Origin: Nitrospira sp.
GTDB lineage: Bacteria > Nitrospirota > Nitrospiria > Nitrospirales > Nitrospiraceae
Length of the DNA: 64,000 nt
NCBI GenBank assembly: GCA_036984305.1
Contig: BQWY01000001.1
Location: 868,001-932,000 of the forward strand
Reading direction: 5' to 3'
Both the position numbers and the translations under genes were made by a program. The notes under the pieces are model-generated. The model worked only from the letters and a program-made list of their open reading frames with translations, did not search any database and was not told the DNA's origin. Shown in pieces: positions 1 through 64,000 of this stretch. Positions within the stretch are counted from its first letter, which is position 1. The number at the start of each line of letters is the position of its first letter.

Positions 1-53
1 CCGGATGCGTCTCACGGGCCCGCCCGAGCCGGGCTTTCGCCGAAAGGATTCAA

Positions 54-1232
54 ATGAACGTTCACGAATTTCAAGCCAAGCAACTTTTCGCGCAGTTCGG
101 GGTGCCCGTGCCTCGTGGCAGAGAGATTACGTCGCCTGATGCCGCGACGGCCTGGGCTAATGAGCTGAACACGCCCATCTTCGTCGTGAAGGCACAAATT
201 CATGCCGGTGGCCGAGGGAAGGCCGGGGGTGTGAAGATCACCAAGGACAAAGGTGCGGTGGCGGGGTTGGCCAAGGAGTTGATCGGCAAGACACTCGTGA
301 CTCATCAGACCGGGCCGAAGGGGCGTACCGTCCATCGATTGCTTCTGGAGGAAGGCGCCAACATCGCGAAGGAACTCTACTTGAGCCTCCTGGTCGATCG
401 CGATACCGGATGGCCGACCTTTATTGCCAGTACAGAGGGTGGTATGGAGATCGAAGAGGTGGCGGCCAAGACTCCGGACAAAATCATCAAGGAGGCCGTC
501 GATCCGGCGGTCGGATTCCAAGGCTACAACGGACGGAACGTGGCCTTTGCCCTAGGGCTTCAGAACATGGAACCGACGGTCATCAACTCCTTCGTCAAGC
601 TGCTCGACAACCTCTATCGGCTCTTCATGGAGAAGAATGCTGCCCTCGTCGAAATCAATCCACTGATCATTACGAAGGAAAAGACGTTGATTGCCCTCGA
701 TGGCAAGGTGTCATTCGACGATAACGGCATCTTCAAGCATCAGGATGTGCAGCAAATGCGGGATCTGAACGAAGAAGAGCCGCTCGAAATCGAGGCGACC
801 GCGAATAATCTCAACTACGTGAAGTTGGATGGCAACATCGGTTGCATGGTGAATGGGGCGGGCCTGGCGATGGCCACCATGGACGTCATCAAGCTGGCCG
901 GAAGCGAGCCGGCGAACTTCCTCGATGTCGGTGGCGGAGCCACAAAAGAGACGGTGGCTGCCGGTTTCCGCATCCTTCTCAAGGATCCGAACGTGAAGGG
1001 CATCTTCATCAATATCTTCGGAGGCATCGTTCGATGCGAACGTATCGCGCATGGCGTGATCGAGGCTGCCAAGGAGGTAAGAATCAACGTCCCCCTCGTT
1101 GTCCGCCTCCAGGGCACGAATGCGGAAGAAGGCAGGAAGCTTTTGGCCGAGTCGGATCTGAAGCTGGACGTCGCCAATGATCTGTGGGAAGCGGCACAAA
1201 AAATTGTACAGATGACGGGGAAAGCCGCCTAA
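54..1232 (+). CDS. sucC: Succinyl-CoA synthetase (ADP-forming) beta subunit
   Basis: The 392-residue product is the beta subunit of succinyl-CoA ligase, which converts succinyl-CoA to succinate with ATP formation, or the reverse in a reductive TCA cycle. Visible features are the N-terminal ATP-grasp domain opening [12 protein letters not shown], the [15 protein letters not shown] nucleotide-binding loop near residue 46, the LVEINPLI segment near 200, and the C-terminal CoA-ligase region with [15 protein letters not shown] and [10 protein letters not shown]. The length is the usual one for the family. A purine-rich site AAAGGA lies 5 nt before the ATG. sucD follows after 11 nt, so the two subunits are almost certainly co-transcribed. 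The promoter must lie to the left of the window. Confidence 0.97.
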
Positions 1233-1243
1233 AGGAGACCACT

Positions 1244-2116
1244 GTGAGCATTCTCGTCAATAAGAACACGCGGGTCGTCGTCCAGGGCATTACGGGGAAG
1301 GAAGGGTCCTTCCACGCCACGCAGTGCAAGGCATACGGTACTCAGATAGTCGCGGGCGTCACGCCGGGTAAGGCCGGACAGGAGGTCGAGGGCATTCCGG
1401 TCTTCAATACGGTTCGGGAGGCGGTCACGAAGACCCAGTGTGATACCTCCCTGATATTCGTCCCGCCGCCCTTCTGTGCCGACGCCATTCTTGAGGCGGC
1501 AAATGCCGGTATCAGGTTGGTGATCTGTATCACCGAAGGAATTCCCGTCAACGATATGGTCCGAGTCAAGCGCGCACTGCGCGGGCGCGATGTCCGACTC
1601 ATCGGTCCCAACTGTCCTGGAGTGATTACCGTTGACGAAGCCAAGATTGGGATCATGCCGGGATTCATTCACAAGAAAGGGGTCGTAGGCGTCGTCTCTC
1701 GCAGCGGCACCCTTACGTATGAGGCAGTGCATCAGCTCTCGACGCTGGGCTTGGGCGAGACAACGTGCGTCGGCATCGGCGGCGATCCGGTCAACGGAAC
1801 AGGCTTTGTCGATGTTCTCCCGCTGTTTGAAAAAGATCCTGAGACTCAGGCGATTGTGATGATCGGCGAGATCGGCGGCGATGCCGAGGAAAAGGCCGCT
1901 GAGTTCATCAAAAAGAACGTCAAAAAACCCGTCATCAGCTTCATCGCGGGTATCACGGCACCGCCGGGGCGTCGAATGGGTCACGCTGGAGCGATTATCT
2001 CGGGCGGCAAAGGGACGGCATCGGAAAAAATGAAGGCGCTCGAGGCCGGCGGCGTCCGAGTGGTAAAGAATCCCGCTGAAATTGGTCAGGCCGTCAAGGC
2101 TGCGCTAGGTCGTTAG
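1244..2116 (+). CDS. sucD: Succinyl-CoA synthetase alpha subunit
   Basis: The 290-residue alpha subunit carries the phosphohistidine of succinyl-CoA ligase. The GTG at 1244 is chosen because AAAGGAGACC ends just before it and translation then opens [18 protein letters not shown], the typical start of SucD; the in-frame ATG at 1184 would overlap sucC and add non-conserved residues. Visible are the CoA-binding Rossmann motif ([11 protein letters not shown]), the catalytic-loop region around [10 protein letters not shown] that contains the phosphorylated His, and GPNCPGVI. It sits 11 nt after sucC. The subunits form an alpha/beta heterodimer or tetramer in the cytoplasm. Confidence 0.97.
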
Positions 2117-2362
2117 CTCGACCCGCTCGGTTTCAACATCCCGAGACACATGATCGGCGTTCCACCGTGCAGCTACAGTAGATTCTCCTTTTCTTGCACG
2201 CGGTCTCGTGGTACGTTGCCCTCGTGATCAATCCCTCTGTCCACGACCACGGCCGTGGACTCCGCTTGATCGAATCGCGTTTGACCGAATTTCACCGGCT
2301 TCCCGCAGTTGCCTTCGGCAGACTCCTGCTGGAGGCAGTTGTCCATGATAGGGAGTGACGAT

Positions 2363-3997
2363 ATGCGTGTCGTTCTCATACACGTTCGCGACCCACAATT
2401 CTACGCGCTGCCTGCCAAGACGAGGGCGAAGAACGGGCACATCAGGGTCATGGGGTTTCCACCGATTGGTATCATGTCGCTCTCCTCTGTGCTCAAGGCA
2501 GCCGGACACGAATGCCTCATGTTCGACCAGGCCCACCCCGAGACTCCCAACGAGGTCATCATCTCAGAGATCAATCGTTGCCGGCCAGACTTGGTGGGCA
2601 TGAGTTTTCTGAGTACGACCAGCTATCCATATGCCAAGATTCTCGCCCGACACATCCGCGCCTCGAATCCGACTGTGAAGCTAGCCTTCGGTGGGGTCTT
2701 TGCCAGTCTTAACGCCCCACTCGTAAAGCTCCAGTGTCCGGAAATAGATTATGTCTGTCGGGGTGACGGAGAGCAGTTGCTGCTTGACTTATTGTCGCGC
2801 TTGGATGATCCCGAAGATGTGCCAGGCGTAACTTGGATGAAGGATGGGAGGGTCGTGCAAAATCCCAACCGTCCGATGGAACGGCAACTTGACCAATGGC
2901 CGTTTCCCGATCGAGAAAGCCTCGACCTGGACTTCGTCGAATCCATGCCGCTTGACGTGCCCGCGGTGCTTTCGATGGAGCGGTTCACTACGATGCAGAC
3001 CTCGCGAGGCTGTCCCTGGCCTTGCGTCTTTTGCGACATCCCGATTTTCAACGAAGGGAAATGGCGCGCTCGATCACCTCAGCACGTAGTGGCCGAACTC
3101 AAACATCTCGAGGAACTTGGATATGGGTCGGTCTATTTCGTCGACGATCACTTCTTATTGCAGCCGAAGCGGATAGAATCGATTTGCAAAGGGGTGAACG
3201 ATGCGAACTTGCGGATTCAATGGGGCATTGAGGGGAGGGTCGACTCGGTGGCCCAACACCTGTTCCCCGCTATGGCCAAGGCGCATTGCCGCACGGTGAT
3301 GTTCGGGATTGAAAGCGGAAGCCAAAAGATTCTTGACAGACTCAAGAAGGAGCAGACCCTTGAGGAGGTTGAGGTCGCGGTCAAGAACGCCAAGAGAGCG
3401 GGTATCCAGATTGTGCATGGGTTCTTCACAGTCGGCAATCCGGATGAAACCGTTGAGGATATGCGCGCCACGTTCGATCTTGCTTCGAAGTTGCCGTTGG
3501 ACACCTTCGGATTCAATCGACTGTGCGTCTACCGCGGGACGCCGCTCTGGCAGGAGTACGTCAAACGGGGCCTGGTGAACGAGGTAACCGACTGGTACAA
3601 ATATTTCAAATGCTCGGAGATTGATCCGACCTGTCTGCCTGGCGAGGTCATCAATTCGGTTCGGCAGGAGGGGCTGAAGAAGCTTTTCCTATACAAGATC
3701 GTCCGTTTCCCGCTGCAAACGTGGAAGCTTCTACGTCGCTTTCTTCGATTCATGCCGGTGCGAGATGTCGTATACCTGATCGCCAAGCCGTTCCTCGGGC
3801 AGAAGAAGGGAGCCACGAAAGCGGAGGTGCTGTCTCGTGCTGTTGAGCATGCCGAAATGAAGGACGCCGCCGCACTCCTCACCCAACTTTCGGATGACAT
3901 GATTCACAACGTGCTGGAAGCTTCGAAGGCTGAACGGCAGCGCATTCAGATCGAAACCACAAAGCCCGGCGAGCTACCAATGGTTTCCATCCCCTAA
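2363..3997 (+). CDS. B12-binding-domain radical SAM protein
   Basis: The 544-residue product has an N-terminal cobalamin-binding-like Rossmann domain (about residues 1-145; GxxxG-like LAFGGVFASL and CRGDGE) and a radical SAM core with the cluster motif C217-x3-C221-x2-C224 (SRGCPWPCVFC), followed by MFGIESGSQKILD and GNPDETVEDM. This is the BchE/HpnJ-like superfamily of methylases and cyclases. ATG 2363 is chosen over 2309 because GGGAG lies 7 nt upstream and the domain begins right there (MRVVLIHV). A basic C-terminal tail (QTWKLLRRFLRF) may contact the membrane. Substrate unknown; with hopanoid genes elsewhere in the window a lipid substrate is possible but this is inference. It stands alone, 246 nt after sucD. 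Confidence 0.85.
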   Translation: MRVVLIHVRDPQFYALPAKTRAKNGHIRVMGFPPIGIMSLSSVLKAAGHECLMFDQAHPETPNEVIISEINRCRPDLVGMSFLSTTSYPYAKILARHIRASNPTVKLAFGGVFASLNAPLVKLQCPEIDYVCRGDGEQLLLDLLSRLDDPEDVPGVTWMKDGRVVQNPNRPMERQLDQWPFPDRESLDLDFVESMPLDVPAVLSMERFTTMQTSRGCPWPCVFCDIPIFNEGKWRARSPQHVVAELKHLEELGYGSVYFVDDHFLLQPKRIESICKGVNDANLRIQWGIEGRVDSVAQHLFPAMAKAHCRTVMFGIESGSQKILDRLKKEQTLEEVEVAVKNAKRAGIQIVHGFFTVGNPDETVEDMRATFDLASKLPLDTFGFNRLCVYRGTPLWQEYVKRGLVNEVTDWYKYFKCSEIDPTCLPGEVINSVRQEGLKKLFLYKIVRFPLQTWKLLRRFLRFMPVRDVVYLIAKPFLGQKKGATKAEVLSRAVEHAEMKDAAALLTQLSDDMIHNVLEASKAERQRIQIETTKPGELPMVSIP

Positions 3998-4290
3998 AGT
4001 TCCCCCCGTTATCGAGAAACGCTCTCACGTGGCTGCTTCTGAGCACCACGGCTCGCAACTTGTATGCGGGTCGTCGCTTTGTGCCTCCGCCCTCTGTTGA
4101 GCACCGATTCACCTTTTTGCCGGTCAAGGTTTCGCTGGAAATGCTTCCTGACGCCGCTTAGGGGTACACCAAGCCAGCCTTTCAAGACACGTACCTGGAA
4201 TTGGGAACGTGAACCGACCAGTTAAGGATCGGCAGTATCAATCTGACGGGCGGGTATCGCTCCATTTCTGAACGGCCCTGACGAGTCGCC

Positions 4291-5286
4291 TTAGATCGCT
4301 ACACCCCATAGGGTTTTCGCAAGCAATCCAATCCCATATGTGACCGAGACAGCGACGGTGATGATCATCAAATTAAGGCCGATTCGTCGACGAACCTGCA
4401 TGCCGGAGAGAAACGCCAGGATCGTCGAGACGAGCACGATCACGACACCGGCCATGATCACGGAAGGTATGGCATCGTGGGCTCCCACGAATACTGGCAG
4501 GACGGGGACGAAGGCGCCGATTAAGTAACTGCAGCTCACGATGATAGCGGACGGCAACGGACGTTCGGCCATATCTGGTCCCTCACCCCCCTCGCCGAGA
4601 AATTGCTTCTTGAGGAACTCGGTGGACTTGACCTCGCGTTCGGAATTGAGTGCGAGAAACGCTCCCGCTCCCATTGACAGGGCCCCGGCGATTGCGGTGG
4701 TGAAGGCCGCCACCAACACCATGAGGGGATTGCCGAAAGCCCCGAAAAATCCGCTCACGGCCCCAAGGATTTCCACCAGTCCATCGTTCAGGCCCAGAAA
4801 AATATTGCGGATCTTTTCGGCGTTGATTTTACGTTCGGTGAGCTTGGTAACGAGAATATCCTCGTGTTTGAACTCATCCAGGAGAATCCCCTTGAGCGCA
4901 TCGCCGAGCGGATGGCCCTGATAGCTTTTCCAGAGAGACAGGTACTTCCGGACGCCATAAACCTCGATCGCTTCCAGAACCAGGTGGACGGCCGTGGCGC
5001 CGAACATCCGACAGATCAGTTTCACCGTACCGAGTTTCACTTGTCGGCCGATGTCCAACCGGTCGACGCTCAACTGGAAAAACTTCTGCCAAAAGGCGAA
5101 ATGATGAGTTTCCACTTCGATCAACTCGGACAATGTGCGCTGCATGTCGGAGTCCCGGATAAACATGTCGCGTAGCGCGCGGTATAGCGACAAGTCGAAC
5201 AACTCGTCCAGCACGAGTGCTTGAGCCAATTTAGGATTGTAGTGAAGGGGAGGCGAGTTCGCTACGGTCGGAGGCACAAATATCAC
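4291..5286 (-). CDS. MbfA-like membrane-bound ferritin / VIT-CCC1 fusion
   Basis: The 331-residue protein joins an N-terminal ferritin/rubrerythrin-like four-helix domain (about residues 10-150) to a C-terminal VIT1/CCC1 metal-transport domain with about five membrane segments (about 165-331). Di-iron type carboxylate/His motifs are visible: LDELFD, EVETHHFAFW, LEAIEVYG and DEFKHED. The VIT half has the family pattern GLNDGLVEILGAVSGFFGA and SMGAGAFLALNSE. MbfA-type proteins export or sequester iron (or manganese) and protect against peroxide. GTG 5286 is preferred to GTG 5292 because GGAGG lies 8 nt before it. It is the last gene of a probable operon with the 41-residue small protein and the IDO-like gene. 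Confidence 0.88.
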   Translation of the reverse strand: MIFVPPTVANSPPLHYNPKLAQALVLDELFDLSLYRALRDMFIRDSDMQRTLSELIEVETHHFAFWQKFFQLSVDRLDIGRQVKLGTVKLICRMFGATAVHLVLEAIEVYGVRKYLSLWKSYQGHPLGDALKGILLDEFKHEDILVTKLTERKINAEKIRNIFLGLNDGLVEILGAVSGFFGAFGNPLMVLVAAFTTAIAGALSMGAGAFLALNSEREVKSTEFLKKQFLGEGGEGPDMAERPLPSAIIVSCSYLIGAFVPVLPVFVGAHDAIPSVIMAGVVIVLVSTILAFLSGMQVRRRIGLNLMIITVAVSVTYGIGLLAKTLWGVAI

Positions 5287-5338
5287 CCTCACCCCCTCCG
5301 GGGTCGCGTACCTGAACCTCGAATCGTCGGTCCGGCGA

Positions 5339-5464
5339 CTAGCCGATCAAGAAGTATGCGCCGACCCCGATTGCAGCCAAGACAGCGACGCTGAACATCA
5401 CTTTCTCATGGCCGCACAGCCCCTGCTGGGCCTTACAAGCTGTGAGGGAACACATGACAGACAC
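5339..5464 (-). CDS. 41-residue small protein, Cys-containing head plus one TM helix
   Basis: This is a short gene that a length cut-off would miss. A perfect AAGGAGG (complement of 5471-5477) lies 6 nt before GTG 5464. The peptide opens MSVMCSLTACKAQQGLCGHE, with three Cys and one His in 16 residues, and ends in a hydrophobic segment KVMFSVAVLAAIGVGAYFLIG. The arrangement suggests a membrane-anchored peptide with a small metal- or redox-active head. It lies 94 nt after the IDO-like gene and 52 nt before the MbfA-like gene, on the same strand, so a role in iron or heme handling is suggested by position only. I do not recognise the family. Confidence 0.68.
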   Translation of the reverse strand: MSVMCSLTACKAQQGLCGHEKVMFSVAVLAAIGVGAYFLIG

Positions 5465-5558
5465 GGTGACCCTCCTTCTTGCCAGTCGAGAAACGATACG
5501 CTGCTCGGCCAGAGGAGTCAACGAGCGACAATCTCGAGGATTCGTATCTTGACCGGAT

Positions 5559-6764
5559 TCAGTCTGCGCGAGCGGCAAGTTTCGTTTCTTCCAGATGCTT
5601 CTGAAGATACTCCATGAACGGAGTACCGCCCGTCCCTATGGCTGTGGGATTGCTGGTGTGAGATTGATGCTGGCGGTGAATGTAGTGGTCGGCATACCCG
5701 ATGTGGATCTCGCGAAACTGGGCGAGGAGGTCCACACAGGAGACATAGTCCGCCCAAAGATGTGGATAGCTGGTCCTATAACTCTGAACGTAGCTTGCGA
5801 GAAGCGGACGGTGTTGCGTATCGGTTGTCTTCTCCAGTGACTCAAGGAACAGGCGATGCCGCGGCGGCATGTAATCTCGCATTTCTTGCAAATAGATGGT
5901 CAGTGGATCGGGAGCGTGAGTGATACCCAGACCGGCATCCAGACAGGGGACGATAGAGCTCTGCGCACCGGTTTCGCCGCGCAAACGGTGCATGTGCCCT
6001 GAAGTCTCCTCTATTCCCTCATAGGTGAGGCCGTCTGGGAGTGCGGGATTGTCCTTCCATCCGTGAATGTAGGGTCGCACACGTGTGTAGTACACATACG
6101 GGTCACACCGCTCCTTCATACGGAGCAGCGTGTCACGCATCGCGAGTTGTGATCGTCGCAACGATTCGAGCCCTTCCGAAACCTCATCGGCTTTATCGGT
6201 GCGGGCGCCGTGAAGCGCCCGCAAGAGACCGGCTAGACCAGGGCCCGCCTCCCGCTCGATCTCGATGTGGATGACTATGAACCATTCCTCGTCTTGACCC
6301 CCAAGAAAGTTTTGCAGCAACACAATGTTGTCGAGCTGAATCGGACTGGCGGAATCGAGTCGCCGCCAATTGTCGAGTGCGTATGAGGCATACGACAGGA
6401 CAGGTGGGCGACCAAGCCGTCGAGCGACCTCCACCCAGGGCCTGGCCAGCTGGAGGGGAAGTCGTGTGGCCGGCTGATCCGGGACTTCCCACACGTAAGC
6501 ATGACCGACGAAGGACAGGACCCGCATCGCCGCCCGAAGGTCCTGATCGTGCCAACTATCGGGAATCATCGGCAAGAGAGAGCTCTGTTCGTCGATATAC
6601 CGGCGAACGTTCCTCGTGGTCAGCAGCTTGGGGAGTTCCCGTCCCAGGTAGGAGAGTTTTGAGCAATCCTGTAGCTCTACCAGGGGGTCAGGAGGCAGGA
6701 AACCATGCTCGGGGGACACTCCATATTCATCCAAGGTAAGCGAAAGGACGGGTTGGGGATGCAT
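5559..6764 (-). CDS. Indoleamine 2,3-dioxygenase-like heme protein
   Basis: The 401-residue product matches the indoleamine 2,3-dioxygenase family, heme enzymes that cleave the indole ring of tryptophan to N-formylkynurenine. Motifs seen: RVRPYIHGWKDNP near 228-240, the RGETGAQSS segment near 262, MPPRHRLFL near 299, the proximal heme His in FREIHIGYADHYI (His354), and GTGGTPFM near 378. Length is normal for the family. GGAGG sits 5 nt before the ATG. It heads a minus-strand group with the 41-residue peptide and the MbfA-like gene. No kynurenine formamidase or kynureninase gene is nearby, so the physiological substrate and pathway are open. Confidence 0.87.
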   Translation of the reverse strand: MHPQPVLSLTLDEYGVSPEHGFLPPDPLVELQDCSKLSYLGRELPKLLTTRNVRRYIDEQSSLLPMIPDSWHDQDLRAAMRVLSFVGHAYVWEVPDQPATRLPLQLARPWVEVARRLGRPPVLSYASYALDNWRRLDSASPIQLDNIVLLQNFLGGQDEEWFIVIHIEIEREAGPGLAGLLRALHGARTDKADEVSEGLESLRRSQLAMRDTLLRMKERCDPYVYYTRVRPYIHGWKDNPALPDGLTYEGIEETSGHMHRLRGETGAQSSIVPCLDAGLGITHAPDPLTIYLQEMRDYMPPRHRLFLESLEKTTDTQHRPLLASYVQSYRTSYPHLWADYVSCVDLLAQFREIHIGYADHYIHRQHQSHTSNPTAIGTGGTPFMEYLQKHLEETKLAARAD

Positions 6765-7086
6765 GGGACCCTCCGGGAGGAAGCCACCTCGGCACTTGAT
6801 TTTACTTTACCATGCCATATCCTTGTCGCAAGCGACCATGAAGTTTGCCAAGGGAGGGAAAGGTGTGAAATTGTGCTCGGATACTCAGGGATGTGTACTT
6901 TGTCACATCACGGAAGAGCGTCGACATCGACCAATTCCTAGACACCGGCTGATGCCTGCTTTTGAGAACAGTCGTAGCGACAGCTATTGCGTGTGATCGA
7001 CGAGGCAGGGCTCGGGGATCCTCAAGTGCGAAGGCCACCCAGAGGCGGTGGCCCTCGTTCCTTCGTCTATCGCTTGAGGCGGGGGC
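6765..7086 (-). other. Intergenic region between sahH and the IDO-like gene
   Basis: This 322-base gap holds the 3' end region of sahH and the upstream region of the IDO-like gene. A GGCCACC/GGTGGCC stem (7033-7039 with 7047-7053, 7-nt loop) could terminate sahH transcripts, but it lacks a good T-run. Candidate promoter elements for the IDO-like gene are weak (TTGCGA-16-TAAAGT on the minus strand). A short plus-strand frame containing CVLCH has no other cytochrome c feature and is not called. Confidence 0.4.
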
Positions 7087-8427
<1,341 letters not shown>

Positions 8428-8433
8428 CTAAAA

Positions 8434-9582
8434 CTATAATCCGGCTTCCCGGCGCAGCGCCTTGGCTCTGTCGGTCCTCTCCCAGGTGAATTCCGGCTCG
8501 CTGCGTCCGAAATGTCCGTAGGCGGCTGTCTTCTTGTAGATGGGGCGTCGGAGCTTCAAGTGCTCGATGATTCCGCTGGGGGTCATGGGGAAATGCTTTC
8601 TCACCAGCTTGTCGAGGTTGCTGGTTTCGACCCGTTCAGTGCCCTTTGTGTCTACGAGAATTGAGACTGGATCCGCCACTCCGATCGCGTATGCCAGCTG
8701 AACTTCGCACTTGTCCGCCAACCCTGCAGCCACGATGTTTTTCGCGATGTAGCGGGCCATGTACGAGGCGGAGCGGTCCACCTTCGTTGGATCCTTGCCG
8801 GAGAACGCCCCCCCGCCATGGCTGCCATGTCCGCCATACGTATCGACGATGATCTTGCGGCCGGTGAGCCCTGTGTCTCCCATCGGGCCACCGACTACGA
8901 ACCGTCCCGTGGGATTGATATGGTGCTTAACGCTGGTTTGATCGTAATACGCTTTCGGCATGACCGGCTTGATGACGTGCTCCATGATTTGGCGCTCGAT
9001 TTGTTTGCTGGTAACTTCCGGATCATGTTGCGTCGATACCACGATCGTATCGATACGGAAAGGCTTCCCGTTCTTGTACTCCACAGTGACTTGCGATTTC
9101 CCGTCTGGCCTGACCCACTTGAGAATACCCTTCTTTCGCACGTCGGCCAGCCGCTTCGTCAATCGATGGGCGAGGACAATCGGCATAGGCATGAGCTCGG
9201 CCGTTTCGTTGGTGGCATATCCAAACATGAGACCCTGATCTCCGGCGCCACCGGAGTCGACGCCCATGGCAATATCACCAGATTGGTTGTGGATTGAAGT
9301 CAGGACCGAACACGTTTCATAGTCGAACCCCCACGTCGCGTTCGTGTACCCCACCCCTTTGATAATCTCGCGAACCAGGTCTGGAATTTCGACGTAGGCC
9401 TTGGTTGATATTTCGCCGGCCACGAAGGCGATACCCGTGGTCAATATCGTTTCGCACGCAACACGCGAGTACTTGTCCTTTGCTAGAATAGCGTCGAGAA
9501 TCCCATCGGAGATTTGGTCGGCGATTTTATCGGGGTGTCCCTCGGTTACGGACTCGGACGTGAAGAGGTAATTGTTGCGCAT
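8434..9582 (-). CDS. metK: S-adenosylmethionine synthetase
   Basis: The 382-residue methionine adenosyltransferase makes SAM from methionine and ATP. It shows the signature elements [16 protein letters not shown] near the N-terminus, the [13 protein letters not shown] loop, the [20 protein letters not shown]-loop-like motif, and the C-terminal YGHFGR. Length is typical. GAGGAA precedes the ATG. The next gene on the strand is sahH; SAM made here is also the co-substrate of HpnH and the other radical SAM protein of this window. Confidence 0.97.
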
Positions 9583-9891
9583 TCGTTCCTCGAATTCTAA
9601 GGGTTAGACGCCGGGAGCCTGAACGGGTGGCACAATTATCACTGGTACCCCACCGGCTTATTAATGTCAATTGGAAAGGGGGTTCTTTCGGTAGGGGGAG
9701 GCCCCTTCCGTTGCTTGACAGCAATTTTCATGGGTTTGTAAGATGGCTTGCTCACACGATCGCGAAGACTGCGGAGCTGCCAAGAGGACTGGCCGACGGG
9801 ATGTGAGAGGCCCCGCCAGACTTCAGGGGGTATCCCGGAATTGGTCGCGACGTCCAGCTCGATCCCTACACGAACGTATCCCTAAAACTAC
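9583..9891. promoter_or_regulatory. Divergent intergenic region metK / resB
   Basis: This 309-base region separates two divergent genes. For resB a sigma70-like promoter is visible: TTGACA at 9715-9720 and TAAGAT at 9739-9744, spacer 18. On the metK side the leader contains GGTGGGG...CCACCC repeats that could pair, but I could not fit it to a known SAM or SAH riboswitch. The rest shows no open frame worth calling. Confidence 0.5.
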
Positions 9892-11334
9892 ATGGATGGA
9901 AAGCCAGAAGTCGTAGTCGGTCAACCGGGCACGACACCAACCCCTGCCGCCTCGCCAAGCCTCGGATGGAACGAGGTTTCTCGAGAGGTTGTAGAGTTTT
10001 TTGCTTCCATTAAGCTGGCGATGTTCCTGTTCCTGGCACTGGCCATGACGGCGACGATTGGGACTGTCATTCAGCAAAATGAACGTCCCGAGGTGTACGT
10101 CAAGGAATACGGGGAGGATGCCTATCGATGGTTTCAGAGACTCGGTATCACCGACGTTTATCATACCTGGTGGTTCACCAGCCTGTTAGGGCTGCTCTGC
10201 GTGAACTCCTTGACTTGCTTCCATAAGCGGTTTCCGGCCGTATGGCGGTCAATGCAACAGGATAAGGTCAATGTCTCCATTCCGTTTATTATGGGAATGA
10301 AACATTCGACCGAATTCTCCATCGATGCGAGGAAGGAAGAGGTTGGGGAGCGGATGGTGATGTACTTGGCCGACAAGGGCTATCGGGTGATCGCAAAGAA
10401 CGAGCCGAGTGGGGTCGGTCTCTACGCCACCAAGGGCATCATGGGGCGCGTCGGCGCCCATGTCGCGCACTTGAGCGCCACCGTGATCGTGCTAGGTGGA
10501 CTCATTGGTAGCGTATGGGGATTCCAGGAGTTCGGCGTCTGTATCGAGGGCCAGACATACCATATTCCGAATGGCAACTTCGACCTCAAGGTAGATAAGT
10601 TCTGGATCGATTATCACGACAACGGCGCGGTCAAATCCTACAACAGCACGCTGACCGTCATCGATGATGGTACGCCGCAAGCCACCAAGACGATCACCGT
10701 CAACGATCCGTTAGTCTACAAAGGAATTTGGTTTTACCAATCGAGTTACGGGGATGCATGGGATCGCATCCAGATTGCTCGGCTGAACGTCAAGGACAAG
10801 CAAACGGACAAGGTCCTGAAGACCGTCGATCTAGAGTGGCAGAAGGAACAACCGGTCGCAGGGCTCGATCTGACGCTGATGATGACGGACTTCGTTGCCG
10901 ACTTTGCCTTCAATTCTGCGGAGAAGAGGGTATTTTCAAAAACAGTAGAACACGCGAATCCTGCGATTCGGCTCGTGATCAAAGAGCGAAAGACCGTCGA
11001 AGCCACCCCGTGGATTTTCTATCATTACCCAGATTTGTTCGATATCAAAGGGTCAAAATACAGTTTTGAGTTAATTGGTTATCAACCGAAAAAGTTTACT
11101 GGATTGCAGATTACGAAGGATCCCGGGGTTACCATTGTGTGGGTCGGATCTACTCTGATCGTCGTGGGCATTACCTTGTCCTCTTTTATTTATCATCGGC
11201 GATTGTGGATCAAGATCGTCCCGAAGGATGGTCGAGTCGGAGTACACCTTGGGGGCAATACGCACAAGAACCAAATTGATTTCCAACGAGAGTTCACCAA
11301 GTTCATTCACCACTTCAAGGCGGTTTCCGCCTGA
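9892..11334 (+). CDS. resB: ResB/Ccs1 cytochrome c biogenesis protein
   Basis: The 480-residue ResB-family membrane protein is one half of the system II (Ccs) heme-delivery complex that exports heme and attaches it to CXXCH motifs outside the membrane. There are N-terminal membrane helices (KLAMFLFLALAMTATIGTVI near 40-60, TSLLGLLCVNSLTCF near 95), a third near 200 (HLSATVIVLGGLIGSVWGF), a large periplasmic domain, and a last helix near 415-435 (VTIVWVGSTLIVVGITLSS). The start ATG follows a weak ribosome site. ccsA comes 66 nt later. The pair fits the large number of c-type cytochromes at 41-52.6 kb. Confidence 0.9.
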   Translation: MDGKPEVVVGQPGTTPTPAASPSLGWNEVSREVVEFFASIKLAMFLFLALAMTATIGTVIQQNERPEVYVKEYGEDAYRWFQRLGITDVYHTWWFTSLLGLLCVNSLTCFHKRFPAVWRSMQQDKVNVSIPFIMGMKHSTEFSIDARKEEVGERMVMYLADKGYRVIAKNEPSGVGLYATKGIMGRVGAHVAHLSATVIVLGGLIGSVWGFQEFGVCIEGQTYHIPNGNFDLKVDKFWIDYHDNGAVKSYNSTLTVIDDGTPQATKTITVNDPLVYKGIWFYQSSYGDAWDRIQIARLNVKDKQTDKVLKTVDLEWQKEQPVAGLDLTLMMTDFVADFAFNSAEKRVFSKTVEHANPAIRLVIKERKTVEATPWIFYHYPDLFDIKGSKYSFELIGYQPKKFTGLQITKDPGVTIVWVGSTLIVVGITLSSFIYHRRLWIKIVPKDGRVGVHLGGNTHKNQIDFQREFTKFIHHFKAVSA

Positions 11335-11400
11335 AGAACGGTGTGGCGAACGGCGCTTGGCATTGCCGTGCCGGACTCGCAGCGATAGACGGAGGACCTT

Positions 11401-12315
11401 ATGCTGAAGTCGCTCTTCCTTTTCGATATGACATTTTGGCTCTACCTGGCCGCCCTCGTGCTGTACGTGTCCTACCTGATGGTCCGTCGCCCATCGATGC
11501 AGTGGGCTCCGGCGGGGCATCCAGTGGAAGCATTTGGGCAAGCGGAGCCGGGTTGGGCGGGCCAACTTGGTCAGGTCGCCACCATGGTCACGGTGTTCGG
11601 CTGGGTCGTTAACACAGCCGCATTGTTTACACGGGCTTACGAACGCATGCAGCTATCGGGCACCTTCGCTCCGTGGTCGAATCAGTTCGAGGCAATGGCG
11701 TACGTCTCCTGGGCGATTATTCTCGGCTATGTTCTGCTGGAGATGCGCTACCACATCAAGGCCATCGGTGCGTTCGTGGTCGGCATCGGGTTTATTGCGA
11801 TGGGGGCCGCCTCGCTGCTTCCGTATCGCTATCAGACAGCCGAGCCGCTGGTGCCCGCACTGAATAGTTATTGGATCTATATTCACGTCTCCGTGACGCT
11901 CACCAGCTATGCCGCATTCGCCATGGCCGGAGGCCTTGGCATCATGTATCTCATGAAGGAGCGGGCTGAGCGCAAGGGAAAAGCAGGGGGGATCTACACG
12001 GCCTTCCCGGATTTGGAGACGATCGATGAACTTGGCTATAAGGCTATCATGATAGGCTTTCCACTGTTGGCGTTTGGGATCATCCTGGGTGCGATGTGGG
12101 CTAACTATGCTTGGGGCGGGTACTGGAGTTGGGATCCAAAAGAGACATGGTCCCTGATTGTGTGGTTGATTTACGGTGCCTACATTCATGCCAGAATGAC
12201 ACGCGATTGGGAGGGCCATCGCGCAGCCGTTTATGCCATTTTTGGTTTTCTGATGGTGGTCTTTTGTTTTTGGGGGGTGAATTTTCTGCTGTCCGGGCTT
12301 CACGCCTACGCGTAA
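11401..12315 (+). CDS. ccsA: CcsA/ResC cytochrome c assembly protein
   Basis: The 304-residue polytopic membrane protein carries the tryptophan-rich heme-handling WWD motif GGYWSWDPKETWSL near residue 237 and conserved His residues likely to ligate heme (IHVSVTLTSYAAF, His162; the C-terminal GLHAYA). It has about eight membrane helices. It pairs with ResB in the system II synthetase. The ATG lies shortly after GGAGGACCTT. The next gene encodes a thioredoxin-like protein that would reduce apocytochrome thiols, so the order resB-ccsA-tlpA-tlpA-ccdA makes a complete maturation set. Confidence 0.95.
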   Translation: MLKSLFLFDMTFWLYLAALVLYVSYLMVRRPSMQWAPAGHPVEAFGQAEPGWAGQLGQVATMVTVFGWVVNTAALFTRAYERMQLSGTFAPWSNQFEAMAYVSWAIILGYVLLEMRYHIKAIGAFVVGIGFIAMGAASLLPYRYQTAEPLVPALNSYWIYIHVSVTLTSYAAFAMAGGLGIMYLMKERAERKGKAGGIYTAFPDLETIDELGYKAIMIGFPLLAFGIILGAMWANYAWGGYWSWDPKETWSLIVWLIYGAYIHARMTRDWEGHRAAVYAIFGFLMVVFCFWGVNFLLSGLHAYA

Positions 12316-12338
12316 GTGGCCAGAAAAGGGACGCGACG

Positions 12339-12971
12339 GTGTCACCTTCGACACAGCCAGATCACGCATCGGATGCCATGGCATCACCTCCTTCGTCCGC
12401 TTCCAGACTGAAGGTTCTTCTCATAGGCCTTGCCATCTTCCTGGCGGTTTTTGGAGTGGTCTGGCTACAGAGCGCCAAGTATGAGCCGCTGACGGTCGGA
12501 AAGGCCGCACCCAATTTCTCCCTCCCCGATTTGTCCGATAAATCGGTCCAACTCACGGACTATCGCGGGAAGGTCGTTTTTCTGAATTTTTGGGCCACCT
12601 GGTGCAAGCCGTGCCAGGAAGAAATGCCTTCTATGGAACAGCTGTATCGAGCCTACGGGAAGGATGGTCTGGTCATTCTGGCCGTCAGTATCGATCGAGT
12701 CACGACCAAGAAAGACATCCCGCCGTTCGTCAAGAGCATGGATCTCACTTTTCCGGTGTTGGTCGATTCATGGGGACAGACCGACAAGCGGTACAAACTC
12801 ATGGGTGTGCCTGAGACGTATATCATTGATCGGAATGGGGTCTTGCGCGAAAAAGTCATTGGCCCACGTGATTGGACACGAAAAGAAAACCTTGCGGTCA
12901 TCGACGATCTTCTGAAGGGCACTCCCAAATCCGCGACTAAGTCAGGTCTGTCCGGTTTGCCGCGAGGCTGA
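12339..12971 (+). CDS. ResA/TlpA-like membrane-anchored thioredoxin
   Basis: The 210-residue protein has one N-terminal membrane anchor (LKVLLIGLAIFLAVFGVVWL) followed by an AhpC/TSA-Redoxin thioredoxin fold with the active site WCKPC near residue 88 and the cis-Pro loop GVPETYIID. Such proteins keep the CXXCH cysteines of apocytochromes reduced. GTG 12339 is preferred: AAAAGGGA lies about 9 nt upstream and it starts 23 nt after ccsA. ATG 12378 is an alternative that would shorten the N-terminus by 13 residues. The long open frame extending back into ccsA is out of frame with it and not coding. Confidence 0.88.
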   Translation: MSPSTQPDHASDAMASPPSSASRLKVLLIGLAIFLAVFGVVWLQSAKYEPLTVGKAAPNFSLPDLSDKSVQLTDYRGKVVFLNFWATWCKPCQEEMPSMEQLYRAYGKDGLVILAVSIDRVTTKKDIPPFVKSMDLTFPVLVDSWGQTDKRYKLMGVPETYIIDRNGVLREKVIGPRDWTRKENLAVIDDLLKGTPKSATKSGLSGLPRG

Positions 12972-12994
12972 ACCTAATTCATATTACGGGATCT

Positions 12995-13567
12995 ATGCTG
13001 CGCCTTCTTGCACGAACCGGCCTCGTTCTCGCCGGCGTCCTGATCCAGACGGTCTCCAATGCCGAACAAGTGGGGCAAGCCACGTCGCGCCACACTGAAA
13101 CGGTCATCTCGGTGGCGAGGACGGTGCCGTCGCTGGGCGACCCGGCTCCCGATTTTCGGCTAAAAAATCTCTCGGGTGAGACCATCACGCTTGATCACTA
13201 CAGAGGCGTCGTCATCATGGTCAATTTCTGGGCCACGTGGTGCGGACCCTGCCGCGTAGAGATGCCGGCCATGGAAGAACTCTACCGGACGTTTCTGCGA
13301 AAGGATTTCGAGATTCTGGCGGTCTCAACCGACGCGCAAGGCATGGCGGTCACAAGGCCATTCACGAAAGAGTTCGGCCTGACGTTTCCGGTGCTGCACG
13401 ATGCCGACTATCAGGTGGGTTTGGCCTATGGGGCAAGAACGTTGCCGATGACCTTTTTGCTCGATCGACAGGGAGTCGTCCGGCATCGCGTCTATGGCGC
13501 GCGGGATTGGCATTCTCCGGCGGCCGTGCAACTGATTCAGACCTTGATTAAGGAAGGGCAGTCATGA
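12995..13567 (+). CDS. Second TlpA-like exported thioredoxin
   Basis: The 190-residue protein has a cleavable-type signal sequence (MLRLLARTGLVLAGVLIQTVSNA) and a TlpA-like thioredoxin domain with active site WCGPC near residue 82 and a TLPMTFLLD loop. It resembles its neighbour in fold but is only distantly similar and lacks the long anchor. Two adjacent thioredoxins feeding one CcdA suggest separate clients, for example cytochrome thiols versus disulfides of the reductant itself. The stop overlaps the ccdA start (ATGA). Confidence 0.85.
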   Translation: MLRLLARTGLVLAGVLIQTVSNAEQVGQATSRHTETVISVARTVPSLGDPAPDFRLKNLSGETITLDHYRGVVIMVNFWATWCGPCRVEMPAMEELYRTFLRKDFEILAVSTDAQGMAVTRPFTKEFGLTFPVLHDADYQVGLAYGARTLPMTFLLDRQGVVRHRVYGARDWHSPAAVQLIQTLIKEGQS

Positions 13568-14310
13568 CCGATGCGGTGCAGCAGATTTCTCTGTTTGCCG
13601 CCTTTAGCGCCGGTCTGCTGTCCTTTGTCTCGCCCTGCGTACTTCCTCTCGTGCCCTCCTACGTCAGTTACATTACCGGACTTTCGGTGGAGCAGCTGGC
13701 CGACGTTCACACTCGTACTCGGTATCGCTGGGTGATTATCGTCAATTCATTGATCTTCATCGCCGGATTCTCCAGTGTCTTCATTGCGTTCGGTGCATCG
13801 GCCAGCTATATCGGGCAAGCCCTGATCGTCTATCAGGACTACCTGCGGAAGCTTGGTGGGGTTCTCATCATCGTGTTCGGTCTGTATCTCTTGGGCCTGC
13901 TCAACTTCAATTGGCTGAAGATGGAACGCCGTCTGCATTTTCGAACGCGTCCGGCTGGGTACGTCGGCTCCTTTCTGATTGGGGTCGCGTTTGCAGCCGG
14001 GTGGACGCCGTGCGTAGGGCCTGTTCTTGGCACGATCTTATTGTACGCTAGTACAACCGAGGCTCTCTCTCAAGGAATCCTGTTGTTGACCTTTTATTCG
14101 CTCGGTCTCGGGTTGCCACTTTTTCTAACTGCGCTCGGCGTCGATCGGTTTCTCACCTACTTTAAGGGTGTCCGTGACTACATGGGTGCCGTGTCATCGC
14201 TGAGTGGAGCGCTGTTGGTTCTTGTCGGAGTACTCGTCTACGCCAACTCTCTCACCATGATCACCAGTATGCTGGAACGCTACGGCATCGGCTGGTATCT
14301 CGGGCAATAA
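13564..14310 (+). CDS. ccdA: CcdA-type thiol-disulfide transmembrane transporter
   Basis: The 248-residue polytopic protein has about six helices and the two CcdA cysteine motifs: FVSPCVLPLVPSY in helix 1 and GWTPCVGPVLG in helix 4. CcdA carries electrons from cytoplasmic thioredoxin across the membrane to periplasmic TlpA/ResA proteins. Translation is coupled to the preceding TlpA gene by a 4-bp overlap. It closes the cytochrome c maturation operon and converges on the BamD-like gene. Confidence 0.95.
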   Translation: MTDAVQQISLFAAFSAGLLSFVSPCVLPLVPSYVSYITGLSVEQLADVHTRTRYRWVIIVNSLIFIAGFSSVFIAFGASASYIGQALIVYQDYLRKLGGVLIIVFGLYLLGLLNFNWLKMERRLHFRTRPAGYVGSFLIGVAFAAGWTPCVGPVLGTILLYASTTEALSQGILLLTFYSLGLGLPLFLTALGVDRFLTYFKGVRDYMGAVSSLSGALLVLVGVLVYANSLTMITSMLERYGIGWYLGQ

Positions 14311-14467
14311 GCCTCTCCCGGTGTTCGTCATTCGCATAGCCGTTTCCTTATGAAGCCATGCAATTCTCAGGTACGGCAGACGATCGAAATTCTCGCCGGT
14401 ATAGCCTAAGCACGCACGTGCGGGTATGGGGCTGAAGGGTGAGAGAAGACGCTGCGCGCAGGAATGG

Positions 14468-15400
14468 TTAACACCAGACGCCGAGTCGGCAGAACTTTGG
14501 TGTGGCCACGAGGGCTGGGGCTCTGCCGGAAATATCCGCTCTCGCGAAATTGGGTCTTGCGGCGTCTTCTGGGGCAGCGGGCGATGGCGGCACGGAGGCG
14601 AACAATGATCCGCTCGAAGAACGTTGTCCTTCCGGACCAGTCGCACCGGGGGCGGCAGCATCCGCAACGTGGACCGAGGGGAGCGGCCCCCCGAGCTTTG
14701 TCAAGAGCTTCTGCGCGTCCTTCTCAGTGCTGGAGTTTGGATAGCGCTGGGTTAGAATCGTGAGCTGTTCGCGAGCCCATTCTTCCGCCCCAAATGCCTC
14801 ATACGTCCGGGCCAGCTGATATTGCGCCTCCGGTGCCACTTCCATATCGGGATATTCTTGCAAGATCGCTTGGTAACGATGGGCGGCGGCAAGGTACGCC
14901 CCTCGGCGAAAATAGAATTTGCCCACGAACAGGTGTGTCTTTGCCAGCCACTCATGGCATTCACGGATCCGAGCTAAGGCTTCCTCGTCATACCGACTCT
15001 TGGGAAACTCGGCACGCAGTTTCCGGAAAATACTTTCGGCTTTGAGGACTGGCTCCGGATCTCGGTCAATGGTGCGGGCTTGATGCAAATGCGCTTCGCC
15101 GAGACGAAACTGGGCATAAGGCGCGAGCCTATGAGCACGGTGAAGTTCGAGGAAATGTTGGAGCTCCACGACCGCTTCGGCAAATTCCTCCCGATCGAAG
15201 AAGGCTTCCGCTCGTTTGATGATCACGTGCGGATCGTAATTCCGCTCGATGGTATCCCCCAGGAAGATTTGCTCGTCGGTGCGAGTGACACCCTTTCCGG
15301 ATGAATCTGCCGCTCTTGGTTTGCTGGTACAGGCGGGAGCGAGTAGCAAAGCGATCAAGCACAGGAGCAATGGAATGGGAGGCCGCGCAACTCGGACCAT
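14468..15400 (-). CDS. bamD: BamD-like outer membrane assembly lipoprotein
   Basis: The 310-residue product has a lipoprotein signal (MVRVARPPIPLLLCLIALLLAPAC, lipid Cys at 24) and a set of TPR-like helical repeats (AEAFFDREEFAEAVVELQHFLELH, AQFRLGEAHLHQA, AQYQLARTYEAFG) as in BamD, the essential partner of BamA in inserting outer membrane beta-barrels. The region after about residue 240 is low in order and rich in Pro, Ala and Ser. It stands alone, convergent with ccdA and divergent from fabH. A more general TPR lipoprotein role is the alternative. Confidence 0.82.
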   Translation of the reverse strand: MVRVARPPIPLLLCLIALLLAPACTSKPRAADSSGKGVTRTDEQIFLGDTIERNYDPHVIIKRAEAFFDREEFAEAVVELQHFLELHRAHRLAPYAQFRLGEAHLHQARTIDRDPEPVLKAESIFRKLRAEFPKSRYDEEALARIRECHEWLAKTHLFVGKFYFRRGAYLAAAHRYQAILQEYPDMEVAPEAQYQLARTYEAFGAEEWAREQLTILTQRYPNSSTEKDAQKLLTKLGGPLPSVHVADAAAPGATGPEGQRSSSGSLFASVPPSPAAPEDAARPNFARADISGRAPALVATPKFCRLGVWC

Positions 15401-15524
15401 ATTCCGGGAAATTTAGCAGATCTGGGCAAAACCGTGCAAGATTGAAGCGAGATTTCGCACTGTCGATCACCCAGAACCTCACGTGGCTAGTCAGACCCGA
15501 CCGCGTTGGGCTCCGACACCTTCA

Positions 15525-15553
15525 TTGACGCTCACCAGTGTGGCTCCTATAAT
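15525..15553 (+). promoter_or_regulatory. Sigma70-type promoter for the FabH-like gene
   Basis: TTGACG at 15525-15530 and a perfect TATAAT at 15548-15553 with a 17-nt spacer. The predicted transcription start near 15560 gives a leader of about 57 nt to the ATG at 15617, which argues against the longer frame from 15506. Confidence 0.8.
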
Positions 15554-15616
15554 CGCGCCGCAACTCCTACTCTCGCGCAATCTCCCCGGCGGATCCGGGT
15601 TGAATATTCTAGGTCC

Positions 15617-16609
15617 ATGGTGCGCAGCCGTATTATAGGCACCGGAATGGCGGTGCCGTCCCGGATTGTCACTAACTCCGACCTGTGTGCGGAGAGCCGT
15701 CAGGTCGCAGAGGAGGTGCGCCGACTCACGGGAATCGTCGAACGGCGCTGGGCGGAACCAGGCCAAGCGACGTCAGACTTAGCTGCTGACGCGGCCCGGC
15801 AGGCCCTCTCGACGGCCGGCTGGTCCGCGACGCACGTCGATGCCATCCTGGTTTCGACCACGTCTCCGGATACCATCTTTCCGTCCAGCGCCTGTTATGT
15901 CCAGCGGGCAATCGGAGCGCGTCCAATTGCCGCCTTCGACCTCGCCGCGTCGTGCTCGGGATTTCTCTATGGACTCTCGATGGCGGATGTCCTGATTCGA
16001 TCGGGACAATATCGCTCTTGCCTGGTGCTGGCTGCCGAGGTCAAATCGGCCTTTTTGAACCAAGGGGACCCCAAGAGCCGCGTGCTGTTTGCGGACGGCG
16101 CGGGAGCGGCCCTCCTGATTCGAGAAGACAGTCAAGGACCGAATGGCCATGGCGTTCTCGGTGTCCGTCTGTACGCCGAAGGGGCCCACCATAACTTGAT
16201 TCGCGTTCCGGCAGGAGGATCTCGCCGCCCTGCTCGGGCGGAAACCGTGTCAAGTCTGGAGCACACCATTGTTTTGGATGGTGCACCTATTTTTCGCCTG
16301 GCGGTGCGAAGGCTCACGACTGCGGTCCGGGAGCAGCTAAAAGAATTCGGGGTCTCTGTCCCCGACCTACGGCAGTGTCTCTTCCATCAAGCAAACGGAC
16401 GAATCCTTGCGGCCTTGTGCAAACGACTGCATATTCCTTCCGAGAAAACGATCAGTATTATCGACCGTTATGGCAATACCTCCTCGGCCTCACTCCCAAT
16501 GGTGCTGCATGAGGCAGTCTCAACCGGACGAATTGGACAGGGGGACCTGGTGCTTCTGGGCGCATTCGGGGGCGGCTTGACCTGGGCGACGGCGCTCATC
16601 CGTTGGTAG
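15617..16609 (+). CDS. fabH: Beta-ketoacyl-ACP synthase III (FabH-like)
   Basis: The 330-residue thiolase-fold enzyme condenses acetyl-CoA-type starters with malonyl-ACP to start fatty acid synthesis. The triad is visible: catalytic Cys in AASCSGFLYGL, His in LFHQANGRILAAL, and Asn in YGNTSSASLPMVL. Start ATG 15617 gives MVRSRIIGTGMAVPSRIVTN, the conserved opening. The gene is monocistronic here, with no fabD/fabG/acpP next to it, so a role with special starters (for example long-chain or specialised lipids) cannot be excluded. Confidence 0.92.
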   Translation: MVRSRIIGTGMAVPSRIVTNSDLCAESRQVAEEVRRLTGIVERRWAEPGQATSDLAADAARQALSTAGWSATHVDAILVSTTSPDTIFPSSACYVQRAIGARPIAAFDLAASCSGFLYGLSMADVLIRSGQYRSCLVLAAEVKSAFLNQGDPKSRVLFADGAGAALLIREDSQGPNGHGVLGVRLYAEGAHHNLIRVPAGGSRRPARAETVSSLEHTIVLDGAPIFRLAVRRLTTAVREQLKEFGVSVPDLRQCLFHQANGRILAALCKRLHIPSEKTISIIDRYGNTSSASLPMVLHEAVSTGRIGQGDLVLLGAFGGGLTWATALIRW

Positions 16610-16754
16610 CGAACGTCCCACCGAAGAGCCGAATTCTGTAATACGGCTGTAACCTCAGCATGAGATAGAAAACACCTTCAATTTCGATATAACTGAGGAG
16701 GCTCATCAACCCGGCAGTCGGGAAGGGGCCCTCCGCATTTGGGACGCACACGTT

Positions 16755-17372
16755 ATGCTCGGTCTCCTTCCACGTGACGAAGGATTCTTCGAACTCTTTC
16801 GAAAGGCCGCCCACAATGTCATCGAGGGGAGCCGTCTGCTGAAGGAGATGATGGAGAACTTCCAGGATCCGATCGCGCAAGCCAAACGGATCAAGGAAGT
16901 GGAGCACATTGGAGACGAAATCACCCACGAAATCGCCCGCCGGCTCAATCAAACGTTCATCACCCCAATCGATCGGGAAGACATCCACGACCTGGCCAGT
17001 GCGCTCGACGATATCCTCGACGTGGTCGAGGAAATCGCCGACTGCTTCGTTATCTACAAGGTGCCGAAGCCCACGGCGATGGCGGTGAGGCTGGCGGACA
17101 TCCTCTATCAGGCCAGCGTGGCGTTGGCGGCGGGGGTCGATTTGCTCGGGAAGCAGAATGAGGGGATCGGGGAGTGCAGCCTAAAAGTCAACACCTTGGA
17201 AAACGAAGCCGATCGGCTGTCGCGCGATGCATTGTCGATGTTGTTCGAAAAGGAATCGGACCCAATCGTCGTGATCAAGTGGAAAGAAATCTACCAGGAT
17301 TTCGAAAACGGCGCCGACCGCTGCGAGGACGTGACGAACATTCTCGAGCGCATCGTCCTCAAACATCATTGA
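16755..17372 (+). CDS. DUF47 / PhoU-like phosphate transport accessory protein
   Basis: The 205-residue all-helical protein belongs to the DUF47 (TIGR00153, PhoU-related) family: LLPRDEGFFELFRKAAHNVIEGSRLL at the start, EVEHIGDEITHEIARRL near 55, TPIDREDIHDLASALDDILD near 75 and a similar repeat in the second half. These proteins sit next to Pit transporters and probably gate them. It starts 37 nt before pit, and the pair forms one unit. The Glu/Asp-rich repeats (E-x-x-D) probably bind metal. Confidence 0.93.
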   Translation: MLGLLPRDEGFFELFRKAAHNVIEGSRLLKEMMENFQDPIAQAKRIKEVEHIGDEITHEIARRLNQTFITPIDREDIHDLASALDDILDVVEEIADCFVIYKVPKPTAMAVRLADILYQASVALAAGVDLLGKQNEGIGECSLKVNTLENEADRLSRDALSMLFEKESDPIVVIKWKEIYQDFENGADRCEDVTNILERIVLKHH

Positions 17373-17409
17373 TCAATCGCGCACGCCTGTTTGATTCGAG
17401 TGATATTCC

Positions 17410-18402
17410 ATGCCTGACTTGACCGGCGTGCTCCTCGTCGTGGTGTTTCTGGCTCTCCTGTTCGATTTTTCCAATGGATGGCACGACAGCGCGAATGCGA
17501 TTGCCACGGTGGTGTCCACCCGGGCCGTGAGTCCGATTGTCGCCGTCACCGGTGCGGGAATTCTCAACATTCTGGGTGCCTATATGTCCACCGCCGTCGC
17601 GAAGACGGTCGGGGCCGGGTTAGTCGAACCGTCGGCTGTGACCCAGGCTGTCGTGGCCAGCGCGCTCGCGGGTGCCATTATCTGGAACCTCATCACACTG
17701 TTGCTAGGGTTACCCACCAGTTCCTCGCACGCGTTGATCGGCGGCTTGGTGGGGGCCGCTGTGACGCACGGTGGTTGGCTGGTGGTGAAATTCTCCGGTC
17801 TCCGCAAGGTGTTGGAGGCGATGGTGCTTTCGCCCTTCCTGGGATTTGGAATCGGATTAACGCTGATGGTGATCATTAGTTGGGTGTTTTTTCGCGCGTC
17901 GCGCGGTTGGGCGACCGCGCTGTTTCGTCGGATGCAGATTGTGTCGGCCAGTTTCATGGCGTTCAGTCATGGAGCGAACGATGCACAAAAGGCCATGGGG
18001 ATCATCACGCTGGCGCTTCTGTCCAGTGGTACCATTGCCCATGCGGAAGTGCCGGGGTGGGTGATCGGTTCGTGCGCTCTCGCCATGGGATTGGGAACGG
18101 CCGCCGGGGGGTGGCGTATCGTGCGGACGCTGGGTATGCGGATCGTCAAACTCGAGCCGGTGCATGGCTTTGCGGCGGAAACGGGTGCCGCGGCCGTACT
18201 CCTGGCGACGGCCCACTTCGGGTTGCCCGTCAGCACGACGCACACCATTACGACGACGGTGATGGGCGTAGGGGCCGTAAAGCGGCTCTCGGCGGTTCGA
18301 TGGGGGGTGACGGCGAAAATTGTGTTCGCGTGGCTCTGCACGCTCCCGGGTGCGGCCGTCTTGGCGAGTCTGATCTATCTCGTCATCGCCCGTTTCATGT
18401 AG
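17410..18402 (+). CDS. pit: Pit-family inorganic phosphate transporter
   Basis: The 330-residue PHO4/Pit family low-affinity phosphate (metal-phosphate) symporter has about ten membrane helices. The two inverted family signatures are clear: FDFSNGWHDSANAIATVVSTRAVSP near residue 18 and SHGANDAQKAMGII near 187, plus GLPTSSSHALIGG and GLPVSTTHTITTTVMG. It follows the DUF47 gene. Its last 8 bases overlap the end of the convergent phoR gene, so transcripts of the two must run into each other. Confidence 0.95.
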   Translation: MPDLTGVLLVVVFLALLFDFSNGWHDSANAIATVVSTRAVSPIVAVTGAGILNILGAYMSTAVAKTVGAGLVEPSAVTQAVVASALAGAIIWNLITLLLGLPTSSSHALIGGLVGAAVTHGGWLVVKFSGLRKVLEAMVLSPFLGFGIGLTLMVIISWVFFRASRGWATALFRRMQIVSASFMAFSHGANDAQKAMGIITLALLSSGTIAHAEVPGWVIGSCALAMGLGTAAGGWRIVRTLGMRIVKLEPVHGFAAETGAAAVLLATAHFGLPVSTTHTITTTVMGVGAVKRLSAVRWGVTAKIVFAWLCTLPGAAVLASLIYLVIARFM

Positions 18403-19837
18403 GGGGAAGGATGGCGGCCGGCAGTCGCACGACGAACCGGCTTCCTGCCGGAGAGCGCCCCTCCATCCAGACCTGACCGCCATGCTGCTCGACAATATGC
18501 TTGACGATCGCCAGGCCTAAGCCCGTTCCTCCAAGTTCCCGCGACCGAGCCTTGTCGACCCGATAAAACCGTTCAAAGATTCGAGGACGTTCCGGTTCCG
18601 GGATGCCGAGTCCCGTATCCGACACACTGAGTTCCACCGCTTGCGGTGGCGCTCCAACGGCTCCGGCGTCTGGTCGAATCCGTACGGTGATCACCCCCTC
18701 ATCGGGAGTATACTTAACGGCATTGTCCAGCAGGTTTGTCAGGACTTGGACAAGACGATCCTCGTCTCCCTGGACGATTGGTAAACCGGGTTCCGAAACG
18801 AGCTCCAGTCGGTGCCGTTTCTTGTCCGCCAGCGGCCGCACGATGGCCACGGATCGTTCCACGACGACGCCCACGTCGACCGGATCTCGCTTGAAAACTA
18901 CTTGGCCCGACTCAATCCGGGAGAGTTGCAGTAAGTCGTCCAGAATGAGATTAAGTCGCCCGCTTTGAGTTGCGATAATCGAAAGAAATCGGCTGCAGGT
19001 TTCTGGGTCGTCCTTCGCACCGTCTTGGAGCGCTTCCACATACCCGCGGATCGACGTCAGCGGCGTGCGCAGTTCGTGCGATACGTTGGCCACAAAGTCT
19101 TTTCGTATGGTTTCGAGGCGCCGCACATCCGTAATGTCGTGAAACACCAGCACCGCGCAGGCTTCGTGGGGGCGGTGTCCACCGGCTACGGAAGCCTCGA
19201 CGCGAAGTGTTCGGCTGCTCGATGGAAGATATACTTCCCCGTCCTGGCTGGTCCGGTTGACCAGCACGTGGTCAATGAGGCCGGACAGGGGGGCATGCCG
19301 AATGAGATCGGAAAAGTGACGCCCCCGGCTCGGTTGCGCATGGAGGTCGAACATCCGTTCGAGTGCCGGATTGATTTGCAGAATCTGACCCTGCGCGTCC
19401 AGCACCATGACGCCCTCAGCCATGGCGGTGAGCATCGCCAGCAGTTGCGCCCGATCTTCCGAGACTTCGTGAATCTTGACCTGGAGTTGATCCGTGATTT
19501 GATTCAGGACATCCGCCAGTTGGCCGACCTCATCCGTGGAGGTGGCACGGATGCGATGATCCAGACCACCGGTCGCGAGTTGTCGAGCGCGTTCCGTCAT
19601 GTCCACGAGTGGACGCGTTAATCTCCAGGCGATGGATAAGCTGAGGACGGCCGTCAGCGCAAAGGCGGCCCCGAGAGAGGCCAGCACGTCGGACTTGAGC
19701 TGTTCGCCGGGGAGTGCGCCGACGCCGACCGAGGATTGCAACACGAAACGCAGTATCAGCCATCCGGCCAGCGCCAGGGCGACGCCGACCGACGCAAGGA
19801 TTCCGAGGGTGACCTTCCAACGAAGGGTCAGGTTCAT
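18395..19837 (-). CDS. phoR: PhoR-like sensor histidine kinase
   Basis: The 480-residue kinase has two N-terminal membrane helices (about 8-32 and 50-70), HAMP (about 70-122), a coiled linker, PAS (about 128-235), HisKA with phospho-acceptor His in NVSHELRTPLTSIRGYVEAL near 253, and an HATPase with LTNLLDNAVKYTPDEG (N box) and DTGLGIPEP plus GGTGLGLAIVKHIV (G boxes). Short periplasmic loop, as in PhoR. The gene overlaps phoB by 4 bp and converges on the phosphate transporter, which supports phosphate-starvation sensing. WalK-like function is the alternative. Confidence 0.92.
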   Translation of the reverse strand: MNLTLRWKVTLGILASVGVALALAGWLILRFVLQSSVGVGALPGEQLKSDVLASLGAAFALTAVLSLSIAWRLTRPLVDMTERARQLATGGLDHRIRATSTDEVGQLADVLNQITDQLQVKIHEVSEDRAQLLAMLTAMAEGVMVLDAQGQILQINPALERMFDLHAQPSRGRHFSDLIRHAPLSGLIDHVLVNRTSQDGEVYLPSSSRTLRVEASVAGGHRPHEACAVLVFHDITDVRRLETIRKDFVANVSHELRTPLTSIRGYVEALQDGAKDDPETCSRFLSIIATQSGRLNLILDDLLQLSRIESGQVVFKRDPVDVGVVVERSVAIVRPLADKKRHRLELVSEPGLPIVQGDEDRLVQVLTNLLDNAVKYTPDEGVITVRIRPDAGAVGAPPQAVELSVSDTGLGIPEPERPRIFERFYRVDKARSRELGGTGLGLAIVKHIVEQHGGQVWMEGRSPAGSRFVVRLPAAILPPT

Positions 19838-20553
19838 GCCGCGCTGTCGGCATCCTTCAGTTTATATCCGAGCGATTTCACCGAGACGATGGCGTCGTTG
19901 AGGAGCGGGATCTTCTGTTTGAGGCGTCGTACGTGGACGTCGACCGTTCGGGTTGTCCCGTAATATTCGTACCCCCACACCGCGTTGAGCAGTGCATCGC
20001 GGGTCAGCACCCGGCCCACGTTTCGGAGCAGATGCTCGAGGAGGCCGAATTCCTTCGCTGTCAGGGCCACCTCGTGTTGGTGTACTCGCACTTCGTGGCG
20101 GTCGAGGTCGACACGAAGATCGCCGTAGTCGTAGACGGACGTGTGCGCGTGCCGTTGTCGATCGACGCGCCGCAGCAACGCCTTGACCCGTGCAACGAGA
20201 GATTTTGGGCTGAATGGCTTCGTGACGTAGTCGTCGGCGCCCAACTCAAGGCCGACGACGGTATCGGCCTCCTCTGCTTTGGCTGTGAGCATGATAATGG
20301 GCAGTGTCGCGGTTTCCGGCGCCATGCGCACCTGTTTGCAGATCTCGATGCCGTCGATCTCGGGCAGCATGAGATCGAGAATGACGAGGTCTGGCTTGTC
20401 GGATTTGATCCGCCGAAGGGCCTCTCCGCCGGTGCTGGCGACGAACGTGCGAAATCCTTCTTTGTCGAGATACAATTGCACCAGTTGCTGGATGTCTTTT
20501 TCATCCTCGACGATGAGGATCTTCTTATGCGCATGCGCGGCCACGACGCGCAC
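19834..20553 (-). CDS. phoB: PhoB-like OmpR-family response regulator
   Basis: The 239-residue regulator has a receiver domain (acidic pocket EDEKD, phospho-acceptor Asp in LVILDLMLPEIDG near 57, Lys in YVTKPFSPKSL) and a C-terminal winged-helix DNA-binding domain (LTAKEFGLLEHLL, VWGYEYYGTTRTVDVHVRRLKQKI). It likely activates phosphate-uptake genes. The start is the GTG at 20553; GTG 20544 is possible and neither has a good ribosome site. Translation is coupled to phoR by ATGA. Confidence 0.92.
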   Translation of the reverse strand: MRVVAAHAHKKILIVEDEKDIQQLVQLYLDKEGFRTFVASTGGEALRRIKSDKPDLVILDLMLPEIDGIEICKQVRMAPETATLPIIMLTAKAEEADTVVGLELGADDYVTKPFSPKSLVARVKALLRRVDRQRHAHTSVYDYGDLRVDLDRHEVRVHQHEVALTAKEFGLLEHLLRNVGRVLTRDALLNAVWGYEYYGTTRTVDVHVRRLKQKIPLLNDAIVSVKSLGYKLKDADSAA

Positions 20554-20663
20554 AGCCTACGGAGGGGATCGAACGCTGTCAAGCTGGGTGGGCTCCTATC
20601 GAGGGCCCGGGGCATACGCGGTGGTATCGCGTATGGTGGGCCCCTGCCGGGGCAGCAAATCAG

Positions 20664-20693
20664 TTGACCTCCCGTGATGGTCTGGCGTATCGT
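20664..20693 (+). promoter_or_regulatory. Probable sigma70 promoter for ispH
   Basis: TTGACC (20664-20669), 18-nt spacer, TATCGT (20688-20693). Start of transcription near 20700 would leave a leader of about 67 nt to the ispH ATG at 20767 and would rule out the longer frame from 20674. Confidence 0.55.
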
Positions 20694-20766
20694 GGCTGGA
20701 TACCGAGATCGCGGACCCAGTCCCGACGGTATATGCCTTCGCACATCCTCAACGGAGTCGATCCAC

Positions 20767-21726
20767 ATGAAGATTTATCTCGCTAACCCACGTGGTTTCT
20801 GCGCGGGTGTTGATCGTGCCATTGATATCGTCGAGCTGTCGCTCAAAAAGTATGGTGCCCCCATCTATGTCCGTCATGAGATCGTTCACAGCCGTCATGT
20901 CGTCAACGCCCTTCGACAAATGGGGGCGGTATTCGTGGAGGAACTCGACGAAGTGCCGGATGGTGCGATCGTGATCTTTAGCGCACATGGGGTAGCCAAA
21001 TCGGTGTGGAAGGAGGCGAACCGCCGCAATCTGAAGGTCATCGATGCGACGTGTCCGTTGGTCATCAAGGTTCATAACGAAGTCAATCGCGACTACACGC
21101 AGGGCTATGAACTGATTCTGATCGGGCACGCCGGGCATCCGGAGGTGATCGGAACACTCGGACAGATCCCGGACAAGTTCCATCTGGTCTCTTCCGTCGA
21201 CGACGTTGAGCGGTTAGAGGTCGGGAATCAGGTTAATCTGTCTTATGTGACACAAACGACGCTCAGCGTCGATGAATGTCGCGATATCGTCGCCGCATTG
21301 AATCGGCGCTTTCCGGGCATCAAAGGCCCCCATCAGGAAGACATCTGTTACGCAACGCAGAATCGACAGAATGCGGTCAAGGCGCTCTCGAAGTTGGTGG
21401 ATTTGATTCTGGTGATCGGTTCGCCGAACAGTTCCAATTCCAATCGATTGCGAGAACTGGGGGAGGATTGCGGCATCACGTCATACCTGATCGATTCATG
21501 GCAGGACATCAACCCAGCTTGGCTGTCGAATGTGAACGCCGTGGGCATTGCCGCCGGCGCCTCGGCGCCCGAGGTCCTCGTCACCGAGGTCGTCGATTAT
21601 CTACGTCGGCACGGACCGGCAGAGGTTCAAGATCTCACGGTCATCGAGGAAGACGTTGAGTTTCAACTTCCAAAGGAATTGGTGTCGATCGAGCCGGCAG
21701 GTGCGGGGCGTGGGCCAAAGGGATAG
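20767..21726 (+). CDS. ispH: 4-hydroxy-3-methylbut-2-enyl diphosphate reductase
   Basis: The 319-residue iron-sulfur enzyme performs the last step of the MEP pathway, giving IPP and DMAPP. The three cluster cysteines are in [22 protein letters not shown] and [10 protein letters not shown]; conserved [22 protein letters not shown] and [10 protein letters not shown] are present. ATG 20767 matches the conserved start [14 protein letters not shown]. It provides precursors for hopanoids and quinones, with dxs and ispG at 33.6-36.8 kb. Confidence 0.97.
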
Positions 21727-22057
21727 GCCAGCTAAAGTTCGGCTCCGCGGACTCAACCGTCGTTCAGCCTAATATCCTGCCGGCCTAGCCAGTTATTTAT
21801 TCGGGACGGACGACCGCCACTGATATGTCGATAGCGTACAATCAATCAATGACCGCCTTCGTTTGTTTCTATTTCTGCTACAACATCTAGGGGATCGATC
21901 AGGTCCCTCCCCCTCTATCCGGTATTTTTCTTTGATTTTCTCAAGGTCCTGTGCTACAAGGCGCAAACCTCAACCTACTACTCCCGAACGATCACTTGCC
22001 CTTGCCACTGTCCGTCGAGTTGTTCACTGACGCGTTGTACACAGCTATGGGGGAGCT
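21727..22057 (+). other. Intergenic leader upstream of smc
   Basis: This 331-base stretch has lower GC than its flanks (around 21790-21960) and holds the smc leader. TACAAT near 21836 could be a -10 box but has no matching -35. GGGGGAG lies immediately before the smc ATG. I see no gene, repeat or strong hairpin. Confidence 0.35.
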
Positions 22058-25000
22058 ATGTTCCTGAAATCCCTGGAAACGATCGGCTTTAAGTCCTTCG
22101 CGGAAGCCAAGATCCAGTTCCCTCAAGGCATCACTGCCGTCGTGGGACCGAACGGCAGCGGCAAAAGCAATGTCGTAGACGCAATTCTTTGGGTGCTCGG
22201 CGAACAGAGCACCAAGACACTGCGAAGCGAGCGAATGGAGGACGTGATTTTCAACGGCACGCAGGTGCGGAAGCCGATGGGGATGTCGGAGGTCTCGCTC
22301 GTCATTGCCGGGCTGCAGCCTGGAGACCTGCAGGGAATCGGGGATTTGTCGGAGACACTCCGCGACTATTCTGAAATCATGATCACGCGACGACTCTTCC
22401 GAAACGGCGACAGCGAATATCTGATCAATCAAACACTCTGCCGACTCAAGGATGTGCGCGGCGTCATGATGGAAACGCGAGCGGGCACGAAGGGGCACAC
22501 GGTGATCACGCAGGGGCAACTCGACCTGATTCTGAACGCCAGCCCGCAAGGACGTCGGGAATTGATCGAGGAGACGGCCGGCATCGTGCGGTACAAGAAA
22601 CAGAAGGCCGAAGCATTGCGTAAGCTCGATGCCACGCACCACAATCTCGTGCGGGTGCGCGACGTCATCGGCGAGGTAAAAAAACAGCTGAATTGGCTTG
22701 AGCGACAGGCCCAGCAAGCGCGCACGTACGATTCCTTGCAGCGAGAAGGACGCACCCTGGAAATCCGGTTGCTGACCGACGATCACCGCCGCTTGAGTGC
22801 CCAATCCCGTTCAGTCAATACGCAGCTTCAGGCACTCGATGCGCAGGAAGCTGAGTTGGCCGCTGAGGCTGCTCACGCGGAGTCCGAGCAACAGGCCGTC
22901 AAATTTGAGATGCACCAGCAGCAGGAGGCTATGGAAGCCCTGCGGCAGGAACTCGGCGCAGCCGAGCATCAGCGCGCACAGGCGCTGGCGCAGATCGACG
23001 TCGAGCGCAACAAAGCTCAGCTTTTCGAGCAGCAGAAGGCGCAAGCACAAGCCGATTCGACGCTCTATCGGGATGAACATGCCACGGCGCAAGCAGAATG
23101 GGACGAGTTGCATCTTCGGGTGGCGGCATTGGATGAAGAGCTGCAGACGAAGGTCGCGGCAGCCGAGGATATCGAGGAGCGATTGCGGGCTGTCGAGCGC
23201 GAGAAGGATTATTTGCTCGTCGAGAGCCATCGGGCACGTCAGCAAGTGCTGGAGGCGATCGCCAGGCAAACCGAGCACTCTTCGAGCGTGGCGCGGCTCG
23301 AAGCCCGGGTGCAGGACATCGACGCGCGCGCCGAGCGGCTTGCCCATGACCGGATCGAGTTGAGGGAACAGGAACACCGCCTTCGTCAGCAGATCGATAT
23401 GCTCGTTCGTGATCGCAGGGAGTTGGAGGTCCAACTACAATCTCTCCGTGATTCGCATGAGGCCACGCTGCTGGCCCTCAAACAGGCCGAAGCGAATCTC
23501 GTTGCGCTGGAGCAGCGTCGGACGCGCGATCTGGAGCAATTGGCAGGGACCGAATCTCGGTTGCGTACCCTTCAGGCTGTGGTTCGAGAGGAGATGGGGT
23601 ATGGGCGCGAGGGTGAAGAGCATGAGACGTCATTGCGCAGCTGCCATGGGGTGCAACAGGCCATCGCCGAGTGGCTGATCGTACCGGAAGGGTATGAGAG
23701 AGCGGTGGAAGCCGTGCTGGGCGAACGGCTGCGGTCATGGTTCGTGGACAATCCACGACGGGCGGCGGAAGCGGTGGCCTTCCTCAAACAGCGCGAGTTG
23801 GGTCGAGGCGCCTTCGTCCCGTGTATGCCTCGGTGGTCCTCGTTGCCTGAGACTGCGGGTGAGGGCCATTGGTGGCACACGGTCGCCGGGCAGCCGGGTG
23901 TCATCGGCCGAGCCGTTGATATCCTGCAGGGGCAAGCCGGCTTGGGGGAAGCGCTGGCATCGCTGTTTCATCGGGTCGTATTGGTGCAAGACTTGGATGT
24001 CGCGTTGCGACTCTGGGAACAGGGGGCCTGGTCGGCCCCAAACGGGCCGACGCTGGTCACGCTGGCGGGAGAGGTGCTGGATCCTTCGGGTACTCTGACA
24101 GGCGGATTGGCCGGTGCTTCGGCCGGCATCCTCCAACGTCGTCGAGAGGTGCAGCATCTCGACCTGCGCCGATGCGAGTTGATGACTGAGATCGAAGAGA
24201 GTCGTGTGGCGCGAGAAGCGTTGCAGAGACAGCGGGGGGAGCTGGATGCCTCGCGTCGCGAGATCGATGCCACACTCCGTGAGACGGAGCTCAAAATATT
24301 GGCACTCTCGAAGGACCATGGCGGTATAGAGCATAGCCTCGCTGAGCTGTCGCAACGGGCGGAGCGGCTGGCACGAGAGGAAGAGGCCTTGGCCGCCGAA
24401 CATCGGCAGCTTTGGGAGGAACTAGGAGGGCGGCGCGAAGCAGTCGTGGCCGCCACGCGAATTCGTGACGAGCACGAGCGGGCTCTCGATCAGTTGCACA
24501 AGCGGATCCAAGAGGTCGAGCAGGTGATGATCGGTATCCAAAGCGAATCGACGGGGGCAAAGCTGGAGGTCGGAGCGCTTCGATCCTCGCGTGAGCATGC
24601 GGTGACGACACTCAGCCGGTTGAAAAACCAGATTGACGAGTATGCCTGCCGACTCACGACGCTTGCTGAGAACCTGGCAGAATTGGTTCAGGCCATCCAG
24701 CAAAGCCAGGAACGACGCGAGCACGTCGAGGCGCGTTGTCAACAACTCGGCCACCAGACCGAGTCGTTGCAAGGACGAATTCTCGCGGGACAGGACGCAT
24801 TGACACAGCACGTCGAGTCCACTCAGCGGTGGGAGCGCACGTTGTCCGATATTCGCCAGCGCGTCACGGAGAGTCGGCAGCAGCGGCTGGATGTCGAGGT
24901 TCGCCGTGCACAGGTGGAGACTCAATTGGAAACGGTGTCCAACACACTAGCCGGCACGTACGGTGTGAACGAGGTCGGTCCTGCAGCGGTCGAGGTGTGC

Positions 25001-25738
25001 GGGGACGATTCTGCCGCGTCTTCGGATGAGGAGCGGCTCTTGGCGGAGGATGATCTGATTTCGATGCGAGATCGGCTGCAGAAGATTCGCGACCGCCTGG
25101 CCCGTATCGGTGGGGTGAATCTGGCGGCGATCGAGGAGCACCGCGAACTTGAGGAGCGATTCCAGTTTTTGACAAGCCAAGAAGAGGATCTCACCAAGTC
25201 GATCAAGTCCCTCCGCGACATCATTCAGCGGATCAATCGAACGACCAAGGAGTTATTCCAAGAAACCTTTACGGAGCTTCAAGAAAAGTTTGCGACCGTC
25301 TTCCAGAAGGTGTTTCCGGGCGGCCGCGCCGAATTGGTGATGGTGGAGCCTCCACCCGAATCCGAGGAGTCGGAGGAGGGTTCTGCTGAGCCAGGAGTCG
25401 ACATCGTGGCGCAACCGCCGGGTAAGCGGCTGAAGAGTATCACGATGTTGTCGGGCGGGGAGAAGGCGCTCACGGCCACCGCGTTGTTATTTGCCAGCTT
25501 TCTGATTCGACCCACGCCCTTCTGCATTTTGGACGAAATCGACGCACCGCTGGATGAAGAAAATATCGGGCGCTTCACCGGCGTGTTGCGGGAGCTTTCC
25601 TCGTCGGCGCAATTTATCGTGATCACCCATAACAAGCGGACAATGGCGATCGCCGACTCATTGTTCGGGGTCACGATGGAAGAACCAGGCGTGTCTAAGA
25701 TCGTTTCCGTCCGAATCGCCGACCTTCAACCAGCCTAA
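22058..25738 (+). CDS. smc: Chromosome segregation SMC protein
   Basis: The 1226-residue SMC ATPase condenses and segregates chromosomes. Order: N-terminal ATPase half with Walker [15 protein letters not shown] near residue 33; long coiled coil to about 520; hinge domain about 525-680 ([28 protein letters not shown]); second coiled coil to about 1060; C-terminal half with signature [18 protein letters not shown] and Walker [13 protein letters not shown]. It is slightly longer than most SMCs (about 1180). Frames on the other strand in this stretch are shadows of the Arg/Glu-rich coiled coil. Confidence 0.97.
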
Positions 25739-25803
25739 GTTTTCTCCGTGTTGTCAGAGAGACGATTGGGGTCCGCCCGAGCTGTCTAGGAGCCCTCAGC
25801 GGC

Positions 25804-25832
25804 TTGACTCATCTCTGTGTGTCTGTTATAAG
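25804..25832 (+). promoter_or_regulatory. Sigma70-type promoter of the shc-hpnG-mla operon
   Basis: TTGACT (25804-25809) and TATAAG (25827-25832) with a 17-nt spacer. Predicted start near 25839 gives a leader of about 105 nt. All genes from shc to the outer membrane protein at 32877 follow with overlaps or gaps under 40 nt and no further promoter-like gap, so this probably drives the whole operon. Confidence 0.78.
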
Positions 25833-25944
25833 TCATTAGATTTGTGCGGATTTTCCACTCCGTACCCATCCGCCTTATGGGGCATCGGGGCGACCCTGGC
25901 GACCCTATTGTTTGTCCAAATCCGGAACCATCGGCCAGTCGAGT

Positions 25945-28113
25945 ATGGATAGATTCAAAAGCCTCTTGTTGCGTCTCTCCGATAGTCTGCTCGGCGTCGT
26001 GCCGGCCAGCTTGCGTACGGCAGCCAGCGGGCCGCGGATGCCGCTTCGGCTGATTGTGCGGAACGAGCGACGTCCGGCCGTCAGCGAACCGGCTGTGCGC
26101 CGTCCGCAGGGAACTGTAGTGGGCCATTCAGATGCAATCGATGAGGCGATCCGCCGGAGTCAGGCTGCGCTGCTCGCCCGCCAAGATTCGCGCGAGGGGT
26201 TCTGGGTTGCGGAATTGGAGGCCGATACGACGCTGACCTCGGAATACCTCATGCTCCGGCGGTTCATGGGCGTCACTGATTTGGAACGGGAGCGGAAGGC
26301 AGTCCGCTATCTGCGCGCCTCGCAACTTCCCGATGGAGGGTGGTCGATCTATCACGGCGGACCCTCCGAGATCAGCGCCTCGGTGAAGGCATATTTTGCG
26401 CTCAAACTGGCGGGTGTGCCGGCCAATGAGCCCTACATGCTGCAGGCCAAATCGCGCATTCATGCGATGGGCGGCGTGGTGGCCGCGAACGTGTTTACCA
26501 AGATTACGCTGGCGCTCTTCGGGCAGTACGATTGGCGTGGCATCCCGAGCATGCCGCCAGAGATCATGCTGCTGCCGAAAGGGTTCTACTTCAGCATTTA
26601 CGCGATTTCTTATTGGTCTCGAGCGGTGCTCATCCCATTGTTCATCGTCTTTGCACACCGTCCACTTTGTCGCATCGGAGCGGACCAGGGCATCGACGAA
26701 CTGTATTTGGAGGCGAAAGAGCAGATCAGTTATCGGCACGTTCCTCCGTTCCGAAAGGACCCTCGCCTTCTCACGTGGCGGAACCTTTTCATCACCTTCG
26801 ATGCATTGCTCAAATGGTACGATCAGCGTCCGGTAGAGTGGCTGCGGCAGATGGGGGTGGATCGAGCGACGAAATGGATGCTCGAACGTATGACCGGAGC
26901 CGGAGGGCTTGGAGCTATCTATCCCGCGATGGCCAATGCCGTTGTGGCGATGCACTGCTTGGGGCACGACGCCAGCCATCCCATGGTGGCCAAGGCTTTG
27001 AAGGAAATCGAAGATCTTGAGATCTACGGGACGACTTTGGAAAACGGGCAACGAGTGGACACGCTTCACTTGCAACCATGTCACTCGCCCATTTGGGACA
27101 CATCCTTACTGATGAACGCGTTGATCGAGGCGGGCCTGCCCGCGGATCACCCGTCGATGGCCAAGGCCGCCCACTGGCTTCTGACCAAGCAGACGAAGAC
27201 CGTGGCCGATTGGCACATCTCCTCGCCGCATGCCAAGCCGGGTGGCTGGTATTTCCAGTTTGAAAACGAGTATTACCCCGACGTGGACGATTCCGCCGTG
27301 GTCCTCATGGCGCTCAGTAAGACAACTTCGGGGGACGATGCGAGACAACGTCTTGCCATGGAGCGTGGTCTACGCTGGGTCATGGACATGCAAGGCTCCG
27401 ATGGCGGCTGGGGGGCTTACGATAAAGACAATAATCGCATGGTGTTCAACTATATTCCTTTTGCGGATCACCGGGCGTTGCTCGATCCAAGTACGGCCGA
27501 TCTCACGGGCCGATGTCTAGAAATGCTCGGCGCACTAGGCTACGACATGTCCCATCCGGCGGTGCCCGCTGCTCTTCGTTTTCTCAAGCGCGAGCAAGAG
27601 GAAAACGGCAGTTGGTATGGACGCTGGGGGGTCAACTACATTTATGGCACCTGGTCAGTCCTCGCCGGTCTCAGTGCGATCGGTGAAGACATGTCCCAGC
27701 CGTATGTGCGCAGGGCCGTCGAATGGCTCGAAACGCACCAAAATCCTGACGGCGGATGGGGTGAATCCTGTCTGTCCTACGCGGAGGAGGCCTACTACGG
27801 CCATGGTGAAAGCACCCCATCCCAAACGGCGTGGGCGCTACTCGGACTCATGTGCGCGGGGGAAGGGGACTCCTTCAGCGTAATCCGAGGGGTTACGTAT
27901 TTGCTCCGTCACCAGGAGAAGGACGGGTTGTGGGCAGAAACGTGTCACACGGGAACGGGATTCCCTCGAGTGTTTTATCTGCGCTATCACTGGTACTGCC
28001 AATACTTCCCCTTATGGGCGTTGGCGATGTACCGCAATCTCAAGGCCCGCGGGCATTCGCGCGCGGATGAGGTCCAGCTACACAATCGGAGATCAGGCCG
28101 GTATCGGTTTTGA
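25945..28113 (+). CDS. shc: Squalene-hopene cyclase
   Basis: The 722-residue enzyme cyclises squalene to hopene, the committed step of hopanoid synthesis, at the membrane. The general-acid motif D446-x-D-D is seen in YYPDVDDSAVVLM, and many QW repeats are present (LPDGGWSIYHG, GSDGGWGAYD, EENGSWYGRWGVNYIYGTW, NPDGGWGE, QEKDGLWAE). ATG 25945 (MDRFKSLLLRL) is preferred to the TTG at 25912; neither has a strong ribosome site. The N-terminal approximately 70 residues are longer than usual. The stop overlaps the hpnG start. Confidence 0.97.
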   Translation: MDRFKSLLLRLSDSLLGVVPASLRTAASGPRMPLRLIVRNERRPAVSEPAVRRPQGTVVGHSDAIDEAIRRSQAALLARQDSREGFWVAELEADTTLTSEYLMLRRFMGVTDLERERKAVRYLRASQLPDGGWSIYHGGPSEISASVKAYFALKLAGVPANEPYMLQAKSRIHAMGGVVAANVFTKITLALFGQYDWRGIPSMPPEIMLLPKGFYFSIYAISYWSRAVLIPLFIVFAHRPLCRIGADQGIDELYLEAKEQISYRHVPPFRKDPRLLTWRNLFITFDALLKWYDQRPVEWLRQMGVDRATKWMLERMTGAGGLGAIYPAMANAVVAMHCLGHDASHPMVAKALKEIEDLEIYGTTLENGQRVDTLHLQPCHSPIWDTSLLMNALIEAGLPADHPSMAKAAHWLLTKQTKTVADWHISSPHAKPGGWYFQFENEYYPDVDDSAVVLMALSKTTSGDDARQRLAMERGLRWVMDMQGSDGGWGAYDKDNNRMVFNYIPFADHRALLDPSTADLTGRCLEMLGALGYDMSHPAVPAALRFLKREQEENGSWYGRWGVNYIYGTWSVLAGLSAIGEDMSQPYVRRAVEWLETHQNPDGGWGESCLSYAEEAYYGHGESTPSQTAWALLGLMCAGEGDSFSVIRGVTYLLRHQEKDGLWAETCHTGTGFPRVFYLRYHWYCQYFPLWALAMYRNLKARGHSRADEVQLHNRRSGRYRF

Positions 28114-28961
28114 GTGCCGACGCGCTCTGTGAGCCAACTGCGGCCGTGTCTCCATCCGTACCTGTGCGTCGAGTCGCGATCTTCGCGGCAACCTCCTGGG
28201 AAATGCAGGCGATTGTGGCTGCCGGCCACGGCGTCGAACGAACCCGTGTCGCTGGCTTTCCTGCGGCGATGTTTCCTTGCGCCGGAGCCTGGTGCTATGT
28301 CGTGCATACCGGCGTAGGGCCGGAATGGGCCCGTCTCGCCGCCGCCACCGTACTGGCCGAAGCCTCCTGGGATGTCGTCATTTCAGCGGGGTTTGCGGGA
28401 GGCCTTCAAGCCGCTGACATCGGGACGTTGCTGATTGGCACGGAGACGATGGCCGTCGACTCGGGCTCGTCTCCGTCCCGGGTCAGGATCCCGGGCGGGT
28501 GTGACCCGTTGTTGGTGCAAATCGCCTGTCAAGTGGCGTGCGAAGGAGCCGGCGAGTATCGCGCCGGACGTTTTCTCTGTTCCAACGTGGTGGTGTGGCG
28601 GGCCGAAGACAAGGCGGCCCTTGCAGGCCTCTTCGACGCGGTGGCGATCGACATGGAAAGCGCGGCGTTGTCGGGAGAAGCAGCGCGCTATGCGGTTCCA
28701 TTCTTAATCGTGCGAGCCGTCTCAGATTGTGTCGGTGACTCTTTGCCGACGGATTTGAATCTCTTCGTTCGCAGGACGGGACGTATGAGCGGATGGGTAC
28801 AGGGTATTACGCAAATTCTCCGGCACCCCGCGAGCCTAATGGGTTTCATTCGGCTGGGGAGACACAGTCGTCGTGCAGGTGAAAAATTGACTCGTTTCTA
28901 CGCCGCGCTCCTCCCGCGCGTGGTCCAGGCGGGAGAGTTACGAAAGGCATCTGTTGCATGA
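28110..28961 (+). CDS. hpnG: HpnG-like adenosylhopane nucleosidase/phosphorylase
   Basis: The 283-residue product belongs to the purine nucleoside phosphorylase/nucleosidase superfamily (phosphorylase_1): VAIFAATSWEMQAIVAAG, VVHTGVGPEWAR, VVISAGFAGGLQAADIGTLLI, VAIDMESAALSGEAARYAVPFLIVRAVSD. HpnG releases adenine from adenosylhopane made by HpnH, giving ribosylhopane. It begins at TTG 28110 overlapping the shc stop; later in-frame GTGs at 28146 and 28164 are alternatives, so the first 12-19 residues are uncertain. The stop overlaps the mlaE start. Confidence 0.9.
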   Translation: MSADALCEPTAAVSPSVPVRRVAIFAATSWEMQAIVAAGHGVERTRVAGFPAAMFPCAGAWCYVVHTGVGPEWARLAAATVLAEASWDVVISAGFAGGLQAADIGTLLIGTETMAVDSGSSPSRVRIPGGCDPLLVQIACQVACEGAGEYRAGRFLCSNVVVWRAEDKAALAGLFDAVAIDMESAALSGEAARYAVPFLIVRAVSDCVGDSLPTDLNLFVRRTGRMSGWVQGITQILRHPASLMGFIRLGRHSRRAGEKLTRFYAALLPRVVQAGELRKASVA

Positions 28962-29728
28962 TCTATCTGATTCAGCGCATGGGGCGAGTGGGGCTCGATC
29001 TTCTTAGTGAAATGGGGCGGATGCTGCTCTTCCTCCTCGGCACGCTCGCGTGGCTCTTTCGACCCCCGTTTCGGTTCAGACTCATCGTCAAGCAACTGCA
29101 TTTTGTCGGGTACAAGTCGTCGTTTGTCGTGGTCTTAACGGCTGCATTCACCGGCATGGTGCTTGCCCTTCAGGGATACTATACGCTACGCAAGTTCGGC
29201 TCCGAGGCCCTTCTGGGCTCCGCGGTGGCCCTCAGCATGATCCGCGAACTGGGGCCAGTCCTCGCCGCGCTCATGGTCACGGCTCGCGCTGGATCCGCCA
29301 TGACGGCTGAAATCGGCATCATGCGGATCACCGAGCAGATTGACGCCATGGATACGATGGCGGTCAACCCGCTACAGTATCTTATTGCGCCGAAGCTTGT
29401 CGCCGGCTTGGTGGGTGTTCCGCTGCTCGTGGCCATATTCGACGTCGTGGGCATTTGGGGCGGACACCTCGTCGGGGTCGATTTGCTCGGCGTGAATTCC
29501 GGATCCTATTGGAGCTCAATCGAGTCGGCAGTCGAATGGAAGGACGTGTACGGCGGTATCCTCAAATCCATCAGTTTCGGTCTCATCGTCAGTTGGATTT
29601 GTTCTTATAAGGGCTATCATACGCGAATGAGCGCGGAAGGTTTGGGGACTGCTACGACCGAAGCGGTGGTTCTCTCCTCGGTGCTCATCCTTGTCTGGGA
29701 TTACTTTCTCACATCGATTCTGTTGTAA
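28958..29728 (+). CDS. mlaE: MlaE-family ABC lipid transporter permease
   Basis: The 256-residue MlaE/YrbE permease moves phospholipid-type lipids at the inner membrane. Typical features: five to six helices, SFVVVLTAAFTGMVLALQGYY, SMIRELGPVLAALMVTARAGSAMTAEIG, TEQIDAMDTMAVNPLQYLIAPK. Translation is coupled to hpnG (4-bp overlap) and it is 28 nt before mlaF. Its place inside a hopanoid operon suggests hopanoid or hopanoid-linked lipid transport; that is inference. Confidence 0.93.
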   Translation: MIYLIQRMGRVGLDLLSEMGRMLLFLLGTLAWLFRPPFRFRLIVKQLHFVGYKSSFVVVLTAAFTGMVLALQGYYTLRKFGSEALLGSAVALSMIRELGPVLAALMVTARAGSAMTAEIGIMRITEQIDAMDTMAVNPLQYLIAPKLVAGLVGVPLLVAIFDVVGIWGGHLVGVDLLGVNSGSYWSSIESAVEWKDVYGGILKSISFGLIVSWICSYKGYHTRMSAEGLGTATTEAVVLSSVLILVWDYFLTSILL

Positions 29729-29756
29729 GGTGGGGCATGCGAGAAAGCGTAACCGT

Positions 29757-30533
29757 ATGATCCGACTCGTCAATATCCACAAGGCACTGGGAAACCAAGA
29801 GGTCCTCCGTGGTGTGGACTTGGAGATCCCCAAGGGACGACTGACAACCATTATCGGCCGGAGCGGCGAAGGGAAGAGCGTGCTGCTCAAGCACATGATC
29901 GGACTCCTGCAGCCGGACCAGGGCGAAGTATGGGTCGATCAGGTGGAGATCTCCCGGCTGCCAGCGAGGGCTCTCAATGACGTCCGGAAGCGTTTCGCAA
30001 TGCTGTTTCAAGGGGCGGCATTGTTCGATTCGCTAACGGTCTTCGACAATGTCGCCTTTCCGCTCAGGGAGAAACTTCGATTGCCGGAGACGGATGTGAG
30101 CCGTCGTGTCATGGAAAAACTGGATCAGGTCGGGCTCAAGGGCATGGGACACAAATACCCCGCCGAGCTCAGCGGCGGCATGCGGAAGCGAGCCGGTTTG
30201 GCCAGGGCGCTCGTCATGGAACCAGAAATCATCCTGTTTGACGAACCGACGACGGGTCTGGATCCATTGATGGCCAAGTCGATTCACGAACTGATGTGCG
30301 AGATGCAGCGAACGTTCGGTTTTACTGCCGTGATGGTCAGTCATGAGATCCCGGAAATCTTTTCCTTTTCGGACTACGTGGCCATGCTGAAGGAGGGGCG
30401 GATCGCTGCGATGGCCCCAACGGCTGAATTTCTCAAGACGACCGATCCGGGCATTCGGGAGTTCATTTTTGTGTCGGGCTCCCCCGTCGGGCAGAACAAG
30501 ACAGACGCAGGTACAGAGGGGATACGCGCATGA
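29757..30533 (+). CDS. mlaF: MlaF-type ABC transporter ATPase
   Basis: The 258-residue ATPase has Walker A IGRSGEGKSVLLKHMIGL near 33 (with Glu in place of the usual Gly-Ser, as in MlaF), Q-loop LFQGAALFDSLTVFDNV, signature LSGGMRKRAGLARAL and Walker B EIILFDEPTTGLDP. ATG 29757 opens MIRLVNIHKALG; the longer frame from 29691 overlaps mlaE and lacks conservation. It energises the MlaE permease. Its stop overlaps mlaD by 4 bp. Confidence 0.94.
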   Translation: MIRLVNIHKALGNQEVLRGVDLEIPKGRLTTIIGRSGEGKSVLLKHMIGLLQPDQGEVWVDQVEISRLPARALNDVRKRFAMLFQGAALFDSLTVFDNVAFPLREKLRLPETDVSRRVMEKLDQVGLKGMGHKYPAELSGGMRKRAGLARALVMEPEIILFDEPTTGLDPLMAKSIHELMCEMQRTFGFTAVMVSHEIPEIFSFSDYVAMLKEGRIAAMAPTAEFLKTTDPGIREFIFVSGSPVGQNKTDAGTEGIRA

Positions 30534-30982
30534 AGAAGGAACGATTGGAATTTGTGGTAGGGTTATTCGTTTTGATTGGCATCCTGTGCCTAACCTATCT
30601 GAGCGTCAAACTTGGTAAACTTGAGTTGATTGGGGGGCAGCACTATCTGGTTAATGCCGAGTTTCATTCGGCGTCGGGCCTGAAGCCCGGGGCTTCGGTC
30701 GAAATCGCCGGTGTGGAGGTGGGGCGTATCCAGGCCATCGGATTGGTAGAAGACCGTGCGCTGGTTACCCTCGCGGTCAACAATCACGTGAAGCTGTTCG
30801 ACGACACGATTGCGTCCGTCAAGTCGCGGGGTATCATCGGCGAAAAGTTTCTTTCGCTCTCTCCCGGAGGGGGAGGGATACCCCTGCAGCCGGGTGATAA
30901 GATACGCGAGACGGAATCGGGTCTGGACTTGGAGGAACTGGTCAGCCAGTTCGTGCACGGGAATGTCGACACCAACAAATAG
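30530..30982 (+). CDS. mlaD: MlaD/MCE-domain lipid-binding protein
   Basis: The 150-residue protein has one N-terminal membrane helix (EFVVGLFVLIGILCLTYLSVKLG) and a single MCE domain (YLVNAEFHSASGLKPGASVEIAGVEVGRI ... SRGIIGEKFLSLSPGG). MlaD hexamers form the hydrophobic ring through which lipids pass between MlaE and the periplasmic carrier. The protein is short, lacking the C-terminal extension of E. coli MlaD (about 180 residues). Start codon overlaps mlaF. Confidence 0.93.
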   Translation: MKKERLEFVVGLFVLIGILCLTYLSVKLGKLELIGGQHYLVNAEFHSASGLKPGASVEIAGVEVGRIQAIGLVEDRALVTLAVNNHVKLFDDTIASVKSRGIIGEKFLSLSPGGGGIPLQPGDKIRETESGLDLEELVSQFVHGNVDTNK

Positions 30983-31015
30983 CCCGCCGTGACGAATGGG
31001 GTGAGGAGAGACAAC

Positions 31016-31669
31016 ATGGATCCACGAGATCGGGATATGTATTGGGGAAGCCTCCTGACAGGCCTGGTGCTGGCGATCGTGATTGGAGTCGGTATTGGCG
31101 AGGGGGCTGCCATGGGCCCCACTGAAGCCTTAAAAAGCAGCATCGACAAGGCCCTGATGGTCTTGACCGACAAGGAGTTGAAGGCGGAGGGGAAGACTCG
31201 CGAACGCCGCCAAAAACTGGAGCAAATCGTCGGCAGTCGGTTCAGTTATGAAGAGTTGACCAAGCGTGTCATGGGCGGCCGATGGCCGAAACTGTCGGAG
31301 GCCGAGCGAAAGGAAGTTGTGCAGCTGTTTCGTGATCTCTTGATCAAGACTTACGCGGACCGTGTCGAGGCGTACTCCGGTGAACCGGTTAATTATCTCA
31401 GTGAGCGGGTTGAAAAAGTGCGCGAGGTGGAATACGCGGAAGTGAGGACCAAGGCGAAAGTCGGTAATGCCGACGTGCCGATCGACTACCGTCTCATCAA
31501 CCTCTCGAATGGATGGCAGGTCTACGATATCGTCATCGACGAGATTTCACTCGTTAGCAATTACCGGTCCCAATTCAAGAAGATTCTTGCCTCGGGGTCT
31601 TATCAAGATTTGGTGGATCAACTGCAGAAGAAATCTGATAGACTTTCCAATTCTGCCTCGCCGCATTAG
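31016..31669 (+). CDS. mlaC: MlaC/Ttg2D-family periplasmic lipid carrier (possibly HpnM)
   Basis: The 217-residue exported protein has a signal sequence (YWGSLLTGLVLAIVIGVGIGEGAAM) and a Ttg2D/MlaC domain: RRQKLEQIVGSRFSYEELTKRVMGG, LSEAERKEVVQLFRDLLIKTYADRV, VPIDYRLINLSNGWQVYDIVIDEISLVSNYRSQF. ATG 31016 follows GAGGAGA at a good distance; the GTG at 30989 lacks one. The hopanoid-associated protein HpnM is a member of this family, so in this operon the gene may be the functional HpnM. It carries lipid between MlaD and the outer membrane. Confidence 0.9.
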   Translation: MDPRDRDMYWGSLLTGLVLAIVIGVGIGEGAAMGPTEALKSSIDKALMVLTDKELKAEGKTRERRQKLEQIVGSRFSYEELTKRVMGGRWPKLSEAERKEVVQLFRDLLIKTYADRVEAYSGEPVNYLSERVEKVREVEYAEVRTKAKVGNADVPIDYRLINLSNGWQVYDIVIDEISLVSNYRSQFKKILASGSYQDLVDQLQKKSDRLSNSASPH

Positions 31670-31677
31670 CGACTGTC

Positions 31678-32877
31678 ATGAGGGACGTGCGTTTGCTGGT
31701 AGCCCTGGTCCTCGTGACCTGGGTGATAGGGGCCGTGTGTATCCCGAGCCGGGTGGGAGCTGAAGTGCGTCTCTTCCCGGTGCCGGCCGTGGGCACGTCC
31801 AAGAATGACGGTAGCGACGCCGGGTTGATCGTGCCGGTTATGGTGACCGAGCCAAGCGGAGATCTTAAATACATTGTCGCCCCATTGTTGATTCAGAATT
31901 CCATTGTCGGAACGCGGGCTGCCATCAATGTTTTTCGTTACGAGTCGGGAGGGCGACAACTCCGATTCATCGGTTCGTTGGCAGAGCGGATTGAACGCCG
32001 ATTGCAATTGTCATACGCCGACCCGGCGTTTGGTAACGGGCGGTATGCCTTTTCCGTGGGTGGGGGATTTTTCAAAAACGCCACGGCTCGCTTTTACGGG
32101 ATCAGCCAACAATCGACCTTGGATGATCAGACCAACTATACCGATCGTGAGATTCAAGCGTTCTGGAAATTCGGCGTCTACTTCAACGAGGTGACGCAAT
32201 TGGCCTTCGGGCAGCGCTTTCGCGACGTGCGTTTGCAGCCCGGTGCCACCGACTTGCCATATACGGTGGATCAGTTTCCAACCGTCGACGGCGTGAACGG
32301 TGCGACGATTTTCGGGAATCGGCTGACCTTTCATTACGATACACGGGACAATCTGGTGACTCCGACCGACGGGGCGCAGATTACGGCGTACGCGGAAATT
32401 AACCAGAACTACCGGGTGAGCGGAAGCCCATTCTTTCAGCGGTATGAAGTCGAACTCAAGAAACTGATTGCGAGTCCGTCGAAGCATCTCATTTTGGTGA
32501 TTCGGGCTGATTTGCAAATGACGTTTGGGGATCAGGTTCCTTTTTACGAACAGAGCTCGCTCGGCGGGCAAAACAACCTTCGCGGGTATGGCGTCGATCG
32601 CTTTATCGACAAGCACCTGGTGGCCTTGAGTATCGAGCAGCGCATCCATGTATTCAGGACGAGAATCTCCAATGTCGTAGCGGACTTCGAAATCGCGCCG
32701 TTCATCGATACTGGCAAGGTGTTCAGCTCATTCAGTAAACGGATCAATCGGGACTACGAAGTGACGCCTGGAATAGGATTTCGCGGCATGGTCAGGCCCA
32801 ACGTCGTCGGACGCGTCGATTATGGGTACAGTTCTGAGGGTGGGGCCGTGTTTGCGGGGCTGGATTTTCCATACTAA
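31678..32877 (+). CDS. BamA/TamA-type surface antigen (D15) outer membrane protein
   Basis: The 399-residue protein has a signal sequence (LLVALVLVTWVIGAVCIPSRVGA) followed directly by a 16-strand-type barrel of the Omp85/D15 class: DTRDNLVTPTDGAQITAYAE, LGGQNNLRGYGVDRFIDKH (the RGY-like motif), PFIDTGKVF, and a final strand ending GLDFPY with an aromatic C-terminus. No POTRA repeats are visible, so it is a barrel-only Omp85 relative. It starts 8 nt after mlaC; a role as the outer membrane end of the lipid route is inference. Confidence 0.85.
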   Translation: MRDVRLLVALVLVTWVIGAVCIPSRVGAEVRLFPVPAVGTSKNDGSDAGLIVPVMVTEPSGDLKYIVAPLLIQNSIVGTRAAINVFRYESGGRQLRFIGSLAERIERRLQLSYADPAFGNGRYAFSVGGGFFKNATARFYGISQQSTLDDQTNYTDREIQAFWKFGVYFNEVTQLAFGQRFRDVRLQPGATDLPYTVDQFPTVDGVNGATIFGNRLTFHYDTRDNLVTPTDGAQITAYAEINQNYRVSGSPFFQRYEVELKKLIASPSKHLILVIRADLQMTFGDQVPFYEQSSLGGQNNLRGYGVDRFIDKHLVALSIEQRIHVFRTRISNVVADFEIAPFIDTGKVFSSFSKRINRDYEVTPGIGFRGMVRPNVVGRVDYGYSSEGGAVFAGLDFPY

Positions 32878-32900
32878 TGCCGGTCGTTTGGGAGACGTGT

Positions 32901-32925
32901 GTGAGGCGGTGCTGTCCCGCCTCAC
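32901..32925 (+). terminator. Terminator-like hairpin after the mla operon
   Basis: GTGAGGCGG (32901-32909) pairs with CCGCCTCAC (32917-32925), 9 bp with a 7-nt loop, 24 nt after the stop of the outer membrane protein gene. The following bases are not T-rich, so termination strength is uncertain. Confidence 0.4.
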
Positions 32926-33450
32926 TCAATACGAAAACAGAAAGAGCGGATATGCCGGTGTGAGAATCGAACGACGGGGCATCCCCGCTCTGCGGGAATG
33001 TGGGAGATCCGACTGTTTGCGTTGGTTGGAGCAAGTCAGGGGATATTAGCGGTCGATGGCCGTTTTCTCGAAGGCTACGCTCGTGCCCTGCTGGATCGAG
33101 AATATCGTCTGGCCGGAGCCATTGAGGCCGATGAGGCCGAGATCGAATTCAAGAGCCAGCGAATCTATTGGAGAGGACGGCTACGTCCTGTTGCCTAGAG
33201 GATGCGCAACTGCACGAGAGGATGGGGTTGGAGCCACAGCCAAAGGGCGATGGCTGGCGTTCAATTTGAGGCTCTGTGACTTGGTGGCCGGACCATCAAA
33301 CTGCTCTGGCGGAGTACTACCTCGGTCCCTTCCCAGATGGTCGGTTTGTCACTCAGAATACGCGGTGGGTTGGCATCGGGCTCCATTTTGTCTTTTGAGC
33401 GGGGGGAGGACCGCTCGGGAGTCTGGTGCAAGGCCGATCATGTTGGATTC

Positions 33451-33479
33451 TTGACTCCGATCGAGCGACGTGCCATAAT
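33451..33479 (+). promoter_or_regulatory. Sigma70-type promoter for dxs-ispG
   Basis: TTGACT (33451-33456) and CATAAT (33474-33479) with a 17-nt spacer. The predicted start near 33486 gives a leader of about 128 nt before the dxs ATG at 33614, which makes the frame start at 33485 implausible. Confidence 0.72.
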
Positions 33480-33613
33480 TTCCTTTGGTTTTTGAGGCAG
33501 ACCATCTCATATCTCCAAGCACATCCTGCACGAAGAAATTTGCCGGTCGTCTCTTCCGTGACCATTCACTGTCTCTTCTATTAGTCGGGTCGCATCCAGA
33601 AGGAGCATACACT

Positions 33614-35581
33614 ATGTCACTCCTCAAGACGATTCACAGCCCCGGGGATCTCCGACGAGTGGCCCCCAAAGATTTTCCTGTGCTCTGCCAGGAAATTCGG
33701 GACCAAATTATCTCGGCGGTGTCTGCTGTGGGTGGACATCTGGCATCCAATCTCGGGGTTGTGGAATTGACCGTGGCGCTGCACTACCTGCTGGACACAC
33801 CGCACGATAAGATTGTGTGGGATACCAGTAATCAAGCCTACGCGCACAAGCTGCTGACTGGCCGCCGGGAGCAATTTCATACGCTTCGTCAATACGGTGG
33901 CCTAAGCGGGTTCTGCAAACGCGAAGAAAGCGTCTACGACACATTCAATGCCGGCCATGCTGGAACAGGGGTATCTGCGGCGTACGGTATGGTCGAGGCA
34001 CGCGACCAGCAAAATCTGAGGCACAAGGTTTTGTGCGTTGTGGGTGACGGCGCCATGACCGCTGGAATGACGTTGGAAGGGTTGCACCACGCCGGGGGCA
34101 CCAACCGTGACTTCATTGTCGTGCTGAACGACAATCAGATGTCCATTTCGAAAAATGTGGGTGCCATCTCCGCCTACCTCAACCGCACCTTCACAGGAGA
34201 GTTCTTTAACAAGATGCGCGAGGATGCGGGACAGTTGCTGCGGGCAATCCCTCATATTGGGCAAGATATGCAGAAGATGGCGCGGCGTGCCGAAGAGCTA
34301 GCCAAAGGCATCATCCTCCCAGGACTCTTGTTCGAGGAACTGGGATTCCAATACGTCGGTCCTATTGACGGTCACAATTTTGAGCACCTGCTTCCGACCC
34401 TGGAAAACGTGCTCAAGATGAGGGGGCCGGTCCTCCTGCACGTGATCACGAAGAAGGGATTGGGATACGAACCGGCCATGAGAAATCCGGTATGGTTCCA
34501 CGCCTGTCCGGCCTTTGTGCGCGAAACGGGGGAAATGGCCAAGAAACCGTCGCGGCCGAGCTACACATCTCACGCAGTGAATACCCTGGTGACGTTAGCT
34601 CGAGAGGATCGGCGCATTGTGGCCATTACGGCAGCCATGTGCGAAGGGACGGGACTGAATGCGTTTGAGAAAGAATTTCCGGACCGGCTCTACGACGTCG
34701 GCATTGCTGAACAACACGCCGTGACATTCGCGGCTGGATTGGCAGCTGATGGGATGCGGCCTGTCGTCGCGCTGTATTCTACGTTTCTGCAGCGCTCCTA
34801 CGATCAGGTTGTGCATGACGTGGCAACGCAAAATTTGCCCGTTACGTTCTGTATCGATCGTGGCGGATTGGTAGCGGAAGACGGCACGACCCATCACGGG
34901 GCGTTCGACTTCGCGTTTCTGCGCCACGTTCCGAACATGGTGGTGATGGCACCGAAAGATGAGAATGAGCTTCAACACATGATCAAGACGGCATTGTCCT
35001 ATGACGGGCCCGCGTCGGTCCGGTATCCGAGGGGAACCTGCCTGGGAGTAGCGATCGATGAGACGCCGACTGCCTTGCCCATCGGCAAGGGTGAGTTGTT
35101 GCGGGAAGGCTCCGATGTGGCGATCGTTGCTGTCGGGGTAACAGTCGGGCCGGCTCTACAAGCCGCCGTGCGTCTGGCGGAACAGGGGATTTCAGCTGCC
35201 GTTGTGAACGCACGCTTCGTGAAGCCGCTCGATCAGGATTTGATTGCCCGAGTAGCAAGCGCAGCCAAGTGTGTGGTGACGGTGGAAGAGGGTGCGCGGA
35301 TGGGCGGCTTCGGATCTGCTGTGCTCGAGGCGCTGTCTGAGCAGGGGCTGGCATTGCCTACGAAGGTGATTGGGTTGCCGGATTGGTACATTGAGCAGGG
35401 GCCCCAGGACCTGTTGCGCGAAAAATACAGACTGACGGCCCAAGGTATCGCAGATTCGGTTGCTGCATTTTTCGAGCACGTCGCGAATGGGAGTTTACGG
35501 CGGCCCGGGTCGGCTGCCGAGGCCTTTGCGTTTAAATCGCATCACGCATACCTTTCGGAGGGTGACGAGCAAGGCAGCTGA
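33614..35581 (+). CDS. dxs: 1-deoxy-D-xylulose-5-phosphate synthase
   Basis: The 655-residue thiamine-diphosphate enzyme condenses pyruvate and glyceraldehyde 3-phosphate in the first MEP step. Seen: N-terminal GGHLASNLGVVELTVALHY, WDTSNQAYAHKLLTGR, TPP/Mg motif GDGAMTAGM followed by LNDNQMSISKNVGA, the transketolase central domain YDVGIAEQHAVTFAAGLAADG and the C-terminal transketolase domain. AAGGAG lies 9 nt before ATG 33614. The last approximately 25 residues (SLRRPGSAAEAFAFKSH...) extend beyond the usual end. It is followed by ispG after 29 nt. Confidence 0.97.
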   Translation: MSLLKTIHSPGDLRRVAPKDFPVLCQEIRDQIISAVSAVGGHLASNLGVVELTVALHYLLDTPHDKIVWDTSNQAYAHKLLTGRREQFHTLRQYGGLSGFCKREESVYDTFNAGHAGTGVSAAYGMVEARDQQNLRHKVLCVVGDGAMTAGMTLEGLHHAGGTNRDFIVVLNDNQMSISKNVGAISAYLNRTFTGEFFNKMREDAGQLLRAIPHIGQDMQKMARRAEELAKGIILPGLLFEELGFQYVGPIDGHNFEHLLPTLENVLKMRGPVLLHVITKKGLGYEPAMRNPVWFHACPAFVRETGEMAKKPSRPSYTSHAVNTLVTLAREDRRIVAITAAMCEGTGLNAFEKEFPDRLYDVGIAEQHAVTFAAGLAADGMRPVVALYSTFLQRSYDQVVHDVATQNLPVTFCIDRGGLVAEDGTTHHGAFDFAFLRHVPNMVVMAPKDENELQHMIKTALSYDGPASVRYPRGTCLGVAIDETPTALPIGKGELLREGSDVAIVAVGVTVGPALQAAVRLAEQGISAAVVNARFVKPLDQDLIARVASAAKCVVTVEEGARMGGFGSAVLEALSEQGLALPTKVIGLPDWYIEQGPQDLLREKYRLTAQGIADSVAAFFEHVANGSLRRPGSAAEAFAFKSHHAYLSEGDEQGS

Positions 35582-35610
35582 GCTCGGCGCTTGTCCATAT
35601 TCATCGATCG

Positions 35611-36813
35611 ATGCTAATCAAACGACGTCCCACACGACAGATCGCCGTTGGACCGGTCAAAATTGGGGGGAGTGCTCCAATTTCCATCCAATCGATGACG
35701 ATTCCGCATCCGAGCGACGTCAGGGCAACCGTCGAACAGATCCACCAGCTCGAGCAGGCCGGCTGCGAGCTTGTGCGGCTCGCCGTGCCCGACATGGAAG
35801 CAGCGGACGCCTTACCGAAGATCAAGGCGCAAGTCCGCATTCCGTTGATTGCCGACATTCATTTCGACCATCGCCTGGCGCTGAAGGCCGCGCAGGCAGT
35901 GGATTGCGTGCGCATCAATCCAGGGAACATCGGCGCGTGGTGGAAAGTGACCGAAGTCGTCAAAGCTGTGCAAGATCGGGGCATCCCTTTGCGTATCGGC
36001 GTCAACGGCGGGTCGCTGGAACGGGATTTGTTGGAGAAGTATGGCTACCCGACCGCTGAAGCCCTAGCGGAGTCGGCGCTCAATGCCGTCCATGCCATGG
36101 AGGACATCGGATTTCACGACATGAAAGTATCTCTCAAGGCCTCCGACGTGCATGTCGCGGTCGATGCCTACTGGATATTTGCCCATCAATCGGACTGCCC
36201 TCTTCATATCGGTATTACCGAAGCGGGAACCGTTCTCACGGGGGCCATTAAATCCTCCATCGGTCTAGGATGGCTTCTGATGAATGGCATCGGAGATACC
36301 ATGCGCGTGTCGTTAGCCGCGGACCCAGTGGAGGAAGTGCGGGTCGGATTCGAGATTCTGAAATCGCTCGAGCTCCGGCATCGTGGCATCAACGTCATCG
36401 CCTGTCCCACATGCGGGCGGGTTGAGATCGACGTAGTCCGAATGGCCAACGAACTCGAAAAAAAGCTGAGTCACATTACGACCCCACTCAATGTGTCGGT
36501 ATTGGGTTGTGTCGTCAACGGGATTGGCGAGGGGAAGGAAGCCGACATCGGAATCGCCGGCGGTGAGGGTGTAGGAATCCTGTTCAAGAAGGGGAAGCTC
36601 GTCCGTAAGGTGCCCATGGCCGATCTGATGGAGACCCTGATTGCCGAAGTGGAGGTATTGGCGAAAGAAAAAGAAGCCGAAGGAGGAGACTTGCCGCAAA
36701 CGATGCTCAATGCTCCTCAGACGGCGGAAGCCGGCAATGGGGCCAGACATTCGAATACCGCCGATCCATCTCGCACACTGCGTAAAGAGATCCCGGTTCT
36801 GCCCTCTCGATAG
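35611..36813 (+). CDS. ispG: 4-hydroxy-3-methylbut-2-en-1-yl diphosphate synthase
   Basis: The 400-residue iron-sulfur enzyme performs the penultimate MEP step. It has the TIM-barrel opening KRRPTRQIAVGPVKIGGSAPISIQSM, DIHFDHRLAL, RINPGNIG, and the 4Fe-4S cysteines in CPTCGRVEIDV and LGCVVNGIGEGKEADIGIAGG. This is the compact (bacterial) form. The C-terminal tail of about 45 residues after VEVLAKEKEAEG is an extra, poorly conserved-looking extension. It is probably co-transcribed with dxs, whose stop is 29 nt upstream. Confidence 0.97.
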   Translation: MLIKRRPTRQIAVGPVKIGGSAPISIQSMTIPHPSDVRATVEQIHQLEQAGCELVRLAVPDMEAADALPKIKAQVRIPLIADIHFDHRLALKAAQAVDCVRINPGNIGAWWKVTEVVKAVQDRGIPLRIGVNGGSLERDLLEKYGYPTAEALAESALNAVHAMEDIGFHDMKVSLKASDVHVAVDAYWIFAHQSDCPLHIGITEAGTVLTGAIKSSIGLGWLLMNGIGDTMRVSLAADPVEEVRVGFEILKSLELRHRGINVIACPTCGRVEIDVVRMANELEKKLSHITTPLNVSVLGCVVNGIGEGKEADIGIAGGEGVGILFKKGKLVRKVPMADLMETLIAEVEVLAKEKEAEGGDLPQTMLNAPQTAEAGNGARHSNTADPSRTLRKEIPVLPSR

Positions 36814-36841
36814 CCAGCGAGGCGATCCAACCCTCTATCGG

Positions 36842-36871
36842 TTGAGTTAACGATCAGCCGCCAGCTATAAT
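36842..36871 (+). promoter_or_regulatory. Promoter of tRNA-Cys
   Basis: TTGAGT (36842-36847), 18-nt spacer, perfect TATAAT (36866-36871). The expected start near 36878 lies about 15 nt before the mature tRNA 5' end, which is a normal distance for a tRNA gene. Confidence 0.75.
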
Positions 36872-36892
36872 CCTGCCGCACTCTCTTTGCGA

Positions 36893-36968
36893 GGCGCCGT
36901 ACCCAAGTGGCTAAGGGAGCAGTCTGCAAAACTGCGACGCAGCGGTTCGAACCCGCTCGGCGCCTCCA
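36893..36968 (+). tRNA. tRNA-Cys (anticodon GCA)
   Basis: A 76-nt cloverleaf: acceptor GGCGCCG (36893-36899) pairs with CGGCGCC (36958-36964), the discriminator base is T as expected for tRNA-Cys, and CCA is encoded (36966-36968). The anticodon stem-loop reads GCAGT-CTGCAAA-ACTGC with anticodon GCA, and the T-loop GGTTCGAACCC is intact. Confidence 0.97.
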
Positions 36969-37513
36969 TTTCCAGGGCGAGTAGAACCGACCTCACATCA
37001 GTTGAATCGCCTCTAACGGCAAGAACCCCTGTGTGCCCAATCGGTTCAACTGAGCGGCCAAACGCGGTAGATGGAAGCCCCCTCGTTTTCCCTCCTTGTG
37101 CCCGAGACCTCGGATCGCATGCGGTTCTCTCCTGTTACGAGCCTTGGTGTGACAGATCGATCCGCTTGATTAGGCTGGGATGCGCTCGACGGTACTTCCT
37201 GAAATTCCCGTCGAATGGGTCGATTGCGTTTCGTATTCAAATGAGGCCATAGCGATGGCTGGTGCCTCTAAATTGCTAATCGGAAACCGGTCCCCCACAC
37301 GAGAGGATCTCACGAGTCTGGCGTGCCATGATGGCGCGTAGGATATGATCACAGACTGTGGGCGTAACTTCTCGGCATGTTCTGTTTATCCGACATGGGG
37401 GAGCAGATTGGGGAAAATCCAGGCGAGGCCTAGGAACAGGTACGGCGGGGGTTGGCCGGTACAGACCATACACGTAGGGACGCCCCGAGGCGCGAGCGAC
37501 CGTTCCTGGAGGA

Positions 37514-37654
37514 TTATACCGTGCGTTCGGCCCACTTGGTCGGGCGCATGACAGTACTCAATGCAGCGAACACGCAAATCGTCGCCAACATGAGGAAACA
37601 TAACACCAGCAGAATGGTACCCCTGATATTGTGATGTGAAAGAAGCCCTAACAT
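37514..37654 (-). CDS. 46-residue single-helix membrane protein
   Basis: A short gene below usual length limits. GAGGAGG lies 7 nt before the ATG at 37654, and a promoter is visible 40-70 nt upstream on the same strand. The peptide begins MLGLLSHHNIRGT, has one membrane helix (ILLVLCFLMLATICVFAAL) and ends with a charged tail RPTKWAERTV. The topology resembles small regulatory or assembly subunits of membrane complexes. I do not recognise a family. A 72-codon frame (37648-37866) ends inside its start codon but lacks a ribosome site. Confidence 0.62.
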   Translation of the reverse strand: MLGLLSHHNIRGTILLVLCFLMLATICVFAALSTVMRPTKWAERTV

Positions 37655-37691
37655 TCAGCGTCCTCCTCATCTCTCCGATACTCTACATGCC

Positions 37692-37722
37692 TATATACTA
37701 CCACTTCGCAAATGTCTGCCAA
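37692..37722 (-). promoter_or_regulatory. Putative promoter of the 46-residue membrane protein gene
   Basis: On the minus strand TTGGCA (complement of 37717-37722) is followed by TAGTAT at 16 nt or TATATA at 19 nt. Transcription would begin near 37685, about 30 nt before the start codon. Confidence 0.45.
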
Positions 37723-37982
37723 CCTCTTTAATACTCGGTCATTGCGCATGAAGCTTTGCACGTCCATCCCAAGCTCAGGCGGCGTGGTCCTGTAACTGGC
37801 CGATTTTTCAGGAAGTGCAAGCAAGTGAGCATTTCTCAACTTGGTGTATACCCTCCTGCCAGGCACCGCTCATCCGTTTCCCGGGTACATGCCCCAACTT
37901 TTGTTGGAGCAGTAGCTGACACATGATTAGCCTAATCGCCGTACCCCTGTTCAACTCTGGACGATCGTGTGTCCACAAAGTC

Positions 37983-38003
37983 TGTGGATAAGGATGTGGA
38001 TAA
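37983..38003 (+). promoter_or_regulatory. Two tandem perfect DnaA boxes
   Basis: TGTGGATAA occurs at 37983-37991 and again at 37995-38003; both match the consensus DnaA box (TTATCCACA on the other strand) exactly and are 12 bp apart. A half-site TCCACA lies at 37972-37977 and a degenerate TGTGGATTG at 38102-38110. They lie in a gene-poor, relatively AT-rich stretch. They could titrate DnaA or regulate a gene; an origin is possible but unsupported, as dnaA/dnaN are not nearby. Confidence 0.6.
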
Positions 38004-38293
38004 GCACTTTTCGCTGCGCGATCCTGCACGTGGTGTGCGGAGATGAGCGATTTGCCTAATTTTTGGGCATTGAGTGCAGGGCATACCAGCCCCCTATATT
38101 TTGTGGATTGACTTTGTTTTTGACCTGTCGATGCACAATTCAAGGCATAGATACGTAGAAGGGCTGTAAGCAAACAGACGTCTCCATCCCAGGAGATGGG
38201 GGCTGTGGCCGTCAGGAGGCTCATTGTGCATAACAGGCGTGGTATGCTCTCTGCTCGGAGTTGAGTGCTGCATTGGAACGACAGAGCTGTCAA

Positions 38294-38323
38294 TTGACCC
38301 ATTTCCGATTCGAGTGCTAGAAT
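38294..38323 (+). promoter_or_regulatory. Sigma70-type promoter for hpnH
   Basis: TTGACC (38294-38299) and TAGAAT (38318-38323) with an 18-nt spacer; predicted start near 38330 and a leader of about 72 nt. AAGGAG lies 8 nt before the hpnH ATG. Confidence 0.68.
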
Positions 38324-38401
38324 GACCATATTTTTCCTCGTATGCGACCGTTTTTACAGAAGATTCCTTTCCAGAACGCACAAGTATAAGGAGATAGAGG
38401 G

Positions 38402-39418
38402 ATGGCTGTCCCGATGTCCCAGGCCTATCGTGTCGCAAAGTATGTCCTTACCCAAAAGCTGAGAGGGGTCAAACGCTATCCTCTCGTCTTGATGCTGGAG
38501 CCCCTGTTTCGATGCAATCTTGCTTGTGCGGGCTGCGGAAAAATTCAATATCCCGACCATGTATTGGATCGCCGCTTGACGCCTGAACAGTGCTGGGCTG
38601 CAGCCGAGGAGTGCGGTGCGCCGATTGTCGCCATTCCCGGTGGAGAGCCGCTCATTCATCCGGAGATTTCCCGGATCGTCCAAGGATTGGTCGCGCAGAA
38701 GCGTTATGTTTATGTCTGTACTAATGCGATTCTCCTGGAGCGAAAGTTAAAAGAGTTCAGCCCATCGACCTACCTCACATTCAGCGTGCATATGGACGGA
38801 CTGAAGCCCGAGCACGATCTGGCCGTCTGTCGCGATGGCGTGTATGAGGTGGCCGTGAAAGCGATCAAGGCCGCTTTGGCAAACGGTCATCGGGTGACGA
38901 CCAACACGACGCTGTTCGACGACGCCAATCCGGACCGCGTGCGGGAATTCTTCGATGAGATGATGGATCTGGGCGTGGAAGGCATGATGATCTCGCCGGG
39001 GTATAGCTACCAGAAGGCACCAGATCAACAGCATTTCTTAAAGCGGGCGCGGACGCGCGAGTTGTTCGCAAAAATCCTGAGCCGGCCGAAAAGAAAATGG
39101 CAATTCAATCAGTCTCCGCTATTCTTGGACTTTCTCATGGGGCGGAAAGAGTACCAATGCACGCCTTGGGGAAATCCGACGTACAACGTGTTTGGGTGGC
39201 AGAAGCCGTGCTACCTCCTGCAAGAAGGCTATACCAAAACGTTCCGCGATCTGATGGACACGACCGCGTGGCAAGACTACGGGACCAGCAAGAACGAAAA
39301 GTGCGCCGAGTGCATGGTGCATTGTGGATACGAGGCGTCGGCGGTCGAAGACACGTTTGGAAGCCTCGGGGGATTTGCGCGAACCGCGAAGCTGACGCTC
39401 TTACCGACGTCTCGTTAG
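38402..39418 (+). CDS. hpnH: Adenosylhopane synthase, radical SAM protein HpnH
   Basis: The 338-residue radical SAM enzyme adds the 5'-deoxyadenosyl group of SAM to diploptene, making adenosylhopane, the first step of hopanoid side-chain extension. The cluster motif is C38-x3-C42-x2-C45 (FRCNLACAGCGKI). HpnH hallmarks are KRYPLVLMLEPLFRCNL, IPGGEPLIHPEI, SVHMDGLKPEHD, SPGYSYQKAPDQ and the C-terminal cysteines CAECMVHCGYE. It is transcribed alone with the downstream unknown gene, while shc and hpnG lie 10 kb upstream. Confidence 0.95.
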   Translation: MAVPMSQAYRVAKYVLTQKLRGVKRYPLVLMLEPLFRCNLACAGCGKIQYPDHVLDRRLTPEQCWAAAEECGAPIVAIPGGEPLIHPEISRIVQGLVAQKRYVYVCTNAILLERKLKEFSPSTYLTFSVHMDGLKPEHDLAVCRDGVYEVAVKAIKAALANGHRVTTNTTLFDDANPDRVREFFDEMMDLGVEGMMISPGYSYQKAPDQQHFLKRARTRELFAKILSRPKRKWQFNQSPLFLDFLMGRKEYQCTPWGNPTYNVFGWQKPCYLLQEGYTKTFRDLMDTTAWQDYGTSKNEKCAECMVHCGYEASAVEDTFGSLGGFARTAKLTLLPTSR

Positions 39419-39494
39419 TTGCAAACAGGGTGCGTTCCTCTGAGTGTTATTGTGGCCACCGGTTTCGGCGACTAAAAAGACATATTTACCTCAT

Positions 39495-39887
39495 ATGACC
39501 GATACCAAAGCACATGGAGCTAGCAAGGATGACTCACCTGAGGGGCGAGTATTCCGGCCCGGCTCATTCACCGAACTTGCCGAGGCAGTCGACGTGGCTT
39601 TTGATTATCGCGGCGATGTGACGCTCGAACTCTCCTCCGGAGAAATCCTCAGTTGCTATCTGTTCAACCGCGAACCATCCGGCGGTGATTCTTGCGTCGA
39701 GGTTTTCACGGAGAACGAGGCTGCCCCCCGTGTGATTTCCTACAAACAGATTTCCTCGATCTCTTTCACCGGACAGGACACAGCCTCAGGAAAATCGTGG
39801 GAAGCCTGGGTAGCCAAAAAGGAATCACAACGTCTCGCCGAAGCGTTGCAAATTGCCGAGGATGCTCGCGCGCGAGGCCACCTGTAG
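39495..39887 (+). CDS. Conserved-looking protein of unknown function after hpnH
   Basis: The 130-residue soluble, acidic protein has no signal peptide or helix. A predicted beta-rich core (FDYRGDVTLELSSGEILSCYLFNRE ... APRVISYKQISSISFTG) resembles small SH3-like/barrel domains that read a short loop with SGE. The C-terminus is a helical, charged tail (SWEAWVAKKESQRLAEALQIAEDARARG). ATG 39495 is chosen because the coding character begins there. It lies 76 nt after hpnH and probably shares its transcript; a link to hopanoid metabolism is positional only. Confidence 0.7.
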   Translation: MTDTKAHGASKDDSPEGRVFRPGSFTELAEAVDVAFDYRGDVTLELSSGEILSCYLFNREPSGGDSCVEVFTENEAAPRVISYKQISSISFTGQDTASGKSWEAWVAKKESQRLAEALQIAEDARARGHL

Positions 39888-40089
39888 CTCCGATCCCGCG
39901 TCTCCTTCTCCCCGGAAAGCTATCCTCCAGCCGATCTGCCACAGCCAGTGTGCCACTCAGTCCATCCAATTTGCCAACCTGACAGCATGCGCATGTCACT
40001 CAATTGTGCCGTTGAGAAATCGCGGTACGAGATTGCATGATAGGGCGCTGCTGGAGCCGCTGAAAGAGGCTCTGTAGGCCTCGATGTTG

Positions 40090-40117
40090 TTGACAACCGG
40101 TAGGGCCTATGTTAAAT
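40090..40117 (+). promoter_or_regulatory. Putative promoter of the 40187 gene
   Basis: TTGACA (40090-40095) with TTAAAT (40112-40117) at a 16-nt spacing. A start near 40124 gives a leader of about 63 nt. Confidence 0.5.
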
Positions 40118-40186
40118 CTCACGCCCTCAAAAAACCGGCGCCTCTTGTGGACTCCGCTGGTCACACCTGGGTCGCGGGTGTGACTC

Positions 40187-40726
40187 ATGAAACGTCGAGC
40201 CCAGCGTAGTTGGAGTCGGGTTGCGAATCGGTCTGTTTGCCTCAGTGTCATTACACTGGGACTTGCGGCCGGAGTCACATGGGCTACCCACGAGGCGGAT
40301 CATCGGTTTACGGTCGAGGGTTTTGTTTGCGAACTGTCCGGCGCCCCGTCGAAAAAGACTGAGGTCGTTGTCAAGGATACGCGGGTGAACGTCGGCGCAA
40401 CCATCGAGACGGATGAACGGGGTTATTACCGGACTACGCTTCATTTGCACAATGACAACCTCGGTGATCCCGTTCTCGTCGCGGCGAATCGAGAAGAGCA
40501 GCGCATCAAGGTCGAGTTCGATCCAAACGATCTTGAAAGCGAGCGAAAAGCCAGGGTCGATTTTGGGACAGGGTGCCAGCAGGCCGCGCCCGATGAAGTA
40601 CCGGGGTGGGTCTGGTATACGTTGGGGGCCTTGGGTGTCGGAACTGCAGCCTTAGTGGCAGGGCGGATGATTCAGAACCAGCGTCGAGCCGAACGTGCAA
40701 AGGGGCATAGAAGGCAACGAAGATAA
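40187..40726 (+). CDS. Exported protein with carboxypeptidase-regulatory-like domain and C-terminal TM
   Basis: The 179-residue protein has a signal sequence (SVCLSVITLGLAAGVTWATHE), a beta-sandwich domain like carboxypeptidase regulatory or transthyretin-like folds (FTVEGFVCELSGAPSKKTEVVVKD ... ETDERGYYRTTLHLHNDNLGDPVLV) and a C-terminal membrane helix (WVWYTLGALGVGTAALVAGRMI) with a basic cytoplasmic tail. The two Cys (FVCEL, GTGCQQ) may form a disulfide. It lies directly before the respiratory cluster; it may be an assembly or accessory factor, but the function is unknown. Confidence 0.72.
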   Translation: MKRRAQRSWSRVANRSVCLSVITLGLAAGVTWATHEADHRFTVEGFVCELSGAPSKKTEVVVKDTRVNVGATIETDERGYYRTTLHLHNDNLGDPVLVAANREEQRIKVEFDPNDLESERKARVDFGTGCQQAAPDEVPGWVWYTLGALGVGTAALVAGRMIQNQRRAERAKGHRRQRR

Positions 40727-40973
40727 GGGCGGAAAGATGTGTCGGTGGTCCGTGGGTCGTCCGAGATGCCTCGCCGGATCGGTCCAAGGAGCAAGGTGGG
40801 GACAGGTAACGGCGTGACCCTCGGCCAGTTCCTCAGATCATAGCGCTTTTGCTTGACGCGATACGGTGATCAAGCAGAAGCGTTTTTTTGTTTACACGGG
40901 ACGATGTGCCAGCCGGCTCTGCCTCCGTGGCGAGCGAGCTGGATCGAAGACAAAGAAAGAAAGGAGCAGAGAC

Positions 40974-41558
40974 GTGGCTACGATTTTCCAGGGGTGGACA
41001 CGGAGGATGGTGCTAGCGGCGGGCCTCGGATTGACCGTAGCGGCGAGTGGATGTGGAGAGGGCGGAGAGGGTCCAATCGTGCCGCCTCCGCCTGCACCAC
41101 CGGAGTATGCAGACAAACACATGCCGGAGGGCTGGTGGTCCGATCCGAAGATTGTTGAAGAGGGTAAGCAGATCTACATCGGTGCGAAAAACCCGGACGT
41201 CAACTGTTCGAGCTGTCATGGTAAGGATGGAAAGCCGGTCAAGGCGGGTGCCCGAGATTTCCGTACTGGCGAGCGGATGAAGCTCTATTCGGACTCGGTA
41301 TGGTTTTGGCGAATTTCCGAAGGCGTACCCAATACCAAGATGAAAGCGTGGAAGAGCAAGCTCCCCGAGGAGGATCGATGGAAAGTCATGGCCTTCGAAC
41401 GTACCTTTGGACTTCCCGGTAAGGGATGGGATCCTGGTAAGCAAGCGTGGGTCGACGCGAAGGATGTCGGGATGGCCGCTCCGGCACCGGCTGGGGAGGC
41501 GAAGCCGGCGGCAGAAGAGAAGCCGGCGGCAGAAGGGAAACCGGCAGAGGGCAAGTAA
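40974..41558 (+). CDS. Cytochrome c lipoprotein, monoheme
   Basis: The 194-residue protein has a twin-Arg-containing lipoprotein signal (WTRRMVLAAGLGLTVAASGC) and one c-type heme motif C78-SSCH in NCSSCHGKDG, with a distal Met candidate in GVPNTKMKAWKSKL. The C-terminus is a Pro/Ala/Glu-rich tail (PAAEEKPAAEGKPAEGK). GTG 40974 is chosen because AAGGAG lies 7 nt before it; the frame upstream has no ribosome site. It opens the respiratory cluster, 35 nt before the first bd-like gene, and would deliver electrons to or from it. Confidence 0.88.
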   Translation: MATIFQGWTRRMVLAAGLGLTVAASGCGEGGEGPIVPPPPAPPEYADKHMPEGWWSDPKIVEEGKQIYIGAKNPDVNCSSCHGKDGKPVKAGARDFRTGERMKLYSDSVWFWRISEGVPNTKMKAWKSKLPEEDRWKVMAFERTFGLPGKGWDPGKQAWVDAKDVGMAAPAPAGEAKPAAEEKPAAEGKPAEGK

Positions 41559-41593
41559 CCTCGAACTGACTTGTGGTGAAGGGGCGACGAGAC

Positions 41594-43300
41594 ATGATGA
41601 CAAGTTGGCGGCGCACTCTGGTTCTTGCACTCGGTATTGTGGCTGCGTGGGTGTCACTGGGCCATGCCCAAGTGCCCGATGCGCCGTCAGTAGAGTTTCC
41701 CTATACAGGAAACCGCACAGCGGTTTGGATCGTGGCCCAACTGCATATCCTGTTCGCAGGATTCATACTGGGAGCCCCGATTTTCGTCGTGATCTCGGAA
41801 TGGTTGGGGTACCGGAAGCAGGATCCCCGGTACGATCGCCTGGCCAAGGAGGTCACGAAGGTGACCGTCATTCTGTATAGCATGACGGCGCTGACTGGGG
41901 GACTCTTTATCTTTGTGCTGTTGGCGACGTATCCGCAGTTCACCACCTGGCTCATCAACCACTTTTTCCTCATCTTTGCGGTGATCTACCCACTCCTCTT
42001 TATCGGGGAAACGATCATTCTCTATCTCTATTTCTATACATGGGATGCGATGAAAGGGGAGAAAAAGGCCCGGCATATTGCGCTGGGGGTGCTGCTGAAT
42101 CTTGTGGGAACCATCACGCTCTTTGTCATCGACGGCCCAACCTCCTTCATGAATACGCCGGCCAAGGCTGAAGGTGAATCGATCTTCGAGTTCATCCAGA
42201 CGGCCACCATGTGGGACAAGGTGTTCAACTATAGCTGGATGCCTATGAACCTGCACCGGCTGGTCGGAAACGTGACCTTCGGAGGTTTTATCGCCGGTCT
42301 GATTGCTGCGTATCAGTATCTGGGGTCGAAGAAGGACGAAGAGCGGGCCTATTACGACTGGATGGGCTTCGTCGGGAATCTCATTGGGGTTGGTGCGTTG
42401 TTATTCCTTCCGTTCATGGGTTACTTGCTGGCTTATGAACTATGCGACTACGACGCGTCGATCTGCCCGTATATGATGGCCGACCAGCTGTCAATGTTCT
42501 TCGAGATGCAGGGCGCGATGGTGGGGCTGATTTTCTTAGCAAGTAATTATTACATCTGGTTGAGCATGAAGCGAATCGAGGGGGTTGAACGGGTGAGGAT
42601 GTCCCTCTTTACCCTGATTGCCATGGTAGCGACCCCGTTTGTCATGACCTGGGCCTGGACAGTTTTCCCCGCGCCAGATCCCCGGTCTCTCATCTATCTC
42701 GCACCGCTCGTACTGCTGCCGCCAATAATCGGCAAGTTTCTGCCATGGACCGTGTCCTCGCGAACCTTCATTCAGGTTGGCTTTCTCATGGTAGTAGTCG
42801 GCAATGCAATTTGGATGACGCCACACGGATTTGTGCCGACCGGAGCCAAGCTCGTCGAAGAATTGGAGTTGCCGTCTGAATGGAACTTCCTGGCGCTTAT
42901 GCCGGCGAAGAACGCGGCCGCATTTACGCTCGTATTTGTCACTGTGCTGAACTATATCATGTACAACCGGGCGATCCGGCAGGGTACGATCGTCTGGGGC
43001 AAGATCGATTTTGCATCGCAATTTGTTCTGATCTTCTTGGCATTCAGCGCCATTTGGACGATGGGCCTGATGGGCGCAGTCCGATCGCTGCTCCGCAAGT
43101 ACTTCCACACGTACAATCTGTTGCCGGATTTTACGCCTGAGTCATTTACGCCAACCTTGGCCTACTCGGCGTGGTGGATCACCGGAATCACTCTGGTGTT
43201 CTATGCGGTGGTGAGTTTCGCCATCATCGTGACGTTGCGCGCGGCTGACCCGAAGGGACAAGTGCAGGAAGCAAAAGCGGTTCCTGCGGGGGCCAAATAG
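41594..43300 (+). CDS. Cytochrome bd-like oxidase subunit I homologue (first copy)
   Basis: The 568-residue polytopic protein (about 14 helices) belongs to the cytochrome bd ubiquinol oxidase subunit I superfamily. Candidate heme ligands are His in WIVAQLHILFAGF near the start, PMNLHRLVGN, and GNAIWMTPHG. A cleavable-looking N-terminus (LVLALGIVAAWVSLGHAQ) precedes helix 1. Unlike CydA it has no separate CydB neighbour. It is a clear paralogue of the gene at 47398. ATG 41594 follows AAGGGG at 9 nt. Whether it reduces O2 or serves as a heme-b electron carrier is not settled by sequence. Confidence 0.87.
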   Translation: MMTSWRRTLVLALGIVAAWVSLGHAQVPDAPSVEFPYTGNRTAVWIVAQLHILFAGFILGAPIFVVISEWLGYRKQDPRYDRLAKEVTKVTVILYSMTALTGGLFIFVLLATYPQFTTWLINHFFLIFAVIYPLLFIGETIILYLYFYTWDAMKGEKKARHIALGVLLNLVGTITLFVIDGPTSFMNTPAKAEGESIFEFIQTATMWDKVFNYSWMPMNLHRLVGNVTFGGFIAGLIAAYQYLGSKKDEERAYYDWMGFVGNLIGVGALLFLPFMGYLLAYELCDYDASICPYMMADQLSMFFEMQGAMVGLIFLASNYYIWLSMKRIEGVERVRMSLFTLIAMVATPFVMTWAWTVFPAPDPRSLIYLAPLVLLPPIIGKFLPWTVSSRTFIQVGFLMVVVGNAIWMTPHGFVPTGAKLVEELELPSEWNFLALMPAKNAAAFTLVFVTVLNYIMYNRAIRQGTIVWGKIDFASQFVLIFLAFSAIWTMGLMGAVRSLLRKYFHTYNLLPDFTPESFTPTLAYSAWWITGITLVFYAVVSFAIIVTLRAADPKGQVQEAKAVPAGAK

Positions 43301-43344
43301 GGCGTGCCACGTGTTGGAAAGGGAGACTGAGGAGGGATGTTGAC

Positions 43345-44151
43345 GTGATACGAAAGCTCATCGCCGGCATCGTAGTGGGCGTCGTGTTATTCGTAGCTGC
43401 GAAGGTCTTGGGTTTTCCCGAGATCTTCCAATTCATGTTTTTCGCGTACGCCATGTTGGGCATGTTGGTCTACATGCTCCTCGATGCTCCCTCCATGAAA
43501 CCGATTTCAGGCGGCAAGGCCGTGGTGGCCTTAGTCGCGTTCTATGTCGTTTTGTCGGTGTTCTATATCGGCGGTGCTTCGCTGTTGCCGCAATATGATC
43601 CTGAAGATGAAAAGGGTAAAATCGACAAGCTGCTGGCAGCGAAGCGAAAAAAGACCGAACTTGGGAAAACCGAGGATCTTATTGCTCGGGCCAAGGCGCT
43701 GGATGAGAAGGCAAAAGCTCTCCAGGATCGCTTACAGAATCTTGGAAAGGATGTCATCCAGGAAGGGTTGCCGGCGATCGAGACAACAACCTCCAAGCCG
43801 GGAGGCGGGGGGCCGTCTGCCACTGGCGATGAACTCGAACGGCTGGGCTTCGAGCAATGGCAGCTCCAGGAATGCTACAACTGCCATAAGTTGAGGGGCG
43901 AAGGCGGAAAGAAGCGCGGCCCCGAACTGGACAATATCGGCGCGTACATGACCGCCAAGGAACTAAAGGAAAAGATCCTCGATCCGCAGAGCTACATGGC
44001 GGAAGGATTCGAGAAAGATTACAACAAAAAGAAGATGCCGGATAAATACAAAGATCTCATGGAAGACAAGGATGTTGAAGTGTTGGCCGCATGGCTGGCG
44101 ACGCTGAAGAATCCGTCCGTCAACACGCCCAAGCCGATCAAAAAGAACTAA
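43345..44151 (+). CDS. Membrane-anchored monoheme cytochrome c with coiled coil
   Basis: The 268-residue protein has three N-terminal helices (about 5-22, 26-47, 57-77), a coiled-coil spacer (about 88-135) and a C-terminal cytochrome c domain with C177-YNCH (QECYNCHKLRGEGGKKRGPELDNIG) and a candidate distal Met in DPQSYMAEGF or KKKMPDKY. GTG 43345 has GGAGGG about 8 nt upstream. The coiled coil would hold the heme away from the membrane. It lies between the bd-like gene and the Rieske gene and probably belongs to the same complex. Confidence 0.86.
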   Translation: MIRKLIAGIVVGVVLFVAAKVLGFPEIFQFMFFAYAMLGMLVYMLLDAPSMKPISGGKAVVALVAFYVVLSVFYIGGASLLPQYDPEDEKGKIDKLLAAKRKKTELGKTEDLIARAKALDEKAKALQDRLQNLGKDVIQEGLPAIETTTSKPGGGGPSATGDELERLGFEQWQLQECYNCHKLRGEGGKKRGPELDNIGAYMTAKELKEKILDPQSYMAEGFEKDYNKKKMPDKYKDLMEDKDVEVLAAWLATLKNPSVNTPKPIKKN

Positions 44152-44152
44152 C

Positions 44153-45094
44153 ATGCATCAGCCAAAGCTTAAATCGAAAGTTCGTGCCGCGGATCGTGAC
44201 CTTGGAGAGATTACGCGGATCATTATGGATCCGCTGTCGCACGAAATCAGCCACGTGGTGGTTTCGCTCAATGGGTCGGGCAGTCCGGAGCGCTCAGTGC
44301 CCTATGCACAAGTTCAAGTTGTCTCCGACGACCTCGTCCAGCTTCGTATCCCGGCCTCGGAGGTTGAGCGCCTTCCAGTATTTACCCGAGATCGGTTTGT
44401 TAGCGTCCACGATGTCGAGATTGCGCACCTCGAAGACAATTTGCATGTCGAGGCGGGGGAAGTGCTCGTTCCGTTGCCGGAGCTCGAGCGAAGCGTTCCG
44501 CGTCGAAACTTCTTCGCAAAATTCACCCATGTGATCGGGCTCTTTATCGGCCTTCCTCTTGCTTGGCCTGTGCTGCGCTACTTGATGAAGCCCATGTACC
44601 AACCGTTGGACAATACCTGGCTCAATGTCGGCAATGCGAGCAAGATCAAGAGTGAAGACGTGGGGTTCCAATACAAATTCAAACGCATGGTCAAAGAAGC
44701 CTTCATGCCGGAGGAGGAGATCGATAAGAACGTCTGGATCGTCAAGGCGACCCCCAAAATACTTGAGCAGGTGTACCAGGGGAAAGATATGGAGTTCCAT
44801 GACGAAAAGGGGCGCGTGGTATGGACCAACAAGAAGAACGTGCCCTACGTGGCTTTTTCCGGAAAGTGTCCACACCTTGGCTGCGGATACAAGTGGCGCA
44901 AGCACAAAGTCCTGGGGGAGGTCTTCCTCTGTCCGTGCCACCTCAGCATCTATGACGCAGCAGGCATCGTGCTGGACGGTCCTGCGCCACGTCCGCTGGA
45001 CCCGTTACCAATCCAAGTGGCGTCCAACGGGGATATCAAGATTATCGATATGGAATTTAAAGCCGGAACCAAGGCCCAGACGCGAATCATCTAA
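44153..45094 (+). CDS. PRC-barrel-like domain fused to Rieske iron-sulfur protein
   Basis: The 313-residue protein has an unusual order: an N-terminal PRC-barrel-like beta domain (about 5-95; RAADRDLGEITRIIMDP, HVVVSLNG), a membrane helix (HVIGLFIGLPLAWPVL, about 128-145), and a C-terminal Rieske domain with C239-P-H241-L-G-C244 and C260-P-C-H263-L-S, the ligands of a 2Fe-2S cluster. It would oxidise quinol together with the cytochrome b encoded next (TAATG overlap). PRC-barrels usually appear in photosynthetic reaction centre H subunits and RimM; a fusion to Rieske is rare in my knowledge. Confidence 0.9.
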   Translation: MHQPKLKSKVRAADRDLGEITRIIMDPLSHEISHVVVSLNGSGSPERSVPYAQVQVVSDDLVQLRIPASEVERLPVFTRDRFVSVHDVEIAHLEDNLHVEAGEVLVPLPELERSVPRRNFFAKFTHVIGLFIGLPLAWPVLRYLMKPMYQPLDNTWLNVGNASKIKSEDVGFQYKFKRMVKEAFMPEEEIDKNVWIVKATPKILEQVYQGKDMEFHDEKGRVVWTNKKNVPYVAFSGKCPHLGCGYKWRKHKVLGEVFLCPCHLSIYDAAGIVLDGPAPRPLDPLPIQVASNGDIKIIDMEFKAGTKAQTRII

Positions 45095-46203
45095 TGAGCG
45101 CCCCAACGACTACCACACAACCGTCCGCAGTAGAGAAGGTCATTGAATTCATCGACGAGCGCGTTGGCCTGCATAAACTGCAGGCCAAGATGCTCAATGA
45201 GCCGATCCCGGGCGGCTCTCGCTGGGCGTACGTCTTCGGGTCTGTGCTCCTGTTCATCTTTATTATGCAGGCCGTCACCGGCATCCTGCTGATGTTTTAC
45301 TACGTCCCGAGCGCCGATCACGCGTATGCCAGCACGCAGTACATTATCCACGAGGTGGACTATGGCTGGTTTCTTCTGAGCTACCACTTCTGGGGATCCA
45401 GCGCGATGGTGGTGTGTGTCTTCGCGCATATGTCCCAGGTATTTCTCTGGGGAGCCTATAAGAAGCCACGTGAGCTTATTTGGCTGGTGGGCTTGGCTCT
45501 CTTTGGGCTTGTCATGACATTTGGGTTCACCGGGTATTTACTTCCCTGGGATCAGCGTGCTTATTGGGCGACGACCGTCGGCGTGGAGATCATGGACAAG
45601 ACTCCGGTCATCGGCGATTTCATGGCCCGCTTTCTCAAGGGCGGACCAACCCCTGGACAGATGACGTTGAGCCGCTTTTTCGTCATCCACGTCATGGTGC
45701 TCCCGGCGGCCCTGATGGGACTTGCCGGACTGCACATTTTTCTGTTCCGAAAAGCCGGTCCGGCCGGACCGTTTCGCGGCAGTTCCCAAGAGTTGTTGGC
45801 GAAGGCGGATTACTTTTTCCCGAGACAAATCTGGAAAGATATCGTCGCCATGGTCGCAGTCTTTTTCACCACGGCCTGCCTGGCATTCTGGGAGCCGGTG
45901 GTTTTGCTTGAGGAGGCTACGCCGGATCCCGGCGAGTATCATCCCGAGCCGGAATGGTATTTCCTATTCTTGTTTCAGATGTTGCGGTTGAAGGTGTTTG
46001 CCGGCGAGTTCGGGCAATTCCTCGGCGCCGTCGGGCTGCCTGGATTGTTCATGTTGCTCCTAGCCGCGCTTCCATTCATCGACACGAGCCCAGAACGCAA
46101 CATTTTCAAGCGGCCTATATCCTTGGTGGGCTGGATCGTCGTCATGGCAACCATTCTGATCTTCACGGTCTCAGCCATTATCAATCGTGAGTTCCTCGAC
46201 TAA
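45094..46203 (+). CDS. petB: Cytochrome b (bc/b6f type, full-length)
   Basis: The 369-residue cytochrome b joins the N-terminal b6-like part and the C-terminal subunit-IV-like part in one chain. Two His pairs bind the b hemes: HFWGSSAMVVCVFAHMSQ and IHVMVLPAALMGLAGLHIF. The PEWY quinol-site motif is present in PEPEWYFLFLFQM. Also typical are GFTGYLLPWDQRAYWA and RWAYVFGSVLLFIF. It forms the quinol-oxidising core with the upstream Rieske protein; start and stop codons overlap. Several cytochromes c in the cluster may serve as the c1/f partner. Confidence 0.95.
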   Translation: MSAPTTTTQPSAVEKVIEFIDERVGLHKLQAKMLNEPIPGGSRWAYVFGSVLLFIFIMQAVTGILLMFYYVPSADHAYASTQYIIHEVDYGWFLLSYHFWGSSAMVVCVFAHMSQVFLWGAYKKPRELIWLVGLALFGLVMTFGFTGYLLPWDQRAYWATTVGVEIMDKTPVIGDFMARFLKGGPTPGQMTLSRFFVIHVMVLPAALMGLAGLHIFLFRKAGPAGPFRGSSQELLAKADYFFPRQIWKDIVAMVAVFFTTACLAFWEPVVLLEEATPDPGEYHPEPEWYFLFLFQMLRLKVFAGEFGQFLGAVGLPGLFMLLLAALPFIDTSPERNIFKRPISLVGWIVVMATILIFTVSAIINREFLD

Positions 46204-46227
46204 ATAACCTCAGATTGGCACCGTAGC

Positions 46228-47118
46228 ATGACGGACGCACAGAGTATGTCGCCACTCAAAACAGGATTAGCCGTCGTTTGGTACAGCTTCTGGACGGGAG
46301 CTCCCGTTAAATTGGCCCTCTGCCTTCTCTTCATGGCGATGGGCACGCATCCGTGGGAGATGCCGGGTGTGGGCCTGTTGCTTCTTCTTTCCATCCCCAT
46401 CGACATGTGGGCCATCGGGCTGGTATCGAGGACGCTGTTTTTGGAGAAGTTTCGTGTCACCCCCCGTGATGGCCTCGGAATCAGACTGTGGCTCCACATC
46501 ACCATTGTCAATGCCATCTGTCTGCCACTGATCTATTACATCCAGAGTGCCGTGACAGATGTGGCCAAATCGGTTGCCGCCAGCATTATGGAAACGGACC
46601 TCATGAAGGACATGCCCGTCGCCGAGCGGATCGGAATCGAATTGACCGCTTGGGGCAGCGTGGCGACGGTGGTCCTCCTGGTACTTCTTATGATTTGGCT
46701 GACAGTTATTGGACGTGTCGTGCTCCGCCAGGTGGCCACAGCGTCTCCGACCCAGGAGAGCTATCAGGATCTGATCACCCAATGGGACCTGATGCGAGTG
46801 CCAACCGATCAGACCTTGATGTTGACCGCCGTCACAGCGGCAGGTGTTGTCTTAACTTTTGTCTTCTGGGGTGCGATTCCGAACACGACGCCCCACCCCC
46901 ATGAAGATTATAAGCTTCCCGTCGCGAAGGCGGCTGGGCCATTTAAGCCGATCGAGTCGCTGAATAAGGATGAGAAAGTGCTGGCGCAAATCGACGCGCA
47001 AATCACGGCTCTGGAGGCCAGACAGGTCGAGCTCGAAACCGAAAAGAAGAAAACCGGAAAGGGAGCCTCGCCCAGAGGAAAAGCACCTGCAGCGGCGACC
47101 AAGGCTGACAAGCCCTAG
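46228..47118 (+). CDS. Unknown membrane protein of the respiratory cluster
   Basis: The 296-residue protein has about five helices (APVKLALCLLFMAMG, GVGLLLLLSIPIDMWAIGLV, LWLHITIVNAICLPLIYYIQ, WGSVATVVLLVLLMIWLTVIGRV, LMLTAVTAAGVVLTFVFWGAI) and a cytoplasmic or periplasmic C-terminal coiled coil (ESLNKDEKVLAQIDAQITALEARQVE) with a Lys/Ala tail. No heme-binding motif is seen. It lies 24 nt after cytochrome b and 279 nt before the second bd-like gene. It may be a structural subunit or an assembly factor; I do not recognise a family. Confidence 0.8.
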   Translation: MTDAQSMSPLKTGLAVVWYSFWTGAPVKLALCLLFMAMGTHPWEMPGVGLLLLLSIPIDMWAIGLVSRTLFLEKFRVTPRDGLGIRLWLHITIVNAICLPLIYYIQSAVTDVAKSVAASIMETDLMKDMPVAERIGIELTAWGSVATVVLLVLLMIWLTVIGRVVLRQVATASPTQESYQDLITQWDLMRVPTDQTLMLTAVTAAGVVLTFVFWGAIPNTTPHPHEDYKLPVAKAAGPFKPIESLNKDEKVLAQIDAQITALEARQVELETEKKKTGKGASPRGKAPAAATKADKP

Positions 47119-47397
47119 TGATTCACCGCGAGAATGGTGGATTTGCCTGTTCAATCAGCCTTCCTGGCAAGTCATTCGGGCGATGGAGCGGGGACGACGG
47201 ACCTTCCGCCAAGCCCTCCGATGCATCAGGAACGCGGTGCAGGGAGGCGGGGCTCACTCGATCGTCGGCTCAAACGGGTGCTCCTTCAGACGTATGGCTA
47301 GCTCGAATGCGGGTGAGAACAGGCCGATTCTTGGAGGGGGAAACCGCGTCTGTGTGATGAATAGGCTGTGACGCTTCGTGGAACAAGGAGAGTAGGT

Positions 47398-49302
47398 ATG
47401 ACTTGCCACCTCGATACTCTAGCACAAGCGGTCCGACGCATCGGGGCCGGACGTTTGCTTGGGGCTGTGGCCGTGCTTCTGGCAATCGGGCTTGCCACGC
47501 CGCTGCTGACCTTTGCCGAGGAGGCGGGTGCTCCGGCGCAGACGGCATATCGAGATATCCCCGGCATAGGCAGTCGTAACATCGTTTGGATCATCGCCCA
47601 GCTTCACCTGCTGTTGGCTGGGTTCGTGTTAGGTGTGCCCATTTTTGCATGGGTCTGCGAAGTTGTTGGATGGAAGGGCGGCGATAAGCGCTACGATAAG
47701 TTGGCAAAGGAATTTACGAAGCTCCTTACGTCGTCTTATGCCACGACGGCCCTCTTTGGCGGGATTCTCCTCTTTATGCTGATTGCGTTTTATCCCAAGC
47801 TGATGATGTATTTGACGGACATCTTCTTTCCGTCGTTCATCGTCTACTGCTTGTTATTTCTGCTCGAGACCGCCACGCTCTACCTCTACTGGTACGGTTG
47901 GGATGCCATGTCGGAAGGCGGGGCGAAGACGTTTCACGTGTTTCTTGGTTTCCTGCTCAATGTCTTCGCATTTTTCATCATGGTAGTCCCGAATTCCTGG
48001 GCCACGTTCCAAGCGAGTCCGGTGGTCATTGCCGAGGGGTCGGATCTCGCGCGGGCATGGGCTGCCACCTGGAATCCGACATGGTGGCCCGTCAACATTC
48101 ATCGCCTTATCGCCAACGTGGTGCTCGGCGGGTATATGTGCGGGGCGTATGCGGGAATCAGGTACCTTTCGGCCAAGACCACCGAGGAACGGTTCCACTA
48201 CGACTGGATGGGGTATGTGGGCAATTTCATCGGCGTGTTCGGGTTATTGCCCCTTCCCTTCGCCGGCTATTGGTTGATGCGGGAAATCTATCAGTACAAC
48301 CAGCAAATGGGCATCACCCTCATGGGAGGATTCCTGTCCTGGCTGTTTATCCTCCAGGCCATGTTGATCGGGGTGCTCTTCCTTGGATCGAACTATTATT
48401 TCTGGTTAGGCATTACCCATCGAATTCCTGGTTCGGAGATGCAGTATCGGAAACCCATTTTGGCCATGCTCGTCGTCCTGCTGCTTTCCCTGGGCGTCTG
48501 GATGACCCCGCACTCTCTGGTGGCCAGTTTGGAAGAGGCACGAAAAATGGGAGGCACGCACCATCCGCTTCTCGGTGTCTTCGGCGTCATGTCCGCCAAA
48601 ATGACAGTGGCTAACTTGATGATCTTAGTCACCTTCATGAGCTTCATCATGTACTGGCGGGCGGGGAAGCAAGAGACCGCAACCTGGGCTAAGTTCGCGA
48701 AGGCCATTATGAACGCGGTGCTGTTCATTGCGGGAATTGCCGTCATCATTTTGGGCGTCTGGGGCTACTTCGTTCCGGCCATCGTCCGGATCAACTATTT
48801 TTCCACCTCGCAAGTACTGATCGTATTATTTGTCATGCTCACGATTACTCCCCTGACCGCGCTGCTACTGAAGAGCGCGAGGACCACTACGGAAATGGTG
48901 TGGGGGATCATGCCGCCGCGTGCGGGTTATGCCCTTGTCTTGAACGCCGTCATGGTCATCCTGCTGATGACCCTCATGGGCTATGCGCGCTCGTCGTCTC
49001 GCGTCCACTGGCACGTGTATGGGGTTGTGCGAGATTCGTCTGAGTACGCCTTTTCTCCGGCATTAGGCTATGCCGCGGCCTTCATGGCATTAAATACGTT
49101 CCTATTTTGCCTGTTGGTCTCGTTCATTTTTTGGGTGGCGACAATGGGCGATAAAGGAAAATCCAAGGGGTACGATGATCCGAAAGGGAAATTGGCACCA
49201 GGCGCAATCCCAGCGATGGCTGGCGGTTCTCCGGCCCTGGAGACGATGGAGACAGCTGCTCCGCCATCCACCCCACGCGCTGGAAGGGAATCTGATCTAT
49301 GA
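47398..49302 (+). CDS. Cytochrome bd-like oxidase subunit I homologue (second copy)
   Basis: The 634-residue paralogue of the 41594 gene shares WIIAQLHLLLAGFVLGVPIF, PVNIHRLIANVVLGG, YDWMGYVGNFIGV and GVWMTPHS. It has a signal-like N-terminus (LLGAVAVLLAIGLATPLLTFAEE), about 14 helices, and a longer C-terminus (DKGKSKGYDDPKGK onward) rich in Ala/Pro. AAGGAGAG precedes ATG 47398. The stop overlaps the following cytochrome c gene (ATGA). Having both paralogues in one cluster with a Rieske/cyt b pair suggests division of labour within one or two complexes. Confidence 0.87.
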   Translation: MTCHLDTLAQAVRRIGAGRLLGAVAVLLAIGLATPLLTFAEEAGAPAQTAYRDIPGIGSRNIVWIIAQLHLLLAGFVLGVPIFAWVCEVVGWKGGDKRYDKLAKEFTKLLTSSYATTALFGGILLFMLIAFYPKLMMYLTDIFFPSFIVYCLLFLLETATLYLYWYGWDAMSEGGAKTFHVFLGFLLNVFAFFIMVVPNSWATFQASPVVIAEGSDLARAWAATWNPTWWPVNIHRLIANVVLGGYMCGAYAGIRYLSAKTTEERFHYDWMGYVGNFIGVFGLLPLPFAGYWLMREIYQYNQQMGITLMGGFLSWLFILQAMLIGVLFLGSNYYFWLGITHRIPGSEMQYRKPILAMLVVLLLSLGVWMTPHSLVASLEEARKMGGTHHPLLGVFGVMSAKMTVANLMILVTFMSFIMYWRAGKQETATWAKFAKAIMNAVLFIAGIAVIILGVWGYFVPAIVRINYFSTSQVLIVLFVMLTITPLTALLLKSARTTTEMVWGIMPPRAGYALVLNAVMVILLMTLMGYARSSSRVHWHVYGVVRDSSEYAFSPALGYAAAFMALNTFLFCLLVSFIFWVATMGDKGKSKGYDDPKGKLAPGAIPAMAGGSPALETMETAAPPSTPRAGRESDL

Positions 49303-49946
49303 GTGAAGTTGCACTCCTGCAGTTGATCGGCCTTTCCGTGGTCGGGATCGGGATCGCCATCTTGCTCTTCATCTCGGCTCGCTTTGTGAGAGTGATCGGC
49401 TTCGTCATGATCGTGCTCGGATTGTTCTCGTTAACGGCGTTGGCCGTGCCACAGATGGCGTCGTTGCCGCCCGCGGAGGAAAAAATCGATCTCGCGACCA
49501 TCAAGACACCCAGCGACATGGCCGCGATCGGTCAGAAAATTTTCTTCAGCAAGGGCCAGTGCGCGTTGTGTCATTCCATTGGGCCGAGCGAATCCGCGCG
49601 CTGCCCGGATCTCAAAGGCATCGGCGCCAAGCTGACGAAAGAGTTTATCTACGAGAGCCTTACCCAACCGCAGGCGTACATTTATCAGGACTATCGGCAC
49701 GAGGGGCCGCCGAAGGAGTATCCGGCCCGCATGCCCTATATCAATAAGAATCCGATCGGCCTCTCAAAAAACGAAATTCTGTCGGTGATCGCGTTCCTGC
49801 AGCAGATGAGCGGAGAACCCATTACCGTCACCATGGCCGAGTTGGAGTCGTCAGGATCACAGCCGTCCACCGCTCCCGCGCAAAAGGCCAGCTCTGGTGA
49901 TCCGTCAGCCATTCAGCACGTAGCACAGGCTGTCACACCGCGATAG
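49299..49946 (+). CDS. Membrane-anchored monoheme cytochrome c
   Basis: The 215-residue protein begins with two helices (LIGLSVVGIGIAILLFISARFV and VIGFVMIVLGLFSLTALAVP), followed by a cytochrome c domain with C88-ALCH (KGQCALCHSIGPSE) and a candidate Met ligand in YPARMPYINK. The C-terminus is Ser/Ala-rich. It starts within the stop of the second bd-like gene and so is expressed with it. It would pass electrons between the bd-like protein and a soluble or membrane partner. Confidence 0.88.
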   Translation: MSEVALLQLIGLSVVGIGIAILLFISARFVRVIGFVMIVLGLFSLTALAVPQMASLPPAEEKIDLATIKTPSDMAAIGQKIFFSKGQCALCHSIGPSESARCPDLKGIGAKLTKEFIYESLTQPQAYIYQDYRHEGPPKEYPARMPYINKNPIGLSKNEILSVIAFLQQMSGEPITVTMAELESSGSQPSTAPAQKASSGDPSAIQHVAQAVTPR

Positions 49947-49972
49947 CGAGGGGACGAGGAGAGGAGACCGCG

Positions 49973-50680
49973 ATGGGAACTGGAGTGTTAACCAAAGCCT
50001 TGATCCTCATGCTGGTCATGTGGGTGTTCCTCAAGTTTGGGATGCCCCTGTTCACTGCGCCACTACCCAATAGTTTGATTCTGCTGTATCTCATGCTGAC
50101 GGCATCGGGCATTGTTATCATGAGAACGTTCAGCGCCGCCGATAAGGAGGAGTTTTGGGGCCCGATTTCCAAGTTCATTAGTGGCGAGAGCGGCGGCGCG
50201 TTGCGCATGGCCGTGCTGGCCTTCTTTCCGTTGCTGATCGGGTGGCAGACCTATGGGAGTACCGCCCCAAGCGACGAGCCTCCCGCCGAGAATCGTACGA
50301 TTCATCCGGCTCCTCCCGGCGAGTACACGGGGCTGGCGAACCCGGTTCCCAATACGCCGGAAAATATCATGACCGGGAAGGGCCTCTATGCGGCATTCTG
50401 TTCGCCATGCCACGGCGGTAACTTCGACGGCAAAGGTGTCGCAGCCAAGGGGTTCAATCCACCTCCAGCCAATTTCTCCGACCCGACCACTATCGCGATG
50501 TTGCAAGAGAGTTATCTGTTCTGGCGTATCAAGAAGGGCGGAGTTGGATTGCCGATCGAAGGCATGCCCTGGAAGTCAGCCATGCCACGGTGGGAAGTAG
50601 AATTGCCGGACGAATGGATCTGGAAGATCATCATGGGCGAATATGACGGTGCGCATCAAAAGCCGCGCACCTGGGAGTAA
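49973..50680 (+). CDS. Membrane-anchored monoheme cytochrome c, second type
   Basis: The 235-residue protein has three helices (ALILMLVMWVFLKFGM, LILLYLMLTASGIVIM, RMAVLAFFPLLIGWQTY) and a C-terminal cytochrome c domain with C143-SPCH (CSPCHGGNFDGKG) and a candidate Met ligand in GLPIEGMPWKSAMPR. It resembles the helix-plus-cytochrome layout of the 43345 gene but lacks the coiled coil. GAGGAGAGG lies just upstream of the ATG. It follows the previous cytochrome by 26 nt. Confidence 0.87.
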   Translation: MGTGVLTKALILMLVMWVFLKFGMPLFTAPLPNSLILLYLMLTASGIVIMRTFSAADKEEFWGPISKFISGESGGALRMAVLAFFPLLIGWQTYGSTAPSDEPPAENRTIHPAPPGEYTGLANPVPNTPENIMTGKGLYAAFCSPCHGGNFDGKGVAAKGFNPPPANFSDPTTIAMLQESYLFWRIKKGGVGLPIEGMPWKSAMPRWEVELPDEWIWKIIMGEYDGAHQKPRTWE

Positions 50681-50738
50681 ATATTGTGGAGTGGATCCAG
50701 CAGCTCACCCGAGCGTGGGAGGGCGGAAGAGGGCAGAC

Positions 50739-51572
50739 ATGCTGATGAAGACTGGAAGGGTATATCCTAAGCTGTTGATCCTCGGCGTCGGTCTCGGGAG
50801 TTTCCTCTGCCTGGCAGCAGAGGGTGTCTTTGCCCAGGAAAGCGTCGCGGTCAGAGCCCAACTGGTCAAGGGGAGCTTACCTGCCGATGACCCTTCGGCT
50901 GCGGCTTGGAGTCAAGCCCCAGCTTCAGAGTTCCCCATGTCTCCCCAGGTCCATTGGAAAGATCGAATTCAGGCCGTCACTGTGAACTCCGTAAAGGTGC
51001 GCAGCCTTCACGACGGGAACTCCGTTGCGATCATGCTCGAATACGACGACCCAACCCAGGATCCTGATGATGCGGCTGCCCTCGAGTTCATGGTGGGGGA
51101 CAAGAAAGCCCACTTTGCTCACGGCCAACCAATGCTTCAGGTGGAGGGTGGCCCCGTCAATATTTGGTACTGGAAAAATAAGGACAACAAGGGAGTAGAC
51201 ATGACGGCGAAGGGCTTCGGGACGCTCAAAGCCCAGCCCCATCAGGATGTGACTGCCAAAGGCGTCTACGAAGGGGGAAAATGGAAGGTTGTCTTCTCCC
51301 GATCCCTTGCCACAGGCAACGTGGATGAGGATACGCAGATCAAGCCTGGTGATTTTATCAACGTCGCGTTCGCCGTGTGGGACGGGCAGAAACTTGAAAG
51401 CGGCGAAATCAAAGAGCATGGCTCGATGAAGGCTGTGTCCTCGTGGTGGTATTACCGTGCCGAGCCACCACCCGATTATTCCGCCTATTGGTATGCATTG
51501 CTGGCGATGGGGATCGCCGCGGCATTCGAATTTTTCCTGATTCGAAATCTGAAGAAAGGGGCGACGGCATGA
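50739..51572 (+). CDS. Ethylbenzene-dehydrogenase-type heme b protein with C-terminal anchor
   Basis: The 277-residue protein has a signal sequence (LLILGVGLGSFLCLAAEGVFA), a beta-sandwich domain of the ethylbenzene dehydrogenase gamma / DMSO-reductase-family heme subunit type (about 35-235; VNSVKVRSLHDGNSVAIMLEYDD, GGPVNIWYWKN, GGKWKVVFSRSLATG, PGDFINVAFAVWDGQ), and a C-terminal helix (YWYALLAMGIAAAFEFFLI). Such domains bind one heme b and shuttle electrons for molybdoenzymes such as nitrite oxidoreductase, but no molybdoenzyme gene is here. ATG 50739 follows AGAGGG. Stop overlaps the diheme cytochrome start. Confidence 0.83.
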   Translation: MLMKTGRVYPKLLILGVGLGSFLCLAAEGVFAQESVAVRAQLVKGSLPADDPSAAAWSQAPASEFPMSPQVHWKDRIQAVTVNSVKVRSLHDGNSVAIMLEYDDPTQDPDDAAALEFMVGDKKAHFAHGQPMLQVEGGPVNIWYWKNKDNKGVDMTAKGFGTLKAQPHQDVTAKGVYEGGKWKVVFSRSLATGNVDEDTQIKPGDFINVAFAVWDGQKLESGEIKEHGSMKAVSSWWYYRAEPPPDYSAYWYALLAMGIAAAFEFFLIRNLKKGATA

Positions 51573-52582
51573 ACGCACGGGCATTCGTACGCTCCCTGTC
51601 CATTGCCGGTGCGGTCTTCTGCGTTGTCGGCGCCACCAGTTTCGTGGGGTGCGCGCTGTTTCAAAGCGAGCAGGTCGCGAAAGGACGGGAACTGTATAAT
51701 CACTACTGTTCGCATTGCCACGGCGAAAATGGACGTCAGAACGAAGGGTACAACTGGTCGTCAATGCCTGATCCGAAGCCGAAGGACCTGGCGAACAAGT
51801 CCGAAATGTCCACGTTCACGGATCGGGAAATCTTCGACACCATTTCACGCGATATGAAGGACACGAGCCCGGAAGTGGGAGATAAAATTGGCGACGACGA
51901 GTTTGGCGTCCCCACGATGCCGACCTTCAAGTATACACTCGCGGAAGAGGAAATCTGGTCGGTTGTCGCGTACGTGCGGACGTTGCACGGCATGAAACTG
52001 ACCTTCAACATCGAAGAGCGGAAGAAGGAAATCGATCGCGCCCTTGACGAGGCGCAGGCCCGGTTCGATGAAGCCAAGAATGCCTACGATACAGCCGAAC
52101 AAAAGGCGAATGACGAGGCGGAGAAGAGCGGAAAAGACGTCGACGACGAGGCCTATGCCAAAGAAATGGCTGCCCTCGGCACAGCAAAGAAGGAGCTCGA
52201 CCAAGCCAAGAACGCGCAGGAGAACTTCGCCAAGCGTCCAAAGTATGCTCAGATTCAACGCCCCGATCTCACGATGAAGCCCGAACAGGCCAGTGAATTA
52301 GCTTCGCTCGGCAAGCGGTTGTACTCGAATAAATATGGCTGCAATGCATGCCATGCCCTGGGGGAGGAAGGCGGGAAGGTTGGGCCCGCGCTGGATCGTG
52401 CGGGATTTAGATTGAATCCTGTTTGGGTCTACCGGTGGATCAAGTATCCACAGGCCATGAAGGGCGAGACACGGATGCCGAATCTCGGTATCAGCGATCC
52501 AGATGCGAAGGCCATCAGCACGTACTTAAGCACGCTGCGAGCGCCACGACCCGAACAAGTAGCCGACAAGCCTGGGAGCTGA
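51569..52582 (+). CDS. Diheme cytochrome c lipoprotein with long coiled-coil insert
   Basis: The 337-residue lipoprotein (signal ending VGATSFVGC) has two cytochrome c domains: heme 1 at C47-SHCH (HYCSHCHGENG) and heme 2 at C258-NACH (YGCNACHALGEEGGKVGPALD). They are separated by about 80 residues of highly charged helix (RKKEIDRALDEAQARFDEAKNAYDTAEQKANDEAEKSG...) that forms a coiled coil. The coil could hold the two hemes at a fixed distance or dock another subunit. Coupled to the heme b protein by ATGA; it closes the cluster. Confidence 0.88.
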   Translation: MNARAFVRSLSIAGAVFCVVGATSFVGCALFQSEQVAKGRELYNHYCSHCHGENGRQNEGYNWSSMPDPKPKDLANKSEMSTFTDREIFDTISRDMKDTSPEVGDKIGDDEFGVPTMPTFKYTLAEEEIWSVVAYVRTLHGMKLTFNIEERKKEIDRALDEAQARFDEAKNAYDTAEQKANDEAEKSGKDVDDEAYAKEMAALGTAKKELDQAKNAQENFAKRPKYAQIQRPDLTMKPEQASELASLGKRLYSNKYGCNACHALGEEGGKVGPALDRAGFRLNPVWVYRWIKYPQAMKGETRMPNLGISDPDAKAISTYLSTLRAPRPEQVADKPGS

Positions 52583-52710
52583 CGCCTCGCCGCAGGTGTC
52601 TTACGACCCGGGAACATCGGGAACTGGGCCTGATCGAGTACGTTCCAGGGCGTTATCCGTCACGCGTTAAGATGCTGATGGAATGTGGTATTCCGCTCCT
52701 GCCCATTCAG

Positions 52711-53601
52711 TCAGACGAAACCGAGCGCAATTCCAGCGAGTAGAATCCCCCCGACCCAAACATGCTGGGCGAAGAGGCGAAAGGCTTCCTGCCCTTCACG
52801 TATCGAACGGACCCGCCACGCCTGCCACGCCAAAAACACCCCGGTTCCGAGGAGACCGGCATAGAGCCCCTGGCCAGCTCCCGTGCGCCATCCTACCAGC
52901 GTGAGGCCGATCACAAGTCCCATCTCGCAGATTCCCACCGCAATCCACGTGTGATCGCGAAAAAACAATGCCGAGGATTTCACCCCAATACGACGGTCAT
53001 CGTCACGATCTTGGAGCGCATAGATTGTGTCGTACGCCACGGCCCAACACACGGTCGAGAGAAAGACGATCCATGCAGAGAGATCAAGTTGTTCGCGCAC
53101 GGCAGCCCAGGCCATGATGCCTCCCCACCCAAACGCAATCCCGAGTACGGCCTGGGGAATGGGGAGGATGCGCTTGGCCAGAGGGTATGCAGCCGCTAGG
53201 GCCACGGCGATGAGGCTTAGCCAGCGGGCGAGGGGTGGGAGCAGTGACAGGAGCCCGGCAGCGGCAGCGAGCAATGCCCCTAGAGCAGCAAGGGCCTGAG
53301 GTACAGTCAATTCACCTGAGGCCAGCGGACGGGTGCGAGTCCTCGCGACTTGGCGATCAATCCGACGATCGGCCAGGTCGTTCAGAATCACGCCGGCACT
53401 CCGCATCAGGAAGGCACCTGCGGAAAAAATAATGACGAGCGACCAGGGTGGTCGTCCCCGGCTGGCGAACCACAGGGACCATAGTGAGGGCCAAAGAAGG
53501 AGCCACGTCCCCGATTGATTGTTCAAGCGAATGAGCCGAGCGAGGGAGCTCCACGACCCGCTGTTCCGCGAAATGGGATCCGGGATTGCCGGGGCGCGCA
53601 T
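52711..53601 (-). CDS. ubiA: UbiA-family prenyltransferase (4-hydroxybenzoate type)
   Basis: The 296-residue membrane enzyme attaches a polyprenyl chain to an aromatic acid in quinone synthesis. The two Asp motifs are seen: NDLADRRIDRQVARTRTRPLASG and DTIYALQDRDDDRRIGVKSSA, with about eight helices. It matches the 4-hydroxybenzoate polyprenyltransferase branch, which also includes MqnP of the futalosine menaquinone route, so mqnP is an equal possibility in an organism that probably uses menaquinone. It stands alone, convergent with the respiratory cluster. Confidence 0.9.
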   Translation of the reverse strand: MRAPAIPDPISRNSGSWSSLARLIRLNNQSGTWLLLWPSLWSLWFASRGRPPWSLVIIFSAGAFLMRSAGVILNDLADRRIDRQVARTRTRPLASGELTVPQALAALGALLAAAAGLLSLLPPLARWLSLIAVALAAAYPLAKRILPIPQAVLGIAFGWGGIMAWAAVREQLDLSAWIVFLSTVCWAVAYDTIYALQDRDDDRRIGVKSSALFFRDHTWIAVGICEMGLVIGLTLVGWRTGAGQGLYAGLLGTGVFLAWQAWRVRSIREGQEAFRLFAQHVWVGGILLAGIALGFV

Positions 53602-53697
53602 AATGATGACGGAACTTAGCGAAAGCGATCAGGCCAGTCAATGCCTCTGAGCACGGTAAGCGTGTTCGCACCAACGTCGTGTCTCGTCCCTCCCAGG

Positions 53698-53726
53698 TTG
53701 TCTTCCCGGTAGCGATTCGGTATACA
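53698..53726 (+). promoter_or_regulatory. Sigma70-type promoter of the caspase-fold lipoprotein gene
   Basis: TTGTCT (53698-53703), 17-nt spacer, TATACA (53721-53726, followed by AT). The start near 53733 is only about 9 nt before GTG 53742, so the ATG at 53796 is the better start. Confidence 0.6.
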
Positions 53727-53795
53727 ATGTGAGTCCATATCGTGCACACGCCGCATTTACTCCGCTTCCAAGTCCTTGGCCTGTTGTTGAGCCAC

Positions 53796-55169
53796 ATGAC
53801 CGCTGCTTTGCGCTTCACGGCTTTCGTATGGCTGCTAGTGCTATCTGGCTGCAGCCTGTGGAGCGACCGTGCCCCGAGTGCCGCTGCCTCCGATGGCCAG
53901 GTGGTTGCGCCGACGACTGGAACGGCTCCTGGCAATCAGATGACCGCGAGCGGAACCGACACGTTAGACAACACCGCTCCAGAGGCCCCACGGGCGGTAC
54001 TCAGTTTTCGGGCCATGGTCAGGGATGAAAGCCGTAATCACGTGTTGGAAGAAGGCGAGCATCTGAGTGTCGAGGTTGATGTCCACAACGGTGGCCCCGA
54101 TCGGGCCGAAAATGTCGAAGTCTTTCTCGCCGGCACACCAGGGCTCGTCGACCAGTTTTCGGCTCCGCTTCGGATCGGCGAGCTACCGGCCGGGGAGCAG
54201 CGGCGCGTTATGGTTAGCGGAACGGTTCCCAAGTTGGATTCAGTCGAACAGGCCGAGATCACCTTGACAGTCAGGGCATCTGGCGGACATGTGGCGTTGC
54301 CGACGCCCAAGAAATTCCTGATGGCGGTACAGATCCTTGGTGAGGACGTCGAAGTTCTCTCCGTGGGAGTCGATCAGGTTCCGGCTCGCGTTCAGGGCTT
54401 CGAGCAAGCCGATGCCATCGGGATCTCCATTGGAATTGGGACCTTTCGAGATCCCCTTCTGGCTTCCGGCCGCTACGCTGCCAGAGATGCTACGGTGATG
54501 GCCGCCTACCTCAAACAGGCGGTAGGCATACCGGGCACCCAGATACGAGTGCTCACGGATGGGCAGGCACTTCGAGACGACCTCATCGGACTGTTCGAGA
54601 CGTGGATGCCCGAGCACGTAAAGCCGCGGGGGACTGTCTACGTCTATGTCTCCGGTCGAGCGGTAGTGGAACCCGAGACCGGGGCAGTCTCGCTAATTCC
54701 GTATGACGGCAAACCTGGCAGCCAGCAGCGGGCCTACGGGTTGGCGCGGCTGCACGCAGCGTTGGCGCGGCTTCCGATTGGGCGGGCGATCGTGATGTTG
54801 GACTTGTCCTTGGAACCGACTGGCGGCATGCTTGGCGCATTGCCGACTCCGCGCTGGGATCCCGAGGAGGCGATTGTTCCCAAGGGAAAGATTGTCCAGG
54901 TCATCGGCAATACGGCGATACAGGATGCGCACGAGTATTCGGCCGGGCAGCATGGCTTGTTCACCTACTTCCTGTTGAAGGGCCTGGGCGGAGCGGCGGA
55001 TACAAAAAAGTCCGGGAGGGTCTTGCTACGCGAACTCTGCGGTTATGTGCAAACAAAGGTGCAACAAGCTGCGCAGGTGGAATTTGGTAACGGCCAAACG
55101 CCGGTGTGTCGGCCGACTCCAGCGGGAATCTTGGAACTGGAGCGAGCGCCGATTGCACGGGTGCGTTAG
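53796..55169 (+). CDS. Lipoprotein with catalytically dead caspase-like domain
   Basis: The 457-residue lipoprotein (MTAALRFTAFVWLLVLSGC, lipid Cys at 19) has a beta-sandwich domain (about 70-170; LSVEVDVHNGGPDRAENVEVFLAG) and a caspase/peptidase C14-like domain (about 205-420; GISIGIGTFRDPLLASGRYAARDATVMAAYL). The position of the catalytic His, normally in a GHG turn, reads YVSGRAVV, and the normal DACHSG that supplies the Cys reads LDLSLEPTGG. Both catalytic residues are therefore missing. Start ATG 53796 is supported by the promoter position; GTG 53742 is the alternative. Probably a binding or scaffold protein. Confidence 0.8.
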   Translation: MTAALRFTAFVWLLVLSGCSLWSDRAPSAAASDGQVVAPTTGTAPGNQMTASGTDTLDNTAPEAPRAVLSFRAMVRDESRNHVLEEGEHLSVEVDVHNGGPDRAENVEVFLAGTPGLVDQFSAPLRIGELPAGEQRRVMVSGTVPKLDSVEQAEITLTVRASGGHVALPTPKKFLMAVQILGEDVEVLSVGVDQVPARVQGFEQADAIGISIGIGTFRDPLLASGRYAARDATVMAAYLKQAVGIPGTQIRVLTDGQALRDDLIGLFETWMPEHVKPRGTVYVYVSGRAVVEPETGAVSLIPYDGKPGSQQRAYGLARLHAALARLPIGRAIVMLDLSLEPTGGMLGALPTPRWDPEEAIVPKGKIVQVIGNTAIQDAHEYSAGQHGLFTYFLLKGLGGAADTKKSGRVLLRELCGYVQTKVQQAAQVEFGNGQTPVCRPTPAGILELERAPIARVR

Positions 55170-55179
55170 GGGCGATTCG

Positions 55180-55209
55180 TTGACAGTGTGACGAGTGAGT
55201 CGGTATCAT
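55180..55209 (+). promoter_or_regulatory. Promoter of tRNA-Thr
   Basis: TTGACA (55180-55185), 18-nt spacer, TATCAT (55204-55209), 42 nt upstream of the mature tRNA. Confidence 0.68.
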
Positions 55210-55251
55210 CGCCAAATCACGTGAAGTCAACATGCCACTCGGCATGCAAGC

Positions 55252-55327
55252 GCCGGCGTAGCTCAGTTGGTAGAGCAGCGGTTTCGTAAACCGCAGGTCG
55301 CTGGTTCGATCCCAGTCGCCGGCTCCA
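55252..55327 (+). tRNA. tRNA-Thr (anticodon CGT)
   Basis: A 76-nt cloverleaf: acceptor GCCGGCG (55252-55258) pairs with CGCCGGC (55317-55323), CCA is encoded (55325-55327), D-arm GCTCAGTTGGTAGAGC, anticodon stem-loop GCGGT-TTCGTAA-ACCGC with anticodon CGT reading ACG, and T-loop GGTTCGATCCC. Confidence 0.97.
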
Positions 55328-55720
55328 CACCGCACTTCGTGAGTACCGGCGTCTCATCCGGTGCAGCCGTTCTTCCCGCGCGGTTGGTGAAACCTTCCAG
55401 CGACTCCTTACAACTCCTCCCATCTCAGTGATGTTGGCGGCGGGCTATGGGGCGTAGCTCTTTTTCTTGTCCCCGGTTGCACGATACCAATGGCAATTCG
55501 TACTTTTTCGATGCCGACCTTCACCAGGCGTAGAATCTTGTCATAGTTACAGCCCTGAAACACCGAATCTTCGTTCCCCTGAGAGGTTAGGTTCCCGTCG
55601 GGGGAAGGAACGACGCATGCGATGACTGTCTCCGTGTTGACTCGGGTGCAGGACAGCAGGCGCCCCGGGTGTCGAATGCCAATTTCATGGCTAATAGGTT
55701 TGCCACCAAGCTCAATGAAA
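55328..55720. other. Intergenic region after tRNA-Thr
   Basis: This 393-base stretch has no supported gene. The minus-strand frame 55408-55740 begins inside the terminator of the repeat-protein gene and lacks a ribosome site. I see no repeat or strong promoter. Confidence 0.45.
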
Positions 55721-55750
55721 AAAGGACAGGGTGTTGCCACCCTGTCCTTT
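55717..55750 (-). terminator. Intrinsic terminator of the repeat-protein gene
   Basis: A 13-bp perfect stem (55721-55733 with 55738-55750; arms AAAGGACAGGGTG and CACCCTGTCCTTT) with a 4-nt loop TTGC, followed on the minus strand by seven T (complement of 55717-55723 region). It lies about 30 nt after the stop of the gene at 55779-56042. Confidence 0.9.
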
Positions 55751-55778
55751 GCCAGCTTTCTATCCAGCGTGCCGAAAT

Positions 55779-56042
55779 TTACTTACCGCCTTCGTTCTTT
55801 TCCTCACCGAGCTTGCCGCTCTCGGACTTTTCTTCGTCCATCAGCTTGCCGCCCTCATTCTTCTCCTCGCCGAAAAGCTTTCCACCTTCATTCTTCTCTT
55901 CGCTGAAGAGCTTACCGCCTTCTTGCTTCTCCTCGCTCGTCAGCTTGCCGCCCTCATTCTTCTCCTCGCCATAGTAGGCAAAGGACCCGGTCGTGAAGCT
56001 GAACAGCGCGGCGAAGGCGATCAAACCAGCAATCTTCTTCAT
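55779..56042 (-). CDS. Secreted small protein with six EEKNEGGKL-type repeats
   Basis: The 87-residue protein has a clear signal peptide (MKKIAGLIAFAALFSFTTGSFA, cut before YYGEE) and a mature part made entirely of about six 11-residue repeats with consensus (G/S)EEKNEGGKL(x). AGGAGG lies 5 nt before the ATG and a strong terminator follows, so this is a real, self-contained and probably well-expressed gene. The repeat is hydrophilic, Gly/Glu/Lys-rich and has no Cys, suggesting an unstructured or weakly folded periplasmic protein, perhaps a stress or envelope protectant. I do not recognise the family. Confidence 0.85.
   Translation of the reverse strand: MKKIAGLIAFAALFSFTTGSFAYYGEEKNEGGKLTSEEKQEGGKLFSEEKNEGGKLFGEEKNEGGKLMDEEKSESGKLGEEKNEGGK
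55782..55970 (-). repeat. In-frame tandem 33-bp coding repeats
   Basis: About six units encode GEEKNEGGKLT, SEEKQEGGKLF, SEEKNEGGKLF, GEEKNEGGKLM, DEEKSESGKL and GEEKNEGGK. Units differ by many third-position changes (for example Lys-Leu as AAGCTG, AAGCTT or AAGCTC context) while the protein repeat is kept. Confidence 0.85.
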
Positions 56043-56297
56043 GAGAACCTCCTACGGAAATTGGTGAAGTTGGTTATGGTGTAGAACCTTATTGCGATGT
56101 ACGGGAATGCACGAAACCCGTCTCATGCGCGGGTCGGATACTGACAGAGAGGCGAGACAGGGACCAATAGACAAAATTGTCCGCAGGAAGGCCGAAAAAT
56201 CCAGTTGCTTTGTCGGTGAGAAAACCATGAAAATACTCGGAGATTTTTGAGTACCGCTCGGTTGCCGACTGCCCTAATGGCTGGGGAAGGAGCCGGT

Positions 56298-57257
56298 ATG
56301 GATGGGTCTGAGGAGTTCCAGTCGAAGCTCAGCGATCTGATTGGAACCACTGATGAATTCGAGCGGGTGACACGCGAGTCGCTTCCAGAATTGTTGGAGC
56401 GGGCGACGCTCCATACCAAGCGATTTCTCAAAGAAACAGCCCAGTGGCAAAACGACGTGACGCACGAGAAACTGGCCTTGCGATGGGGCTATGAACTGGT
56501 TGAGCGATTCTTAATCTGCGGGCGGACGGAAGTACCCTGTCGGCCGCTCTTTCTCTTGGAGAGCCTCATCGCCAAGTATTATAGCCAGCCCCAGCCGTTG
56601 TGCTATCACCAAGACTTGCTTTCACCTCTTGGCCGATTCCTCGACGGGCTCGCGTCGCGGGCAGTCGTGAGCCGCGACGCCTTGATGGCGCTCTTCTATC
56701 ACCTCTACGGCCTTCGGCAGGGGCAGGTTGTGCGCCTGTTGGGATTCAGGGCGGCGGAGAGCCAGCGTATATACAAAAATTTCGAGCGCTGGCGGCAAAC
56801 CGGTTGGCAGCGGACGATGGAGGAAATCGGAGTCTGTCCTGAGGAGTTGAGCGAATTAGAACGGCTGAAACGGACGCAGCCTGAAAATTTGAATCTCGAC
56901 GTGCAGCGGCTCGTGCGAATTCTTCAGGCGCATTATCGAAAAAGTGAGCCCGAGCACTACCCGTGTTTGACGCAGGAACAGTGGAGAGATTTATTCAGAC
57001 AGGACTACGGCTACGATTATCGGATTTGGCATTTGGCGTTCTGCCAGGAATGCTTTCATGAGGTTGTCCAGGCGCGGTCAAGTGCGTTGGACGATTCCAG
57101 CCGAGTCTCGCCGAGCAGACTTTCGATAGACCTCCAGATTCGACCGCTCCAGAAAAGCCACCCGCTCGTGGCTGTGTTGCTGGGGGCTAAGGGAGGAAGG
57201 CACGATGGACGCGCATCAGATCGAACCCCTCAACCTGTATCGTCAACGACTGCTTGA
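56298..57257 (+). CDS. Helix-turn-helix protein with sigma-region-4-like segment
   Basis: The 319-residue, helical, cytoplasmic protein has no signal or membrane helix. Residues about 130-170 (DALMALFYHLYGLRQGQVVRLLGF then ESQRIYKNFERWRQTGW) look like a sigma-factor region 4 or related HTH. The rest (ALRWGYELVERFLICG, HYRKSEPEHYPCLTQEQWRDLF) is not recognised. ATG 56298 is chosen because AAGGAG lies 5 nt before it; the frame from 56247 has no such site. Its last 53 bases overlap the next gene, so the two are expressed together, perhaps as a regulator and its membrane partner. Confidence 0.7.
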   Translation: MDGSEEFQSKLSDLIGTTDEFERVTRESLPELLERATLHTKRFLKETAQWQNDVTHEKLALRWGYELVERFLICGRTEVPCRPLFLLESLIAKYYSQPQPLCYHQDLLSPLGRFLDGLASRAVVSRDALMALFYHLYGLRQGQVVRLLGFRAAESQRIYKNFERWRQTGWQRTMEEIGVCPEELSELERLKRTQPENLNLDVQRLVRILQAHYRKSEPEHYPCLTQEQWRDLFRQDYGYDYRIWHLAFCQECFHEVVQARSSALDDSSRVSPSRLSIDLQIRPLQKSHPLVAVLLGAKGGRHDGRASDRTPQPVSSTTA

Positions 57258-58524
57258 GTCGCTACGAAACCTGCCCGGCCGGCAGGGCGAGCGCTCAGCT
57301 GCGCGGCTTCAAGTATTCGTGAATCAGGAATGCGTGGGGTCGCTTCAGACCGACGCTTCGGATCCGAGCTTTTCGTTCGCAAGCCGTGAGCGCAGCATCC
57401 ATTGTGTCGAGTTGCGCAGCGAAGCGGGCATCCTGGTCGGTGGTCTCTTGGCTCCGGAAATCGGTGTTCGAACTGCCCGTCTTGCCTGGTCTGGCCGTCT
57501 GATCGACCTGACGATCCAAAACCGGACTGAAGGCGGTTCCCTGCGCATGATGTACAAGGCCGTGCCTTCCCTGTGGGCGAGATTCAGCCGGTCAGTCGAG
57601 CGCGTCGCACCAGATTGGATCGGCACAGGAGTGCAGCCGTCTGCTGTGCAGGGGCTGTTATTGGCCCAGGTTGTACTCTTAGTCGCCGTCGGGTACTTGA
57701 TCGTTGATCGCGTGATAGAACGTGGGGAGCGGGAAGCAGGTACTTCTGTTGCGACCGCGATGGGAAGGGAGATCGTATCCACAGCGCAGACGCAAGATGC
57801 GATTAGCCGATTGGAGGAAAAGGTCAATGCGGTTTTGGCGGCCCAGTCCCTGTCGTCGCAGGCGATCGCCGGCCAGCACAAGACGATCGTGGGGATGCAG
57901 CGGACCGTTGATCAGCTCAATCAACAACAGAAGCAGATGGAGACACAAGTCGTCTCGGTGCAGCAGATGGAGGAGCATCAGGAGAGGATCGCTCGGCAAT
58001 CGAATCTGGAGGTCGAACGGATCACGAAGGTGCTGATGGGACAGGTGCAAAGCGAGCGAGTTCAGCTGCGCGACGAATTGCATAGTTTGAGCATGGCCAA
58101 CGAGCATCTGGCCAAACACGTCAGTTCGATGGAGAAAAAGAACCAAGAGTTGGTGGCTCGCCTGCGCTCGGCAGGCATCGAGGTGTCTGCCAGAGCAAAG
58201 GACGGTTCCGAGCCTTCGATGATGTTGGCACGTGAAAAAAGCACCAGCGAGTCAGTGACGACCGCCTCCCAAAGCGCAGAGACGCGTAACGATGCGGCTC
58301 CACTGCATTTTTTCGTGTCGTTTCAAGAGGGCACGACCGAAGAGAGCATTGATCGTTGGTTCCAGGACCTACATGCGCGCAAGGGCGATGCGGATTCTGG
58401 ATGGTACAGTGTCGAAGTGCCGCGTCCTGCGCAGCAGCCCGCCGAACGATTCATGGAAGGGCTCAAGAGCGTCAAAATCGTTAAGGCGGTCGCCACAACC
58501 CGAGCGCGGCATTCGGGTCGATAA
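57205..58524 (+). CDS. Single-pass membrane protein with long periplasmic coiled coil
   Basis: The 439-residue protein has an N-terminal cytoplasmic beta-rich domain (about 1-125; LQVFVNQECVGSLQTDA, SIHCVELRSEAGILVGGLL), one membrane helix (VQGLLLAQVVLLVAVGYLIV, about 150-170), a long coiled coil (about 190-320; ISRLEEKVNAVLAAQ, LRDELHSLSMANEHLAKHV) and a small C-terminal domain (LHFFVSFQEGTTEESIDRWFQDL). The layout resembles a transmembrane anti-sigma or sensor protein. It overlaps the preceding HTH gene by 53 bp in another frame; AAGGGAGGAAGG precedes the ATG. Function unknown. Confidence 0.75.
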   Translation: MDAHQIEPLNLYRQRLLESLRNLPGRQGERSAARLQVFVNQECVGSLQTDASDPSFSFASRERSIHCVELRSEAGILVGGLLAPEIGVRTARLAWSGRLIDLTIQNRTEGGSLRMMYKAVPSLWARFSRSVERVAPDWIGTGVQPSAVQGLLLAQVVLLVAVGYLIVDRVIERGEREAGTSVATAMGREIVSTAQTQDAISRLEEKVNAVLAAQSLSSQAIAGQHKTIVGMQRTVDQLNQQQKQMETQVVSVQQMEEHQERIARQSNLEVERITKVLMGQVQSERVQLRDELHSLSMANEHLAKHVSSMEKKNQELVARLRSAGIEVSARAKDGSEPSMMLAREKSTSESVTTASQSAETRNDAAPLHFFVSFQEGTTEESIDRWFQDLHARKGDADSGWYSVEVPRPAQQPAERFMEGLKSVKIVKAVATTRARHSGR

Positions 58525-58680
58525 CCCTGCATCATTTCGTGACTTTTACGCCTCGTCTTTCTTGAAGACGCGGGACGTGCATTTCTGCTACATCTTTGTC
58601 TGACTACGACCACCGGAGATTCCCGCAGGCTCGGTCTACGGCGACTCGGAATCTCCACATCAACGACCAGGAGTGATTGA

Positions 58681-59919
58681 GTGTCGGATTTCTTTCAAAA
58701 TGGCGTCGTGTCCGTGCTGCATCGCCTTGGTTCGCCGAATCTCCCACAGATTGAGGCGGACTTGCGCCAATACGCAGGCACCAACCCGATTGCGTTGGTC
58801 TTGCCCTCCTTGTATTCCGAACTGTCGCGACCTGCGCTCAAGCATATCGTGACCACGCTTCGGGAGGTGCCCTACCTCAATGAAATCGTCATTTCGCTCG
58901 ATCAGGCCTCCGCGTTGGAATTCCGGTACGCCAAGGAATTCTTTTCCGTGCTCCCGCAGCGCGTGCGCATTGTCTGGAACGATGGGCCTCGAATTCAGGA
59001 AATTCTTAAAACGCTCGAGTCCCTGGCTATCGATATCGGCTTACCGGGGAAAGGGCGTGGGTGCTGGCTGGCCTTCGGGTATGTGCTGGCCCGTGGGCAG
59101 AGCAACGTCCTGGCTCTCCATGACTGTGACATTCTGAGTTATACACGAGACTATCTGGCGCGTCTCTGCTATCCCATTGCCAATCCCAACCTCGGCTATG
59201 AGTTCTGCAAGGGGTACTACAGTCGCGTCACGGATCGGATGCATGGACGCGTCACCCGACTCTTCTTTACGCCGCTGATCCGGAGCCTGCAGCGTTTGGT
59301 GGGGCCGCACTCGATGCTCACCTTCCTGGACAGCTTTCGTTATCCCCTGGCGGGGGAGTTCGCCATGGTTCGCGATTTGGCATGGATCAATCGCGTGCCG
59401 GGAGATTGGGGCCTGGAGGTCGGCGTGCTTGCAGAGGTCTATCGCAATTGTGCGCTTCGCCGGATCTGTCAAGTCGATATCGCCGATGCATACGAGCACA
59501 AGCATCAACAGCTCTCAGCGGGCGACCCTAATGCCGGGTTGCTCAAAATGTGCGTTGATATCACGAAGGCGCTCTTCCGCAACCTCGCCAGCGAGGGTAT
59601 GATCTTATCCGAAGGCGTCCTGCGCACCCTGCAAGCCACGTATCTTCAGGCGGCCCAGGATGCAATCGCGCGGTACGAACATGACGCGGCCATCAACAGT
59701 TTGCGCTTCGATCGGCATGAGGAGCGGAAAGGCGTCGAGGTTTTCCTCAATGGTATGAAGCTGGCAACCGAATCCTTCCTGAACGATCCGCTCGGCGTGC
59801 CGATGATTTCGAATTGGAGCCGTGTGACGGCCGCTGTTCCCGACATTTTCTCCCGCCTGGTTGATGTGGTCGAAAGCGACCACCAGTGGGATCCTACCGC
59901 GGGGCAGCGACGCGCGTGA
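58681..59919 (+). CDS. GpgS-like GT-A glycosyltransferase (glucosyl-3-phosphoglycerate synthase type)
   Basis: The 412-residue protein fits the GT81 family, which transfers a sugar from a nucleotide-sugar to 3-phosphoglycerate for the compatible solute glucosylglycerate. Seen: NPIALVLPSLYSELSRPAL, GLPGKGRGCWLAFGYVLA, the metal-binding DCD in LALHDCDILSY, YYSRVTDRMHGRVTRLFF, FRYPLAGEFAM and GDWGLEVGVL. GTG 58681 follows AGGAG at 7 nt. It is followed by a second, related transferase and a mechanosensitive-channel-like gene with overlapping ends, suggesting an osmoadaptation operon. Confidence 0.85.
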   Translation: MSDFFQNGVVSVLHRLGSPNLPQIEADLRQYAGTNPIALVLPSLYSELSRPALKHIVTTLREVPYLNEIVISLDQASALEFRYAKEFFSVLPQRVRIVWNDGPRIQEILKTLESLAIDIGLPGKGRGCWLAFGYVLARGQSNVLALHDCDILSYTRDYLARLCYPIANPNLGYEFCKGYYSRVTDRMHGRVTRLFFTPLIRSLQRLVGPHSMLTFLDSFRYPLAGEFAMVRDLAWINRVPGDWGLEVGVLAEVYRNCALRRICQVDIADAYEHKHQQLSAGDPNAGLLKMCVDITKALFRNLASEGMILSEGVLRTLQATYLQAAQDAIARYEHDAAINSLRFDRHEERKGVEVFLNGMKLATESFLNDPLGVPMISNWSRVTAAVPDIFSRLVDVVESDHQWDPTAGQRRA

Positions 59920-59921
59920 CC

Positions 59922-61259
59922 ATGGGACGCCCCGAAAGCTTGCTGGGTCCCGAGACCGAGCAGGCCGTTGCGGCCATCGGCGAAACCGATCTGCTGGTGG
60001 GGATCCCGAGTTATAACAACGCCGATACGATCGAGCATGTCGTGCACGCGGTGAGCGCTGGCCTAGCCAAATATTTCCCGGGGCGACGGGCGGTCTTGGT
60101 CAACTCAGACGGCGGATCGGCTGATGGTACGTCTGATCTCGTATCGAGGGCCGTCGTCGATCTCGAAACCATGTTCATTGGAGATCGACAGGACGCTCTG
60201 CACAAAATCATCACGCCGTATCACGGACTACCCGGGAAGGGGAGCGCGCTTCGGACGATCTTCGAAATAGCCCGGAGGCTCAATGCGAAGGCATGTGCGG
60301 TGGTCGATTCGGACTTGCGCAGTATCACGCCGGAATGGATCGGCCTGTTGTTGCAGCCGATCGTCGAAGAAGGCTACGAGTACGTCGCGCCCTATTACCT
60401 GAGGCATAAATACGACGGGACCATCACCAATAGCATCGTGTATCCGTTGACCAGGACCCTCTACGGATATCGCATTCGCCAGCCGATCGGCGGGGAGTTT
60501 GGTTTTGCGGGACGCCTGGCGGCGCATTACGCCGACCAACAAGTATGGGAGTCGGAGGTGGCGAGGTTCGGTGTGGATATCTGGATGACGACCGAAGCGA
60601 TCGCGTCAGGGGCGAAGGTGTGCCAGAGTTTCCTGGGCGCGAAGATCCACAATCCCAAGGATCCGTCCGCCGATCTATCCGCGATGCTTGTCGAGGTCGT
60701 GGGAGCATTGTTCGCCTTGATGGAAGCCCATGAGGGGGTGTGGTGGGAGGCCGTCGGGTCCGATCCAGTGAAACTATTCGGGTTTCAGTATGAGGTCGGT
60801 GTCGAACCGGTGAATGTGAACGTGGAGCGCATGATCGCGAGCTTCGACCAGGGAATTCGAGATCTGGAACCAATCTGGCAGCAGATCCTGGCACCGGAGA
60901 CGTTTGCCGAATTGTTCAAGGTCAGGCGGGAGCCAGCGCATGAGTTTCGGCTCCCGGACGATCTGTGGGCTCGGATTGTGTACGACGCCGCGTCCGCGTA
61001 CCATTATCATACGCTCCCTCGCGAGCATCTGCTTCGGGCCATGACGCCGCTCTACCTCGGACGGACCGCGACGTTCGTGTTGGAGACGCAGGGGCTCACC
61101 TCACGAGAGGCCGAGCATCGCGTCGAAACGCTGTGCCAGACGTTCGAGCAGTTAAAGCCATATTTAATGGCCAAATGGCGCAAGCAGCCGGTTGAGCAAC
61201 TGGAGGCATCTCCGCGGCATGCAGAAGCGGCATCGGCGCCTGAAAGGAGCCAGTCATGA
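59922..61259 (+). CDS. Second GT-A glycosyltransferase (GT2/GT81-like)
   Basis: The 445-residue protein has a GT-A fold: TDLLVGIPSYNNADTIEHVV, VLVNSDGGSADGTSDLV, PGKGSALRTIFEIA, metal-binding DSD in CAVVDSDLRSITPEW, and RQPIGGEFGFAG, which parallels PLAGEFA of its neighbour. It may be a glucosylglycerate or mannosylglycerate synthase acting directly on glycerate, or it may extend the neighbour's product. ATG 59922 starts 2 nt after the previous stop; GTG 59916 (GTGA overlap) is possible. The stop overlaps the membrane-protein gene. Confidence 0.82.
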   Translation: MGRPESLLGPETEQAVAAIGETDLLVGIPSYNNADTIEHVVHAVSAGLAKYFPGRRAVLVNSDGGSADGTSDLVSRAVVDLETMFIGDRQDALHKIITPYHGLPGKGSALRTIFEIARRLNAKACAVVDSDLRSITPEWIGLLLQPIVEEGYEYVAPYYLRHKYDGTITNSIVYPLTRTLYGYRIRQPIGGEFGFAGRLAAHYADQQVWESEVARFGVDIWMTTEAIASGAKVCQSFLGAKIHNPKDPSADLSAMLVEVVGALFALMEAHEGVWWEAVGSDPVKLFGFQYEVGVEPVNVNVERMIASFDQGIRDLEPIWQQILAPETFAELFKVRREPAHEFRLPDDLWARIVYDAASAYHYHTLPREHLLRAMTPLYLGRTATFVLETQGLTSREAEHRVETLCQTFEQLKPYLMAKWRKQPVEQLEASPRHAEAASAPERSQS

Positions 61260-61963
61260 GCGACACCTGGATCACGATGTTGCTGGAACCATTGAACATA
61301 GTGGCCGGTCGGGTGCTGGGCGTGCTCCCGAATGTGCTCGTCATGTCGTTCCTTCTGTTAGCCGGTATGGTGCTGGCGTGGGGCGTCGGGACCACGCTTG
61401 AACGAGCCCTGCGTGTGGTTGGTGTCGATCGATTGAGCGACCGCATCGGGTTGACCGCGGCCTTTCTGCGCGGCGGGGTGAAAACCGATCCATCCAGAAT
61501 TATCGGACGCGTTGGATATTGGATGGTGCTGGGATTTGCTGCCATGGCCGCCGTCAGTGCTCTGCAGGTCCAGCCGATCAATCGCGTGACGCAATCGTTT
61601 CTCGCCTATATCCCGCATATGATCACGGCCTTCTTTATTGGACTGGCCGGATTTCTGCTCTCTAACTTTGTCTCTCAAGCGGTACTTATTGCCGCGGTCA
61701 ATGCGAGTCTACCTCCGGCCCGTCTCCTGGCAACCTGCACGAGGTGGGGTGTGTTGTTGGTAGCCGGGGCCATGGCGCTGGAACAACTCGGTATCGCTCA
61801 GAACGTCGTCGTGGTCGGGTTTGGGATTATTTTCGGCGGCATCGTCATGGCCGCCACGATCGCGCTGGGGTTGGGGGCCAAAGACCTTGCGAAGGCCTGG
61901 CTCGAACGGCAGTTTTTCGGTCGGGCTCAATCGAAGCCGCCCGATGACCTACGGCACCTCTAA
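61256..61963 (+). CDS. MscS-like membrane protein (conserved TM helix family)
   Basis: The 235-residue protein has four to five helices and the repeated TM_helix pattern found in small-conductance mechanosensitive channel relatives (VLPNVLVMSFLLLAGMVLAWGVG, YIPHMITAFFIGLAGFLLSNFVSQ, VVVVGFGIIFGGIVMAATIALGLGAKDLAKAWLE), but it lacks the MscS C-terminal soluble vestibule. It starts within the stop codon of the glycosyltransferase gene. Pressure release combined with compatible solute synthesis would make a coherent osmotic-stress unit; that is inference from position. Confidence 0.8.
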   Translation: MSDTWITMLLEPLNIVAGRVLGVLPNVLVMSFLLLAGMVLAWGVGTTLERALRVVGVDRLSDRIGLTAAFLRGGVKTDPSRIIGRVGYWMVLGFAAMAAVSALQVQPINRVTQSFLAYIPHMITAFFIGLAGFLLSNFVSQAVLIAAVNASLPPARLLATCTRWGVLLVAGAMALEQLGIAQNVVVVGFGIIFGGIVMAATIALGLGAKDLAKAWLERQFFGRAQSKPPDDLRHL

Positions 61964-62038
61964 CTAGTTCGTGACCTGCTCCCACCGTGTGAGCCCGGCA
62001 CCTAGCGGACCGCGCTGTCGATGGGCAGGTCCAAATCG

Positions 62039-62482
62039 TTATCCCACACGGAAGCCCGTGAGGGTTCGTCCCAGAGCTTCACGGAGTGTGGTCAGCTGTA
62101 TCGCCAATGCGTCCGATGCGAGCGAGACGGGTAGATGAGGCACTCGCCACACCGGTTCGGCCGGTGCGGGGTCGTCTTGTCCACGCGGGACCACATGCCA
62201 GTGGATGTGGGGGAGTTGGTTTCCAAGCAACTCATAGTTAATCTTGCGGGCTCGATACGTCTCGGCCAACACGAGGGCGACTGCGGAGACCTCTTCCATC
62301 AGGCGAGCCCGTTCCGCTGCTGATAGCTGAAAGAGCTCCGTGGCGTGCTGCTTCAGTACGAGAACGGTCCAACCTTCGAAATATTGATCGTCGAAAAGAT
62401 AGGCTCGAGTCAGCCCGCAATCGCCGAGGCGATATTCGGGGGCCGGCCACGCTCCCTGACACGCTTTGCAGATCGGGCTCAT
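62039..62482 (-). CDS. HIT-family nucleotide hydrolase
   Basis: The 147-residue HIT-fold protein has the catalytic histidine triad in LPHIHWHVVPRGQDD (His-x-His-x-His) and an N-terminal CxxC (MSPICKACQGAWPA) that probably binds zinc. Family members cleave dinucleoside polyphosphates or nucleoside phosphoramidates. ATG 62482 is preferred because the zinc motif begins there, although the ribosome site is weak. It lies 34 nt after the exported unknown gene on the same strand. Confidence 0.88.
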   Translation of the reverse strand: MSPICKACQGAWPAPEYRLGDCGLTRAYLFDDQYFEGWTVLVLKQHATELFQLSAAERARLMEEVSAVALVLAETYRARKINYELLGNQLPHIHWHVVPRGQDDPAPAEPVWRVPHLPVSLASDALAIQLTTLREALGRTLTGFRVG

Positions 62483-62516
62483 GGAGCAAGCGAAATTGTC
62501 GATACTGTTTGAAGGG

Positions 62517-63158
62517 TCACGGCGTCGGTGTATTGGCCGCACGCCACTCCTCTTCGGTCAGCACGCCCTTCTTGATGAGCAATTGAATGAGGGTGTCGAT
62601 GGGTTGTTGTTGCGTGGCTCTGGGCGCTTTTGGACCCGGTGTCGTCAGCAGCGGCTCGCGAAGGCGCGCTGGCGGGGGAGGGGGGCGCCGGCTCCCCATG
62701 ACCCGGAATGCGGGTGTGAAGACCTGCACATAATCGCGGTTCCGCAGGACAACCCTGACCGGACGGCTGTCGGTTTGTGGCAGCAGATCTTGACCGCCCT
62801 CTACGGTGAGACGAAAAAACGGCTTGCCCTCCGCAGTCTCGCCGTCGGCTCCAAGCACCTCCATGCGGTTGAGGAGCGGTTCGTGCTTGAGCGGTTCCCG
62901 ATCCTCCCCGGCCACGTTCATGACGCGATCCACGACCAAGAGTAGGGAATCTCCGGCTATCACATCGGTACCGACGTTTCTAACCGACACTTCGTACTGG
63001 TACTCGCTCGTAAAAATGTCTCTGGAGATGTAGGTGGCAATGACGGCCACCGTCCCCGTGAGATCGATGGGAGGTCCTGTCGCAGCCGGCGAGATGTGAA
63101 CAAGAACTGCCAAAGCGAGCGTGGCAAACAGGATTGGTCCCCGTGTGCAACTCTTCAC
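62517..63158 (-). CDS. Exported protein of unknown function
   Basis: The 213-residue protein has a signal sequence (SCTRGPILFATLALAVLVHISPA), a beta-rich domain (DLTGTVAVIATYISRDIFTSEYQYEVSVRNVGTDVIAGDSLLLVVD...), a Pro/Arg linker and a C-terminal short helix pair (IDTLIQLLIKKGVLTEEEWRAA) that resembles SHOCT-type oligomerisation tails. GTG 63158 is chosen because GGAGAG precedes it and the signal peptide starts there. It probably shares a transcript with the HIT gene. I do not recognise a family. Confidence 0.72.
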   Translation of the reverse strand: MKSCTRGPILFATLALAVLVHISPAATGPPIDLTGTVAVIATYISRDIFTSEYQYEVSVRNVGTDVIAGDSLLLVVDRVMNVAGEDREPLKHEPLLNRMEVLGADGETAEGKPFFRLTVEGGQDLLPQTDSRPVRVVLRNRDYVQVFTPAFRVMGSRRPPPPPARLREPLLTTPGPKAPRATQQQPIDTLIQLLIKKGVLTEEEWRAANTPTP

Positions 63159-63340
63159 AATCGGGATCTCTCCTCTATGGACGTATACCGTGCCACTCGT
63201 GCCGGGGAGCATAGCAAAGAATGACGGAAGGGGCTACCCGCCTTGCCTTGACACCCCTTCAGCGCGGCGATATTCTGCCGACCCATCATGGGCCGCCTCC
63301 ACGGCGATGGCCCCCTATCCAGTCATGATGACGACGGACC

Positions 63341-64000
63341 ATGCCGGTTGAGCAAGCGCCGCTCCTTGTGACACAAGGGTTGGCGCGGACGCTCTTGAAG
63401 CTATACGCCTACCCCGATCCGCGACGGCCAGGCCGATTGATTCGCGGTTATGACTGCCCACACGCCTTGCGGACCGCCCGTATGTGTGCGGCGCTGGCCC
63501 TGCGGCTTGGGTATACGCCCAGGCACGTCCGACAATTTCAAATCGCGTGCCTTTTGCACGACCTGGGGCGGGCCGGACTCGATTGGCGGTTGTTTGGGTC
63601 GATCTGGTCCTGGGCCCGGCGTCACGGTATCCCTACCAGGCCAGCGGAGTGGCGAGCGGTGTATCCCCGGACTCCAGAGGGGCGGGAAACCGAGGCTTTT
63701 TTGGCGCAATTTCGTCATCGCCTGGAGACGGATGGCATTGCAATGGATGCGTGGGCCTGCGAGCAGGTCGAGATGCGCCTCGGCTATGCGAGGCGGTTGA
63801 CTCGCCGCCTCCGCGTGCTTCGCCCCAGGTTGCGCAAACTCCGTCTCGACTGGAGCGGATGGATGGAGCGCATCATGCTGTATTACTACTACCCGGATCG
63901 ATTGAATGATGCGCCGGGCTGGGTCCGCCAACTAGCTGAAATTCTCGTAGCGTGCGAACAGTTCGAGGCGCATAGCAACCGCCGGCGCGGTCGGGACTAC
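63341..64000 (+). CDS. HD-domain phosphohydrolase-like protein, 3' end outside window
   Basis: The frame from ATG 63341 runs open through 220 codons to the window edge. It carries an HD-type metal site (His in GYDCPHALRTARMCAAL, then LLHDLGRAGLDWRLFG) of the HD/HD-GYP superfamily, and a basic, Arg-rich middle (ARRLTRRLRVLRPRLRKLRL). The partner residues of the fold may lie in WMERIMLYYYYPDRL. Substrate unknown; cyclic dinucleotides are one option. The end and true length cannot be seen. Confidence 0.72.
   Translation, partial: MPVEQAPLLVTQGLARTLLKLYAYPDPRRPGRLIRGYDCPHALRTARMCAALALRLGYTPRHVRQFQIACLLHDLGRAGLDWRLFGSIWSWARRHGIPTRPAEWRAVYPRTPEGRETEAFLAQFRHRLETDGIAMDAWACEQVEMRLGYARRLTRRLRVLRPRLRKLRLDWSGWMERIMLYYYYPDRLNDAPGWVRQLAEILVACEQFEAHSNRRRGRDY

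Follow-up and report, generated by a model that had tools for sequence, protein, structure and literature searches.

The window, a stretch of 64,000 nucleotides of DNA that was analysed as a whole, is part of a 4.35 Mb genome that is 99.97% complete, and the named relatives at the locus described here all belong to Nitrospira. Between positions 40974 and 52582 of the window, eleven genes with the same direction form a cluster, in the order c1, bdA, c2, Rieske, cytochrome b, p6, bdB, c3, c4, eb, c5 (Table 1). The initial annotation had correctly described the genes as co-directional but had counted ten, having overlooked p6; its gene identities are borne out by the Pfam matches, namely, two to PF01654 (CydA-like), one to PF00355 (Rieske), a cytochrome b (PF00033/PF00032), five cytochromes c and one protein of the EB_dh type. 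The CXXCH motifs, one each in c1, c2, c3 and c4 and two in c5, correspond to six hemes c. As also stated previously, most of the genes overlap or are less than 50 nt apart, the exceptions being the c4-eb gap of 58 nt and the p6-bdB gap, which amounts to 279 nt given the most likely start of bdB, ATG 47398, with AAGGAG ahead of it. Scans of the gaps in the cluster were uninformative both for promoters (fewer promoter-like sites than in shuffled sequences) and for terminators (terminator-like sites mostly inside genes).

Table 1 Features of the cluster and its surroundings in the window, and fused bdB frames at other loci (the latter with positions within the respective locus)
Feature	Position	Strand	Description
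radical SAM/DUF3463 gene	38402-39418		upstream of the cluster
h40	40187-40726	+	small, anchored in the membrane; weak CarboxypepD_reg-like domain; outside the cluster as initially delimited
c1	40974-41558	+	monoheme cytochrome c, lipobox-like N-terminus, GTG start
bdA (bd-like_1)	41594-43300	+	CydA fold without Q loop/GRQPW; tied to the Rieske/cytochrome b genes
c2	43345-44151	+	membrane-anchored monoheme cytochrome c; candidate counterpart of cytochrome c1/f
Rieske iron-sulfur protein	44153-45094	+	N-terminal PRC-barrel-like domain, separated from the Rieske domain by one TM helix
cytochrome b	45094-46203	+	unsplit b6-like protein; PEWY and four His in line with the b6 heme ligands, heme-c(n) cysteine lacking
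p6	46228-47118	+	multi-helix membrane protein, no Pfam family; kept in Nitrospirales
bdB (bd-like_2, NIDE0901 type, OR-N2)	47398-49302	+	putative O2 reductase, HHP motif invariant
c3	49299-49946	+	membrane-anchored monoheme cytochrome c; joined to bdB in other lineages
c4	49973-50680	+	membrane-anchored monoheme cytochrome c
eb (alt_NxrC_1)	50739-51572	+	EB_dh/NxrC-like, predicted heme b protein, C-terminal TM helix
c5	51569-52582	+	diheme cytochrome c, lipobox-like N-terminus
UbiA-family prenyltransferase gene	52711-53601	-	convergent with the cluster
fused bdB frame, L094	10641-13148		
fused bdB frame, L104	9237-11681		
fused bdB frame, L092	6791-9235	-	
fused bdB frame, L090	2663-5014		
fused bdB frame, L073	808-3303	-	

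The small gene h40 is a conserved companion of the cluster; in most of the cluster variants, even the rearranged ones, its neighbour is either c1 or Rieske/c5. Almost all Nitrospirales loci have the radical SAM/DUF3463 gene, presumably HpnH-like, upstream of the cluster, although no connection in function is evident, and the UbiA-family gene lies directly downstream.

The cluster is already known from published work. The part of Mundinger 2019 (PMC6606698) on which we draw describes the same cluster in N. moscoviensis, comprising complex III_1, bd-like_1, bd-like_2 (putative complex IV), alt_nxrC_1 and several cytochromes c, reports strong transcription of the region during growth on nitrite, states putative heme b and copper sites for bd-like_2, and proposes a III-IV supercomplex in contact with NXR; that part of the paper makes no mention of p6, h40 or the PRC domain. 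The NIDE0901-type bd-like_2, denoted OR-N2, has been proposed to pair with OR-N1 as CydAA' (PMC12342949), a pairing that also appears in PMC10839748, and a related bd-like protein has been found to have no quinol-site residues (PMC3578206). In line with the mention of similar bd-like proteins in Nitrospira by the initial annotation, N. moscoviensis (L124) and N. defluvii (L129) contain the same genes in the same order, with 83% identity for bdA, 86-87% for bdB and 86-89% for cytochrome b, and nothing material distinguishes these regions from the one analysed here. The bdB gene is the orthologue of NIDE0901 (OR-N2), with 87% identity and the same gene order on the N. defluvii chromosome. The terminal oxidase cluster TO_1 of Manganitrophaceae, which we compared by description, encodes a bd-like protein together with a periplasmic cytochrome b, and this combination occurs in other Nitrospirota as well (PMC9040806).

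Within Nitrospirales, all adjacencies from c1 to c5 are kept in 80 loci wherever the contig reaches (59/59 to 78/78). Conservation of the order among relatives, on which the initial annotation had staked its reading, is thus unbroken in all unscaffolded Nitrospirales loci surveyed. In two genomes (G091 and G167), genes are partial or missing near contig ends, and these were not counted as losses; an apparent split of the cluster into parts 1.1 Mb apart in a third (G197) has its breaks at N-runs and was attributed to scaffolding. At the class level, each of the 197 sampled genomes has a bdB-type match, paralogues included; in about 178 of the 197 (a hand count from the table), the match is stronger than 1e-200 and likely represents an orthologue, and bdA is found in 166 of the 197 at E <= 1e-90.

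Across this broader range, the cluster consists of two separable modules, with bdA going with c1, c2, Rieske and cytochrome b (module A), and bdB with c3 and c4 (module B). One family of Nitrospirales, f4, possesses module A (c1, bdA, c2, Rieske, cytochrome b) without bdB: its loci read h40-c1-bdA-c2-Rieske-cytochrome b, continue with a short p6-like ORF, a c3-like gene and a c5-like gene, and lack bdB, c4 and eb in a stretch that is contiguous except for a single N in L096. No bdB orthologue was found elsewhere in the f4 genomes. The two f4 examples (L096 in G138, L097 in G159) come from genomes of roughly 2 Mb. Other families, f11-f15, have bdB without bdA, module B there including bdB, c3, c4 and the NxrC-like protein; in f11/f12, the order, which varies locally, is bdB-c3-c4-eb-c5-h40, and a different Rieske gene and a short cytochrome b gene come next. 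Wherever its surroundings are visible, bdA adjoins c2-Rieske-cytochrome b, f4 included. In one genome (G007), modules A and B are located on different contigs, both of which have long flanks and are free of N-runs, which weakens the case for an association of the modules. In f11/f12, on the other hand, bdB has been combined with complex III genes separately, which lends independent support to a functional III-IV link. The single supercomplex suggested by the initial annotation, an idea already in print and still conjectural, is thus favoured by the strict order in Nitrospirales but not by the separation of the modules outside Nitrospira, such that the parts do not form one obligate complex in every organism.

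Both bd-like proteins have the CydA fold, as identified by PF01654 and PDB sequence profiles, and a Foldseek search with their models yielded ten significant matches, all to bd subunit I. The AlphaFold models themselves are modest (pLDDT 66 for bdA and 56 for bdB), too weak for the heme sites to be placed. Five histidines are common to the two proteins and are invariant or nearly so (bdA 50/160/220/410/504, equivalent to bdB 71/181/236/373/540); among these, bdA H50/bdB H71 and bdA H220/bdB H236 align with the H19- and H186-type ligands (E. coli numbering) of the canonical CydAB quinol oxidase. Unlike canonical CydAB, the two proteins have no CydB partner and no quinol-site motif (Q loop, GRQPW), the latter being absent from all 68 bd-like sequences examined, and where canonical CydAB has its Met ligand to heme b558, bdA aligns with Gly and bdB with Ala, so that the heme complement of the bd-like proteins is uncertain. 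An extra His in bdB is a further difference: the HHP motif, with the pair H389/H390, is present in 33/33 bdB sequences but in 0/25 bdA and 0/10 other paralogues, which keep the second His only, and His 538, likewise peculiar to bdB, is found in 32 of the 33. This pattern would agree with the putative heme b and copper sites stated earlier for bd-like_2 (PMC6606698). A quick tree resolves the orthologues of bdA and those of bdB as two distinct groups; other parts of the tree have long branches. One genome also encodes, away from its cluster, a pair of adjacent, shorter and very divergent bd-like ORFs on very long branches (L076, 8075-9424 and 9428-10720, minus strand).

At nine loci, representing families f8, f11, f12, f14 and f15, bdB is fused to a c3-type cytochrome c. 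In eight of these (L090, L091, L092, L093, L094, L103, L104 and L113), the bdB frame runs on into a domain with the c3 motif GKGQCALCH or SKGQCALCH, and the ninth frame (L073) has a C-terminal CXXCH. The fusions provide direct evidence, at the sequence level, that a c3-type cytochrome serves bdB as a redox partner, a logic that may be comparable to that of caa3 oxidases. With respect to sequence, bdA and bdB are not equivalent, given that both the HHP motif and the cytochrome c fusions are confined to bdB.

The complex III part combines familiar and unusual features. As in bc1 and b6f complexes, there is a Rieske protein with the CxH..CxCH motif and a b6-like cytochrome b in which four His line up with the b6 heme ligands and PEWY is present; the heme-c(n) cysteine is missing from the alignment with b6. 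Unlike bc1/b6f, the b6-like cytochrome b is unsplit, a CydA-fold protein is encoded next to it, the Rieske protein carries a PRC-like domain, and c2, an anchored monoheme cytochrome c with no match to a c1/f family, would take the place of c1/f. The PRC-barrel-like domain is barely above the Pfam cut-off in the protein from the window and is recognized by Pfam in 3 of 14 Rieske orthologues at E <= 0.01, although the region aligns in all 14; the likely topology places the PRC domain inside, followed by one helix, with the [2Fe-2S] domain outside. Our literature search yielded no paper that joins PRC-barrel, Rieske and cytochrome b, and neither this domain nor the bdB-cytochrome c fusions were mentioned in the literature found on the cluster.

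The eb protein matches the heme b gamma subunits NxrC (7b04_C, E 3e-17) and EbdC (2ivf_C, E 3e-15) and shares with them membership in the EB_dh family as well as a Met and a Lys, Met132 and Lys231, that are invariant in 11 sequences and are candidate heme ligands, roles that we presume from the EbdC literature. Unlike NxrC and EbdC, eb is anchored by a C-terminal TM helix, and its gene adjoins that of a putative oxidase rather than nxrAB. In keeping with an earlier proposal (PMC6606698), NXR may donate electrons to the protein.

No match to COX1 (PF00115, heme-copper oxidase) was detected anywhere in the genome, so that the absence of a heme-copper oxidase noted initially holds well beyond the cluster. 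The genome does encode two canonical CydAB pairs, both at loci away from the cluster; CydB is found only there, and the bd-like subunits are left without a CydB partner in the cluster itself, as the initial annotation had it. Among 53 class members, G040 and G082, whose genomes are complete in a single contig, lack COX1 as well as CydB; both carry bdA and bdB, about 6 kb apart, and G040 holds the whole cluster (L080). Should these organisms be O2-respiring, no known candidates for the O2 reductase other than the bd-like proteins would be left. In f4, COX1, CydB and bdB are all absent.

On balance, we lean towards a model of two cooperating units, a b6f-like module A that includes bdA and a module B in which bdB is a cytochrome-c-linked O2 reductase. 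Module A (c1, bdA, c2, PRC-Rieske, cytochrome b, p6) would function as a b6f-like quinol:cytochrome c oxidoreductase, with bdA as its dedicated CydA-fold membrane subunit, and may run uphill during growth on nitrite, reducing quinone. In module B (bdB, c3, c4, the NxrC-like heme b protein and c5), bdB would replace the heme-copper subunit; electrons from the nitrite oxidoreductase or from module A would enter through eb, c4 or c5 and pass via c3 to the hemes in bdB and on to O2. In Nitrospirales, the two modules probably associate in a III-IV type arrangement. We infer the catalytic activity, the direction of electron flow and the physical association from the observed gene content, order, modularity, fusions and motif differences. 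We favour this model because of the bdB-c3 fusions, the HHP motif unique to bdB, the lack of COX1 in this genome and of both COX1 and CydB in G040/G082, the absence of GRQPW, the persistent linkage of bdA with c2-Rieske-cytochrome b even where bdB is missing, and the strong transcription of the region in N. moscoviensis on nitrite; the two canonical CydAB oxidases of this genome count against it. A version in which bdA belongs to a new kind of complex III while bdB and c3 make up a stand-alone non-heme-copper cytochrome c oxidase, with no second bd subunit, appears somewhat unlikely, and bdA could equally be a second subunit of the oxidase instead.

The latter possibility leads to the main rival of the two-unit model, in which bdA and bdB jointly form a CydAA'-type heterodimeric cytochrome c oxidase, and Rieske and cytochrome b belong to a complex III that shares the operon. 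The published pairing of NIDE0901-like OR-N2 with the OR-N1 CydA (PMC12342949; PMC10839748), the occurrence of bdA and bdB in one cluster throughout Nitrospirales and the fact that canonical bd oxidases likewise join two related membrane subunits all point in this direction. Features shared with OR-N are the CydA fold, the absence of a CydB partner and of the quinol motif, and orthology to NIDE0901. Unlike in the OR-N scheme, bdA and bdB are separable here, and HHP is present in bdB only; the role as O2 reductase is putative in both cases. We consider this heterodimer unlikely. The separate inheritance of the two genes (bdA without bdB in f4, bdB without bdA in f11-f15) speaks against it insofar as bdA is taken to be OR-N1; should OR-N1 be a different paralogue, that protein may be the partner of bdB. 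At two loci (L090 and L101), a bdB-type gene and a relative with roughly 40% identity are found in one cluster.

A looser arrangement, whereby the genes are merely co-transcribed and complex III, bdB and the NxrC-like protein are separate, with diffusible cytochrome c between them, strikes us as a real possibility albeit short of an even chance. The modules do occur apart in f4, f10 and f11-f15, and the five cytochromes c could act as carriers, whereas the strict gene order in Nitrospirales, the membrane anchors of c2, c3 and c4, and the fact that complex III genes and bdB occur together a second time, in another architecture, in f11/f12 argue for a closer connection. We regard as improbable a role of the bd-like proteins as electron carriers or quinone-reducing modules in reverse electron flow, with O2 reduced elsewhere. 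In 2013, such a role was put forward for a related protein, the bd-like one from the NXR cluster shared with anammox bacteria, which are anaerobes (PMC3578206), but it would leave the complete genomes G040 and G082 with no known O2 reductase, and the HHP motif and cytochrome c fusions set bdB apart from the paralogues of the NXR-cluster type.

The question of how the widespread nitrite-oxidizing Nitrospira manage to reduce O2 in the absence of a heme-copper oxidase dates back to the first genome, and complete genomes devoid of all other known oxidases leave the bd-like proteins as the sole candidates. The natural bdB-cytochrome c fusions offer a one-polypeptide enzyme for expression that would make tests easier, and f4 represents a natural loss of bdB with retention of bdA, so that the way of life of these bacteria would be informative. 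Under the two-unit model and judging from the sequences, the Nitrospira cluster probably encodes respiratory machinery that passes electrons among quinones, cytochrome c and O2, with a bd-like enzyme replacing the standard oxidase.
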